Assembly: GCA_024401055.1 (NCBI GenBank)
Contig: JAKSLT010000014.1
Coordinates: forward strand, 1 to 43,427
Length of the DNA stretch: 43,427 nt
Origin: Bacteroidaceae bacterium
GTDB taxonomy: Bacteria; Bacteroidota; Bacteroidia; Bacteroidales; Bacteroidaceae
Direction: 5' to 3'
In this document: one piece after another, positions 1-43,427 of the stretch
Layout: each line of letters starts with the position of its first letter
Numbering within the stretch: the stretch's first letter is position 1
Program-made: the position numbers and the translations under genes
The notes under the pieces: model-generated
What the model saw: the letters and a program-made list of their open reading frames with translations, nothing else
What the model was told of the DNA's origin: nothing
Database searches by the model: none

Positions 1-862
1 CCTTGTTGCAGTGGTTGCAATGCCAGTACTGCACGTTTCCTGCTGTCGTGCAGGTGGCTTCAACGCGGGCGTGTTCCTCCAATGCATCAGGATGGTTCGT
101 AGGATTAAAGTCTATTACCATTCCTTCATCGGTCAAAGGGGCCTTACCTTCCTTATCTTCGAAATTCCCTCCACAGGCATCGCAATGCCAATGATGCATC
201 TTTCCCTTTTCAACACATGTGGCAGGCACTTCGGCTATTTCCCTCATGGAATCCTTGTGGTTGGTGGCGGCTATGACGAGCGAAGCCATTGTCGCCTCGC
301 TGGCACCGCTCTCATTCGAGTAAATGTGCCCGCAGTCGCTGCATTCCCAATATTCCTTCATGCCCGTTGCCACGCATGTCGCAGCTACTGCTCCATGATG
401 AGTAAACGTATGCTTATGGTAGGTGATGGTTACGGATCTCACGTATGCCGACGTGCTCATACATCTGAACCTTATCATGGTGATGCGCGAAAAAGCCCCG
501 TCCTTCTGTTCCCATCTCTGACCGTTCAATGCCAGCTTGTCGCAATTGTCGATGCTCCCGCTGCTATTGATACCGCGGGCTTTGAGGTAACTTTCGGAGA
601 AATAATCGAACTCAACTCCGGTGATGACATAGCCGTCTGGTACTTCCATTTGTAATGGATAAAGCTTTTCTACTTTCCAACAGCCGTCGACATCGTTGGC
701 TTTGGGGGCTGATACATAGATACCCGTCCCGCTGTCCGTCGTCTTATAGCTCTCATCGCAGTCATCATAATCCAAGGTAATGGTCTGCGTCGAGTATGTT
801 GCCTGGCTCCAGGCACTCATTGCCGTGCAGAGCATCAGTAATGATAATAATATTTTTTTCAT
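1..862 (-). CDS. secreted CxxC-repeat protein (3' end beyond window)
   Basis: The reading frame is open from an ATG at 862 to the left edge (287 codons), so the C-terminus is missing. The N-terminus is a signal peptide of about 20 residues (MKKILLSLLMLC, ending near WSQA). Residues about 21-145 form a region I do not recognise. After that come at least three repeats spaced roughly 45-60 residues, each with an ATC..G motif followed by an aromatic/Cys pair: YWECSDCGHIY, HHWHCDACGGNF and QYWHCNHCN. The paired CxxC knuckles look like small zinc-ribbon or cysteine-stabilised modules found in surface proteins of gut Bacteroidota and Firmicutes (family memory, not searched). It is the last visible gene of a minus-strand run that begins at 2442. 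Its leader shares the string TCGGTGACTGAA with the leader of the gene at 1938. Function unknown; probably exported and surface-exposed or periplasmic. Confidence 0.8.
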   Translation of the reverse strand, partial: MKKILLSLLMLCTAMSAWSQATYSTQTITLDYDDCDESYKTTDSGTGIYVSAPKANDVDGCWKVEKLYPLQMEVPDGYVITGVEFDYFSESYLKARGINSSGSIDNCDKLALNGQRWEQKDGAFSRITMIRFRCMSTSAYVRSVTITYHKHTFTHHGAVAATCVATGMKEYWECSDCGHIYSNESGASEATMASLVIAATNHKDSMREIAEVPATCVEKGKMHHWHCDACGGNFEDKEGKAPLTDEGMVIDFNPTNHPDALEEHARVEATCTTAGNVQYWHCNHCNK

Positions 863-979
863 ATACGTTTTTTTCCTTTTTCGTTTTCAGTCACCGACTT
901 CATCATTGCGGATTTCCCCGCAACCTCCCGGCAGTATATGGAACAAGTCCTCCAGGAGATATCTTGAGCCAGCGACAAA

Positions 980-1052
980 CCGAGCGCAGAAGGAAAGCTT
1001 GCTTTCACTGTGCCGTCCTATTACTTTGCCTCCAATGCCTCAAGGCGCTTTT
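980..1052. repeat. duplicated gene-end/spacer segment, copy 1
   Basis: About 70 bases around the 3' end of the 1021-1938 gene are almost identical to 1992-2065 around the 3' end of the 2029-2442 gene. The segment covers the common LEALEAK coding end, the stop and about 40 bases of spacer. It contains the small dyad GAAAGCAAGCTTTC. This marks tandem duplication of the gene with its downstream spacer. Confidence 0.75.
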
Positions 1053-1938
1053 CCAGTTCCGCTATCTTATTCTTGAGGAATTTGTTCTCTTCCAATGTCT
1101 CGTTCAACGAGACAGCTTCGGCATTGGCAGGAATAGAAGTCGTTTGGGCTTTGGCATAACGAACATTGGGATTAATGTATGCAAGTACTCCATAAGGAAA
1201 ATAGTCCTTATAGTGATTCGGAAAATCAAACCACCCCTGTGTACCTGACATAAGTTCGCAAAGATCTTCGATGAATGTCTGATGTTTCTCAACATCTCCG
1301 ATGACTCTCTGATGATTATCAAGCACACCTGTACCATGGCGTGTCCTATAATCTTTAATGTAGCTGGGGTCGCGGTAATCTATCAAAAGTTCGCAAAGAT
1401 CTTCGAGGAATCTCTGATGATTATCAAGCACACCTCTACCATGAGTATATACATGATGTTCAAAGTCGTTGACGTCGTATCGTTCATCTATCAAAAATGA
1501 GCAAATCTCTTCGAGGTATCTCTGGTGATTATCAAGTATACCTGGATGATGTTCTTCCATATACTTTTCAATGTGGCGGAGATTGCGGACATCTATCAAA
1601 AGTTCGCAAATCTCTTCAAGGTGGTTCTGATGTTCTCGAAACATAGATAATGCACTGTTGCTATAGTGTTCAAAAAAATAATCTTTTGCATCTTCTACGG
1701 TCATGTCCCCTAACAAGACATCTTTAATCTCCGTAAGCATAGAATCCACTTCTGCCTTGGAATAGTAGCCCGCAGGTGTCAGTTCTGCTCCTTTCTTTTT
1801 TCCGAAGTCCACTTCCGTCTTCGAAGAGGTTTTGTAACTGGCGTAAGTACCATCGTCCATTTTCACGTTAACATACTGTGCGCTTGCCATGGTGCTCACC
1901 ATGAATGCACCGAGGATTGAGAATAAAAACTTTTTCAT
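1021..1938 (-). CDS. secreted repeat/coiled-coil protein, paralogue of the 2029-2442 product
   Basis: A 305-residue protein with a signal peptide ending near ASA|QYVNV. The first ~60 residues (signal plus VNVKMDDGTYASYKTSSKT and VDFGKKKGAELTP) are nearly identical to those of the neighbouring 137-residue protein, and both end in the same ERRLEALEAK/EKRLEALEAK coiled coil. Between them lie about four imperfect units of 35-40 residues with the core HQR.LE.(I/L)CELLID, each carrying one cysteine. A leucine-zipper-like helix (residues about 270-305) closes the protein. Shared ends around a different middle suggest duplication followed by repeat expansion. I do not recognise a family. A structural or adhesive envelope role is conceivable but not shown by the sequence. 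Confidence 0.8.
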   Translation of the reverse strand: MKKFLFSILGAFMVSTMASAQYVNVKMDDGTYASYKTSSKTEVDFGKKKGAELTPAGYYSKAEVDSMLTEIKDVLLGDMTVEDAKDYFFEHYSNSALSMFREHQNHLEEICELLIDVRNLRHIEKYMEEHHPGILDNHQRYLEEICSFLIDERYDVNDFEHHVYTHGRGVLDNHQRFLEDLCELLIDYRDPSYIKDYRTRHGTGVLDNHQRVIGDVEKHQTFIEDLCELMSGTQGWFDFPNHYKDYFPYGVLAYINPNVRYAKAQTTSIPANAEAVSLNETLEENKFLKNKIAELEKRLEALEAK

Positions 1939-1991
1939 ATATGTTTATTTTTAATCGTTATTTTTCGTTTGTTCAGTCACCGAATTCATCA

Positions 1992-2065
1992 GCGCAGAAG
2001 GAAAGCTTGCTTTCACTGTGCCGTCCTGTTACTTTGCCTCCAATGCCTCAAGGCGGCGTTCCAAT
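1992..2065. repeat. duplicated gene-end/spacer segment, copy 2
   Basis: Second copy of the segment at 980-1052, with one or two base differences near the stop codon. Confidence 0.75.
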
Positions 2066-2442
2066 TCGGCTAACTTTTTCTCATTCTCAGCAAGTTTTTT
2101 CTCATTCTCAGCAAGTTTTTTCTCATACTCAGCAAGTTTTTTCTCATGCTTACGAAAAATTTCCTCATGCTCTTCAAGCTTCCTCTGATGATTTTCGAGG
2201 GTATAATGATTGACTTGAAGTTCTTCATCAATCCTACGAAGCATTGCATCCACTTCATCCTTGCTATAGTACCCCGAAGGCGTCAGTTCTGCTCCTTTCT
2301 TTTTTCCGAAGTCCACTTCCGTCTTCGAAGAGGTTTTGTAACTGGCGTAAGTACCATCGTCCATTTTCACGTTAACATACTGTGCGCTTGCCATGGTGCT
2401 CACCATGAATGCGCCGAGGATTGAGAATAAAAGCTTTTTCAT
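2029..2442 (-). CDS. small secreted coiled-coil protein with 21-bp/heptad repeats
   Basis: A 137-residue protein. It has a signal peptide (cleavage near ASA|Q), the ~60-residue N-terminal domain shared with the protein at 1021-1938, and then a long coiled coil. Residues about 105-125 are consecutive heptads of the form KKLAENE encoded by a 21-bp DNA repeat (2085-2150), so gain or loss of whole units keeps the frame. It is the first gene of the minus-strand run; a strong -7 box lies at 2506-2513, about 65 bases upstream of the ATG. The spacer after its stop (about 1992-2032) is nearly repeated after the stop of the next gene (about 980-1023), so the duplication covered gene plus spacer. No enzymatic motif is visible. 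Confidence 0.8.
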   Translation of the reverse strand: MKKLLFSILGAFMVSTMASAQYVNVKMDDGTYASYKTSSKTEVDFGKKKGAELTPSGYYSKDEVDAMLRRIDEELQVNHYTLENHQRKLEEHEEIFRKHEKKLAEYEKKLAENEKKLAENEKKLAELERRLEALEAK

Positions 2443-2505
2443 TTTTTTGTTTATTTATTTTATTGTCGTTAATAGTTCTTCAACGAATCGTTGCCCAATA
2501 ATTTG

Positions 2506-2513
2506 CAAAAGTA
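2506..2513 (-). promoter_or_regulatory. Bacteroidota-type -7 box TACTTTTG
   Basis: On the minus strand the sequence reads TACTTTTG, matching the TAnnTTTG consensus, 63 bases upstream of the ATG at 2442. A clear TTTG at -33 is not seen. It probably drives the three secreted-protein genes 2442 to 1. Confidence 0.6.
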
Positions 2514-2603
2514 CGACTTTTTATTGACTTCCTCATCCTTTTTCTATAAAAAAGTAGATGTATGCCCCGATTCCCCTCGCAGATTGTTACACAACGGGTA
2601 TCA

Positions 2604-2731
2604 ATTTATATGAATCAAGTAAATGCAGGTGGTATGGAAGGTCGTCAATATGCTGGGCTTACCCTCTACGAAACGGGCTGAAAGCACGGAAGTGTCCAGC
2701 CCGATTTATTCAAGTAACGTTTCATATAAAT
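2604..2731. repeat. 11-bp inverted repeat enclosing a hairpin
   Basis: ATTTATATGAA (2604-2614) recurs inverted at 2721-2731. Inside, around 2677-2702, GGGCTG and CAGCCC pair, with an inner CAC/GTG stem. No gene is credible here. It may be a small non-autonomous element or structured RNA; weak evidence. Confidence 0.35.
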
Positions 2732-2749
2732 GGACATAACTTGAATTTT

Positions 2750-2775
2750 TTTTGTCAAAATATTTTACAATTTCG
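2750..2775 (+). repeat. shared 25-mer, copy 1
   Basis: The string begins TTTTGTCAAAATATTTTACA and continues ATTTCG. Near-identical copies lie at 3232-3256 (plus) and 43262-43286 (minus), each near a 21-bp array. It contains the palindrome AAAATATTTT. Function unknown. Confidence 0.75.
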
Positions 2776-3006
2776 GTACGTTTTCTTGGCGATTTTCGGC
2801 CGTGGAGGCCAGCGCGCGAGGCCTCGGACGGAAATATGCGAAATTTGAGCACGCCGTTACGGTGCTCATTTATAAACGGTTAACGCCGCAAGGACTCGCG
2901 GGAAAATACTTCCGAGATAGCTTAGTTCCCTTTCAGTTGCGAAAAAGAGCCGGAGGGAAATGAACCTTTTGTGATTTTTTCGGAAAACGGCGGGTTCCAG
3001 TGAAAA

Positions 3007-3140
3007 CTAATCCTCCTTTAATTTGAACTAGTCCTGATTTAATTCGAACTAGTCCTGATTTAATTTGCACTAGTCCTCCTTTAGTTTCTGGTAAAAGGGA
3101 AGTAGTGAAAATTAAAAGGGAGATAGTGAAAATTAAGAGG
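3007..3140. repeat. inverted 21-bp tandem repeat array
   Basis: Four exact 21-base units (3007-3027, 3028-3048, 3049-3069, 3070-3090) have the form CTAGTCCTGATTTAATTTGA with small changes. They are followed by two and a half units in inverse orientation (TAAAAGGGAAGTAGTGAAAA type, 3091-3140). The two arms are partly complementary, so a transcript could fold into a long imperfect hairpin. Read as protein, the left arm on the minus strand gives IKSGLVR heptads and the right arm on the plus strand gives IKREVVK heptads, but neither lies in a credible gene. Same family at 15199-15590 and at the right edge of the window. Confidence 0.85.
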
Positions 3141-3231
3141 GCTGAAGGAGCGAAATGATGGGAAACCGGCGGGTGCGGGGCACCTTTATGCGCATTTTGT
3201 CTTCACTTCGCCGCGATTTCTCCTTTTTTCG

Positions 3232-3256
3232 TTTTGTCAAAATCTTTTACAGTTTC
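3232..3256 (+). repeat. shared 25-mer, copy 2
   Basis: Differs from copy 1 by a few bases (TTTTGTCAAAATCTTTTACA then GTTTC). It lies just past the inverted 21-bp array and in the same orientation as copy 1, so the two copies flank the array. Confidence 0.75.
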
Positions 3257-3317
3257 AAAAAAACGTTATGAAGTGTTTTTTATCAATGTTGTCCGGCGGA
3301 CAGCAATATTTATATAA

Positions 3318-3538
3318 GTAATGGTAAAAAAATAACTTCCTAAAGTTCACGACTAAGTACATTCGTCAGCTTTGGCTGTCTTTTTGGCTCTTTTTGCGCT
3401 GCCTTTCAGTTGCATAGCCCTCGTGCAAGCCCGAGGGCATTGGCCCGAATTTAATACTATTTGGGCGCCTTCAAGAACAACACAAAAATAGCTCAAAAAT
3501 CCTATCCAAATCTTCTGAACTTATTATTTCACCATTAC
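3318..3538. mobile_element. MITE-like element, 221 bp, with terminal inverted repeats
   Basis: The left end begins GTAATGGTAAAAAAATAACT, and the inverted right end reads GTAATGGTGAAATAATAAGT; 19 of the first 22 bases match. TAA directly flanks both ends (3315-3317 and 3539-3541), consistent with a 3-bp target-site duplication. There is no coding capacity. The interior has a 7-bp hairpin GCCCTCG/CGAGGGC (3417-3438). This is the form of a miniature element moved in trans; the parent insertion-sequence family is not identifiable from the window. Confidence 0.7.
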
Positions 3539-3647
3539 TAAAGACAACAAATACAACAAAAACAACAATCTTTTACGCTCCGGCCACAACCGGCCTACGC
3601 TTTGTTGTTAATGTTCTCGCAGCGAGCGTTATACTCGCGCTGAGGCA

Positions 3648-3675
3648 CTCCCCCAAGGGGGAGCGGGGAGGGGGC
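3648..3675. repeat. REP-like C-rich palindrome
   Basis: CTCCCCC-AA-GGGGGAG followed by a second G-rich block, just downstream of the SGNH hydrolase stop. Same class as the palindromes at 4612-4632, 5308-5520, 10615-10796 and 17838-18030. Confidence 0.6.
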
Positions 3676-3689
3676 TCTTTATTTCAGAA

Positions 3690-3708
3690 AATAGCCCCGG
3701 CGGCTATT
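3690..3708 (-). terminator. possible terminator overlapping the SGNH hydrolase stop
   Basis: On the minus strand AATAGCC pairs with GGCTATT (7 bp, 5-base loop) and is followed by TTTCT. The hairpin begins at the stop codon of the gene. The T tract is short, so confidence is limited. Confidence 0.4.
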
Positions 3709-4453
3709 CCCCCTTCAGGTACTTGCACACCTGGTCGGCGATGGAGGTCATGCCTTTGTGGGAGGGGTGGCCGCCTTGCTTGTCGATGTTGCTGAGGTCG
3801 AGGTGCTCGTAGCCGTAGTATTTCGTGATGACGTGGGTGCTCTCCACGATTTCGGGACGCAGGCCTTCGTTGATGAGGAAGACGACGCGCATGGCGGGGT
3901 ACATCTCCCGGAGGTCGCGGCAGAGGCGGGCGAGGGCGGGACGATAGGTGAAGAGGTCGGCGCGCGTCCACTGGCCCCACTGGTAGTCGCCCACGGGGGT
4001 GCCGGCCCATGAGTCGTTGGTGCCGCCGAAGACGAGGAGCAGGTCGGGGGCGCCGATGCTGTCGCCGATGTTAACGGCGCGGGCGATGAAGGAGCGGGGG
4101 CTGTAGTCGGCGGGATGGCCGGGGCGGAGGCTGTGGCCGTCGTTGGCGGCTTCTTTCTGGCGCGCGTAGCCCTGGAAGGCGATGGTGCTGCCGCTGTAGG
4201 AGTTGTTTTGCACGAGGGTGGCGCCGAGGCGGCCGGTGACTTGCATCCACCAGGTCTGCTCTACGCTGACGACGTCGTTGGCCTTGTTGTGGCGCTTGGA
4301 GTCGGCGGGGTAGTACCAGAGTTCGTTGATGGCGGGGCTCATGTAGCCTTCGAAGGTGGAGTAGCTGTCGCCGAGGATGGCGATGCGCAGGGGGCCGGCT
4401 GCCATCAAACTTTGGGAGGAAAGAGCGAGGATGAGAAAAAGAATGCGTTTCAT
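3704..4453 (-). CDS. secreted SGNH/GDSL-family hydrolase
   Basis: 249 residues with a signal peptide (cleavage near LMAAG, residues 19-20). Block I is present as ILGDSYSTFEG (Ser nucleophile about residue 30), an Asn-containing NNSYSG block II follows, then the GGTND block III, and a block V-like HPSHKG carries the catalytic His near the C-terminus (residue about 233). These fit a periplasmic lipase/esterase of the SGNH superfamily, such as carbohydrate esterases that remove acyl groups from glycans; the substrate cannot be read from sequence. It stands alone on the minus strand, bounded by REP-like palindromes. The 5' leader carries an 18-base near-perfect palindrome. Confidence 0.88.
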   Translation of the reverse strand: MKRILFLILALSSQSLMAAGPLRIAILGDSYSTFEGYMSPAINELWYYPADSKRHNKANDVVSVEQTWWMQVTGRLGATLVQNNSYSGSTIAFQGYARQKEAANDGHSLRPGHPADYSPRSFIARAVNIGDSIGAPDLLLVFGGTNDSWAGTPVGDYQWGQWTRADLFTYRPALARLCRDLREMYPAMRVVFLINEGLRPEIVESTHVITKYYGYEHLDLSNIDKQGGHPSHKGMTSIADQVCKYLKGE

Positions 4454-4466
4454 TGTGGGTGGGCGC

Positions 4467-4485
4467 GAGGGGCACGGTGCCCCTC
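4467..4485. repeat. palindrome in the leader of the SGNH hydrolase gene
   Basis: GAGGGGCAC-G-GTGCCCCTC, 9 bp per arm, starting 14 bases upstream of the ATG. As RNA it could sequester the initiation region. From 4500 to 4585 the sequence is AT-rich with a direct repeat containing AATAAGATTAT and nothing else recognisable. Confidence 0.55.
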
Positions 4486-4595
4486 TGAACTGAAAGAAAT
4501 TAAAAGTGATTAAAAGAAATTTTGTTCAGAAATTATCTTTTTAGATAATAAGATTATGAGATAATAAGATTATTAGTTTCGGGAGAGGGCAGCTA

Positions 4596-4672
4596 CCTTT
4601 AGGGGTATATCCCTTCCCCTATGGGGGGAAGGTGGACGGGCACCGTAGGTGTCACGGACGGATAGGGGCTGT
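4596..4672. repeat. REP-like element, overlapping the nth 3' end
   Basis: CCTTCCCC/GGGGAAGG (4612-4619/4625-4632) is followed by a second, different stem around 4640-4655 and the block ATAGGGGCT. The element supplies the last codons and stop of nth (PIRP-stop). The opposite-oriented block CCCCTATCCGTCAG recurs at 10617-10631. Confidence 0.65.
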
Positions 4673-5302
4673 GGCTATCTTGGGACATATCTCGCGTAGT
4701 CCGCAAACGGTGCATTTGGGGTTGCGGGCTGTGCAGACGTAGCGGCCGTGGAGGAGGAGCCAATAGTGGGAGGCGGCAACGTCGGCCTCGGGGATGTAGC
4801 GGCGCAGGGCCATCTCGGTGGCATAGGGGGTGGTGCACGTGGCGGGTACGAGGCCGAGGCGGTGGCTGACGCGGAAGACGTGGGTGTCCACGGCGAGGGC
4901 GGCCTTGCCGAAGGCTACGGCCTGGATGACGTTGGCGGTCTTGCGGCCTACGCCGGGGAGGCGGGTGAGTTCTTCGAGGGTGGAGGGTACCTGGCCGCCG
5001 AAGTCGCTGACGAGCATGCGGGAGAGGCCTACGAGGTGGCGGGCCTTGTTGTTGGGGTAGGAGACGGACTTGATGTAGGCCAGCACGTCCTCCTCCGTGG
5101 CTGCGGCCATGGCGGAGGGGGTGGGGTAGGCGCTGAAGAGGGCGGGCGTCACTTGGTTGATGCGCTTGTCGGTGCACTGGGCGGAGAGCACCACGGCTAC
5201 GAGGAGCTCGAACGTGGTGGTGTAGTTGAGTTCCGTCTCGGTGGCAGGCAGGTGGGCCCGGTAGTAGGCGAGGACTGATGAAAAGCGGTCTTTGCGGGTC
5301 AT
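4652..5302 (-). CDS. nth: endonuclease III (DNA glycosylase/AP lyase)
   Basis: Removes oxidised pyrimidines and cleaves the resulting abasic site in base-excision repair. The start chosen is the ATG at 5302 (MTRKDRF, 216 residues); an in-frame upstream ATG at 5332 lies in repeat DNA and adds ten non-family residues. Visible signatures: helix-hairpin-helix LPGVGRKTANV with the catalytic Lys, AVDTHVFRV with the catalytic Asp, and the C-terminal 4Fe-4S ligand pattern C-x6-C-x2-C-x5-C (CTARNPKCTVCGLREIC). The length fits the family. The last four residues come from the REP-like element that overlaps the stop. REP pairs separate it from ribE, so it is probably not in one operon with it. Confidence 0.95.
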   Translation of the reverse strand: MTRKDRFSSVLAYYRAHLPATETELNYTTTFELLVAVVLSAQCTDKRINQVTPALFSAYPTPSAMAAATEEDVLAYIKSVSYPNNKARHLVGLSRMLVSDFGGQVPSTLEELTRLPGVGRKTANVIQAVAFGKAALAVDTHVFRVSHRLGLVPATCTTPYATEMALRRYIPEADVAASHYWLLLHGRYVCTARNPKCTVCGLREICPKIATAPIRP

Positions 5303-5307
5303 ATAAT

Positions 5308-5520
5308 TAAAGCCTCTCCCCGTCAGAGCCACCTGCGGTGCTCTGCCACCCCTCCCCCTGCTGGGAGGGGGAGATACCTCTATAGGGTGGCTGCGGAGGT
5401 TGTGAGGTTGTGGGGTTGTGAGGTTTTGGGGTTATGGGGTTGTGACCTTTAGGAGTATATCCCCCTCCCTGCAGGGGGAGGGGTGGCGCGGTGCGTAAGC
5501 AGCCGCGACGGGGTGGGGCT
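5308..5520. repeat. BIME-like inverted pair of REP elements between nth and ribE
   Basis: Left copy 5311-5378: GCCTCTCCCCG, a stem CAGAGC/GCTCTG, then CCCCTCCC/GGGAGGGG. Right copy 5446-5520 in inverse orientation: CCCCCTCCCTGCAGGGGGAG, a CGCGG/CCGCG stem, then GGGGTGGGGCTT. Between them (5385-5445) is a degenerate 8-bp tandem repeat GAGGTTGT/GGGGTTGT. No gene is present. Confidence 0.75.
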
Positions 5521-5523
5521 TGG

Positions 5524-6123
5524 TTATAATTCCTGCATCCTTGCGAGGTATTTGCCGAGGATGTCGAACTCGATGTTGACGATGCTGCCGACTTTGAAGT
5601 TGTGGAAGTTGGTGTGCTCGTAGGTGTAGGGGATGATGCACACCTTGAAGGTGTCGCGCGTGGGTTCGCATACGGTGAGGCTTACGCCGTTGACGGTCAC
5701 GCTGCCTTTGTCGACGCAGAAATAGCCGCGGCGGGCCATAGCGCTGTCGAAGGCGTGGCGGAAGGTGAATACCCACGAGCCGTCGGCCTCTTCGATGTGG
5801 ATGCACTCGGCGGTGAGGTCCACGTGGCCCTGTACGATGTGGCCGTCCAGACGGCCGTTCATGGGCATGGAGCGCTCGATGTTTACTTCGTCGCCTATGC
5901 GGAGGAGGCCGAGGTTGGAGCGGCGGAGCGTCTCTTGCATGGCGGTGACGACATAGCGGGGGCCGTCGGTGCTGACGACGGTGAGGCATACGCCGTTGTG
6001 GGCGAGGCTCTGGTCGATGTGGAGCTCGTCGGTGAAGGGGCACTCAAGGGTGAAGTGGAGGTTCTCCTGTTCCTTACGGATGGCTACGACGGTGGCCGTG
6101 GCTTCTACTATTCCTGAAAACAT
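5524..6123 (-). CDS. ribE: riboflavin synthase, alpha subunit
   Basis: Converts two 6,7-dimethyl-8-ribityllumazine molecules to riboflavin. The 199 residues start with the diagnostic MFSGIVEA and hold two lumazine-binding repeats (residues about 1-97 and 98-195). The second starts at GHIVQGHVD, and each repeat has a NGV(C/S)LTV motif (HNGVCLTVV, VNGVSLTVC). Length and ends match the family. A -7 box lies at 6162-6169. No other rib genes are nearby. Confidence 0.96.
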   Translation of the reverse strand: MFSGIVEATATVVAIRKEQENLHFTLECPFTDELHIDQSLAHNGVCLTVVSTDGPRYVVTAMQETLRRSNLGLLRIGDEVNIERSMPMNGRLDGHIVQGHVDLTAECIHIEEADGSWVFTFRHAFDSAMARRGYFCVDKGSVTVNGVSLTVCEPTRDTFKVCIIPYTYEHTNFHNFKVGSIVNIEFDILGKYLARMQEL

Positions 6124-6161
6124 GAAGGGAATTTTGAATTAAGAATTCATGAAAGGTGGTA

Positions 6162-6169
6162 CAAAGGTA
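6162..6169 (-). promoter_or_regulatory. -7 box TACCTTTG for ribE
   Basis: The minus strand reads TACCTTTG, 39 bases upstream of the ribE ATG. Upstream lies an A-rich run of ACGAAAA-type repeats (6170-6238). No clear -33 TTTG. Confidence 0.55.
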
Positions 6170-6250
6170 CGAAAAACGAAAATGAAAGACGAAAACGAAA
6201 ACAAAAAACGAAAAACGGAAGAGGAAAAACGAAGAAAAATACGTTTTTGC

Positions 6251-6281
6251 TTTGCCATCGTCTGGCTTTTTCGTAATTTTG
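6251..6281 (+). promoter_or_regulatory. promoter of the DUF1599-tpiA-folE run
   Basis: TTTG (6251-6254), a 19-base spacer and TAATTTTG (6274-6281). This is a full match to the Bacteroidota -33/-7 arrangement, 45 bases upstream of the ATG at 6326. Confidence 0.75.
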
Positions 6282-6325
6282 CACGCAATATGTAAACTCG
6301 CGCGCGAATATTATAAAAAGTAGAT

Positions 6326-6868
6326 ATGACAACGCAGGAAGAATTTCAGAAGGTAATGGGGCGCTGCCGCAGCCTCTTCGTAGATAAGATGCACGACTAC
6401 GGCACGGCCTGGCGCATCTTGCGCCCGTGCTCCCTCACCGACCAGATATTTATCAAGGCCAACCGCATACGCACCCTCCAGCAGACGGGTGAGGCGCTGG
6501 TGGACGAGGGTATCGTGCCGGAGTTCATCGGCATAGTGAACTACTGCCTCATGGCGCTCATCCAACTGGAACTGGGCGACAGCGAGGACGGCCGCGATCT
6601 GCCCAACGACCGCGCCGCGGCGCTCTATGACGAGAAGGCTGAGGCCTGCCTCAACCTCATGCTGCGCAAGAACCACGACTATGGCGAGGCGTGGCGCTCG
6701 ATGCGGGTGAGCAGCTACGTGGACTTGATTCTGATGAAGGTGTTCCGCACCAAACAGATTGAGGACTTGCAGGGCAAGACGCGCGTCAGCGAAGGCATTG
6801 CCGCAAACTATATGGATATGCTCAATTATTCGGTGTTCGGCCTGATACAGTTGGGCGAGGCCAAGTAG
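6326..6868 (+). CDS. DUF1599 duplicated-domain protein
   Basis: 180 residues made of two homologous halves (about 5-90 and 95-180), each with the signature HDYG.AWR (HDYGTAWRILR and HDYGEAWRSMR), then a basic R.K....L and an acidic EG/NY stretch. This is the domain known as DUF1599, typical of Bacteroidota and of some phages. Its activity is not established; the conserved His/Asp and Arg residues suggest a nucleotide-binding or hydrolytic role (inference). It opens a plus-strand run in which genes follow with gaps of 5-70 bases (BT_3928-like, tpiA, SPOR protein, folE), an arrangement I recall from other Bacteroidales. Confidence 0.85.
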   Translation: MTTQEEFQKVMGRCRSLFVDKMHDYGTAWRILRPCSLTDQIFIKANRIRTLQQTGEALVDEGIVPEFIGIVNYCLMALIQLELGDSEDGRDLPNDRAAALYDEKAEACLNLMLRKNHDYGEAWRSMRVSSYVDLILMKVFRTKQIEDLQGKTRVSEGIAANYMDMLNYSVFGLIQLGEAK

Positions 6869-6902
6869 GCACGCCGCCTCCGAACTCCATCCTCGCGACA
6901 GC

Positions 6903-7901
6903 ATGAACGTACTGCGAAAACTCCTAACGGCCCTCGTGTGGCTGAGCCAGACAGTAGCCGGCCTCACCTTTCTGGCCTCGGCACTGGCCAAGGCTAACGA
7001 CCCTCTGGGCATGACGATACTCCTGCAAGACTATCTCGGCCTGATGGGTGTCCACACGGCGTGGGCCAGCGTGCCGGTGACGGCGGTCGCCGTGGTGCTG
7101 GCGCTCGTGGAGACCGCGCTGGGCATAGGACTGCTGCTGGGTGCCTGCAAGCGACGCACCACCACGGGCTTCCTCGTGTTCATCACGCCGATGCTCCTCA
7201 TCACGGCCTACAATGCCCTGGCCGATGCCGTGCCCGAGTGCGGCTGCTTCGGGAGTGCCCTGCACATCACCAACATGCAGTCGCTGATGAAAAACGTGGG
7301 GCTCACGCTCATCGCCGTGCTGCTGTATGTACGCCGCGAGGAGATGTATCAGTTGCCGGGCCGGCAGCTGAGGGCGTGGATAGCTAACGTCGTCGTGGCG
7401 GTGGTGGCCGTACTGGCCATCTGGTCTTGGCGGCATCTGCCGACAGTGGACTTCACGCCCTACAAGGCCGGCACCGACGTGATGGCCGCCATGATGGGCG
7501 AATACGCCGTGGTGGACGGAAAGAGCGTGGAGTTGGCCGCCCCCACCATCAAGGACTTCGCCCTGACCGACGCCGAAGGCAATGACCTCACGGACGACAT
7601 CCTCGCCTTGGAAGAGGAGGTGACGCTTATAACAATCCCCAGCGAGGAGCGCGCCGACACCGGCAACAGCGACCGCCTCAACAGCCTGTGGGACGAAGCC
7701 AGCGACAAGGCACGGCCCTTCTACCTCGTAATGGCCGAGGACAAGGCCGCCGCCGAGCATTTTAAGGACCGCACAGGCCTCAACTGCCCCGTGCTCTTCG
7801 CCAGTCAGGAGATGCTGCAGACCATCGTGAGAGCCAACCCCGGCATCGTGAGGCTGAAAGGCGGCGTCATCAAGGAGAAACTCTCCCTCAAACATTTGTA
7901 G
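6903..7901 (+). CDS. BT_3928-type membrane protein (DoxX-like plus thioredoxin-like domain)
   Basis: 332 residues. The N-terminal ~150 residues hold about four transmembrane helices (LTFLASALAKANDPLG, VTAVAVVLALVETALGIG, GFLVFITPMLLITAYNALA, VGLTLIAVLLYV), resembling the DoxX/MauE group. A fifth helix lies near 160-180 (WIANVVVAVVAVLAIW). Residues about 210-332 look like a thioredoxin-like fold on the outside, but the usual CxxC is absent. A PECGCFGSALHITN loop between helices 3 and 4 carries a Cys-x-Cys that resembles the MauE/DoxX-type C-G-C-F-G motif. Conserved next to tpiA in Bacteroidales (memory). Probably envelope redox or disulfide-related; unproven. Confidence 0.8.
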   Translation: MNVLRKLLTALVWLSQTVAGLTFLASALAKANDPLGMTILLQDYLGLMGVHTAWASVPVTAVAVVLALVETALGIGLLLGACKRRTTTGFLVFITPMLLITAYNALADAVPECGCFGSALHITNMQSLMKNVGLTLIAVLLYVRREEMYQLPGRQLRAWIANVVVAVVAVLAIWSWRHLPTVDFTPYKAGTDVMAAMMGEYAVVDGKSVELAAPTIKDFALTDAEGNDLTDDILALEEEVTLITIPSEERADTGNSDRLNSLWDEASDKARPFYLVMAEDKAAAEHFKDRTGLNCPVLFASQEMLQTIVRANPGIVRLKGGVIKEKLSLKHL

Positions 7902-7956
7902 TCCCCAGCGTTCAAACGCATTATTATAAACCCCTAAAACATATAAACAAAACAAA

Positions 7957-8715
7957 ATGAGAAAGCACATTGTAGCAGGCAACTGGAAAATGAACAAGAC
8001 CCTGCAGGAAGGCGTAGCACTCGCCACCGAACTGAAAGAAATCCTCGCCGCTGAAAAGCCCAACTGCGAAGTAATCATCGGCACCCCCTTTATCCATCTG
8101 GCCACCGTCAGCGAACTGGTGAAGGACTGCGTCATCGCCGTCAGCGCCGAGAACTGCGCCAACAAGGCCAGCGGTGCCTACACCGGCGAAGTGAGCGCCG
8201 CCATGGTAAAGAGCACGGGTGCCGAGTACGTCATCCTGGGCCACAGCGAGCGTCGCGAATACTATCATGAGACCCCCGAAATCCTGAAGGAGAAGGTAGA
8301 TCTCGCCCTGGCCGAAGGCCTGAAGGTCATCTTCTGCATCGGCGAAAGCCTGGAGCAGCGCGAGGCGGGCGAGCAGGAAGCCGTCTGCAAGGCTGAACTC
8401 GCCGGCAGCGTGTTCCACCTCACTCCCGAACAGTGGAAGAGCATCGTCATCGCCTACGAGCCCATCTGGGCCATCGGTACCGGCAAGACCGCCACGGCTG
8501 AGCAGGCTGAGGAAATCCACGCCTATATCCGCAAGTGCGTGGCCGAAGTCTATGGCGCCGAACTCGCCGACGAGACCTCCATCCTCTACGGCGGCAGCTG
8601 CAAGGCCAGCAACGCCCCCGAACTCTTCCAGAAGCCCGACATCGACGGTGGCCTCATCGGCGGTGCCAGCCTGAAAGCTCCCGACTTCAAGGGCATCATC
8701 GACGCCTGGAAGTAA
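7957..8715 (+). CDS. tpiA: triose-phosphate isomerase
   Basis: Interconverts dihydroxyacetone phosphate and glyceraldehyde 3-phosphate in glycolysis. The 252 residues start [13 protein letters not shown], with Asn/Lys of the active site. The electrophilic His lies in LGHSERR (about residue 95), the catalytic Glu in [14 protein letters not shown] (about 168-180, with flexible loop 6), and the phosphate-binding GGS motif in [10 protein letters not shown]. Full length and normal. The downstream SPOR gene starts 66 bases later. Confidence 0.98.
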
Positions 8716-8781
8716 TACCGGCACGCCTTCTATGGCTCCAACAGTATCTATAGCCGCAATAGTTTCTAATGCCCTATAGCT

Positions 8782-9216
8782 ATGACAAAGAAAATACTGA
8801 TAATCATTGCTCTCATGCTGTCCGCTCCCCTAGGGGAGTGGGCAGTCATGCGGGCTCAAAGCACTTTGATAGGTGACTACCCGGAGACGGACACCCTCAA
8901 CGTGCAGCGTCCGCGCCGTACAAAGGCACAGGGTTACCGCATACAGGTATATTCGGGAATCAACGGGCGCAAGTCAAAAATGGAAGCCCAGCAAAAAGGC
9001 GAACTGGTACACACGTTGTTCCCGGAACTTTCCGTGTATTGCCACTATAAAGCTCCGCGCTGGGTATGCCGCGTGGGAGACTTCCCCACAATAGACGTTG
9101 CCAGACGCTATTACAACGCCATGCGGCGCTCTCCCCTGTTCAACGAATGTCAATTAGTGAAGTCGCAGGTGCTGCTTCCTATCAAGGAGCAAGACCCCGA
9201 CTACACTCTCCCCTAA
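8782..9216 (+). CDS. exported SPOR-domain protein
   Basis: 144 residues. The N-terminal hydrophobic segment is [16 protein letters not shown], with cleavage possibly after VMRAQS. Residues about 50-140 match the SPOR peptidoglycan-binding fold: GYRIQVYSG at the start, the middle ..[32 protein letters not shown] and the closing A....Y.A(M)R. SPOR domains bind denuded glycan strands at division sites; Bacteroidales carry a short SPOR protein in the tpiA-folE run. Oddity: the signal-peptide region contains a 14-bp perfect palindrome (8825-8838) of REP type, encoding APLGEW. The gene ends four bases before folE, so translation is probably coupled. Confidence 0.85.
8825..8838. repeat. REP-type palindrome inside a coding sequence
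   Basis: CTCCCC-TA-GGGGAG within the signal-peptide region of the SPOR protein, followed by TGGGC, resembling intergenic copies elsewhere in the window. Confidence 0.6.
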
Positions 9217-9220
9217 GAAT

Positions 9221-9769
9221 ATGATAGAATCCCACATACAAGCCATCCTCCAACATATCGGAGAGGACCCCGAACGCGAAGGGCTGGTGAAAACCCCCGC
9301 TCGCGTGGCTAAGGCATTGGCAGAAGTCACCGCCGGCTACCGGCAGGACGCCTGCGAAATACTGCGCAGTGCCATCTTCGACGCAAGCGACAGCCAAGGG
9401 CTCGTCCTTGTGCGCGACATTCCTTTCTATTCCCTTTGCGAGCACCACATCCTGCCCTTCTTCGGACAGGTGCACATCGCCTATCTCCCCGGCACCCACA
9501 TCACCGGCCTGAGCAAGCTGGCCCGCGCCGTGGAGGTCTTTGCCCGCCGCCTGCAAGTGCAGGAACGCCTCACGCGCCAGATAGCCGAGGCCGTCATGGA
9601 GGCCCTCGACGCCCAGGGCGTTGTCGTCGTCGTGGAGGCCCAGCACATGTGCATGCAGATGCGCGGCGTTGAGAAGCCCGGCACCGTCACCACCACCGTA
9701 GCCGCCCTCGGTTGCTATGAAAAAGACGTGCAGCTCCGGCAGGAGGTGCTCACGCTCATACGGAAATAG
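9221..9769 (+). CDS. folE: GTP cyclohydrolase I
   Basis: Makes 7,8-dihydroneopterin triphosphate from GTP, the first step of folate (and queuosine precursor) synthesis. The 182 residues show LCEHHILPF (zinc Cys and His), GLSKLAR, and MCMQMRGV with the third zinc ligand Cys, all canonical. The N-terminus [18 protein letters not shown] is the usual family start. Last gene of the DUF1599-tpiA run; four bases separate it from the SPOR gene. Confidence 0.97.
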
Positions 9770-9818
9770 CCCCGCAAAGGCATAAATGTAATCTTTCCTT
9801 ACGCAAATATCTATTTTT

Positions 9819-10616
9819 ATGAAGCACTACATACAACTCGCGAGCGTATGTCTCATCACGCTCCTTCTCACCGCCTGCCACGCGCAGCAGAACGTCATTT
9901 ATCTTCAGGACATCGAGGCCGAAGGCCAAGCCGTGGCACAGGCCGAGCGCCTGCTCACCTTCAAGCCCGGCGATAAACTGGCTATCAACGTCAACAGTGC
10001 CGCCACCCCCGACTTGGCTATCCGCTACACCACGGCGCTCATCACCAATAAGTCCACGGGCATAGTCGGTTCACAGTACCAGACGCTCTACACCGTGGCA
10101 GATGACGGCACCATCACCATCCCCGGCCTCGACCGTATCAAGGCAACCGGCCTCACGCGCGCCGAACTGGCAGAGGTCATACAGCAGGGTCTTCGCAAGG
10201 AACTCCTCCACGACGCCGTCGTCACCGTGGATTGCTACCAGCGCTACGTCACCGTGCTCGGCGAGGTGAAAATGCCCGGCCGCTTTGAAATAACAAAGGA
10301 CCGCATGACCATTCTTGAGGCTCTCGGTGCCGCCGGCGACCTCAACATTCAGGCCAAACGCACCGACATCATCGTCGTGCGCGAGGACAACGGCCAGCGC
10401 ACCACCTATCACCTCGACCTCCGCAGCAAGGACATCTTCTCCTCGCCCGCCTACTACCTACAGCAGAACGACGTGGTGTATGTCCAGCCCAACAAGTTCC
10501 GCAGCGGCCAGAGCACCATCAACGACAACTCCTTCCGTTCCGTAGCCACCTGGCTCAGTGTCGCAAGTGTCCTGACCAGCATCACCATCCTGATCACGAA
10601 CGCGGTGAAGAAGTAG
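9819..10616 (+). CDS. polysaccharide export lipoprotein, Wza-like
   Basis: 265 residues with a lipobox LLTAC (Cys at residue 20). Residues about 25-125 hold the polysaccharide export domain (VIYLQDIEAEG.. FKPGDKLAINV), followed by SLBB-type repeats with YVTVLGEVKMPGRFEITKD (about 145-165) and an R-S-K-D-I-F-S-S-P-YYLQQNDVVYVQP end typical of Bacteroidota outer-membrane export proteins. A C-terminal transmembrane stretch (VATWLSVASVLTSITILI) is also typical. Expected to form the outer-membrane channel for exopolysaccharide, working with a Wzc-type kinase; a candidate partner lies at 38589-40979. No glycosyltransferase lies beside it. Confidence 0.9.
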   Translation: MKHYIQLASVCLITLLLTACHAQQNVIYLQDIEAEGQAVAQAERLLTFKPGDKLAINVNSAATPDLAIRYTTALITNKSTGIVGSQYQTLYTVADDGTITIPGLDRIKATGLTRAELAEVIQQGLRKELLHDAVVTVDCYQRYVTVLGEVKMPGRFEITKDRMTILEALGAAGDLNIQAKRTDIIVVREDNGQRTTYHLDLRSKDIFSSPAYYLQQNDVVYVQPNKFRSGQSTINDNSFRSVATWLSVASVLTSITILITNAVKK

Positions 10617-10796
10617 CCCCTATCCGTCAGCGGCCCCCGCCGCTGACATCTTCCCCCCAAGGGGAAGAGAGATAGCCTAAAGTTCAGAAACCTCATAATC
10701 TCATTAGCCCCGATAGCCTTTAGTGCATTATTCCTTCCCTTATGGGGAGAAGGTGTCAGCGGCGGGTGCCGCTGACGGAAAGGGGCTCCAACTATG
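10615..10796. repeat. BIME-like inverted pair of REP elements between the Wza-like gene and rarA
   Basis: Left copy: GTCAGCGGC/GCCGCTGAC (10626-10634/10639-10647), then CTTCCCC/GGGGAAG (10650-10656/10661-10667). Right copy in inverse order: CCTTCCC..GGGGAGAAGG around 10734-10753, then GTCAGCGGC/GCCGCTGAC (10755-10763/10768-10776) and GGAAAGGGGCT. The two copies face each other over about 65 bases containing GCCTAAAG/CCTTTAG. Confidence 0.8.
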
Positions 10797-12113
10797 ACAC
10801 CACTCGCAGAGCGGCTCCGTCCCACCACACTCGACCAGTACATAGGCCAGCAACACCTTGTTGGCCCCGGGGCTCCTCTGCGCCGGATGATAGAGCAGAA
10901 GCGCGTCAGCAGTTTCATTCTCTGGGGCCCGCCGGGGGTGGGGAAGACCACCCTCGCCAGCATCGTGGCGAAGGCCCTCGATGCACCCTTCTACACCCTC
11001 TCTGCCGTGCAGAGCGGCGTGAAAGAAGTGCGCGAGGCCATTGACAATGCCGCCAAGAACCGTTTCTTCCAGCAGGCCTCACCCATACTCTTCATCGACG
11101 AGATACACCGCTTTTCCAAGTCGCAGCAGGACAGTCTCCTCGCCGCCGTAGAGCGCGGCACCGTCACCCTTATAGGCGCCACGACGGAGAATCCTTCCTT
11201 CGAGGTCATCCGCCCCTTGCTCTCTCGCTGTCAGGTCTATACCCTCCAGCCCCTCTCGCGCGACGAACTCCTCCAACTCCTCCATCAGGCCGTCACCACC
11301 GACCCCTTCCTCTCCTCCCGCGAGGTGAAGGTGGAAGAATACGAGGCCATGCTGCGCTACAGTGGCGGCGACGCCCGCAAACTCCTCAACATCCTCGACC
11401 TCATCAGTGCCGCCGCGCCCAGCGAGGGTCCCATAATAATAAATAATGAGGTGGTCACGTCGCAACTGCAGCAGAATCCCTTGGCTTACGACAAGCAGGG
11501 GGAGATGCACTACGACATCATCTCGGCCTTCATCAAGTCCATCCGCGGCAGCAATCCTGATGCGGCGCTATACTGGATGGCCCGTATGATAGAAGGCGGC
11601 GAGGATCCCGAGTTTATTGCCCGCCGCCTCGTCATCAGTGCCTCCGAGGACATAGGCCTGGCCAACCCCAACGCCCTTCTTCTGGCCAACGCCGCCTTTG
11701 ATGCCGTCCACAAGATAGGATGGCCCGAGGGCCGCATACCTCTCGCCGAAGCCACCGTCTATCTCGCCACCTCCCCCAAGAGCAACAGCGCCTACAAAGG
11801 CATCGGTGCGGCCCTGGAAGAGGTGCGTCGCTCCGGCAACCTCCCCGTGCCACTTCATTTGCGCAACGCTCCTACGCAACTTATGGCTGAACTCGGCTAT
11901 TCCGACGGCTATAAGTATCCGCACGACTTCCCCGGCAATTTCGCCCCCCAGCAATACCTCCCCGACGACATTAAGGACGCTTCCTTCTGGCACGCCTGCC
12001 ACAACGCGCAGGAAGACAAGATGGATGAGCGTATGAAGGCACTGTGGAAGCCTCACCCCGCCGAAGCTGCCTCCGGCACTTCGTCACCCCTCCCCCAAAA
12101 GGGAGGGGAATAA
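10794..12113 (+). CDS. rarA: replication-associated recombination ATPase RarA/MgsA
   Basis: An AAA+ clamp-loader-like ATPase acting at stalled replication forks. The 439 residues begin MTPLAERLRPTTLDQYIGQ. Walker A is GPPGVGKTTLA (about 46-56), Walker B is ILFIDEIHRFSK (about 98-109), sensor 1 is TLIGATTENPSFEV, and the C-terminal tetramerisation region has YWMARMIEGGEDPEFIARR and LVISASEDIGLANP. The usual homologue ends near ALWKPH. The last ~19 residues (PAEAASGTSSPLPQKGGE) are encoded by a REP-type palindrome at 12087-12108 and are not part of the family domain. Confidence 0.95.
   Translation: MTPLAERLRPTTLDQYIGQQHLVGPGAPLRRMIEQKRVSSFILWGPPGVGKTTLASIVAKALDAPFYTLSAVQSGVKEVREAIDNAAKNRFFQQASPILFIDEIHRFSKSQQDSLLAAVERGTVTLIGATTENPSFEVIRPLLSRCQVYTLQPLSRDELLQLLHQAVTTDPFLSSREVKVEEYEAMLRYSGGDARKLLNILDLISAAAPSEGPIIINNEVVTSQLQQNPLAYDKQGEMHYDIISAFIKSIRGSNPDAALYWMARMIEGGEDPEFIARRLVISASEDIGLANPNALLLANAAFDAVHKIGWPEGRIPLAEATVYLATSPKSNSAYKGIGAALEEVRRSGNLPVPLHLRNAPTQLMAELGYSDGYKYPHDFPGNFAPQQYLPDDIKDASFWHACHNAQEDKMDERMKALWKPHPAEAASGTSSPLPQKGGE
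12087..12108. repeat. REP-type palindrome forming the rarA 3' end
   Basis: CCCCTCCC-CCAAAA-GGGAGGGG, followed by TGCCTAAAGG, as in other copies; it encodes the last residues of RarA. Confidence 0.7.
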
Positions 12114-12150
12114 TGCCTAAAGGTCGCCCAACCTAAATTCTTTTCTAAGA

Positions 12151-13332
12151 ATGAAAAAGATTATGTCCCTTTCTTCTTTTTTCAAACGTATCTTCCCTTC
12201 CCATTCCAGGGAAGAATACCATAGTGCCCAGTGTACGCTGTGGGGCACGGCCTCCCTCTTGTGCGCTCTCTTGTTTTCAGGTTGCGCCTCCACTTCTCCT
12301 TTTCAGTATCTCCTCATCGGCAGCGCCGCCACCGACAGTGCGTCCGGTGCCTTGCGGCTCTATACTTTCGATGCCGCCAACGGCGAGGTTCAGAGCGTCT
12401 GCGAGAACACGCAAGTCAACAACCCCACCTTCTTCTGCCTCTCTGCCGACCACCGACGCCTCTATTCCGTAGGCGAGGAGCCGCAGGAGAAGACACCGTC
12501 TGCCAACCTCCTCGCCCTTGATGCCGAGGCCGGCACCATCGGCCTTCTCCAGAGCCAGCCTACCCGTGGGGCTTCACCTTGCTTCATCACTTTCACGCCC
12601 GACAGTTCCGCCATTATCACCGCCAACTATATGGGCGGCAGCATCTCGCGCTTCCCGCTCTCTGCCGACGGTCGCCTTGGTGACGTGGAAGTCACGGCTT
12701 TCCAGGGCCACGGACTCATCCCCGACCGTCAGGAGCAGTCCCACCCCCACGCCGTCTATTTTACGCCCTCCGGTCAGGTGCTCGTCAACGACCTGGGCTG
12801 CGACTGCACACGCTTCGCTCCTGTCAATTACGAGGCTTCGCTCACCGGCGAGGGCTGGAAGGCCCTCCAATACAAGCCCGGCACGGGCCCGCGCCATCTC
12901 TGTTGGGATGCCGACCGCTCCCACGCCTATCTCGTCAGCGAGATTTCCGATGAGGTCTTCACCCTCGTGCCTTCCGCTGACACCCTCCGCGTCGTGCAGA
13001 CGCTCCACGCCGACAGCCTCTCAGCCACCGGCAGTGCCGACATCCACCTCACGGCCGACGGTCGTTTTCTATACGCCTCCCATCGCCTTGCCGGCGACGG
13101 CATCAGCATTTTCCGCGTAGGCCCCGACGGCCTTCTCACCCGCATAGGTTACCAGCACTGTGGCCGTCATCCCCGCAACTTCCTCATCACGCCCGACGAC
13201 GCCTACCTTCTCGTGGCCTGCCGTGATGACAACCGCGTGGAGGTCTTTCGTCGCGACATGAAGACCGGCTATCTCACGCCCACGGGTCAGACGATTTCCG
13301 TTCCCGCTCCCGTTTGCGTGAAGATATTTTAG
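12151..13332 (+). CDS. lactonase-family (6-phosphogluconolactonase-like) beta-propeller lipoprotein
   Basis: 393 residues. A lipobox LFSGC puts the lipid Cys near residue 45, preceded by an unusually long charged N-terminus; the start could be the second Met (MSLSSFFKR), and the stretch around 12190-12215 contains a TTCCC..GGGAA dyad like the intergenic repeats. Residues about 50-393 match the seven-bladed lactonase family (PF10282): repeated LYTFDA..GE, NPTFFCLSADHRRLYSVGE, ITANYMGGSISRFPL, QSHPHAVYFTPSGQ, GPRHLCWDAD, ADIHLTADGRFLYASHR and RHPRNFLITPDDAYLLVACRDDN. In cytoplasmic homologues this hydrolyses 6-phosphogluconolactone; an exported lipoprotein form has unknown substrate. It ends 21 bases before the ABC-F gene. 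Confidence 0.85.
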   Translation: MKKIMSLSSFFKRIFPSHSREEYHSAQCTLWGTASLLCALLFSGCASTSPFQYLLIGSAATDSASGALRLYTFDAANGEVQSVCENTQVNNPTFFCLSADHRRLYSVGEEPQEKTPSANLLALDAEAGTIGLLQSQPTRGASPCFITFTPDSSAIITANYMGGSISRFPLSADGRLGDVEVTAFQGHGLIPDRQEQSHPHAVYFTPSGQVLVNDLGCDCTRFAPVNYEASLTGEGWKALQYKPGTGPRHLCWDADRSHAYLVSEISDEVFTLVPSADTLRVVQTLHADSLSATGSADIHLTADGRFLYASHRLAGDGISIFRVGPDGLLTRIGYQHCGRHPRNFLITPDDAYLLVACRDDNRVEVFRRDMKTGYLTPTGQTISVPAPVCVKIF

Positions 13333-13353
13333 GACAGTCCAAAACCTCTGCCC

Positions 13354-15147
13354 GTGAATCCCAATCTCGAAGTCCAGCACCTTTCCAAGCGCATCGGCGA
13401 CCTCGTCCTTCTCGACGATGTCAGCTTTTCGCTTCACGAAGGCCAGCGCCTCGGCCTCATCGCCCGCAACGGTACCGGAAAGACCACACTTCTCAATATC
13501 CTCGCCGGCAAGGAGGGGTATGAGGAGGGCAGTATCGTGCTCCGCAACGGCCTCACCGTGGGCTATCTGGAGCAGGAGACCCATTTCCCGCCCCATCTCT
13601 CCGTGCGTGAAGCCGTGATGGCGAAGGTGCCGGCCGACGACGACAATGCCGCCCTGCGCGTAGAGCAGATACTCACGAAACTCGGCCTCCGCAATCTCGA
13701 CCAGTTCGTCAGCAACCTTTCCGGCGGCCAGCAGAAGCGCGCCGCCCTGGCTGCCGTGCTCGCCCAGAACCCCGACATTCTCATTCTCGACGAGCCCACC
13801 AACCACCTCGACATCGAGATGACGGAATGGCTGGAAAACTATCTCGGACGCCTCACCGGCAGCCTGCTCCTCGTCACCCACGACCGCTATTTCCTCAATC
13901 GCATCTGCACCGACATCCTCGAGATTGACGGCCAGCGCCTCTACCACTACCGCGGCAACTACGAGTATTACCTTGAGAAGCGCCAGGAGCGCCTCGACGC
14001 CACAAACGCCAACATAGAGCGCGCCCGCAACCTCTACCGCACCGAACTGGAATGGATGCGCCGCATGCCCCAGGCCCGCGGCCACAAGGCCCGCAGCCGC
14101 GTGGAGGCTTTCGACGACCTTGAGCGCCTCGCCAAGACGCGACAGTCCGAGGCCGCCGCACGCCTCGAGATGAAAGCCACCTACATCGGCTCCAAAATCT
14201 TCGAAGCCGCATACGTGAGCAAGCAGTTCCCCGACGGCCCCGTCATTCTCAAGGACTTCTACTACAACTTCTCCCGCTACGAGAAAATGGGCATCGTAGG
14301 CCCCAACGGCACGGGCAAGAGTACTTTCGTCAAGCTCCTCCTCGGCCTCGTGAAACCCGACAGCGGTCGCTTCGTCATCGGCGAAACCGTGCGCTTCGGC
14401 TACTATTCGCAGGAAGGAATGGAGTTCGACGAGCAGATGAAGGTCATCGACGCCGTGCGCCGCGTGGCCGAAGTGGTGGACCTCGGCGGAGGCAAACGCC
14501 TCACCGCCATGCAGTTCCTTACCCACTTCCTTTTCCCTCCGCGCCGCCAGCAGGACTACATCTACAAGCTCTCCGGCGGTGAGCGTCGCCGCCTCTACCT
14601 CTGCACCGTGCTGATGCAGCAGCCCAACTTCCTCATCCTCGACGAGCCCACCAACGACCTCGACATCGATACCCTCCAAATCCTTGAAGACTACCTCGCC
14701 CACTTCCACGGCTGCGTCATCGTGGTAAGCCACGACCGCTATTTCACCGACAAGGTGGTGGACCACCTTCTCGTGTTCCACGGCGAGGGTCGCGTGGAGG
14801 ACTTCCCCGGCAACTACACGCAGTTTCGTGAGGCCCAAAAGGAGCGCGCCGCCGAAGCCAACAAGGCTTCCGCCGCCGCTTCCCCCACCAAGCGCGACTG
14901 GAAATCCCAATCGCCGCAACCCGAGAAGAAGCGCCGCCTCTCCTTCAAGGAGCGCCAGGAATACGCCGCCCTTGAGGAGGAAATCGCCGCCCTTGAAACC
15001 GAAAAAGCCCAGATAGAAGCCGACCTTTGCAGCGGCACGCTCGACGCAGAGGCCATAACGGCCCATGCCCGTCGCCTTCCCGAACTCACCGCGCGCCTCG
15101 ATGCCGCCTCCGACCGCTGGCTGGAACTCGCCGAGTTCGCCGAATAA
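13354..15147 (+). CDS. ABC-F family ATPase (Uup-like)
   Basis: 597 residues starting at GTG 13354, where homology begins at once (NPNLEVQHLSKRIGDLVLLDD). Two ATP-binding cassettes without membrane segments: Walker A ARNGTGKTTL and GPNGTGKSTF, signatures NLSGGQQKRAAL and KLSGGERRRLYL, and Walker B LILDEPTNHLDIE and LILDEPTNDLDID. Between them lies the P-site tRNA-interaction linker (about residues 230-300). A charged C-terminal coiled coil (about 540-597, EEEIAALETEKAQIEADL) is typical of Uup, which has been linked to branched-DNA handling and ribosome function. Translational or DNA-repair role; the precise subfamily is uncertain. Confidence 0.92.
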   Translation: MNPNLEVQHLSKRIGDLVLLDDVSFSLHEGQRLGLIARNGTGKTTLLNILAGKEGYEEGSIVLRNGLTVGYLEQETHFPPHLSVREAVMAKVPADDDNAALRVEQILTKLGLRNLDQFVSNLSGGQQKRAALAAVLAQNPDILILDEPTNHLDIEMTEWLENYLGRLTGSLLLVTHDRYFLNRICTDILEIDGQRLYHYRGNYEYYLEKRQERLDATNANIERARNLYRTELEWMRRMPQARGHKARSRVEAFDDLERLAKTRQSEAAARLEMKATYIGSKIFEAAYVSKQFPDGPVILKDFYYNFSRYEKMGIVGPNGTGKSTFVKLLLGLVKPDSGRFVIGETVRFGYYSQEGMEFDEQMKVIDAVRRVAEVVDLGGGKRLTAMQFLTHFLFPPRRQQDYIYKLSGGERRRLYLCTVLMQQPNFLILDEPTNDLDIDTLQILEDYLAHFHGCVIVVSHDRYFTDKVVDHLLVFHGEGRVEDFPGNYTQFREAQKERAAEANKASAAASPTKRDWKSQSPQPEKKRRLSFKERQEYAALEEEIAALETEKAQIEADLCSGTLDAEAITAHARRLPELTARLDAASDRWLELAEFAE

Positions 15148-15191
15148 CCGCAATTTCCGCATCATTTTTGTTTGCTGCTGGGAGGAGAAAA

Positions 15192-15590
15192 ATTAGTTCC
15201 CTTTTAATTTTTCCTTCCTCCCTTTTAATTCGCGCGAACGGCGTTCCGTCCGGCGCTACTTCCCTTTTAATTTTTCCTACTTCCCTTTTAATTCGCGCGA
15301 ACGGCGTTCCGTCCGGCACTTCCTCCCTTTTAATTTTTTCTACTTCCCTTTTAGTGTGCGCGAACGCCCCTCCGTTCGGCACTACTTCCCATTTAGTGCG
15401 CGATGTTTCCGTGCCGGTTCGTCTTGGCAGGCCTTTATTTCAAACTTCTTCCCATTTAATTCGAACTACTTCCCATTTAATTTGAATTAGTCCTGATTTA
15501 ATTTTTCCTTCTTCCCATTTAATTTTTGCTAAAAGGGAAGTAGTGGGAATTAAAAGGGAAGAAGTGAGAATTAAAAGGGAAGTAGTGCCG
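15192..15590. repeat. long phase-locked 21-bp repeat array with inverted 3' arm
   Basis: The motif CCCTTTTAATT or its variant CCCATTTAATT starts at 15199, 15220, 15262, 15283, 15325, 15346, 15388, 15451 and 15472, followed in the same phase by CCTGATTTAATT (ATTTA at 15496) and ATTTAATT at 15517. All steps are 21, 42 or 63 bases. Non-matching 21-base slots hold GCGCGAACGGCGTTCCGTCC, giving a 63-bp higher-order unit three times. From 15530 the motif runs in inverse orientation (TAAAAGGGAAGTAGT, starts 15530, 15551, 15572). The whole 0.5 kb between the ABC-F gene and the FKBP terminator is this array; no gene is credible. Confidence 0.9.
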
Positions 15591-15603
15591 TTTTCTAAAG
15601 GGA

Positions 15604-15649
15604 CAAAAAAAGGCGGAACGGCCCTATGCGTTCATAGAGCCGTCCCGCC
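15604..15649 (-). terminator. rho-independent terminator of the FKBP gene
   Basis: The stem pairs GGCGG..ACGGC..CTATG with CATAG..GCCGT..CCGCC (15 bp with two mismatches, loop CGTT) at 15612-15649. On the minus strand it is followed by seven Ts (15605-15611). It lies 18 bases past the FKBP stop. Confidence 0.85.
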
Positions 15650-15666
15650 AAAAGGGGAATGCCGGT

Positions 15667-16296
15667 TTATTTTACGAGTTTCATCTTGAAGATGAGCGGA
15701 GCGTACTGCGGAATGCTGCCGCTGCTGCCGCGCACGCCGTAGGCCAGATGGAAGGGAATCGTCACCTCCCATTCGGCGCCGGGCTTCATCAGCGTGAGGG
15801 CCTCGGTGAAGCCTTTGACGAGATTGGAGGCGGGGCAGGTGAGGGGCTCCTTGTCATAGTTGGAGTCGAAGACGGTGCCGTCCGTCAGGCGGCCTTCATA
15901 GAAGAACGTAACCTCGTCCGTGGCTTTCGGGCTCTGGCCGCTGCCTTCGGTGATGACGCGATAGAGGAGGCCGCTCGCCGTGCGGGTGAGCGCAGTGTCC
16001 TTGGCGCGTGCCGTCATGAAGGAGTCGGCAGCGAGCTGTGGGGCGGGGTAGCCGTTTTTGAAGTCACCCATGTAGCAGCTCCCGTCGGCGGTGTAGAGGA
16101 TATAGCCTTCGGTGCCCTCGGGCAGGCTGTCGGCATTGACGGTGCCGGTGTAGGTGCCCTCCATAGCCGGCGTGAAGGCCGTGGCGGGGACGGTGTAGGG
16201 CATATTGGTGACTTCGTTGAGCTTCTGCCCTTGGCAGGCGAAGAAAAGCGTGCTGCAAACGAGGCAGATAACGGAGAAAATGAGAGGGTTTTTCAT
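15667..16296 (-). CDS. FKBP-type peptidyl-prolyl isomerase lipoprotein
   Basis: The start chosen is the ATG at 16296 (209 residues), because it gives a lipoprotein signal MKNPLIFSVICLVCSTLFFAC with the lipid Cys at residue 21; the longer open frame upstream crosses the promoter. Residues about 105-209 are an FKBP domain: SGLLYRVI.EGSG, DEVTFFYEGRLTDGTVFDSN, VKGFTEALTLMKPGAEWEVTIP and LAYGVRGSSGSIP, the last with a Ser-rich loop where IP.... usually follows. The N-terminal ~80 residues contain GYILYTADGSCYMGDFKNGYP, not recognised. Envelope protein-folding helper. It has its own promoter at 16318-16325 and terminator at 15604-15649. Confidence 0.92.
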   Translation of the reverse strand: MKNPLIFSVICLVCSTLFFACQGQKLNEVTNMPYTVPATAFTPAMEGTYTGTVNADSLPEGTEGYILYTADGSCYMGDFKNGYPAPQLAADSFMTARAKDTALTRTASGLLYRVITEGSGQSPKATDEVTFFYEGRLTDGTVFDSNYDKEPLTCPASNLVKGFTEALTLMKPGAEWEVTIPFHLAYGVRGSSGSIPQYAPLIFKMKLVK

Positions 16297-16317
16297 CGTG
16301 GCGTGATTGATTTTGTG

Positions 16318-16325
16318 CAAAATTA
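16318..16325 (-). promoter_or_regulatory. -7 box TAATTTTG for the FKBP gene
   Basis: The minus strand reads TGTAATTTTGC, 21 bases upstream of the ATG at 16296. It is one half of a divergent promoter pair with 16369-16376. Confidence 0.65.
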
Positions 16326-16368
16326 CAAAAAAAGGTGGAAAAAAAAGAATATTCGCCATTTTTTTTTG

Positions 16369-16376
16369 TAAATTTG
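16369..16376 (+). promoter_or_regulatory. -7 box TAAATTTG for the gene at 16403
   Basis: TGTAAATTTGC, 26 bases upstream of the ATG. The 45 bases between the two divergent boxes are almost pure A/T tracts. Confidence 0.6.
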
Positions 16377-16402
16377 CTTGCCCAAAATATGCGCAAGGCA
16401 AA

Positions 16403-16681
16403 ATGAGAAACGAAACAGACGAACTTTTTGTGTTCCGCCGCTTCCTCATGGACGAGGACGCCGGCCTGCTGCAGCGCGTGCAGGAGGCAGCCGTGGAGAA
16501 ACTGCAGACGCTCTTCCCCGGCCATCGGCTCGTGGTGTATGACGCCCTCACCATCGGCATTGATACCGACTCGCCCATGAGCGAGACGGGCGTGGATACC
16601 TACGAGACAGGCCTCGTGGACGGCGAAGTGCCCGCCATGCGCAACACGCGCGACGGCCACGTCATTACCCTGCGGATATAA
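16403..16681 (+). CDS. small conserved-looking hypothetical protein
   Basis: 92 residues beginning MRNETDELFVFRRFLMDEDAG. No signal peptide or membrane segment. An acidic, mixed alpha/beta sequence with a helix (LLQRVQEAAVEKLQTLF) followed by RLVVYDALTIGID, suggesting a compact soluble fold. Supported as a gene by its own -7 box, its start at a sensible distance and codon usage like the neighbours. An upstream in-frame ATG at 16307 would place the start before the promoter, so it was rejected. Function unknown. Confidence 0.7.
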   Translation: MRNETDELFVFRRFLMDEDAGLLQRVQEAAVEKLQTLFPGHRLVVYDALTIGIDTDSPMSETGVDTYETGLVDGEVPAMRNTRDGHVITLRI

Positions 16682-16767
16682 CGCACCATATTATATATAT
16701 ACGCGCGAGGCACTACCCACCCCGCGTTCGAACGCAAAAAAAAACAAACCAAGCCTCCCATTCCATT

Positions 16768-16800
16768 CCCCTCCCTTGAGGGAGGGGTTAGGGGAGGGTC
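16768..16800. repeat. REP-type palindrome upstream of the HD gene
   Basis: CCCCTCCC-TTGA-GGGAGGGG (16768-16775/16780-16787), then TTAGGGGAGGGTCT, ending seven bases before the ATG at 16807. The gap 16682-16767 holds only an AT-rich run and A tract. Confidence 0.7.
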
Positions 16801-16806
16801 TCCAAT

Positions 16807-17880
16807 ATGCCACTCATCAACGACCCCGTACACGGCTTCACCCCCCTACGCAGCGAACTGCTGAAGCAGGTGGTGGCCCATCCCTTGTTCCAACGCCTGG
16901 AACGCATCCGCCAACTCGGCCTCTCCTCCTTCGTCTATCCCGGAGCGACCCACACGCGCAAGGCCCACTCCCTCGGCGCCTTCACTCTGATGCAGCGCGC
17001 CTTCCGTGTGTTGCGCGAGAAGGGCTATTTCATCTTCGACAGCGAAGAAGAGGCTGCCGAGGCCGCCATGCTGATGCACGACCTCGGCCACGGGCCCTAC
17101 AGCCACGTGCTGGAGAGCGAAATCGTGCGCGGCTACTCTCACGAGGATATTTCCCTCATGATGATGGAGCAGATGAACGCCGACCTCCACGGCGCCCTGA
17201 ACCTCGCCATACAAATCTTCAAGGGCGAATACCCCAAGCCCTACCTCCACGAACTTATCAGCAGCGACGAACTGGATATGGACCGCCTCGACTACCTCTG
17301 CCGCGACGCCTTCTATACCGGCGTGCGAGAGGGCTCCCTCGGTGCCGACCGCCTCATCCAGATGCTGGAACTCACCGAAGACGAGCACCTCACGATGTCC
17401 GCCAAGGCCGCATATCCGATGGAGAACTACCGCGTGGCGCGCCGCCTGATGTATTGGCAAGTGTATCTCCACAAGGCCACCGTGGCGGCCGAGGAGGTGC
17501 TGCGCCGCGCCCTGCGCCGTGCCCGCCAGTTGGCCGAGGGTGGGGCAGAAGTGCCCTGTACGCCCGCCCTGCATTACTTCCTCTATCCCGCCGAACAGAC
17601 GCCCGAGACCTTCCTCGCCCACTACGCCGCACTGGACGACAGCGACATCCTCTGCGCCCTGAAGTCGTGGCAGTACGTAGCCGATGAAGAACTCGCCCAG
17701 TGGGCCCGGATGTTCCTCACCCGCCGCCTCCTGAAAGTGCACGTCGATCCCGAGAACGCCGACGGCTACCTCTTCACCAAAAAGGTGGAGAAAGAAGGCG
17801 AGAGTCACCTCTACGCATTCTATAAACAGCCTCTCCCCGGCGGAGTTAACAATGTTACTCCGCCACCCCTCCCCTGTTAG
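16807..17880 (+). CDS. HD-superfamily phosphohydrolase (dGTPase/YdhJ-like, COG1078 type)
   Basis: 357 residues starting MPLINDPVHGF, as in the family. The metal-binding HD set is visible: His in THTRKAHSLG (about 57), His-Asp in MLMHDLGHGPYSH (about 97-98), the downstream His in YSHEDIS, and Asp in DMDRLDYLCRDAFYTGV (about 161-165). These proteins are related to dNTP triphosphohydrolases of the SAMHD1 group; the exact substrate is unknown. The C-terminus from about residue 342 (KQPLPGGVNNVTPPPLPC) is encoded by a REP element (17830-17880) and replaces the usual end. Confidence 0.9.
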   Translation: MPLINDPVHGFTPLRSELLKQVVAHPLFQRLERIRQLGLSSFVYPGATHTRKAHSLGAFTLMQRAFRVLREKGYFIFDSEEEAAEAAMLMHDLGHGPYSHVLESEIVRGYSHEDISLMMMEQMNADLHGALNLAIQIFKGEYPKPYLHELISSDELDMDRLDYLCRDAFYTGVREGSLGADRLIQMLELTEDEHLTMSAKAAYPMENYRVARRLMYWQVYLHKATVAAEEVLRRALRRARQLAEGGAEVPCTPALHYFLYPAEQTPETFLAHYAALDDSDILCALKSWQYVADEELAQWARMFLTRRLLKVHVDPENADGYLFTKKVEKEGESHLYAFYKQPLPGGVNNVTPPPLPC

Positions 17881-18030
17881 GGAGGGGGAGTATAGCAGAG
17901 GTGAATAAAAGTATCACTAAACACCATATTACTAACCCTTTAATACCAAGACCTCTTTACGCGTCATCCCCCTCCCTAACCGGGGAGGGGTGGCAAAGTG
18001 CCGTAGGCAGCTTTGGCGGGGAGAGGCTTT
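17838..18030. repeat. BIME-like inverted pair of REP elements between the HD and GH20 genes
   Basis: Left copy: GGCGGAGT-T-AAC-AAT-GTT-ACTCCGCC (17839-17864), then CCCCTCCCC..GGGAGGGGG. Right copy, inverse: CCCCCTCCC..GGGGAGGGG (17969-17989), a different AAAG/CTTT stem with a GTAG loop, then GGCGGGGAGAGGCTTT. Its left half lies in the HD coding sequence. Confidence 0.8.
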
Positions 18031-18038
18031 AACCAACT

Positions 18039-20201
18039 ATGTTAAAACAAATTCTCACAACTCTCGCCCTCGCCGCGTGCTTGACGGCGCAGGCTGAAAT
18101 CAATGTAATTCCCCGCCCCGCACAGGTGGTGGAAAAGACAGGAACGTGCCATATCACTGGCCTTGATGCCAAGAACGTGAAGTGGCAGAAGGACAAGAAA
18201 GTAAAGGGCGACGAGGCCTACACCCTCAGCGTTACGCCCAAGGGCATCGTGGCCAAGGCCAGCACCGATGCCGGCCTCTTCTACGCCCGTCAGACGCTCA
18301 TCCAACTGATGGACAAGGACGGCAACGTGCCCTGCGTGGAGATTAAGGACGCTCCCCGCTTCTCCTATCGCGGTCTGCACCTCGATCCTTGCCGCCACTT
18401 CCACAGCGTGGCAGAGGTGAAGAAGCAACTCGACCTTATGGCCCAGTACAAACTCAACCATCTCCACTGGCACCTCACCGAGGATCAGGGCTGGCGCATT
18501 GAGATTAAAAAGTACCCCGAACTCCTTGAGAAAGGCGCCCAGCGCGTGGAGGCCGACGGCTCCATCCATAAGGGCTACTACACCCAGGAAGAAGTGAAGG
18601 ACGTCGTGGCCTATGCTGCTGCCCGCCATATCACTGTGGTGCCCGAACTGGAAATCCCTGGCCACGAACTCGCTGCCATCGCCGCCTTCCCCAACCTCTC
18701 CTGTCGCGGAGAGCAGACTACTCCGCGCATCGTTTGGGGCGTGGAGGATATCGTGATGTGCCCCGGCAAGGAGGATATGTTCCGCTTCTTGCAGGACGTT
18801 ATCGACGAGATGGTGCCCCTATTCCCCGGCACGCTCTTCCACATCGGCGGCGACGAGGCCCCGCGTGGCGAATGGAAGCACTGCCCCAACTGTCAGGCTC
18901 GCATGAAGGCCGAAGGTCTCACGAAGGAGGCCCAGCTTCAGAGTTACGTCATCGGTCGCATTGAAAAGTACCTGCGCGGCAAGGGCAAGACCGTCATCGG
19001 TTGGGACGAAATCCTCGAAGGCGGCAACCTCGATACCACGGCCATCGTGATGAGCTGGCGCGGCGAGGAGGGCGGTATCATCGCCGCCAAGGCCCACCAC
19101 CACGTACTGATGACCCCCGGCAGCCAGGGTCTCTACTTCGACCATTACCAAGGCGACCCGCAGGCCGAGCCCCAGGAGTGCATCGGCGGCTACAGCACGC
19201 TGGAGAAGGTCTATTCCTACGACCCCGTGCCGCAGTCCGTTCGTGAGGCCGGCGCTGCCGACTACGTGCTCGGCGTGCAGGCCAACAACTGGAGCGAATA
19301 CATCCACAACGATGCCGAACTGGAATGGCGCATCTGGCCCCGTGCCCTCGCCCTCGCAGAAATCGCTTGGAGCCCTGTGGAAGGCAAAGACTTCAAGGAC
19401 TTCCAGCGCCGCGTTGACGGCCCCGCCACGCAGAACCTCGTGAAGGCCGGCATCAACTTCCATATTCCTTCCGTGGAGCAGCCCGGCGGTTCGTGCGACA
19501 ATATCGTCTTCACCGACCATCGTGACCTCACCCTCTCCACCACGCGTCCCCTCGCCATTCACTACACCCTTGACGGCACCGACCCCGAACTCGACAGCCC
19601 CCTCTACACGCAGCCCCTCCAGCTGACGAAGACCACCGTCGTGAAGACATGCGCCGAGCTCCCTGGCGGCATCCTCGGCCCCGTCCGCACCATCACCGCC
19701 AAGAAGGTGAAGGGCCTCCAGCCCGCCTCCAAGCCCGCCGTGGCCGACCCCGGCCTCGTGTGCAGCATCCACTATGGCGGCTACCGCACCGTATCCTCCT
19801 TGCAGGACACCCCCGACGAAGTATGCGTCATCGATAGCCTCTACCAGCTCCGCAACCGTGTTCCCGTGCCGGCCAGTGTCCGTAACGTCCGCGACTACGC
19901 CGCCATCGGCGAGGGCTATGTCAATATGCCCGAGAACGGTATCTACGAATTCCGTACGATGAACGCCCAGCTCTGGATTGACGGCAAACTCCTCGTAGAC
20001 AACAGCGCCAGCGCCCTCCAGCGCCACAGCCGTAAGAACGCCGAGGTGGCTCTTGAGAAGGGCCTCCACCAGATAAAGGCCGTTTTCCTCGGCGGCATCT
20101 TCACCGGCTGGCCCACCTACTGGGATGACGCCGCCGTGGGCTACCGTCTCTCCGGCCACAACCGCTGGCACAATATCCGTCCTGCCCAGCTCTTCCATTA
20201 A
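18039..20201 (+). CDS. secreted beta-N-acetylhexosaminidase, GH20
   Basis: 720 residues with a signal peptide (cleavage near TAQA|E, residue 20). Residues about 20-105 form the GH20b N-terminal domain. The catalytic TIM barrel spans about 108-460: YRGLHLDPCRHFHS, HLHWHLTEDQGWRIEIKKYP, PELEIPGHELAA and LFHIGGDEAPR, with the Asp-Glu catalytic pair at about 272-273. Later come WDEILEGG, VMSWRGEEGG and the substrate Trp in ANNWSEYI..WRIWPRALALAEIAW. After this lie a short beta domain (HYTLDGTDPE, chitobiase C-terminal type) and a PA14-like module (about 590-720, GIYEFRTMNAQLWIDGKLLVDN). Releases terminal GlcNAc/GalNAc from host or dietary glycans, probably in the periplasm. Confidence 0.95.
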   Translation: MLKQILTTLALAACLTAQAEINVIPRPAQVVEKTGTCHITGLDAKNVKWQKDKKVKGDEAYTLSVTPKGIVAKASTDAGLFYARQTLIQLMDKDGNVPCVEIKDAPRFSYRGLHLDPCRHFHSVAEVKKQLDLMAQYKLNHLHWHLTEDQGWRIEIKKYPELLEKGAQRVEADGSIHKGYYTQEEVKDVVAYAAARHITVVPELEIPGHELAAIAAFPNLSCRGEQTTPRIVWGVEDIVMCPGKEDMFRFLQDVIDEMVPLFPGTLFHIGGDEAPRGEWKHCPNCQARMKAEGLTKEAQLQSYVIGRIEKYLRGKGKTVIGWDEILEGGNLDTTAIVMSWRGEEGGIIAAKAHHHVLMTPGSQGLYFDHYQGDPQAEPQECIGGYSTLEKVYSYDPVPQSVREAGAADYVLGVQANNWSEYIHNDAELEWRIWPRALALAEIAWSPVEGKDFKDFQRRVDGPATQNLVKAGINFHIPSVEQPGGSCDNIVFTDHRDLTLSTTRPLAIHYTLDGTDPELDSPLYTQPLQLTKTTVVKTCAELPGGILGPVRTITAKKVKGLQPASKPAVADPGLVCSIHYGGYRTVSSLQDTPDEVCVIDSLYQLRNRVPVPASVRNVRDYAAIGEGYVNMPENGIYEFRTMNAQLWIDGKLLVDNSASALQRHSRKNAEVALEKGLHQIKAVFLGGIFTGWPTYWDDAAVGYRLSGHNRWHNIRPAQLFH

Positions 20202-20210
20202 GCGAGCTCC

Positions 20211-20250
20211 CAATTTGCTAATTCCCCAATTTGCTAATTTGCTAATTTCC
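20211..20250. repeat. short tandem repeat CAATTTGCTAATT
   Basis: CAATTTGCTAATTCCC, CAATTTGCTAATT and TTGCTAATTTCC lie directly after the GH20 stop and just before the transposase domain. Two in-frame TTG codons (20215 and 20239) within it are possible starts of the transposase. Confidence 0.6.
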
Positions 20251-21384
20251 TCTCCCTATCGCCCTCATAACCCCGGCCACGATTACTACGAGGCCGGGGC
20301 CTATCTCATCACGCTTGTCGTGACGGAGCGGGAGCGTTGCCTCAGTACGCTCGGCACCGACGCCCGCCAGCCCTCCGTCGCTCTCTCGCCCACGGGCCGC
20401 ATCGTCAGCGAGGAGTGGGAAAAGACGGCGGCAATCCAGCGCGAGAAGGGCCGCAAGATACGCACTCTTGCCCAGGTCTGTATGCCCGGCCATTGGCACG
20501 GCGTGATAGTGGTGGAGGAGCGTATGGATATAGCCCTTGGCACAATCATTAATGCCTTCAAGTCCGTATGTACAAGCCGTTGGCGGCGAGAAGTGACAGC
20601 TTATGTCCAGCCGCCGTGCACGGCGGCGATGATTCGGCGCATGAGCAAGGAGGCCCGCCGCACCTATTACGCCTCCCGCCCCCGCATCGAGCGTCCCCTC
20701 TTCGACGACGACTACGACGACACCATCTGCATTGACTCCGACCATCTCCAGCGTATGCTGACCTATGTGGCCGACAATCCGCGCCGCGCCATCCTCCGCC
20801 AGCTGCACCCGCAATTCATGCAGCGCTGTCTCCACGTGATTATCGGTGGCGAGGACTACGCAGCCTTCGGCAATCTCTTCCTCTTCCGCTGGGCCAACAA
20901 GGTGCAGGTTTTCTGCCACCGCAAGGCGCGTCTCGCCCAGCTCTCCCCCGCCGAACGCCAGCAGCACGGCTACACCTACGACGCCCTGCCCACACTCACT
21001 ACGACCGTCCCCTACGAATCCACCCTCCATTTCCAGCACCAGCGTGAGGCGTGGATATCCCAGATACTGGCAGGTGCCACCGTCCTCGTCACCCCCGGCA
21101 TCTCCAAGGGTGAACTCACGATGAAGAACGACTGCCTCTCCCACGGCTATCCTCTCATCCACTTGCAAGCCGAGCCCATCGGCCCTTATTGGAAGCCCGA
21201 GCAGTCGCGCTTCGAGGCCTGCGCCAATGGCCGCCTCCTCATCCTCGCCCCCTGGCATCTGGACGACAAATCTCCCGTCAACGGCATCCCTGCCACCAGC
21301 GACTACTCCCGTTTTCATAACCTCAACACCCTCGCCGCCCAAATCTGTTCTTTCGACGGCGAGGCCCGCATCGTCGGCCTGTAG
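20215..21384 (+). CDS. REP-associated tyrosine (Y1/RAYT-type) transposase with C-terminal extension
   Basis: The frame is open from 20125, but the only upstream ATG (20125) lies 77 bases inside the GH20 gene; TTG at 20215 or 20239 is the likelier start. The N-terminal ~190 residues match IS200/RAYT HUH nucleases: HNPGHDYYEAGAYLITLVV, GRIVSEEW, MPGHWHGVIVV with the HxH metal pair (His codons 20491 and 20497), LGTIINAFKSV, RPLFDDDYDDTI, and MLTYVADNPRRA with the probable catalytic Tyr (codon 20764). About 195 further residues follow, starting LHVIIGGEDYAAFGN and including ATVLVTPGISKGE, SHGYPLIHLQ, EACANGRLLILAPW and LNTLAAQIC. This resembles a Rossmann-like nucleotide-binding domain of SLOG/DprA character (inference). 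Such enzymes mobilise REP palindromes, which are abundant here. A strong terminator follows. Confidence 0.82.
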   Translation: MLIPQFANLLISSPYRPHNPGHDYYEAGAYLITLVVTERERCLSTLGTDARQPSVALSPTGRIVSEEWEKTAAIQREKGRKIRTLAQVCMPGHWHGVIVVEERMDIALGTIINAFKSVCTSRWRREVTAYVQPPCTAAMIRRMSKEARRTYYASRPRIERPLFDDDYDDTICIDSDHLQRMLTYVADNPRRAILRQLHPQFMQRCLHVIIGGEDYAAFGNLFLFRWANKVQVFCHRKARLAQLSPAERQQHGYTYDALPTLTTTVPYESTLHFQHQREAWISQILAGATVLVTPGISKGELTMKNDCLSHGYPLIHLQAEPIGPYWKPEQSRFEACANGRLLILAPWHLDDKSPVNGIPATSDYSRFHNLNTLAAQICSFDGEARIVGL

Positions 21385-21407
21385 CCGTCAGTCATAATAA
21401 AGCAAAG

Positions 21408-21439
21408 CGCCAGCCCCCATCCTCCGGGGCTGGCGTTTT
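21408..21439 (+). terminator. rho-independent terminator after the transposase
   Basis: CGCCAGCCCC (21408-21417) pairs with GGGGCTGGCG (21426-21435), 10 bp with an 8-base loop, followed by TTTTC. Confidence 0.85.
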
Positions 21440-21505
21440 CTTGTGCGGTTTCTGCGGAGTCTTCCCGTTGCAAGAGCGGCTAAAGACACTTTTTCCTGCA
21501 TTAAC

Positions 21506-21536
21506 TTGGTCGTTTGGCCTTTTTTACGTACTTTTG
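21506..21536 (+). promoter_or_regulatory. promoter upstream of the HTH gene
   Basis: TTG (21506-21508), a 20-base spacer and TACTTTTG (21529-21536). It would give a leader of about 245 bases before the ATG at 21786. The leader (21537-21785) has no convincing gene; it may hold a short upstream peptide or regulatory structure. Confidence 0.6.
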
Positions 21537-21785
21537 CAGCGCAATCCTACCAAGGACTGTAGACATAAAGAAAGCGAATAACCTTATCCGTCAATCGAAA
21601 TCGCCAATTTCAAACAGAAGGAAAGGCATACGCTCATGTTGTGCCATTGCCAAATCCCGTCTATCGGGTTTCGTATATGCGCACAGCGTGGGGATGACCT
21701 ATTGTTTCTGTGAGGCGTTTGGCGATGCCCGATTGGCGCAATTGAGCTTCCCTGCGCTTTTTTGTGTCGTAACGATTAGGGCACG

Positions 21786-22010
21786 ATGCACATAGGAAAG
21801 GAGATTCTTGAGCAAGTCCATGCTTCCGGCATGACGGTCGCCGGTTTTGCCGAGCGGCTGGGCTACACACGTACCAGTGTCTATAAGTTAATGCAGAAGT
21901 CAACGATCGACACGGGTACGTTGGTGCGTGTGTCACGGATTCTTAATTACGATTTCTTTGCCCTCTACAGCAGTATAATTTCAAACGAAGAGAAAAAAGT
22001 ATCCAAATAG
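21786..22010 (+). CDS. small helix-turn-helix DNA-binding protein
   Basis: 74 residues: MHIGKEILEQVHASGMTVAGFAERLGYTRTSVYKLMQKSTIDTG... Residues about 15-58 form an XRE-like helix-turn-helix (GMTVAGFAERLGY, then the recognition helix TRTSVYKLMQK), followed by TLVRVSRILNYDFF, the usual end of such domains in Bacteroidota. The tail NEEKKVSK is charged. It sits in a stretch poorer in GC than its neighbours. A transcriptional regulator of unknown target, possibly of itself or of the lipoprotein gene downstream. Confidence 0.75.
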   Translation: MHIGKEILEQVHASGMTVAGFAERLGYTRTSVYKLMQKSTIDTGTLVRVSRILNYDFFALYSSIISNEEKKVSK

Positions 22011-22066
22011 GATACATGTATTTATATTGGATACATTCCCCGTGCCTTCCATGATTCATTATTGCT

Positions 22067-22074
22067 TAATTTTG
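22067..22074 (+). promoter_or_regulatory. -7 box TAATTTTG for the lipoprotein gene
   Basis: CTTAATTTTGC, 58 bases upstream of the ATG at 22133. No good -33 element. Confidence 0.5.
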
Positions 22075-22132
22075 CAGCAGAAAATAAAAATGTTATAAAC
22101 TTTATGTCAAACAAGCTATTAATTAAAGTAAA

Positions 22133-22726
22133 ATGAAAAAAAGTTATCTCCTCATGGTTGCTATTGCAGCCGCAAGTTTGTCCTCTTGCAACAAAACTGC
22201 TCAAAACGAATCCGGCGTGGACTCTCTTTCAACGGATAGCGTGACATCGGAGGAAGCCGTATCTTCCGATTCTATCAGTGCTGACAAAGAAAGTGTCGAA
22301 GAAGAAACGTCTGCTGAAGGAATTTTCGGGACGGTTAAACTGTCTTGTAAATATGATACTCATTCAGACTGGACTACTTATAGGCACACCGAAATCATTA
22401 CGCTTAATCCGGATGGAACCCTTGAAATAGAAGAAGAAGTAAAGGTGAAGAGTGATACCAGAAGTGAATTTGATGAAAGCAGGACGCAGCATTATAAATA
22501 TTCTGGCGGTTGGGAGACCGACATTGCTCAGCGCGGCAGCCGCTGGGTTCATACGTATAGACTGAGTTTCTCCGACAATTATGGTGACTACACATATTGT
22601 ATAAACGAGAAGTTGACTTATATCTATATGGGCAAAAATTGTTATGCAGATTGCGACAACAATCGAATATCTAATGCTCGTGAATTGGAATTTGTCTCGG
22701 GTAAGGAGAATTTCAAGGAATTTTAA
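22133..22726 (+). CDS. lipoprotein of unknown function
   Basis: 197 residues. Lipobox SLSSC (Cys at residue 19). Residues about 20-62 are a Ser/Asp/Glu-rich linker (SVTSEEAVSSDSISADK). Residues about 65-197 look like a small beta-rich domain with alternating charged and aromatic residues (VKLSCKYDTHSDWTTYRH, GGWETDI, LSFSDNYGDYTYCINEKLTYIYMG). No family recognised. Codon use is more AT-rich than its neighbours, consistent with recent acquisition together with the HTH gene. It has its own promoter and a strong terminator. Confidence 0.8.
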   Translation: MKKSYLLMVAIAAASLSSCNKTAQNESGVDSLSTDSVTSEEAVSSDSISADKESVEEETSAEGIFGTVKLSCKYDTHSDWTTYRHTEIITLNPDGTLEIEEEVKVKSDTRSEFDESRTQHYKYSGGWETDIAQRGSRWVHTYRLSFSDNYGDYTYCINEKLTYIYMGKNCYADCDNNRISNARELEFVSGKENFKEF

Positions 22727-22757
22727 TACGCAGGCCTGTTAAATAATCCGCAAATTT

Positions 22758-22800
22758 TGCGACTGTAGAGGATTTCTTTCTTTTACAGTCGCATTTTTTT
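22758..22800 (+). terminator. rho-independent terminator of the lipoprotein gene
   Basis: TGCGACTGTA (22758-22767) pairs with TACAGTCGCA (22784-22793), 10 bp, followed by a run of Ts. Confidence 0.85.
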
Positions 22801-22963
22801 TATCTCATACGCAGATGTACCCGGCAATGGCTGAAATTCGCCGAAGTTCCATTTTTTGCTGCATCTCCTACATTGCTACACCCTCCGGCGGATATAAAGA
22901 ACAAAGGGTGAAGACGTTAAGGCGAAGAGACGATAAAATTGCAAAAGAAAACACCTAATGTCT

Positions 22964-22994
22964 TTTGCCGTATGAAAAATTTGTCGTAATTTTG
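22964..22994 (+). promoter_or_regulatory. promoter of the DUF6078-like gene
   Basis: TTTG (22964-22967), a 19-base spacer and TAATTTTG (22987-22994), 61 bases before the ATG at 23056. From 22801 to 22960 no other feature is seen. Confidence 0.75.
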
Positions 22995-23055
22995 CAAAGA
23001 GATAAAGATAAGGAGGCCCGTCCTCCGATGTTTAATCCTTAAATTCATTTGTATT

Positions 23056-23487
23056 ATGAAGAAAGTAAATTATGACGAAGTGCCCATGGCGTTCGGGCAG
23101 TGTACGAGCCAAAGCTGTCCGATGCGTGAAAATTGCCTGCGCTCCTTGGCGTGGCAAGCCGTGCCGAAGGACGTGCGCCTCGTGACCATTATCAATCCGG
23201 CCCTCACGCAAGAGGGCGAAAATTGCCCTTTGTATTCCTCTCCCGTCCTCGTGACGTATGCCCGCGGCTTTCTCGGCATGCAGCAGAACATGCTGACGAG
23301 GCATTACACGGCCTTCCGCGAATTTCTCTGCAAGAAGATGGGGCGCAACCACTATTTCGATTGCCGCAAGGGGCTTGTGCTCATCACGCCCGACGAGCAG
23401 ACGCTCATCCGTCAGGCTCTGGCCAAAGTGGGCGCCGACCCCGACCTCGCCTTCGACGCCTACGAGGACGGTTTCCTCTGGAAATAG
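23056..23487 (+). CDS. cysteine-containing cytoplasmic protein, DUF6078-like
   Basis: 143 residues: an N-terminal motif YDEVPMAFGQCTSQSCPMRE followed by NCLRSLAW gives a C-x5-C-x5-C cluster (residues about 16-27), possibly metal-binding. Then come INPALT, NCPLYSS, VTYARGF and a helical half with FREFLCKKMGRNHYFDCRKGLVLITP. This agrees with what I remember of DUF6078, a small family common in Bacteroidales; not checked. No signal peptide. It has a complete promoter of its own. Function unknown. Confidence 0.75.
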   Translation: MKKVNYDEVPMAFGQCTSQSCPMRENCLRSLAWQAVPKDVRLVTIINPALTQEGENCPLYSSPVLVTYARGFLGMQQNMLTRHYTAFREFLCKKMGRNHYFDCRKGLVLITPDEQTLIRQALAKVGADPDLAFDAYEDGFLWK

Positions 23488-23531
23488 TCCGCAAAGCCCT
23501 TGTATTTGTCGCGCCTCCCGATTCCCGCTCA

Positions 23532-23619
23532 GTTTCTCCCTGTAAGGATTGGAGTTTCTTCCTGTAAGGACTGGAGTTTTTCCCTGTAAGGACTGGAGTT
23601 TCTCCCTATAAGGACTGGA
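23532..23619. repeat. four tandem 22-bp units
   Basis: Units 23532-23553, 23554-23575, 23576-23597 and 23598-23619 have the consensus GTTTCTCCCTGTAAGGACTG followed by GA, with one or two differences each. They lie between the DUF6078-like gene and the pyrB promoter. The period is not a multiple of three, so they are not coding heptads. Confidence 0.85.
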
Positions 23620-23743
23620 GTCCTAACAGGGGAGGACTGCGCGGGAATGGGAGCGCGGCCGAATTTCTTGGGCGCAAGAACGCCCCAAAACGGGAGATAA
23701 ATGAGCAGAAAGGGGGCTTATTGCCGTTTTAGGCGGGGGAAAG

Positions 23744-23775
23744 TTTGGCCGTGTCGCGGGAAAAGTGTAAATTTG
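23744..23775 (+). promoter_or_regulatory. promoter of pyrB
   Basis: TTTG (23744-23747), a 20-base spacer and TAAATTTG (23768-23775), 22 bases before the pyrB ATG. Confidence 0.75.
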
Positions 23776-23797
23776 CGGCGCTATTATGTAGAGCAAT

Positions 23798-24712
23798 ATG
23801 GAGCATCAGAATTTTATCACCGTAGCGGATATGACGCGCGAGGACATACTGGACTTCCTCGCCCGTGCCGCCGAGTTTGAGAAGCGCCCCAACCGGCACC
23901 TGCTGGATGAGCGCATCGTGGCCACCCTTTTCTTTGAGCCGAGCACCCGCACGCGCCTGTCCTTCGAGACGGCCGCCAACCGCCTCGGCGCAAAGGTCAT
24001 CGGCTTTGCCGACCCCAAGGTGAGCAGCGGCGTGAAGGGCGAGACGCTGAAGGACACCATTATGATGGTGAGCAACTACGCCGACATCATCGTGATGCGC
24101 CACTTCAAGGAAGGCGCTGCCGCCGAAGCCGCAAAGGTGAGTCCCGTGCCTATCGTCAACGCCGGCGACGGCAGTAACCAGCACCCCTCGCAGACAATGC
24201 TCGACCTCTACAGCATCTACAAGACGCAAGGCACGCTGGACAACCTCACCATACACCTCGTGGGCGACCTGAAATACGGCCGCACCGTGCACAGCATGCT
24301 GCAGGCCATGCGCCACTTCAACCCTACGTTCCACTTTGTCTCCCCCAAGGAACTCCGCATGCCGGAGGAGTGGAAGCAATACTGCCACGACAACAATATC
24401 CGCTACGTAGAGACGGAGGAATTCACGCCGGAGAGCATCGCCTCGGCAGACATATTATATATGACACGCGTGCAGCGCGAGCGCTTCACCGACCTCGACG
24501 AGTACGAGCGCGTGAAGGATACGTATATCCTGACGCGCAGCATGTTGAGCCAGGCTAAGGAGACGATGAAGGTGCTCCATCCGCTGCCCCGCGTGAACGA
24601 GATTGCCGAGGACGTGGACGACGACCCCCGCGCCTACTACTTCCAGCAGGCCCGCAACGGCCTCTTTGCCCGCGAGGTAATCCTGACGAAGGTGCTGGAT
24701 ATCCACCCCTAA
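23798..24712 (+). CDS. pyrB: aspartate carbamoyltransferase, catalytic subunit
   Basis: Forms N-carbamoyl-L-aspartate from carbamoyl phosphate and aspartate in pyrimidine synthesis. The 304 residues show the carbamoyl-phosphate site [13 protein letters not shown] (about 47-59), the Lys loop [26 protein letters not shown] (about 126-143), the aspartate-site TRVQRERF and LHPLPR. A normal catalytic chain. In the Bacteroidales I remember, pyrB is followed by the regulatory subunit pyrI; here the next gene is glyA, and no pyrI is present in the window. Confidence 0.97.
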
Positions 24713-24713
24713 C

Positions 24714-24812
24714 AGACCCTCCCCCGACCCCTCCCTAAAGGGCGGGGAGTGGATACTTACGAGCGATAAAACTATAAACTGTCAACTATCAACTATAAAC
24801 TATAAACTACTC
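24714..24812. repeat. REP-type palindrome and short AAACTAT repeats before glyA
   Basis: CCCCTCCCTAAAGGGCGGGG around 24728-24747, then degenerate direct repeats of AACTATAAACT (24765-24810). Confidence 0.6.
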
Positions 24813-24820
24813 CTAAAACC

Positions 24821-26095
24821 ATGGACAACCAACTCTTTGACCTCATTCACGAGGAACACGCCCGCCAGATGCGCGGCATCGAACTCATCGCCAGCGAAAA
24901 CTTCGTAAGCGACTCCGTAATGCAAGCCATGGGCTCCTGGCTCACCAACAAATACGCCGAGGGCTATCCCGGCAAGCGCTACTATGGCGGTTGCCAGGTG
25001 GTCGATAAAGTGGAGCAACTGGCCATCGACCGCGTATGCCAGCTCTTCGGTGCCGAATATGCCAACGTGCAGCCCCACTCCGGCGCACAGGCCAACGCCG
25101 CCGTATTCTTCGCCGTGCTGAAGCCCGGCGACACCTTCATGGGTATGAACCTCGACCACGGCGGCCACCTCTCCCACGGCAGCAAGGTGAACACCTCCGG
25201 CATACTCTACAACCCCATCGGCTACAACCTCGACAAGGAGACTGGCCGCGTAGATTACGACGAAATGGAGCGCCTCGCCCTGGAGCACAAGCCCAAGCTC
25301 ATCATTGGCGGCGGCTCTGCCTATAGCCGCGAGTGGGACTACAAGCGCATGCGTGAACTCGCCGATAAGGTAGGCGCCATCTTCATGGTGGATATGGCAC
25401 ACCCCGCAGGCCTCATCGCCGCCGGTTTGCTGGACAACCCCGTGAAGTACGCCCACATCGTGACCTCCACCACCCACAAGACCCTCCGCGGTCCGCGCGG
25501 CGGCATCATCCTTATGGGCAAGGACTTTGAGAATCCCTGGGGCCTCACCACGCCGAAGGGCCAGGTGAAGATGATGAGCCAGATACTGAACAGCGCCGTA
25601 TTCCCCGGCATCCAGGGCGGCCCGCTGGAGCACGTCATCGCTGCCAAGGCCGTGGCTTTTGGCGAGTGCCTCAAGCCCGAGTGGAAGGAGTACGCCGCAC
25701 AGGTACAGAAGAACGCTGCCAAACTGGCCGAGGAACTCGTGAAGCGCGGCTTCACCATCGTCAGCGGCGGCACCGACAACCACTCCATGCTCGTTGACCT
25801 CCGCTCCAAGTATCCCGAGCTCACCGGTAAGGTGGCCGAGAACGCCCTCGTCGCAGCCGACATCACCGTGAACAAGAACATGGTGCCCTTCGACACGCGC
25901 AGCGCCTTCCAGACCTCCGGTATCCGCCTCGGCACACCCGCCATCACCACCCGCGGCGCCAAGGAAGACCTTATGGTAGAGATTGCCGAGATGATCGAGA
26001 CCGTGCTCAACGCTCCCGAGGACGAGGCCGTCATCGCCGCCGTCCGTGCCCGCGTCAACAAGACGATGGAGAAGTATCCTCTCTTCGCCTGGTAA
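24821..26095 (+). CDS. glyA: serine hydroxymethyltransferase
   Basis: PLP enzyme converting serine plus tetrahydrofolate to glycine and 5,10-methylene-THF. The 424 residues show [11 protein letters not shown] near the start, [23 protein letters not shown], the Asp/His of [10 protein letters not shown], and the PLP Lys in [15 protein letters not shown] (about residue 220-234), followed by [18 protein letters not shown] and [15 protein letters not shown]. Complete. Separated from pyrB by a REP palindrome, so probably transcribed on its own. Confidence 0.98.
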
Positions 26096-26100
26096 AGAAA

Positions 26101-26201
26101 GTATTCTTGCAGGCAGAAGATATTGCAGGCAGAAGAATACAATAAATCAGCGCATTTCGCGTTATAAACACAGAGACCCTCTCCGCCAGTGCGCGGAGAG
26201 G
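26101..26201. repeat. repeats and REP-like stem in the glyA-SLBB spacer
   Basis: GTATTCTT (26101-26108) recurs inverted at 26133-26140, enclosing two direct copies of TTGCAGGCAGAAGA (26107-26120 and 26123-26136). Then CCTCTCCGC (26178-26186) pairs with GCGGAGAGG (26193-26201), a REP-type stem flanked by GAGAC and GGC. Confidence 0.6.
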
Positions 26202-26263
26202 GGCACTCTGCGCTATAAAACCCGCCGGCACATGGCGGACACTCCAACAAGAAACTCCTGAAG

Positions 26264-28804
26264 ATGAAACTAAGAACACTCGTTGCAGCACTTATCCTCC
26301 TGCTGAGTGGCGTACCTGCCGCTCTGGCGCAGTCGTCAATGACCGACGCTCAGGTGATGGACTTTGCTATTAAGGAAAATGAGAAGGGCACCTCCCGCTC
26401 TGAAATCACGAAGAAACTCATTGAGAAAGGCGTGCCCCTTGACCAGCTTCGCCGCGTGCGTAGCAAGTATGAGAAGGAGCAGAACGGCCAAGTGCTCGGC
26501 GCAAAGAACATCAGCGGCACGGCAGAAAGCAGTCGCCTCCGCACCGGCAACGGTGAGGAGCGCGAGAACCCCGCCTTCCGCAACCGCAGCTCGCAGCAGC
26601 GCGACTCACGCAAGCTTACCGACAACCAGCGCCGCCGCATGGAAGAACAGCGCGACTACGACTACGGCGAGGAACTCTATGGCCTCGGCATGCGCGACTC
26701 TACCGACTACCTCGATGACTACTACTATGACCGTTATCGTGAGGAAGAGGATCCCACGCGCCAGGTGTTCGGCCGCAATATCTTCAAGAATAAGAACCTC
26801 ACCTTCGAGAGCGACATGAACCTCGCCACGCCTTCCGACTACCGCCTCGGCGCCGGCGACGTAGTCTTTGTCGATGTGTGGGGCAGCACAGCCCAAAGTT
26901 TCCAGTGCACCGTCTCTCCCGACGGTGACATCTCCCTCGACGGCTACGGCCTCGTCAGCGTGGGCGGCCTCTCCGTGGCCCAGGCCCAGCAGCGCCTGAA
27001 AAGCACCCTCGGCTCACGCTATCAAGGCAGCCAGATAAAACTCTCCCTCGGCCAGACCAAGACCATCTCCGTCAACGTCTTCGGTGAAGTGGAGAACCCC
27101 GGCACATACACGCTCAGCGCTTTTGCCAATGTCTTCAACGCCCTCTACATGGCCGGCGGCACCAACGACATCGGTACCCTGCGTAACATCAACGTAATCC
27201 GCGGCGGCAGCGTCGTAGCCCACGTGGACATCTACGACTTCATCCTCAACGGCTCCTCCGCCGGCAACGTGCGCTTGCAGAGCAACGACGTCATCTACGT
27301 AGGCCCCTACGACTGCCTCGTGCAGGTGCAGGGCAAGGTGAAGCGCCCCATGTTCTATGAGATGAAGAGCAACGAGAGCGTGGCCACCCTCATCAAGTAT
27401 GCCGGTGGCTTCACCGGCGATGCCCTCGAGGACAACGTCCGCCTCGTCCGCAAGAAGGGCGGCGCCCTCAGCGTCTATACCCTCGACGAATTTGAGCGCG
27501 GCACCTTCCAACTTGCCGATGCCGACTCGCTATATGTGGACAGCACGCTCCAGCGCTACACTAACATGGTAGAAATCAAGGGTGCCGTGCGCCGTCCCGG
27601 GCAGTACCAGATGGACGGCGGCGTCACCACCGTGCGCAGTCTCGTAGAGCGCGCCGGCGGTCTGCTGGAGGAGGCCTTCCCCGTCCACGCCGTCATGCAC
27701 CGCCGCAAGGAGAACCGTCAGTTGCAGGTGCTCTCCCTCGATGTCAAGGGTATCTTGGAACACGAGGTGGCCGACGTAGTGCTCTGCAACGAAGACGTGC
27801 TCTTCATCCCCACGCTGCAGGACTACAACGACGAGCTCACCCTCTCCATTGAGGGCGAAGTGCTCTATCCCGGCACCTACGACTATGCCGAAGGCACCAC
27901 CGTCGAAGACCTCATCCTTCAGGCCGGCGGCCTCACCGATGCAGCATCCACGGCCAAGGTGGACGTGAGCCGCCGCCTGCGCGACAGCAAGGCCACGGGC
28001 TCTACGAAAGAAACCGCCCAGACCTTCACCTTCTCCCTTCGCGAGGGCTTCATCGTTGGCGGCGAGCCCGGTTTCGTTCTCCAGCCCTACGACGAAGTAT
28101 TCGTGCGCCGTTCCCCCGGCTATGCCGAGCAGGGCCACGTCAAGGTCAGCGGCGAGATAGCCTTCGCCGGCGGCTACGCCCTCACCAAGAAAAACATGCG
28201 TCTCTCCGAGGTCGTGGAAATGGCCGGCGGCATCACCGAGAGCGGCTACGCCCACGGCGCCCGACTCATCCGCGCCCTCACCCCCGAGGAGAAAGAGCAG
28301 CAGGAAGTCATCGTCAAGGCCTTCATGAACAACTCCATGGCCGTCTCCTCCGACTCCAACGCCATTAAAAACAAGCTCGACATCTCCGACACCAAGAGCG
28401 TCGGCATCGAGCTGGACAAGGCTCTGGAGCATCCCGGCGACGACCGCTGGGACATCGTCCTGCAGGACGGCGACGAACTCTTCATCCCCGGTCAGCTCAA
28501 CACCGTCAGCATCACCGGCGAAGTGATGTACCCCAACACCGTGGCCTACAACAAGGACATGCGTGCCGCCGACTACATCGACCAGGCCGGAGGCTATTCC
28601 CTCAAGAGCAAGAAGAGCCGCGCCTTCGCCATCAACCCCAACGGCACCGTCAAGCGCCTCTCGCACTACAGCAGGATAGAGCCCGGAGCCACCATCATCA
28701 TCCCTGCCAAGAAGATGACGGAAAAGATGAACTCCTCGCAGATTCTCTCCATGACCATGTCGATGGCCTCAATGGGCGCCGTCATCGTCAGCGCGCTGAA
28801 GTAG
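26264..28804 (+). CDS. SLBB-domain polysaccharide export protein
   Basis: 846 residues with a signal peptide (cleavage near ALAQ|SS). Residues about 25-75 are a short helical region (MTDAQVMDFAIKENEKG), then a Tyr/Asp-rich segment (DYDYGEELYG.. DYLDDYYYDRY). A polysaccharide export domain lies at about 185-275 (DYRLGAGDVVFVDVWGSTAQ, SPDGDISLDGYGLVSVGGLS) with a run of SLBB repeats after it, each marked by G.V..PG.Y (FGEVENPGTYTLSAFA, IKGAVRRPGQYQMDGG, IEGEVLYPGTYDYAEG, VSGEIAFAGGYALTKK, ITGEVMYPNTVAYNKD). Ends with MTMSMASMGAVIVSALK. Probably an outer-membrane/periplasmic component for capsule or exopolysaccharide export, a second one besides the lipoprotein at 9819. A strong terminator follows. 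Confidence 0.9.
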   Translation: MKLRTLVAALILLLSGVPAALAQSSMTDAQVMDFAIKENEKGTSRSEITKKLIEKGVPLDQLRRVRSKYEKEQNGQVLGAKNISGTAESSRLRTGNGEERENPAFRNRSSQQRDSRKLTDNQRRRMEEQRDYDYGEELYGLGMRDSTDYLDDYYYDRYREEEDPTRQVFGRNIFKNKNLTFESDMNLATPSDYRLGAGDVVFVDVWGSTAQSFQCTVSPDGDISLDGYGLVSVGGLSVAQAQQRLKSTLGSRYQGSQIKLSLGQTKTISVNVFGEVENPGTYTLSAFANVFNALYMAGGTNDIGTLRNINVIRGGSVVAHVDIYDFILNGSSAGNVRLQSNDVIYVGPYDCLVQVQGKVKRPMFYEMKSNESVATLIKYAGGFTGDALEDNVRLVRKKGGALSVYTLDEFERGTFQLADADSLYVDSTLQRYTNMVEIKGAVRRPGQYQMDGGVTTVRSLVERAGGLLEEAFPVHAVMHRRKENRQLQVLSLDVKGILEHEVADVVLCNEDVLFIPTLQDYNDELTLSIEGEVLYPGTYDYAEGTTVEDLILQAGGLTDAASTAKVDVSRRLRDSKATGSTKETAQTFTFSLREGFIVGGEPGFVLQPYDEVFVRRSPGYAEQGHVKVSGEIAFAGGYALTKKNMRLSEVVEMAGGITESGYAHGARLIRALTPEEKEQQEVIVKAFMNNSMAVSSDSNAIKNKLDISDTKSVGIELDKALEHPGDDRWDIVLQDGDELFIPGQLNTVSITGEVMYPNTVAYNKDMRAADYIDQAGGYSLKSKKSRAFAINPNGTVKRLSHYSRIEPGATIIIPAKKMTEKMNSSQILSMTMSMASMGAVIVSALK

Positions 28805-28830
28805 AGGATGACAGTATTATTATAGGATAA

Positions 28831-28873
28831 GCAAATTAGCCTGCGGAACGCCGCAGACTAATTTGCTTTTTTT
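28831..28873 (+). terminator. rho-independent terminator of the SLBB gene
   Basis: GCAAATTAG..CTGCGG pairs with CCGCAG..CTAATTTGC (loop AACG) and seven Ts follow. A second small stem GCCCGG/CCGGGC lies at 28878-28892. Confidence 0.9.
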
Positions 28874-29004
28874 CAAGGCCCGGCTTCCGGGCATTCTTCC
28901 CGCTTTTTCCCAGCTCTAAATCTGGGTTGTTAACCCCCTTCGGGGTATCGCCGACACTTTTTACCGAACAGCAGTAGCTCTAAATATAGCCTAAGCTCAA
29001 GACT

Positions 29005-29922
29005 ATGAACAGCCTCAGCAAATATGTGTGGCTCGTAGAGACCATTCACCGCGCCGGGCGCATCTCTCTGGAGGATATTAACGACCGATGGCGGACAAGC
29101 CAGCTCAGCGACGGCGAGGAATTGCCCCGCCGCACCTTCTTCAAATGGCGCTGCGCCATAGAGAAGCTCTTCGACATCAATATCGTCAACGAGAAGGGCG
29201 GCAGCTATCGCTACTACATAGAGAACGCCGGCGAGATAGAGAAAAAAGGCGTCAAGTCGTGGCTCGTGGAAACCATAGGCACCAGCAACCTGCTGATGGA
29301 AAACATCAGCCTCCGGGAGCGTATCATCGTGGAAGACGCGCCGTCGGGCCGCGAGTTCCTTGCCGCCATCATCGGCGCGATGAAGGACAGCCGCGTCATC
29401 GCCTTCACCTATCACAATTATTGGCGCGCGGACTATCGCACGCACGAGTTGGAGCCGTATTTCGTGAAGATGTTCCGCCAGCGGTGGTATGTCGTGGGGC
29501 GCAGCCTGACGCACGATGCCGTGCGCGTATTCTGCCTCGACCGCATGTCGGAGCTCAAGGTTACGGAGCGCAAGTTCCACTATCCCGCAGACTTCAGCCC
29601 CGAGGCCTACTTCGCGGACAGCTTCGGCGTGATAGGGGGCAGCGATTCCGAGGTGCAGCCCGAACACATCCGCCTGAAAGTGGCCGCCGCACAAGCCAAC
29701 TACATACGCGACCTGCCGTTCAAGGAGGGCCACCAGACTGAGGTGGAGCGAACGGCGGAATACAGCATCTTCGACATCTATCTCCGCCCCACCTACGACG
29801 TAGTGCAGGAAATCCTGTGGAACGGCCCCGCAGTGGAGGTGCTCGCGCCCCAGCCACTGCGCAGAAGCGTAGCGGAGATGACAGAAAGAATGGAACAGAT
29901 ATACAAAAGCAACGAAAGATGA
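29005..29922 (+). CDS. WYL-domain transcriptional regulator
   Basis: 305 residues. N-terminal helix-turn-helix-like region (LVETIHRAGRISLEDINDRW, PRRTFFKWRCAIEKLFDINI, residues about 10-70), then a WYL domain around 128-200 (IAFTYHNYWRADYRTHELEPYFVKM, FRQRWYVVGRSL, VRVFCLDRM), which in this superfamily senses a ligand or nucleic-acid signal, and a C-terminal WCX-like part. It overlaps the next gene by four bases (ATGA), so the exonuclease is co-translated. WYL regulators often accompany defence or DNA-repair genes; here the only partner is the exonuclease. No transmembrane segment. Confidence 0.9.
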   Translation: MNSLSKYVWLVETIHRAGRISLEDINDRWRTSQLSDGEELPRRTFFKWRCAIEKLFDINIVNEKGGSYRYYIENAGEIEKKGVKSWLVETIGTSNLLMENISLRERIIVEDAPSGREFLAAIIGAMKDSRVIAFTYHNYWRADYRTHELEPYFVKMFRQRWYVVGRSLTHDAVRVFCLDRMSELKVTERKFHYPADFSPEAYFADSFGVIGGSDSEVQPEHIRLKVAAAQANYIRDLPFKEGHQTEVERTAEYSIFDIYLRPTYDVVQEILWNGPAVEVLAPQPLRRSVAEMTERMEQIYKSNER

Positions 29923-30407
29923 AAGACTTTGCCGCAATAGATTTTGAGACGGCCAACTACGAGCGCTCCTCAGTGTGCGCCGTGGGCGTCGTTGTCGTGC
30001 GCGACGGGGAGATAGTCGATACCTTCTACTCTCTCATCAAGCCCGAGCCCGAACTTTACACCGTATGGTGTACGCAGGTGCACGGCCTCACGCTGGAAGA
30101 CACCGTTGACGCCCCCGTCTTCCCCGACGTGTGGGCGCAGATAGCGCCCCGCATTGCCGGCCTCCCCCTCGTGGCCCACAACAAGGTCTTCGACGAGAGC
30201 TGCCTCAAGGCTGCCTTTCGCACCTACGGCATGGACTACCCCGACTACGAGTTCCACTGCACCCTCATCCGCTCCCGCCAGCTGTGGCCCGAGGGCCGCC
30301 ACAACCTCGACATCATCGCCGCCCGCTGCGGCTACTACCTCCAAAACCATCACCACGCCCTCGCCGACGCCGAGGCCTGCGCCGCAATAGCGTTGAAGAT
30401 TTTGTAG
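29919..30407 (+). CDS. DEDDh 3'-5' exonuclease, DnaQ/epsilon-like
   Basis: 162 residues; the start is the ATG at 29919, overlapping the WYL stop. Exo I AIDFETANYE gives the first Asp and Glu, Exo II is LPLVAHNKVFDESCL, and Exo III is HHALADAEACAA with the DEDDh His and Asp. HGLTLEDTVDAPVFPDVW is the usual intervening segment. A stand-alone proofreading-like nuclease of a type often seen outside the replicase. Its pairing with a WYL regulator suggests regulated DNA or RNA processing (inference). Confidence 0.92.
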   Translation: MKDFAAIDFETANYERSSVCAVGVVVVRDGEIVDTFYSLIKPEPELYTVWCTQVHGLTLEDTVDAPVFPDVWAQIAPRIAGLPLVAHNKVFDESCLKAAFRTYGMDYPDYEFHCTLIRSRQLWPEGRHNLDIIAARCGYYLQNHHHALADAEACAAIALKIL

Positions 30408-30514
30408 GCGTTTGTATATTATTCGTGCCCGCGTAAAAGAGTCGGCGATGCGGCTTTACAGGTAAAAGCCGTCGGCAGTGCCGAAGCTGTCGTTCTTAGT
30501 CGGCATTTAGTCAT

Positions 30515-30606
30515 CATGGCCACAGTAGTGACCGATATATGGCCACAGCTGTGGCTAAGTATGCGTCACAGCTGTGGCTAAGTATGCGTCACAGCTGTGG
30601 CCACGA
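30515..30606. repeat. four tandem 23-bp units with a CACAGCTGTG palindrome
   Basis: CACAG begins at 30521, 30544, 30567 and 30590, a constant step of 23 bases. The last three units carry CACAGCTGTGG, a perfect 10-bp palindrome, separated by CTAAGTATGCGT. The first unit is diverged (CACAGTAGTGACC). Downstream of the exonuclease gene; from 30408 to 30510 nothing else is seen. Confidence 0.85.
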
Positions 30607-30670
30607 CGACCCTGTCGGAGGAAGCATCGGGAGGAACGGGTGTAAAAATCTGGGAATCAGAACTGAAGGC

Positions 30671-30716
30671 AAAGAAAAAGCAAGGAGGCGAAGTCCAGTG
30701 ACTTCGCCTCCTTGCT
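30671..30716 (-). terminator. strong hairpin, probable terminator of the oxidoreductase gene
   Basis: A perfect 17-bp stem (30679-30695 with 30700-30716, loop CAGT) starting AGCAAGGAGGCGAAGTC. On the minus strand it is followed by TTTTTCTTT. The right arm plus flank (CGCCTCCTTGCTGTATGG) is repeated once more at 30748-30765. It lies 70 bases past the minus-strand stop. Confidence 0.75.
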
Positions 30717-30785
30717 GTATGGCGTTTTTGAGGTGCTGCGGGGGGGCGCCTCCTTGCTGTATGGAGGGGAATGTTTTTCGTGCGG

Positions 30786-31787
30786 CTAATCCAGTTGCTC
30801 GGCGCCGGTGAGGGCCACGAGGGATGACCATTCGGCGGCTTCCTCTACCTCTGCCGCAAAACGCTCACCCGTGGTGAGGCAGTGGATGATGCTGCGGTCC
30901 ATGGCATAGTTCATAGGGTTGCTTACGCCTCGGCTTTCGCCTTCCAGCCAAAGGAGGGCGGCAGGGCTCGTCATGTATTTGCGGGCAAGCGCAAGGGCTT
31001 CGTCGCCTATGAGGGGGGCGTCCATGCCGCGCAGGAGGAGAGTGGGGACGGGGTATTTCTGTGCGAAACCCTCTGTGCCGCAGATGGTTTGCATGCGGCT
31101 GTAGGGGCGTGGCGTGGAGACGTCGAGCTGGAGGAGCACGGAGCGCCCGCGCTTTGTGCGGAGGAGGGCCGTGTTGAGGCCGGTGGTGAGCATGCTGCTG
31201 AGACTCTTGACTGACGTGAAGCTGTCGCCGTCGAGGGCCAGGAGCTGGGCTATCGGGCCGTAGGCGTGGGTGGGATATGAGTTGCCGGCCATGGAGCGGA
31301 GGGCTTGAATCATCCAAGGTTTTGTGGCATCGTCGCCAAGGCCGATGGTGTGGATGTATGCGCCCTCGAGGTGGGTGAGCGTGCCGAAGAGGCCCTGACG
31401 CGCTATTTCGAGACAGGCGAGATGGAAGGCGTCAAAGCAACAATTTTCGGCCATGAGGCACCGCCGGCCTGTGCGCTGGCTCGCCTGGCGCAAGGCCTGG
31501 CACTCTTCCAGCGTCACGGCGGCGGGCACTTCCACCACGACGTCGTGGCCGCTCTCCATCTCGGCAATGGCGATGGAGGCGTGGGAGGCCCAGTCGGTGC
31601 AGATGTAGGCTGCGTCGTAGGGCTCGTTGCTTATGGTATAGGGACAGAGGTTGCGGGCGGCCTCAACGGAGGCGGGGCTGATGTCTTCCAACTGTGTGAA
31701 GACGGCCAACTCCTGAGGAATGTCCTGAAAGCGCTTGAGGGTGTTCAGACCGCGGTTGCCGAGTCCGATGAGCTTGAATCGTAACAT
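30786..31787 (-). CDS. Gfo/Idh/MocA-family oxidoreductase, GH109-like
   Basis: 333 residues. N-terminal NAD-binding Rossmann fold (FKLIGLGNRGLNTLKRF, Gly at 9, 11, 14), then TDWASHASIAIAEMESGHDVVVEVPAAVTLEECQAL, where other family members have EKP. C-terminal alpha/beta domain with ENCCFDAFHL and GNSYPTHAYGPIAQLLAL. The EVPA.VTLEEC, ENCC and YPTH..GPIAQ signatures resemble GH109 alpha-N-acetylgalactosaminidases, which cleave glycosides by an NAD-dependent oxidation cycle. It lacks the export signal many GH109 enzymes have, so the activity and location are uncertain. The leader carries an 18-bp repeat array. Confidence 0.8.
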   Translation of the reverse strand: MLRFKLIGLGNRGLNTLKRFQDIPQELAVFTQLEDISPASVEAARNLCPYTISNEPYDAAYICTDWASHASIAIAEMESGHDVVVEVPAAVTLEECQALRQASQRTGRRCLMAENCCFDAFHLACLEIARQGLFGTLTHLEGAYIHTIGLGDDATKPWMIQALRSMAGNSYPTHAYGPIAQLLALDGDSFTSVKSLSSMLTTGLNTALLRTKRGRSVLLQLDVSTPRPYSRMQTICGTEGFAQKYPVPTLLLRGMDAPLIGDEALALARKYMTSPAALLWLEGESRGVSNPMNYAMDRSIIHCLTTGERFAAEVEEAAEWSSLVALTGAEQLD

Positions 31788-31794
31788 GATGATG

Positions 31795-31860
31795 AACTTA
31801 ACCTTAACCTTGACTTTAACCTTAACCTTGACTTTGACCTTAACCTTGACTTTGACCTTG
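31795..31860. repeat. hexamer/18-bp tandem array in the leader of the oxidoreductase gene
   Basis: Eleven consecutive hexamers of the form (A)ACCTTA/ACCTTG/ACTTTG. At the 18-bp level ACCTTAACCTTGACTTTR occurs three times from 31801 to 31854. The array ends eight bases from the ATG at 31787 and is purine-rich on the transcribed strand, so unit-number changes would alter the leader directly upstream of the start. Confidence 0.85.
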
Positions 31861-31873
31861 GCTCTGGCAGAAA

Positions 31874-31900
31874 GCCCCCTTTAAGGGGGTTGGGGGTCTT
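31874..31900. repeat. REP-type palindrome past the lptB stop
   Basis: CCCCCTT-T-AAGGGGG (31875-31889), then TTGGGGGTCTT. It lies between lptB and the oxidoreductase gene. Confidence 0.6.
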
Positions 31901-31901
31901 G

Positions 31902-32693
31902 TCAGTCGCGGCGTTGGGCCATGTTCTCGAAGTCCTTCTTGCGGAGCTTGAAGGAGTTGGTGAGGTAGCGGTCGCGCACCACCTGGTTCTCGGCGAGTTC
32001 TTCGGGCGTGCCCTGGAAGAGAATCTTGCCGTCGAAGAGGAGGTAGGCGCGGTTGGTGATGCAGAGGGTTTCCTCCACGTTGTGGTCGGTGATGAGGATG
32101 CCGATGTTCTTGTCTTTCAGCTTCCAGACGATGTACTGGATATCCTCCACGGCGATGGGGTCAACGCCGGCGAAGGGCTCGTCGAGCATGATGAACTTGG
32201 GGTCGATGGCGAGGCAGCGTGCGATTTCCGTGCGTCGGCGCTCGCCGCCGGAGAGGTTCTGGCCGAGGTTCTTGCGCACCTTCTGGAGACGGAACTCCGA
32301 GATGAGGTCCTCAAGCTTCTGGCGTTGGTATTCGCGGGGCTTGCCCGTCATTTCGAGTACGGCAGCGATATTGTCCTCCACGCTAAGGTGGCGGAATACG
32401 GAGGCCTCCTGTGCGAGATAGCCGATGCCGGCGCGGGCTCGCTTATAGACGGGGTAGGAGGTGATTTCCTCGTCGCCGATGAAGATACGCCCGCCATTGC
32501 TCTGCACGAGGCCGGTGGTCATATAGAAAGAGGTGGTCTTGCCGGCACCGTTGGGGCCGAGGAGACCTACGATTTCGCCCTGACGGACGTTGAAGGACAC
32601 ACCGTTGACGACGGTGCGGCTGCCGTATTTCTTAATGAGGCCTTCGCTCCTTAAAATCAGGGAGGAAGAGGTTATGGGGTCGTTGCTGTCCAT
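31902..32693 (-). CDS. lptB: LPS export ABC transporter ATP-binding protein
   Basis: ATPase of the LptBFGC machine that extracts LPS from the inner membrane. The start chosen is the ATG at 32693 (263 residues, MDSNDPITSSS); the longer open frame upstream runs through nadD. Walker A is GLLGPNGAGKTTSFYM, the Q-loop YLAQEASVFRHLSVEDN, the signature NLSGGERRRTEIARCL, Walker B FIMLDEPFAGVDPIAV, and the H-loop ITDHNVEETL. The LVQSNGGRIFIGDEEIT..P and the DPIAVEDIQ.IV segments are characteristic of LptB. It starts inside the nadD 3' end (22-base overlap). Confidence 0.93.
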   Translation of the reverse strand: MDSNDPITSSSLILRSEGLIKKYGSRTVVNGVSFNVRQGEIVGLLGPNGAGKTTSFYMTTGLVQSNGGRIFIGDEEITSYPVYKRARAGIGYLAQEASVFRHLSVEDNIAAVLEMTGKPREYQRQKLEDLISEFRLQKVRKNLGQNLSGGERRRTEIARCLAIDPKFIMLDEPFAGVDPIAVEDIQYIVWKLKDKNIGILITDHNVEETLCITNRAYLLFDGKILFQGTPEELAENQVVRDRYLTNSFKLRKKDFENMAQRRD

Positions 32694-33247
32694 TCTTTTG
32701 GAAGGGTAAGGGAAAGTGTGTCGGGCACAAGCCCCTCTATGCTTCCGCCATTTTGCAGGCGGCGGCGTATTTCGGTGGAACTGATGTCGTGGAGGGTGCA
32801 GTGGAGGGGGGTGATGCGGTCGGTGGGCTCGGGGAGGGCGTGGCCGCGGCGGGGATAGACGATGAGGCGGTGGTGGGCGAGGATTTCCTCGGGGTTGCGC
32901 CAGCGGGGGAAAAGCGTCCAGTTGTCGGCGCCGATGCAGAGGATGAACTCGTGCTGGGGGAAACCGGCGCGGAGGTGGCGGAGCGTCTGGCAGGTGTAGG
33001 AGGGACGGGGGAGGTGGAACTCGCAGTCGGAAGCAATGACGTGGGGAATGCCGGCCACGGCGGCCTGTGTCCAGCGCAGGCGCAGAGCTTCGGGAGCGAG
33101 GTCGGCCTGCAGCTTGAGGGGGTTCTGCGGACTGACGAGGAGCCACACTTCGTCGGCGAGGTCTTGCGAGAGAACAGCCTGGGCGATGGCTACGTGGCCG
33201 TTGTGGGGCGGGTTAAAGCTCCCCCCGAAGAGTGCGATACGCATCAT
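32672..33247 (-). CDS. nadD: nicotinate-nucleotide adenylyltransferase
   Basis: Adenylates nicotinate mononucleotide in NAD synthesis. 190-191 residues; the start is either of the two adjacent ATGs at 33247/33244. The nucleotidyltransferase motif GGSFNPPHNGHV (residues 9-20), FILCIGADNW and the ISSTEIRR motif near the C-terminus (about residue 168) identify it. It overlaps the gmk stop by about 35 bases and the lptB start by 22, so gmk, nadD and lptB are translationally linked. Confidence 0.95.
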   Translation of the reverse strand: MMRIALFGGSFNPPHNGHVAIAQAVLSQDLADEVWLLVSPQNPLKLQADLAPEALRLRWTQAAVAGIPHVIASDCEFHLPRPSYTCQTLRHLRAGFPQHEFILCIGADNWTLFPRWRNPEEILAHHRLIVYPRRGHALPEPTDRITPLHCTLHDISSTEIRRRLQNGGSIEGLVPDTLSLTLPKEWTATTP

Positions 33248-33776
33248 TTATGGCGGTGGTGAGGTCATCGTTGACGATGATGTGGTCGAAGTGGGGCGCC
33301 TGGCTTATTTCGTACTCGGCGCGATCCATGCGCTGCTCAATGACTTCGGGGGAGTCGGTGCCGCGGAGGATGAGGCGCTGGCGGAGGGCTTCAATGGTCG
33401 GGGGCTGGATGAAGAGCGTGACGGTCTGGTCGGGGCGCTGGCGCTTGACGTTCTGTGCGCCGACGACGTCGAGGTCCATGACGACGTTTTTGCCCTCGGC
33501 GAGCATCTTGTCAACGACACTCTTGAGGCTGCCGTAGTAGCGGCCGGCATAGACTTCGCAATACTCGAGGAAGTCGCCCTGCTCAATGCGGCGCGAAAAC
33601 TCCTCGGGAGAGAGGAAGAAGTACTCTACGCCGTCTTGCTCCGTGCCGCGCGGGGGCCGCGAGGTGGCGGTGATGCCGAAGTGGAGGTTGAGGTCGGGGT
33701 GCTGCTCCATCAGGGCGTTGATGATGGTGCTCTTGCCGCAGCCGCTGGGGGCGCTGAATATAATGATTTTGGACAT
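33213..33776 (-). CDS. gmk: guanylate kinase
   Basis: Phosphorylates GMP to GDP. 187 residues. P-loop FSAPSGCGKSTI (residues 8-19), the GMP-binding set TATSRPPRGTEQDGVEYFFLS, EYCEVYAGRYYGS, and VVMDLDVVGAQNVK, all as in the family. The lid RGTDSPEVIEQRM follows. Complete. The gap 33777-33907 upstream holds only AT-rich TTTTTAA-type repeats. Confidence 0.97.
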   Translation of the reverse strand: MSKIIIFSAPSGCGKSTIINALMEQHPDLNLHFGITATSRPPRGTEQDGVEYFFLSPEEFSRRIEQGDFLEYCEVYAGRYYGSLKSVVDKMLAEGKNVVMDLDVVGAQNVKRQRPDQTVTLFIQPPTIEALRQRLILRGTDSPEVIEQRMDRAEYEISQAPHFDHIIVNDDLTTAINDAYRTLRGEL

Positions 33777-33907
33777 TTCTTAAATAAAAATTAATAAAGA
33801 AAAATTAAAAGTTAAAGCTGCGCTTTGGCGAGCGGCAAGCCGATTAGAGGAGAGAGATAGAGTGTTGAGTAATGCAACTTTTAATTTTTAATTTTTAACT
33901 TTTAATT
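33777..33907. other. AT-rich spacer between gmk and yicC
   Basis: Runs of AATTTTTAA on both sides of a GC-rich core with GCTTTGGCGAGCGGCAAGC. No gene, promoter or clear terminator is seen. Confidence 0.5.
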
Positions 33908-34783
33908 TTATAATACGTTGAGCACTTGCTCCTTGATTTGCTCGAGTTCGTCCTTCATGCCTACGACGATATTCTGCATTTCGGCCTGATTGGATTTGGA
34001 GCCCGTGGTGTTAATCTCGCGGCCCATCTCCTGAGCGATGAAGCCGAGCTTCTTGCCCTGTCCTTCGCCGTCGGAGAGCGTCTCGCGGAAGTATTTCAGG
34101 TGCTGGGCGAGGCGCTGCTTCTCCTCGTTGATGTCGAGTTTCTCGATGTAGTAGATGAGTTCCTGCTCCAGACGGCCGCGGTCGTAATCGACGCCCTTGA
34201 GATTTTTGAGGGCGTCCTCCAGCTGCTGGCGTATTTTCTGCACGCGGCTTTCCTCGTAGGGCACGAGTTCGCGGGAGAGCTGTTCGATGCGGTCGATGTT
34301 GTGGCGGAACTTGGCTTCGAGGGCGTGGCCTTCCTCGGCACGGTAGGCGCAGAGTGCTTCGAGGGCACTGTCCACGGTGGCGCTGACGACGGCCCACTCC
34401 TCGTCGGACACTTCTTCGGCGGGGGCCGTGGTATAGACCTCGGGCATGCGGCTGACGACGTACCAGAGGTTGTCGGGCTCGGGGATGATGCCGTCCTTGT
34501 CCATTTTGTGTATCTGCTGGACGTAGCTCTTCACCACGTCAGCGTTGATGGTGGTGCCAGCCGTGGCTTCGGCCTTCTCTATCCAGAGCGAGAAGTCCAC
34601 CTTGCCGCGCAGGAGCTTGGCGGCGACCTGCTTGCGGAGGTCTAGTTCGTGTTCGCGGTAAATGTTGGCGATGCGGGTGGAGAGGTCAAGGGCTTTGGAG
34701 TTGAGGGACTTGACCTCGACGTGGATTTTCTTTCCGTTGTATTCGGCATCGGCCTTGCCGAAACCGGTCATGGAATAAATCAT
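33908..34783 (-). CDS. yicC: YicC/YloC-family endoribonuclease
   Basis: 291 residues with the characteristic start [20 protein letters not shown] and [14 protein letters not shown]. The C-terminal domain has the family end, with DVNEEKQRL-type sequence ([21 protein letters not shown]), [29 protein letters not shown] and [17 protein letters not shown]. Homologues were shown to be RNA endonucleases. In Bacteroidales it usually precedes gmk and nadD, as here. It overlaps lolD by four bases (34780-34783). Confidence 0.95.
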
Positions 34784-35457
34784 ATTTCTAAAGATTGCGT
34801 TTCCGGTGTTTGAATTTTTCCGTCTATGAGGTGTATGGTGCGGTCGCAGCGGGCCGCGAGGGCGTCGTCGTGGGTGACGATGACGAAGGTCTGGTTCATT
34901 TCGTCGCGGAGGCGGAAGAAGAGCTGGTGGAGTTCATCCTTGTTGTGGGAGTCGAGGGAACCTGAGGGCTCGTCGGCGAGGATGACCGAGGGGCGGTTGA
35001 TGAGAGCGCGGGCCACGGCCACGCGCTGTGCCTCGCCGCCGGAGAGTTCGGCGGGTTTGTGGTGGGCGCGCTCGTCGAGGCCCATAAAGTGGAGAAGGTC
35101 GAGGGCCTGCTTGCGGGCTTCGCTGCGTGAGACGCCCTGAATGAGGGCGGGTATCATGACGTTCTCTTCGGCCGTGAACTCAGGCAGCAGTTGGTGGAAC
35201 TGAAACACGAAACCGAGGTGCTGGCCGCGGAAGAGGGCGAGTTGCTTCTGGCGCAGGGTGCTGATGTCGGTGCCGCCCACGATGACGTTGCCCTTGTCGG
35301 GGCGCAGCAGGGTGCCCATCACTTGCAGCAACGTAGTCTTGCCGGCGCCCGACGGGCCTACGATGCTCACCACCTCGTGGGGATGGATGCTGAGGTCGAT
35401 GCCCTTGAGCACGTGGAGCGAGCCGAAGGATTTGTGTATGTCGCGAAGTTCAATCAT
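34780..35457 (-). CDS. lolD: ABC transporter ATPase, LolD family
   Basis: 225 residues. Walker A is [16 protein letters not shown], the Q-loop [17 protein letters not shown], the signature [16 protein letters not shown], Walker [13 protein letters not shown], and the H-loop IVTHDDALA. The [11 protein letters not shown] and EPSGSLDS forms are those of LolD/MacB-type ATPases; with a LolCE partner (not in the window) it would release lipoproteins from the inner membrane. Confidence in the exact role is moderate because MacB-like ATPases are close relatives. Confidence 0.85.
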
Positions 35458-35502
35458 GGTCAGTAAAGATTTTTCTACAATGTGCAGTTCCTCGAGTTGC
35501 TG

Positions 35503-36750
35503 CTATTCTTCGTAATGCTGGAAGAGGAAGTCGTTGTAGGGGTATTTCTGCACGTGGAGCTGGCGCACGCGGTCGTAGATGAGCTGGCGCAGGGCGTCGA
35601 TGTTCTGGCGTTCGCGGGCAGAGATGAAGATACAGTCGCCGGGGAGTTTGGCCATCCATGTCTGTTGCAGCTCCTCTAGGCTGATATTCTCTTTTGTGGC
35701 GGGCGAGAGGTCGGCGGGGTCTTTCTCCTGCCATGAATAGGCGTCCATCTTGTTGAAGATGATGAGGCGGGGCTTGTCGGCGCAACCGAGGTCGGCCAGT
35801 GTGCGGTCCACCACCTGCATCTGTTCTTCAAAGTCGGGGTGGGAGATGTCCACGACGTGTATGAGGAGGTCGCTCTCGCGCGTTTCGTCGAGGGTGCTCT
35901 TGAAAGAGTCCACGAGGTCGGTGGGCAGCTTGCGGATGAAGCCCACGGTGTCGGCCAGCAGGAAGGGGAGGTTGTCGATGATGACCTTTCGCACGGTAGT
36001 GTCGAGGGTGGCGAAGAGTTTGTTCTCGGCGAACACCTCGCTCTTGGAGAGGAGGTTGATGAGCGTGCTCTTTCCCACGTTGGTGTAGCCCACGAGGGCC
36101 ACGCGGATGAGGCGTCCGCGGTTCTGGCGCTGCGTAGTCTTTTGGCGGTCGATGTCGGCCAGGCGCTGCTTGAGCAGTGCCATGCGGTTGAGGATGATAC
36201 GGCGGTCCATCTCGAGCTGTGTCTCGCCCGGGCCGCGCAGTCCTACGCTGCCTTTGCCGCCGCCCCCGCCGGAACCGCCGCCCTGTCGTTCCAAGTGAGT
36301 CCAGAGGCGTTGCAGGCGGGGCAGCATGTAGCGATACTGCGCCAGTTCCACCTGCGTCTTGGCGTTGGCCGTCTGGGCGCGCATGGCGAAGATGTCGAGA
36401 ATGAGGGAGGTGCGGTCGAGGATTTTCACTTTCAGCTCGCGCTCGATGTTGCGCAGTTGCTTGGCGGAGAGCTCGTCGTCGAAGATAACCATGCCCACCT
36501 CGCGCTCGGCCTCTTCCTCGGCCTCGATGTATTGGCGTATTTCTTCCAGCTTGCCTTTGCCGAGGTAGGTGGTCATGTTGGGCCCCTCGCAGCGCTGGGT
36601 GAAGCGCTTCACGGTGACGGCGCCTGCCGTCTCGGCCAGGAATTCCAGTTCATCGAGGTATTCCTTGGTCTTCCGTTCGTCCTGCTGGCGCGTGATGAGG
36701 GCCACGAGGACGGCGGTCTCGGCTTTGGCTTCTTGTATGAATTCTTTCAT
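35503..36750 (-). CDS. hflX: ribosome-associated GTPase HflX
   Basis: 415 residues. N-terminal HflX domain (residues 1-180) with YLGKGKLEEI and VIFDDELSAKQLRNIE, then a Gly-rich linker (GGGSGGGGGKGSVG) and GPGETQLEMDRR. The GTPase domain has G1 GYTNVGKSTLINLL (about 221), G3 DTVGFIRKLP, G4 NKMD and a G5-like ISARE. HflX splits stalled ribosomes. The ATG at 36750 abuts a duplicated stop-bearing copy of the upstream gene's 3' end, so the two genes were joined by a local 21-bp triplication. Confidence 0.95.
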   Translation of the reverse strand: MKEFIQEAKAETAVLVALITRQQDERKTKEYLDELEFLAETAGAVTVKRFTQRCEGPNMTTYLGKGKLEEIRQYIEAEEEAEREVGMVIFDDELSAKQLRNIERELKVKILDRTSLILDIFAMRAQTANAKTQVELAQYRYMLPRLQRLWTHLERQGGGSGGGGGKGSVGLRGPGETQLEMDRRIILNRMALLKQRLADIDRQKTTQRQNRGRLIRVALVGYTNVGKSTLINLLSKSEVFAENKLFATLDTTVRKVIIDNLPFLLADTVGFIRKLPTDLVDSFKSTLDETRESDLLIHVVDISHPDFEEQMQVVDRTLADLGCADKPRLIIFNKMDAYSWQEKDPADLSPATKENISLEELQQTWMAKLPGDCIFISARERQNIDALRQLIYDRVRQLHVQKYPYNDFLFQHYEE

Positions 36751-36813
36751 TTACTTGTAGATGCGGAGGGTTTGCTTGCAGGTGAGGAGCTCTTACTTGT
36801 AGATGCGGAGGTT
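36751..36813 (-). repeat. three tandem 21-bp units covering the end of one gene and abutting hflX
   Basis: On the minus strand the units AACCTCCGCATCTACAAGTA(A), GAGCTCCTCACCTGCAAGCA(A) and ACCCTCCGCATCTACAAGTA(A) are each exactly 21 bases (36793-36813, 36772-36792, 36751-36771). The first encodes NLRIYK-stop, the true end of the lipoprotein gene. The third repeats LRIYK-stop and ends at the base before the hflX ATG. Confidence 0.9.
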
Positions 36814-37371
36814 GTTCGTGCCGTCGTAGGCCACGCGGTCTTTGTAGAGGCGTATGTTGCCTTCGCCGTTGATGGCGACGCCTTGGGTCTCGAGGTCGTA
36901 GATGCGGTGGCAGCGGCGGCACACCACTTGCTGCGAGCCCTTCTCCTTAAATTCCAGAGGCTTCGTGATTTTGTCGTAGGTGTCGCAATAGGGGCACACA
37001 CGCTCGTAGGCCACGCGCTGCTGGTTTCCCGTCCTCATGTCGGTCTTGACGGTCATGCCCACGATGAAGCCGCATCCGGCGCTGCTGTATGGCTTTCCGC
37101 CGGTAATGCTTAGCATGTTGTCGGTGTCGTTGTGGCCGTCGTTGCTGTCGAAATGGTAAACGTTGTTTACGGCATATATCATGCAGTATATGCCCGGGCT
37201 CTCCAGCGCGCTGCGCAGCGCATGCTTCGTAGCCACCTGCTGATAGACGAAATTGGCGGGGTAGGGGTCGTTGTATTCCAGTTCCGCCTCGACGCAGGCC
37301 GCTAGAATGCCGCACAGCGTGGCCGCCGTGAGGATTCGTGTGAGTGTGGCCGTGGAGAGGTGGACTTTCAT
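36793..37371 (-). CDS. lipoprotein with CxxC pair, Rieske-like fold without histidines
   Basis: 192 residues; lipobox ILAAC (Cys about residue 26). Residues about 35-110 contain YQQVATKHALRSALESPGIYCMIYAVNNVYHF. The second half has CPYC (about 129-132) and CRRCH (about 154-158), then IYDLETQGVAINGEGNIRLY. In Rieske proteins each pair is C-x-H and C-x2-H; here CxxC pairs with a beta-rich body suggest a zinc-ribbon or Rieske-like fold seen in a Bacteroidales lipoprotein family (memory, unverified). Its last codons are the first of the three 21-bp units at 36751-36813. Confidence 0.78.
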   Translation of the reverse strand: MKVHLSTATLTRILTAATLCGILAACVEAELEYNDPYPANFVYQQVATKHALRSALESPGIYCMIYAVNNVYHFDSNDGHNDTDNMLSITGGKPYSSAGCGFIVGMTVKTDMRTGNQQRVAYERVCPYCDTYDKITKPLEFKEKGSQQVVCRRCHRIYDLETQGVAINGEGNIRLYKDRVAYDGTNNLRIYK

Positions 37372-37423
37372 TCGCTTCCTGTCGTTCGTCGTCGCGTTTC
37401 TGCGTTCGTCTCGCGTGTATTTA

Positions 37424-37891
37424 TTAATAAGGTATGACGGCCAGCACCTGGGCCAGTCCGTCGGCGGCCTGTTGCAGGGGCTTGCCCACCATGGCCTTCA
37501 TGAAGAGATTAACCTCGGCGCCCACGGTGACTTTCAACTTGCAGTTCTGCTCGTCGGTGGGCAGCATTTGAATCCACAGGTTAAGGGGTATGGGTGCGCC
37601 GTCGGCACCGAATTTGAGGAGCTTGGGCTCTTCGCGTTCCACAATGTTGAGCGTCACGTGGCCAAGGGGAGAGTCCACGCCCACGCTGTCGGCTGTGAAC
37701 TCCATTTTCTCCAGTACGCTCCTTACCTGTTCAATCTTGTCGGCCGGCACCTGCGAGGCCATCATAGCCTGCACCTGCGGGTCGTCTATCTTGTCCTTGA
37801 GGATTTGCAGGTTGCGCAGGTCGGCCAGCCGTTCATAGACTGTGCCGACGGGGCGGCTGATATACTTTATCTCTGATTCTTTCTTTGTCAT
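37424..37891 (-). CDS. SRPBCC-fold protein
   Basis: 155 residues: MTKKESEIKYISRPVGTVYERLADLRN at the start is the START/SRPBCC beta1-helix pattern. The strands MEFTADSVGVDSPLGHVTLNIVEREEPKLLKF and PLNLWIQMLPTDEQNCKLKVTVGAEVNLFMK end in a long C-terminal helix (PLQQAADGLAQVLAVI). A helix-grip fold with a hydrophobic pocket; ligand unknown. It follows pyrE with a 7-base gap, a pairing I recall from other Bacteroidales. Confidence 0.85.
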   Translation of the reverse strand: MTKKESEIKYISRPVGTVYERLADLRNLQILKDKIDDPQVQAMMASQVPADKIEQVRSVLEKMEFTADSVGVDSPLGHVTLNIVEREEPKLLKFGADGAPIPLNLWIQMLPTDEQNCKLKVTVGAEVNLFMKAMVGKPLQQAADGLAQVLAVIPY

Positions 37892-37898
37892 TGTTGTC

Positions 37899-38531
37899 TT
37901 ATTTTCCCCACTCGCTGGGGTTGGCGCGCCACTCGTTGAGCAGGGCCACGTGTTCCTTCTGTATGTATCCCGTCTGCAGGGCCACTTCGCACACGGCTTC
38001 GTAGTCGGTGAGTGTGACGAGGCGCACCCGTGCCTCCTTGAAGGCCTCTTCGGCCACGGGGAAACCGTAGGTGTAGCTGGCCACCATGCCCACTACCTCG
38101 AAGCCGGCGGCGCGCAGGGCCTCCACGGCCTTCAGTGAGCTGCCGCCGGTGCTGATGAGGTCTTCCACGACGACGACCTTGGCACCCTCGGGCAGTGTGC
38201 CTTCGATGAGGTTCTGCATGCCGTGGTCCTTGGCCTTGGAGCGCACGTAGGCGAAGGGCATGCCGAGCTGGTCGGCCACGAGTGCGCCTTGGGCTATGGC
38301 GCCTGTCGCTACGCCGGCCACTGCCGTGGCTTCGGGGAATTCCTCGGCGATGATGCGCGCCAGCTCTATCTTCACGAAGGAGCGCAGAGCGGGGTAGGAG
38401 AGGGTCTTGCGGTTGTCGCAGTAGAAGGGCGACAGCCAGCCGCTGGCCCATGTGAAGGGCTCCGTGGGCTGAAGTTTGATGGCTTTCACTTCGAGAAGTT
38501 TCTCGGCGAAGATTGTGGCGAGTTTGTTCAT
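37899..38531 (-). CDS. pyrE: orotate phosphoribosyltransferase
   Basis: Transfers the ribose phosphate of PRPP to orotate, giving OMP. 210 residues. Start MNKLATIFAEKLLEVKAIKLQPTEPF, then WASGWLSPFYCDNR, the flexible loop RSKAKDHGMQNLIEG, and the PRPP loop VVVVEDLISTGGSSLKAV (about 120-137). Complete. The leader (38532-38588) is a 7-bp TTTAATG tandem repeat. Confidence 0.96.
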   Translation of the reverse strand: MNKLATIFAEKLLEVKAIKLQPTEPFTWASGWLSPFYCDNRKTLSYPALRSFVKIELARIIAEEFPEATAVAGVATGAIAQGALVADQLGMPFAYVRSKAKDHGMQNLIEGTLPEGAKVVVVEDLISTGGSSLKAVEALRAAGFEVVGMVASYTYGFPVAEEAFKEARVRLVTLTDYEAVCEVALQTGYIQKEHVALLNEWRANPSEWGK

Positions 38532-38588
38532 CTTAAATGTTTAATGTTTAATGTTTAATGTTGAACGGGCGTGCGTTCCTTCCGTCGG

Positions 38589-40979
38589 TTACTTCTTTTT
38601 CTTGTCGCCGTAGCCGTAGCCATAGCCGTAGCCGTAGCCATATCCGTAGCCATATCCGTAGCCGTATGTACGCTTGTGCATATCGCAGTCGTTCACCACG
38701 GCGCAGAGGCCCTTGAACTGCTCGCTCTGGTACATCTTCTCCAGCTGCGGCAGGAAGTCGCGGCGCTGCACGCCGATGCGGAGCACGAAGAGCGTGATGT
38801 CGGCCAGACGGTCCACGATGCCGGCGTCAGCCACGCCGAGGAAGGGCGTAGTGTCGTAAATCACGTAGTCATAGCGTTCCAGCAGTTCCTTGTTGAGGTC
38901 TTCCAGACGGTCGGAGAGCAGCAGCTCGGCGGGGTTGGGGGGCATCACGCCGGCGGGCAGGAAGTCCACGCCTCCTATGGCGTCCTTCACGATGAGGTGG
39001 TCCAGGTTGCTTTGCTCACTGGCCAGATAGCCTGTCAGGCCGTCGCTCTGCCCGAGCATGTGGCTGACGGTGCGCTTGCGGATGTCGGCATCGACAAGCA
39101 CCACTTTCTTGCCCGTCGTCCCCAGGATGTAGGCCAGGTTGCGGGACGTGAAGCTCTTGCCCTGTCCCGGCGTGGCGGAGGTGATGACTATTGTGCGGGC
39201 CTCGCGGTTGAGGAACTGCAGGCCGTGGCGCAGCAGGCGGAAGGCCTCCACCACGGGATCCGTGGGGCTGGCTTCGCTGATGAGAGCCTTGGCTCCGGCT
39301 TCCTCCCAGCGGGGCAGCGAGCCGGCCACGGGGATGGACGTGTATTCCTCAATGTCCGTGCGGTTCGTAATCTTGGTGTCGAAAAGCTCGCGCAGCCAGA
39401 TGACGAGGGCGGGGATGATTAGGCCGACAAGCAGGGCGATGAGCATGATGACCTTCGTGCGGGGCGACGAAGGACTGGTGGGACCGAGGGGCTCTTCCAC
39501 CATGCGCACGTTGGCCTTGCTGATGGCCAGTTGCAGGGCCACCTCTTCGCGCTTGTTGAGCAAGTAGGTGTAGAGCGCTTCCTTCAATTCCTTCTGGCGT
39601 GCCACGTCCAGGGCCACCTGCTCCTGTGCAGGCAGGCTGGCCAGTTCGCTGTTGAGCATGCCTTCGGCCGAACGGGCGTCGCGAAGTTGCAGCTCCACGG
39701 TGTGCTTGTAGCTTCTCAGCGTGGCGAGTATGGCACCGCGCAGCTGGGCCAGGTTACGGTCGAACTCGCGGATGACGGATGATGTCTCGCTGGCGTTTTC
39801 CGCCGTGCGGTTGCGCTCAAACATCAGGCGGTTGTACTCCTGTATCTGCGGCGCCAGCGTGGTGCCGCCCAGCCCGGGCACGGTGGGGATGGCCTCGTGG
39901 CTGGTGGAGTTCTGTGCCAGCCAGTCGGTGAGGTATTCGGCCATGGAGAGCTGCGTGCTCATTTCCAGGGTGTGCTTGCGGGCCGCGGCCGTCTCGTTGG
40001 CATAGTTGGCAGCCGACGAGCGCACGTCTATCACCTTGCTCTGCGACTTGATGCTCGTGAGGTGGTCCTCCACTTCGTTCAGTTCCCTGCCGATGAGGGA
40101 AATACGCTCTTCGATGAAGTCGGCCGTACTCTGGGCCACGATGTTCTTATTATCGACGATGTCCTGCTGGTAGGCGTCATACACGCCCATGAGCAGGTCT
40201 TCGGCGCGCTGCGTGTTGATATCGTTGACGGAGAGCACTATGAGCGAGGCTTCCTTGTCATATTCCGTGGCGCTGATGTGGCTCTTATACACCTGTGCGG
40301 CATATTGCGTGGGGAGGTAGTTCACCTTCACGGTCTTGCCCTCCTCAAACTTGCTCAGGCCGGCCTCCCCGCTGATGCACAGCGTGCCGACGGGGGTGCT
40401 CACATATTCGCCCAGATGCGCCTTGATGGTCTTCTTGACCTCGTTCTTACCCAACTGGAAGGCGGAGAGCTTCACCTCGCTGCCGTTCACCTGCACTTCC
40501 ATCCACGCCGGTTCCTTCGGGACGCTTTTGAAGTTCACGGTGAAGGGGCGGTCCTTGTAGAGCGCTATCTCATGCAGGCCGCTGCTGGTCGTGTAGCTGG
40601 TGTTGAGGTTGAGTTTATCCACTACGCGCGTCATAAGGCGCACCGACGAGAGGATGAACATCTCGTTCTTCAGGTTGTCGCCGATGGTGATGCCGCCCAG
40701 GCCCATCATGGCCGACGTGGCGTTGTTGCGCGAGCGCTTGGTGTAGGTAGAAGTGGAGCCGTTGCCCTCACTGTCTTCTATCAGGATGACGGCCTGGCGC
40801 ATATACACGCGATTCTGCCGCTGCTGGTATATGTAGCCCAGCACCATACATACGATGGCCGACAGAACAAACCAGTACCAGAACTGGCGCAGAGCGCCGA
40901 AACATTTTTTGATGAGGGGCACGAGCTGTACCTCATCCTGTTGGGTGCTGCGACGCACCCCTGAATTGCGTTTTTCCAT
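38589..40979 (-). CDS. bacterial tyrosine kinase / chain-length regulator, Wzc-like
   Basis: 796 residues. Transmembrane helix 1 near residues 33-50 (FWYWFVLSAIVCMVLGYI), a Wzz-type periplasmic domain with long coiled coils (about 60-500), and transmembrane helix 2 around 505-525 (VIMLIALLVGLIIPALVIW). The cytoplasmic BY-kinase has Walker A ITSATPGQGKSFTS (about 600), A' VLVDADIRKR, and B YDYVIYDTTPF. The C-terminus is (YG)10 followed by DKKKK, the autophosphorylated Tyr cluster of BY-kinases in an unusually regular form, encoded by a 6-bp repeat (GCCGTA/GCCATA/TCCGTA on the plus strand, 38609-38668). Controls exopolysaccharide length and export, probably with the Wza-like proteins at 9819 and 26264. 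Confidence 0.93.
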   Translation of the reverse strand: MEKRNSGVRRSTQQDEVQLVPLIKKCFGALRQFWYWFVLSAIVCMVLGYIYQQRQNRVYMRQAVILIEDSEGNGSTSTYTKRSRNNATSAMMGLGGITIGDNLKNEMFILSSVRLMTRVVDKLNLNTSYTTSSGLHEIALYKDRPFTVNFKSVPKEPAWMEVQVNGSEVKLSAFQLGKNEVKKTIKAHLGEYVSTPVGTLCISGEAGLSKFEEGKTVKVNYLPTQYAAQVYKSHISATEYDKEASLIVLSVNDINTQRAEDLLMGVYDAYQQDIVDNKNIVAQSTADFIEERISLIGRELNEVEDHLTSIKSQSKVIDVRSSAANYANETAAARKHTLEMSTQLSMAEYLTDWLAQNSTSHEAIPTVPGLGGTTLAPQIQEYNRLMFERNRTAENASETSSVIREFDRNLAQLRGAILATLRSYKHTVELQLRDARSAEGMLNSELASLPAQEQVALDVARQKELKEALYTYLLNKREEVALQLAISKANVRMVEEPLGPTSPSSPRTKVIMLIALLVGLIIPALVIWLRELFDTKITNRTDIEEYTSIPVAGSLPRWEEAGAKALISEASPTDPVVEAFRLLRHGLQFLNREARTIVITSATPGQGKSFTSRNLAYILGTTGKKVVLVDADIRKRTVSHMLGQSDGLTGYLASEQSNLDHLIVKDAIGGVDFLPAGVMPPNPAELLLSDRLEDLNKELLERYDYVIYDTTPFLGVADAGIVDRLADITLFVLRIGVQRRDFLPQLEKMYQSEQFKGLCAVVNDCDMHKRTYGYGYGYGYGYGYGYGYGYGDKKKK

Positions 40980-41001
40980 ATAATATAATATATATTTGGG
41001 G

Positions 41002-41009
41002 CAAAGTTA
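41002..41009 (-). promoter_or_regulatory. -7 box TAACTTTG for the Wzc-like gene
   Basis: The minus strand reads GTAACTTTGCC, 23 bases upstream of the ATG at 40979. Confidence 0.65.
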
Positions 41010-41063
41010 CGCATTTTTTCCCACTTACGCCCTCTTTCTTCCCTTTTAATTTGAAAAAAATGG

Positions 41064-41071
41064 TAACTTTG
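41064..41071 (+). promoter_or_regulatory. -7 box TAACTTTG very close to the binding-protein start codon
   Basis: GGTAACTTTGCAGC ends four bases before the ATG at 41076. With the usual start 5-8 bases past the box, the mRNA would begin at or near the start codon. Confidence 0.6.
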
Positions 41072-41075
41072 CAGC

Positions 41076-42020
41076 ATGAAACGCCTTTTAGTGCCCCTTT
41101 TTGCTCTCTTCGCCCTAATTTCTTGCGCTCCCGAGGCCGCGCACACGCCGTGGCGCTATGCCGCGCTCGCCCCCGATTCGCTCCCCGGCCCCTACCGCCG
41201 CGTGGTGGCAGCCGAGACGGTGCATGCCGCCCTCATCCGCGAGCTCGGAGCGGAGGAGAGCATCGTGGGCGTGTGCGATGCCGCATACGTGGCGGACTCC
41301 GCCCTCCGCGCCCTCCTCTCCTCCGGCCGCATGGCCGATTTCGGCTCCTGCCTCGCCCCCGACGTGGAGCGCATCGCCGCCGCCCGTCCCGATGCCGTGC
41401 TCCTCTCTGCCGTCGAGGGAGCCGACCGCGGAGCCTTTGCCGCCTTGCAGGTGCCCGTAGTGGGGCTGTCCGACCACATGGAGGCTCATCCCCTGGCCCG
41501 CGCCGAGTGGGCGCGCGTCATAGGCCGCCTCGTGGGCCGCGCCGCGCAGGCCGACAGCCTCTTTTCGCAGGTGGAGGCTCGCTACGACTCCCTCTGCCGC
41601 ATCGCCCGCACGCTTCCCGAGCATCCTCGCCTCCTCACCGACCTCCCGCAGGGCGGCGCGTGGTACGTGCCCGGCGGAGAGAGCTATCTCGCCCGCCTCT
41701 ATCGCGACGCGGGCTTCCTCCTGCCCTGTTCCTCCGGCTCCCGGGCGGGCTCCGTGCCCCTCAGCGTGGAGCAGGTAGTGGCCTCCGCCGCCGATGCCGA
41801 CCTCTGGCTCATCAAATATGCCGCTCCCGCCGACCTCACCTACGCCGAGCTCCTCCGTCAGTGCCCCTTCGCCCCCCGCATCAAGGCCTTCCGCGAGCGC
41901 CGCGTCCTCGGCTGCAACACCCTCCGCTGCCCCTACTACGAGCAAACGCCCTTCCATCCCGACCTCCTCCTCCAGGATCTCCTCCAGGGCTCCCGCCGCT
42001 ATTTCCAGCCCCTGCGCTAA
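41076..42020 (+). CDS. metal-chelate (cobalamin/siderophore-type) binding lipoprotein
   Basis: 314 residues with a lipobox LISC (Cys at residue 17), which fixes the start at the ATG 41076. The body matches the BtuF/FecB periplasmic-binding fold: VAAETVHAALIRELGAEESIVGVCD, PDVERIAAARPDAVLLSA, VPVVGLSDHMEAHPLARAEWARVIGRLVGRAAQADSLF, GGESYLARLYRDAGFL, ADLWLIKY and YEQTPFHPDLLLQDL. It is followed after 106 bases by a FecCD-type permease; the ATPase of the importer is not in the window. Vitamin B12, heme or siderophore are possible cargoes; not decidable here. Confidence 0.88.
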   Translation: MKRLLVPLFALFALISCAPEAAHTPWRYAALAPDSLPGPYRRVVAAETVHAALIRELGAEESIVGVCDAAYVADSALRALLSSGRMADFGSCLAPDVERIAAARPDAVLLSAVEGADRGAFAALQVPVVGLSDHMEAHPLARAEWARVIGRLVGRAAQADSLFSQVEARYDSLCRIARTLPEHPRLLTDLPQGGAWYVPGGESYLARLYRDAGFLLPCSSGSRAGSVPLSVEQVVASAADADLWLIKYAAPADLTYAELLRQCPFAPRIKAFRERRVLGCNTLRCPYYEQTPFHPDLLLQDLLQGSRRYFQPLR

Positions 42021-42022
42021 TC

Positions 42023-42106
42023 CCTTTATCCCCCGCCCCCGTGCCTTTATCCCCCGCCCCCGTGCCTTGATTGTCAGCCCCCGTGCCTTGAGCGTCAGCT
42101 CAAGGT
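42023..42106. repeat. four tandem 21-bp units between binding protein and permease
   Basis: Exactly 21 bases each: 42023-42043 and 42044-42064 are identical (CCTTTATCCCCCGCCCCCGT then G), 42065-42085 is CCTTGATTGTCAGCCCCCGT then G, and 42086-42106 is CCTTGAGCGTCAGCTCAAGG then T. They begin two bases after the stop of the binding-protein gene. Confidence 0.88.
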
Positions 42107-42126
42107 CCCCATCCCCCCTCCCCGCC

Positions 42127-43200
42127 ATGCCAAAGACATCTCCCGCCTCTTCCCATCCCTCCTTCCCCCCCCATCGGGGGGACAAGGGGGGGGCTCCCTC
42201 CGCCTTCCCCCTCCTCGGGGGGGCCAGAGGGGGTCTTCTCCTCCTCCTCGTCCTCCTTCTCGCCGCCAATCTCCTCCTTGGCAGCGTCAGCCTCGCCGAA
42301 GTCCCTTCCGCCACGGCTTCCTACATCCTCTGGCAGCTCCGTCTTCCCGAGGTCCTCATGGCCCTCGCCGCCGGCATCGCCCTCTCCCTCTCCGGCCTCG
42401 TGATGCAGACGCTCATGGGCAATCCTCTCGCCGATCCCTCCGTGCTCGGCGTCACCACCGGTGCCTCCCTCGGCAGTGGCCTCGTGATGCTCGCCGGTGG
42501 CGCCTTCGGCCTCGCCGCCGTGCAGTCGGCAGCCGCCGTCGGCCTCCAGCTTTCCGCCTTCGCCGCCGCCTTCGCCGCTGCCATGACCGTCACGGGCGTG
42601 CTCCTCTTCTTCAGCCGCAGGGTGGAAAACCGCACCACCCTCCTCCTCGTCGGCGTGATGCTCAATTTCCTCCTCAGCAGCGCCATCGGCGTGATGACTT
42701 TCTATGCTTCCGCCGACGGCATCCAGCGCTTCGCCGTGTGGGGTCTCGGCAGCCTCGGCGGTGTTTCTCTTTCGCTTTCATGCGCGGTGCTTATAGTCGT
42801 AATAATCTGCGCATTACTGCTCACCGTCTTCTGCAATCCTCTCAACGCCTTCCTCTTCGGCGAAACGTATGTCGCCACCGTGGGCTACAACGTGCGCCGC
42901 CATCGCACCAGCCTCCTGCTCGCCGTCAGTTTCCTCTGCGCCCTCGTCACCTCTTTCTGCGGCCCCATCGCCTTCGTCGGCCTCGCCGTGCCGCACCTCG
43001 CCCGTGCCCTTCGCGCCACCGACTCCCATCGCGTCCTCATCCCCGCCGTCGTCCTTCTCGGCGGCATCGTCATGCTGGCATGCCGGCTGCTGTGCATCCT
43101 TCCCTCCGTCTTCTGGGGCACCGGCATCCTTCCCGTCAATGTCCTCACGCCCCTTTTCGGCGCCCCCGTCGTCCTGTGGGTACTCCTGCGGCGGCCGTGA
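42127..43200 (+). CDS. FecCD/BtuC-type ABC importer permease
   Basis: Start at ATG 42127 (357 residues); longer frames upstream run through the binding-protein gene. Residues about 1-35 (PSFPPHRGDKGG, SAFPLLGGARGG) are encoded by two C/G-rich REP palindromes and precede the first helix. Then about ten transmembrane segments with the family signatures LRLPEVLMALAAGIALSLSG, GNPLADPSVLGVTTGASLG, VENRTTLLLVGVMLNFLLSS, LNAFLFGETYVATVGYNVRR and FCGPIAFVGLAVPHLARAL, the last being the ATPase-contact region. It imports cobalamin or an iron chelate with the binding protein just upstream. Confidence 0.9.
   Translation: MPKTSPASSHPSFPPHRGDKGGAPSAFPLLGGARGGLLLLLVLLLAANLLLGSVSLAEVPSATASYILWQLRLPEVLMALAAGIALSLSGLVMQTLMGNPLADPSVLGVTTGASLGSGLVMLAGGAFGLAAVQSAAAVGLQLSAFAAAFAAAMTVTGVLLFFSRRVENRTTLLLVGVMLNFLLSSAIGVMTFYASADGIQRFAVWGLGSLGGVSLSLSCAVLIVVIICALLLTVFCNPLNAFLFGETYVATVGYNVRRHRTSLLLAVSFLCALVTSFCGPIAFVGLAVPHLARALRATDSHRVLIPAVVLLGGIVMLACRLLCILPSVFWGTGILPVNVLTPLFGAPVVLWVLLRRP
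42166..42236. repeat. REP-type palindromes in the permease 5' coding region
   Basis: CCCCCCCATCGGGGGG around 42167-42182, then a second C-rich/G-rich pair ending GGGGGTCTT near 42236. These are the same blocks as at 31874-31900 and 16768-16800, here translated. Confidence 0.65.
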
Positions 43201-43261
43201 AGATTTTGTCCCGACGGCGGGCAGGCAGAGCCCCCCTTTTTTTCCAATTTTCCCGACCCGC

Positions 43262-43286
43262 GAAACTGTAAAATATTTTGACAAAA
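43262..43286 (-). repeat. shared 25-mer, copy 3
   Basis: The inverse complement begins TTTTGTCAAAATATTTTACA and ends GTTTC, nearly identical to 2750-2775 and 3232-3256. Confidence 0.75.
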
Positions 43287-43306
43287 TTTTGTACTAAATT
43301 TTAGGG

Positions 43307-43332
43307 ACTTTTCGCCATGATTGGCGAAAAGT
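43307..43332. terminator. perfect 10-bp hairpin downstream of the permease
   Basis: ACTTTTCGCC (43307-43316) pairs with GGCGAAAAGT (43323-43332), loop ATGATT. On the minus strand it is followed by CCCTAAAATTTAG, on the plus strand by CTGCC, so it is not a classical terminator; it could end or stabilise the permease transcript. Confidence 0.45.
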
Positions 43333-43410
43333 CTGCCACCTCCGCCTATCATTTCCAACACTCCCGCCCATCTTTTCCACCCCGCGCCGCAAAACACCCG
43401 CATCCTCTGG

Positions 43411-43427
43411 CCACTAGTCCTCCTTTA
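43411..43427. repeat. start of a further 21-bp array at the window edge
   Basis: CCACTAGTCCTCCTTTA matches the unit CACTAGTCCTCCTTTAGTTT at 3069-3088. The array evidently continues past the end. Confidence 0.7.

Follow-up and report, generated by a model that had tools for sequence, protein, structure and literature searches.

In the window analysed here, a stretch of 43,427 nucleotides from a Bacteroidaceae bacterium, an array of 21-bp units lies between two copies of a 25-mer. The locus raises the question whether array and 25-mers belong together, how widely such an arrangement is distributed and what might recognise it. The window is the entire contig C10 of its own genome (G000), a 2.31-Mb draft of 103 contigs and 83% completeness, in which contig breaks often fall inside the elements described below.

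Structure of the locus in the window

The features of the locus are listed in Table 1. The flanking 25-mers reported by the initial annotation were confirmed in the same orientation, with the left copy ending at 2774 and not at 2775; the mean number of 25-mers expected by chance in the window is 0.00 (100 dinucleotide shuffles). The array is real as well and starts at 3005 instead of 3007. TRF reports 4.0 direct 21-bp units at 3005-3087 and 2.4 further units at 3092-3141, in agreement with the four direct and two and a half inverted units counted before. The inverted units fall into the 21-bp register of the direct ones: together they form one array of about seven units whose interior changes orientation, with the outer letters AACT/CACT at 3005, 3026, 3047 and 3068 and AATT at 3110 and 3131. 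A third 25-mer, described at 43262 near the right edge, was found again 126 bases before the cut-off array. The other array of the same unit family has no 25-mer nearby (at most three mismatches).

Table 1. Features of the 25-mer elements and related arrays in the window
Feature	Position	Strand	Basis
Left outer extension, homologous in siblings	2706..2749	+	blastn to seven sibling loci; alignments begin at 2706-2750
Left 25-mer, TTTTGTCAAAATATTTTACAATTTC	2750..2774	+	pattern match
Left domain, with blocks such as CCGTGGAGG and GGAAATATGCGAAA	2775..3004	+	sibling alignments; similar blocks readable in G028 elements
21-bp array with some seven dyad units that share one register, the first four 'direct' and the following ones with 'inverted' interiors; frame AAYT-N11-ARTT-NN	3005..3141	.	
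Right domain	3142..3231	+	sibling alignment
Right 25-mer, TTTTGTCAAAATCTTTTACAGTTTC, oriented as the left one, 1 mismatch	3232..3256	+	
Right outer extension	3257..3300	+	sibling homology stops at 3270-3300
Other array, same unit family as 3005..3141, with 63-bp and 21-bp periods	15197..15587	.	
25-mer belonging to a second element, which the contig end cuts off	43262..43286	-	
First array bases of the second element, up to the contig end at 43427	43413..43427	+	

Carriage of the element by a phage or plasmid was considered and rejected, as exact searches with the 25-mer gave 0 matches in viral contigs and nothing similar to window positions 2690-3300 was found in plasmids and phages. At the gathering threshold, no Rfam family was detected in the window. 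The locus is probably one copy (about 2706-3300) of a dispersed and non-coding element that is likely to be mobile.

A dispersed family in the genome

Allowing up to three mismatches, the 25-mer occurs at 94 sites in G000 (46 forward, 48 reverse) compared to 0 for the reversed pattern used as control. These sites are found in both orientations on 59 of the 103 contigs. With the same tolerance the 21-bp unit gives 330 matches versus 21 in the control. Forty-four of the 94 sites form 22 pairs on the same strand with mates 300-720 bp apart, and unit matches are present between the mates in all 22 pairs. Another 40 sites lie at most 720 bp from a contig end and are hence only partly judgeable. Among the remaining ten, seven have a degenerate mate with an array in between, and one (C25:16096), judging from its flanks, terminates a group A element on the right and is preceded by the tip of an array. 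The last two are copies in coding sequence, one in holA and one in an HTH gene. Away from contig ends, no solitary 25-mer was found outside the genes of G000. The composite element suspected in the initial annotation is thus supported by the 22 pairs with an array between them, by eight of the ten others with a worn mate or an array, and by the same arrangement in a second species, G028.

The aligned copies sort into subfamilies. In group D (C2, C71), near-identity extends from the left to the right 25-mer; the left flanks are unrelated and the right flanks have the further repeat GCCTGCGGCGCTACATGAATTAGGAA in common. Group A, which includes the window copy, reaches approximately 45 nt beyond the left 25-mer and 15-45 nt beyond the right one, and seven sibling loci match the window by 75-95% over parts of 2706-3300 (blastn). 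The boundaries of the element consequently vary by subfamily, starting from the left 25-mer in group D and about 45 nt outside in group A, and no target-site duplication was established. By reading, the outer extensions appear partly inverted in some copies. Because copies have unrelated flanks, the element would seem to have moved within the genome. Two group A copies (L083 in C26 and L087 in C15) are 84 bp longer between the 25-mers than the window copy, the extra 84 bp being a G+C-rich stretch directly before the array.

According to a simple ORF caller, 30 of the G000 places are intergenic, 17 of them between co-directional, eight between convergent and four between divergent genes, with one undetermined. 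At six of the 30 places a short frame of 80-159 codons, perhaps spurious, overlaps the element.

Arrays with and without the 25-mer

The first 100 of the 330 unit matches yielded 44 array loci, of which 24 have a 25-mer within 720 bp and 20 have none. Seventeen of these 20 were examined at 2.6 kb: in 14 of them nothing resembling the 25-mer is found with up to seven mismatches, L263 and L264 have a 25-mer-like pair at four or six mismatches and one has a single site at seven mismatches. As to the three left over, L154 has no 25-mer-like site (at most six mismatches), the sole 25-mer of L153 is the distant C25:16096, and the third is the window array at 15486. Four arrays without 25-mer (L266, L273, L274 and L275) belong to a subfamily with its own leader. 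The initial annotation regarded an independent occurrence of 25-mer and units as speaking against a composite element. This independence holds in one direction: arrays without a 25-mer occur (20 of 44 loci among the first 100 matches), and 25-mers outside genes are hardly ever without an array. In G000, therefore, a 25-mer outside genes comes with an array, whereas an array does not need a 25-mer. The composite element is real, yet not obligate.

Register and dyad symmetry of the arrays

The units of G000 follow the frame AAYT-N11-ARTT-NN, which is palindromic outside, and their interior flips once per array. The register was analysed in 47 mutually related array loci with at least three units, 44 of which have units of both orientations. 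In 42 of these 44, direct and inverted units share one 21-bp register, and the other two have another offset. In 43 of 44 arrays the plus units are followed by minus units, resulting in a convergent layout. Since the 47 loci are relatives, the fixed register may be partly inherited. The arrays have between 5 and 14 detected units, a number that is variable and not strictly fixed; these counts are based on fuzzy patterns derived from the unit, and the unit profiles are biased toward the pattern.

The same arrangement in a second species

A scan of 84,980 species genomes (the own genome possibly excluded) for the exact 25-mer identified four contigs of Prevotellaceae bacterium HAN089, a metagenome-assembled genome of 86% completeness that was sampled here as G028. 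Of 58 genomes of the genus, just two, G000 and G028, contain the 25-mer with up to two mismatches. A shorter 25-mer pattern with up to one mismatch matched six of 399 genomes of the family: G000 and G028 with many copies and four others with one or two matches at one mismatch. The control for this pattern gave one match in another genome. A search of related genomes for the 25-mer near arrays, proposed by the initial annotation, has thus revealed many copies in one other species, G028, in which the arrays differ in their unit letters.

Fifteen G028 loci (17 sites) were examined and 11 of them contain a pair of 25-mers 347-400 bp apart. Locus L126 has a second 25-mer with an indel about 380 bp off, L124 is a pair in coding sequence and L134 is cut by a contig end. 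At L133:1538 (C133) a lone 25-mer, possibly a solo site, precedes a FecCD-type gene; neither a mate nor an array was seen in its vicinity. By reading, the paired loci are ordered as 25-mer, CATGGCTGG-like block, GAAATACGC-like block, units of the type AACT-N11-AGTT-NN and again 25-mer. The letters of the unit are unlike those of G000 (AACTTAGTCTGCGTTAGTTCG) and the 21-bp frame is common to both. With at most one mismatch, the G000 unit is absent from all other genomes of the genus apart from one single match in G056.

The comparison of 14 G028 loci with the examined G000 loci revealed no element at a common position. The G028 locus L133 and the right edge of the window were considered as a shared position, both being near a FecCD gene; this was rejected, as the 25-mer stands before the gene in one case and after it in the other.

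Copies of the 25-mer in coding sequences

In contig C9 of G000, two 25-mers with 0-1 mismatch lie inside holA and the neighbouring HTH_3 gene (L070:2059-2083 and 3836-3860). G028 likewise has copies with 0-1 mismatch in holA and the HTH gene (L124:1067-1090 and 3119-3142). The coding copies flank an AT-rich intergenic region of about 1 kb upstream of the HTH gene, whose product shows an HTH_3 match and a weak Phage_CI_repr match. A match to this gene is present in 54 of the 58 genus genomes. Among 30 HTH loci, own genome included, holA was found upstream in the examined flank in 11, and in those 11 the G+C content of the 800 bases preceding the HTH gene is below that of the gene itself.

Between G000 and G028, the holA copies of the 25-mer are identical in 24 of 25 positions, compared to 55% identity of the genes, and the same codon is used for 8 of 8 identical residues versus 68 of 168 gene-wide. 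For the HTH copies, identity is 22 of 25 and the same codon is used in 6 of 6 versus 31 of 67 gene-wide. These conserved codons suggest a constraint at the DNA level; the argument loses weight because codon bias is uncorrected and the runner-up among separate 25-base windows has 21 of 25 identical positions in either gene. Insertion of a peptide into the HTH protein by a scar was rejected, since related peptides (MKYIDKP, VKVIDRP) are present there in several other species, as judged from the readable rows for about half of the loci. It therefore seems to be the DNA that is kept, and not an insertion. Mainly because of the kept coding copies, we assume that the 25-mer may be recognised by something, and its preservation in holA and the HTH gene offers a handle for finding the recognising factor.

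The 1777-bp pair in C9 was also considered as an autonomous element and rejected, as its ends lie in holA and the HTH gene and no transposase is found between them. The idea of a replication terminus at the holA-HTH locus was dropped, as G056 and G003 are without a clear skew switch there. In G004, the cumulative GC skew peaks at about 0.80-0.81 Mb, a possible replication terminus not far from the HTH gene of that genome (0.82 Mb).

21-bp arrays in related species

Three further relatives (G056, G003 and G004) were sampled. G056 contains 253 adjacent dyad pairs of the type GTTTG-N7-CAAAC-NATN, compared to 0 in the control; the pattern is palindromic and its reverse count redundant. The first-listed loci and a 260-kb sample together give 23 distinct arrays with three or more units; 21 of them have four units, one has three and one six; in the sample itself it is four in 12 of 12 arrays. 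At least three arrays with five or six units are present among the matches listed, and the number of four is a rule, not a law. At the two middle positions of the spacer, which the search left free of letters, A is invariant in the sample (36 of 36) and T nearly so (35 of 36). The 14-mers shared by the first eight arrays are unit sequence and not flank (among 60 of 66 listed).

In G003 we detected 122 double units of the AAAAACGTSGGAGATTTT type (control: 0), with the unit AAAA-N10-TTTT. In total, 283 kb contain 23 21-bp arrays; 11 are of the AAAAACGTSGGAGATTTT type, have 2.6-5.0 units (TRF) and show no similarity of their flanks by blastn. Reversed interiors can be read in two arrays (L326:5466 and L330:13877), and the automated count gave no mixed array. 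Neither in G056 nor in G003 do the arrays have the convergent layout of plus and then minus units.

A 500-kb sample of G004 is without such an array family: 5 of 18 arrays with a period of 19-24 have period 21, and 14 listed ones have no common unit. The 21-bp period and the dyad frame thus recur in four species, with different letters. By extrapolation from the samples, there would be about a hundred arrays per genome, mostly with four units in one species. As a rule, dispersed repeats in bacteria are regarded as either selfish (REP, MITE) or regulatory. Here the letters change from species to species, whereas the period and the dyad frame stay constant, as does for the most part the number of units in one species; this is the pattern expected of coevolution between a protein and its site. 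With this pattern across species, a role of such arrays as nucleoid or regulatory platforms becomes testable.

Possible function and alternative explanations

We see about an even chance that the arrays are dyad sites for a protein on one face of the DNA, carried in this genome by dispersing elements bounded by 25-mers. As 21 bp equal two helical turns, every unit would lie on the same face of the helix; each pseudo-palindromic unit would be the putative site of a dimer, and several dimers of a single DNA-binding protein might attach to an array or wrap it. In G000 and G028 this array would be packaged between two directly repeated 25-mers. These may be recognised as DNA by a second factor, either a mobilising enzyme or a regulator, and would represent a second recognised site for dispersal or regulation. 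A same-face binding array, as put forward in the initial annotation, fits the results, and the idea gains strength from the single register, the dyad symmetry of the units and the arrays of four units in G056; the protein side is putative. Mobility, binding, the identity of the proteins and any effects on neighbouring genes or the nucleoid are what we infer from the sequence. As a possible model for the four-unit arrays, the Lrp/AsnC-type regulator BarR has four to five semipalindromic sites spaced regularly along one face of the DNA, for which wrapping by an octamer was proposed (excerpts of PMC10201364). The spacing near integral helical turns is shared, with 21-bp steps in the arrays counted. 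BarR differs by 15-bp sites with 15-17-bp spacers in single promoter regions, compared to 21-bp repeats at many places per genome (same excerpts).

A broader form of this proposal is speculative and in our view rather improbable. According to it, the genome-wide 21-bp dyad arrays with species-specific letters in several species of the genus would be platforms for a fast-evolving DNA-wrapping protein, captured here by mobile elements bounded by 25-mers, whose ends would also be kept in coding DNA as functional sites.

The family belongs with dispersed repeats carrying an internal minisatellite. Searches of open-access literature listed no paper on the 25-mer/21-bp family; the nearest described element in architecture, as far as the excerpts of PMC4596501 go, is BrickBuilt from Porphyromonas gingivalis, a dispersed intergenic MITE in which 23-nt tandem units are enclosed by a leader and a tail. 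Stem-loops are predicted for BrickBuilt, and its host range is narrow. BrickBuilt resembles the present family as a dispersed intergenic element of Bacteroidales with tandem units of about two helical turns, and a tandem array between a conserved leader and tail is present here, too. PgRS/MITE464 of P. gingivalis, compared by description (PMC4596501, in part), also is a MITE with internal tandem direct repeats, and differs by 41-nt units and by terminal inverted repeats almost identical to those of BrickBuilt. BrickBuilt itself has IS5-like terminal inverted repeats and a 23-nt unit (excerpts of PMC4596501), whereas the unit here is 21 bp and the conserved 25-mers at the ends of the element are direct, not terminal inverted repeats. 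Compared to what is described for BrickBuilt in these excerpts, the units here are dyads in one register, and their arrangement is common to two species with different letters.

It is possible, though less probable, that the family is an ordinary MITE-like element with a minisatellite, in which a transposase acts on the ends and the array is a functionless by-product of slippage. The high copy number, the mostly intergenic position, the subfamilies with near-identical recent copies and the variable unit number in G000 agree with this explanation, for which BrickBuilt, with its tandem units between leader and tail, is a precedent (excerpts of PMC4596501). However, the 25-mers are direct and not inverted, they are kept in coding DNA, and no transposase was linked to them, Y1_Tnp being the one family searched. 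Furthermore, slippage alone is not expected to produce four-unit arrays without shared flanks, as in G056, or one register through orientation flips.

Among short palindromes in bacterial genomes, BIMEs are placed alongside REP sequences. The nearest system in this respect, based on parts of PMC3733652, is REP/RAYT, comprising short palindromic repeats in high copy number, mostly outside genes and sometimes clustered. Units outside genes with palindromic outer letters are found here as well, but at a fixed 21-bp spacing, which sets them apart from REP/RAYT as described in those parts. By eye, no GTAG/CGTC tag of the REP type was seen in the units. A RAYT as mobiliser was rejected, as the distribution of Y1_Tnp genes does not follow that of the arrays: G000 has four, G004 two, G056 one and G003 and G028 none. 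Arrays without any Y1_Tnp gene occur in G003 (96% complete) and G028 (86%), and G004 shows the reverse, with two genes and no such arrays in its sample. One of the four G000 genes is near an element.

It is unlikely that the array acts as a hairpin or cruciform, the fold considered in the initial annotation, whose long stem would act on transcripts by termination, stabilisation or silencing. The arrays do fold well as RNA, with a mean z of -5.55 and -5.20 on the two strands relative to shuffles (window 2980-3160 alone: -1.84 and -2.23), and the convergent layout in 43 of 44 arrays would suit a stem. If pairing were selected, however, mirror units should match best, and in 30 arrays with at least two units on each side they do not: 12.8 of 18 positions are complementary in 72 mirror pairs versus 13.2 of 18 in 279 non-mirror pairs (p 0.15). 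Selection for hairpin pairing is therefore not supported. Against the stem also stand the arrays of G056 and G003 without convergent layout, the lack of an Rfam family at threshold in the window and the position between convergent genes in only eight of 30 G000 places, compared to 17 co-directional and four divergent ones.

Slightly less probable still is that the paired 25-mers are attachment sites of a site-specific recombinase, from which the body is excised as a circle with one 25-mer and inserted at another one, the holA and HTH copies being ancestral targets. Such sites would account for the direct orientation at both ends, a near-palindromic core readable as TTGTCAAAA-NN-TTTTACAA, the copies in two neighbouring genes of both species and the apparently single intergenic 25-mer of G028 (L133). 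On the other hand, a pool of targets is missing, as G000 has no single non-genic 25-mer away from contig ends, and subfamily homology runs past the 25-mers.

Very unlikely is a role of the 25-mer as operator of the neighbouring HTH_3 (Cro/CI-like) protein, which would autoregulate at its own promoter region and silence the elements via the pairs that flank the arrays. The coding 25-mers do flank the AT-rich region upstream of the HTH gene as the element 25-mers flank the arrays, and the HTH_3 and weak Phage_CI_repr matches of the protein fit, but the gene is found in 54 of 58 genus genomes and the 25-mer in 2 of 58, and nothing obviously special can be read from the HTH of G000 and G028. A centromere or partition array, suggested initially by way of a partition protein, is extremely improbable despite the regular 21-bp spacing on one helical face, because the 25-mers are spread in both orientations over 59 of 103 contigs and not confined to one locus with a partition operon; moreover, array letters differ between species of one genus and the 500-kb G004 sample is without such a family.

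Further repeat families

A second dispersed repeat, GCCTGCGGCGCTACATGAATTAGGAA, is found at 85 places in G000, partly as a 42-bp tandem (42 being twice 21). It points outward from one or both ends of many 25-mer elements, for example at L239:1596-1820. In the 100-kb stretch G004:C1:800001-900000, 9-bp repeats (GAAGTTAAC) are abundant and organised in higher-order repeats of 65 and 83 bp, not in 21-bp arrays. A separate family of 22-bp arrays with about four units each (AGTTTCTCCCTGTAAGGACTGG; ACTCCAGTCCTTACAGGATAAA) is present at 23531-23621 of the window and at L240:1362-1444 and L241:1353-1435. In the 260-kb sample of G056 (C6), fourteen 22-bp arrays with several different units stand beside the 21-bp family.
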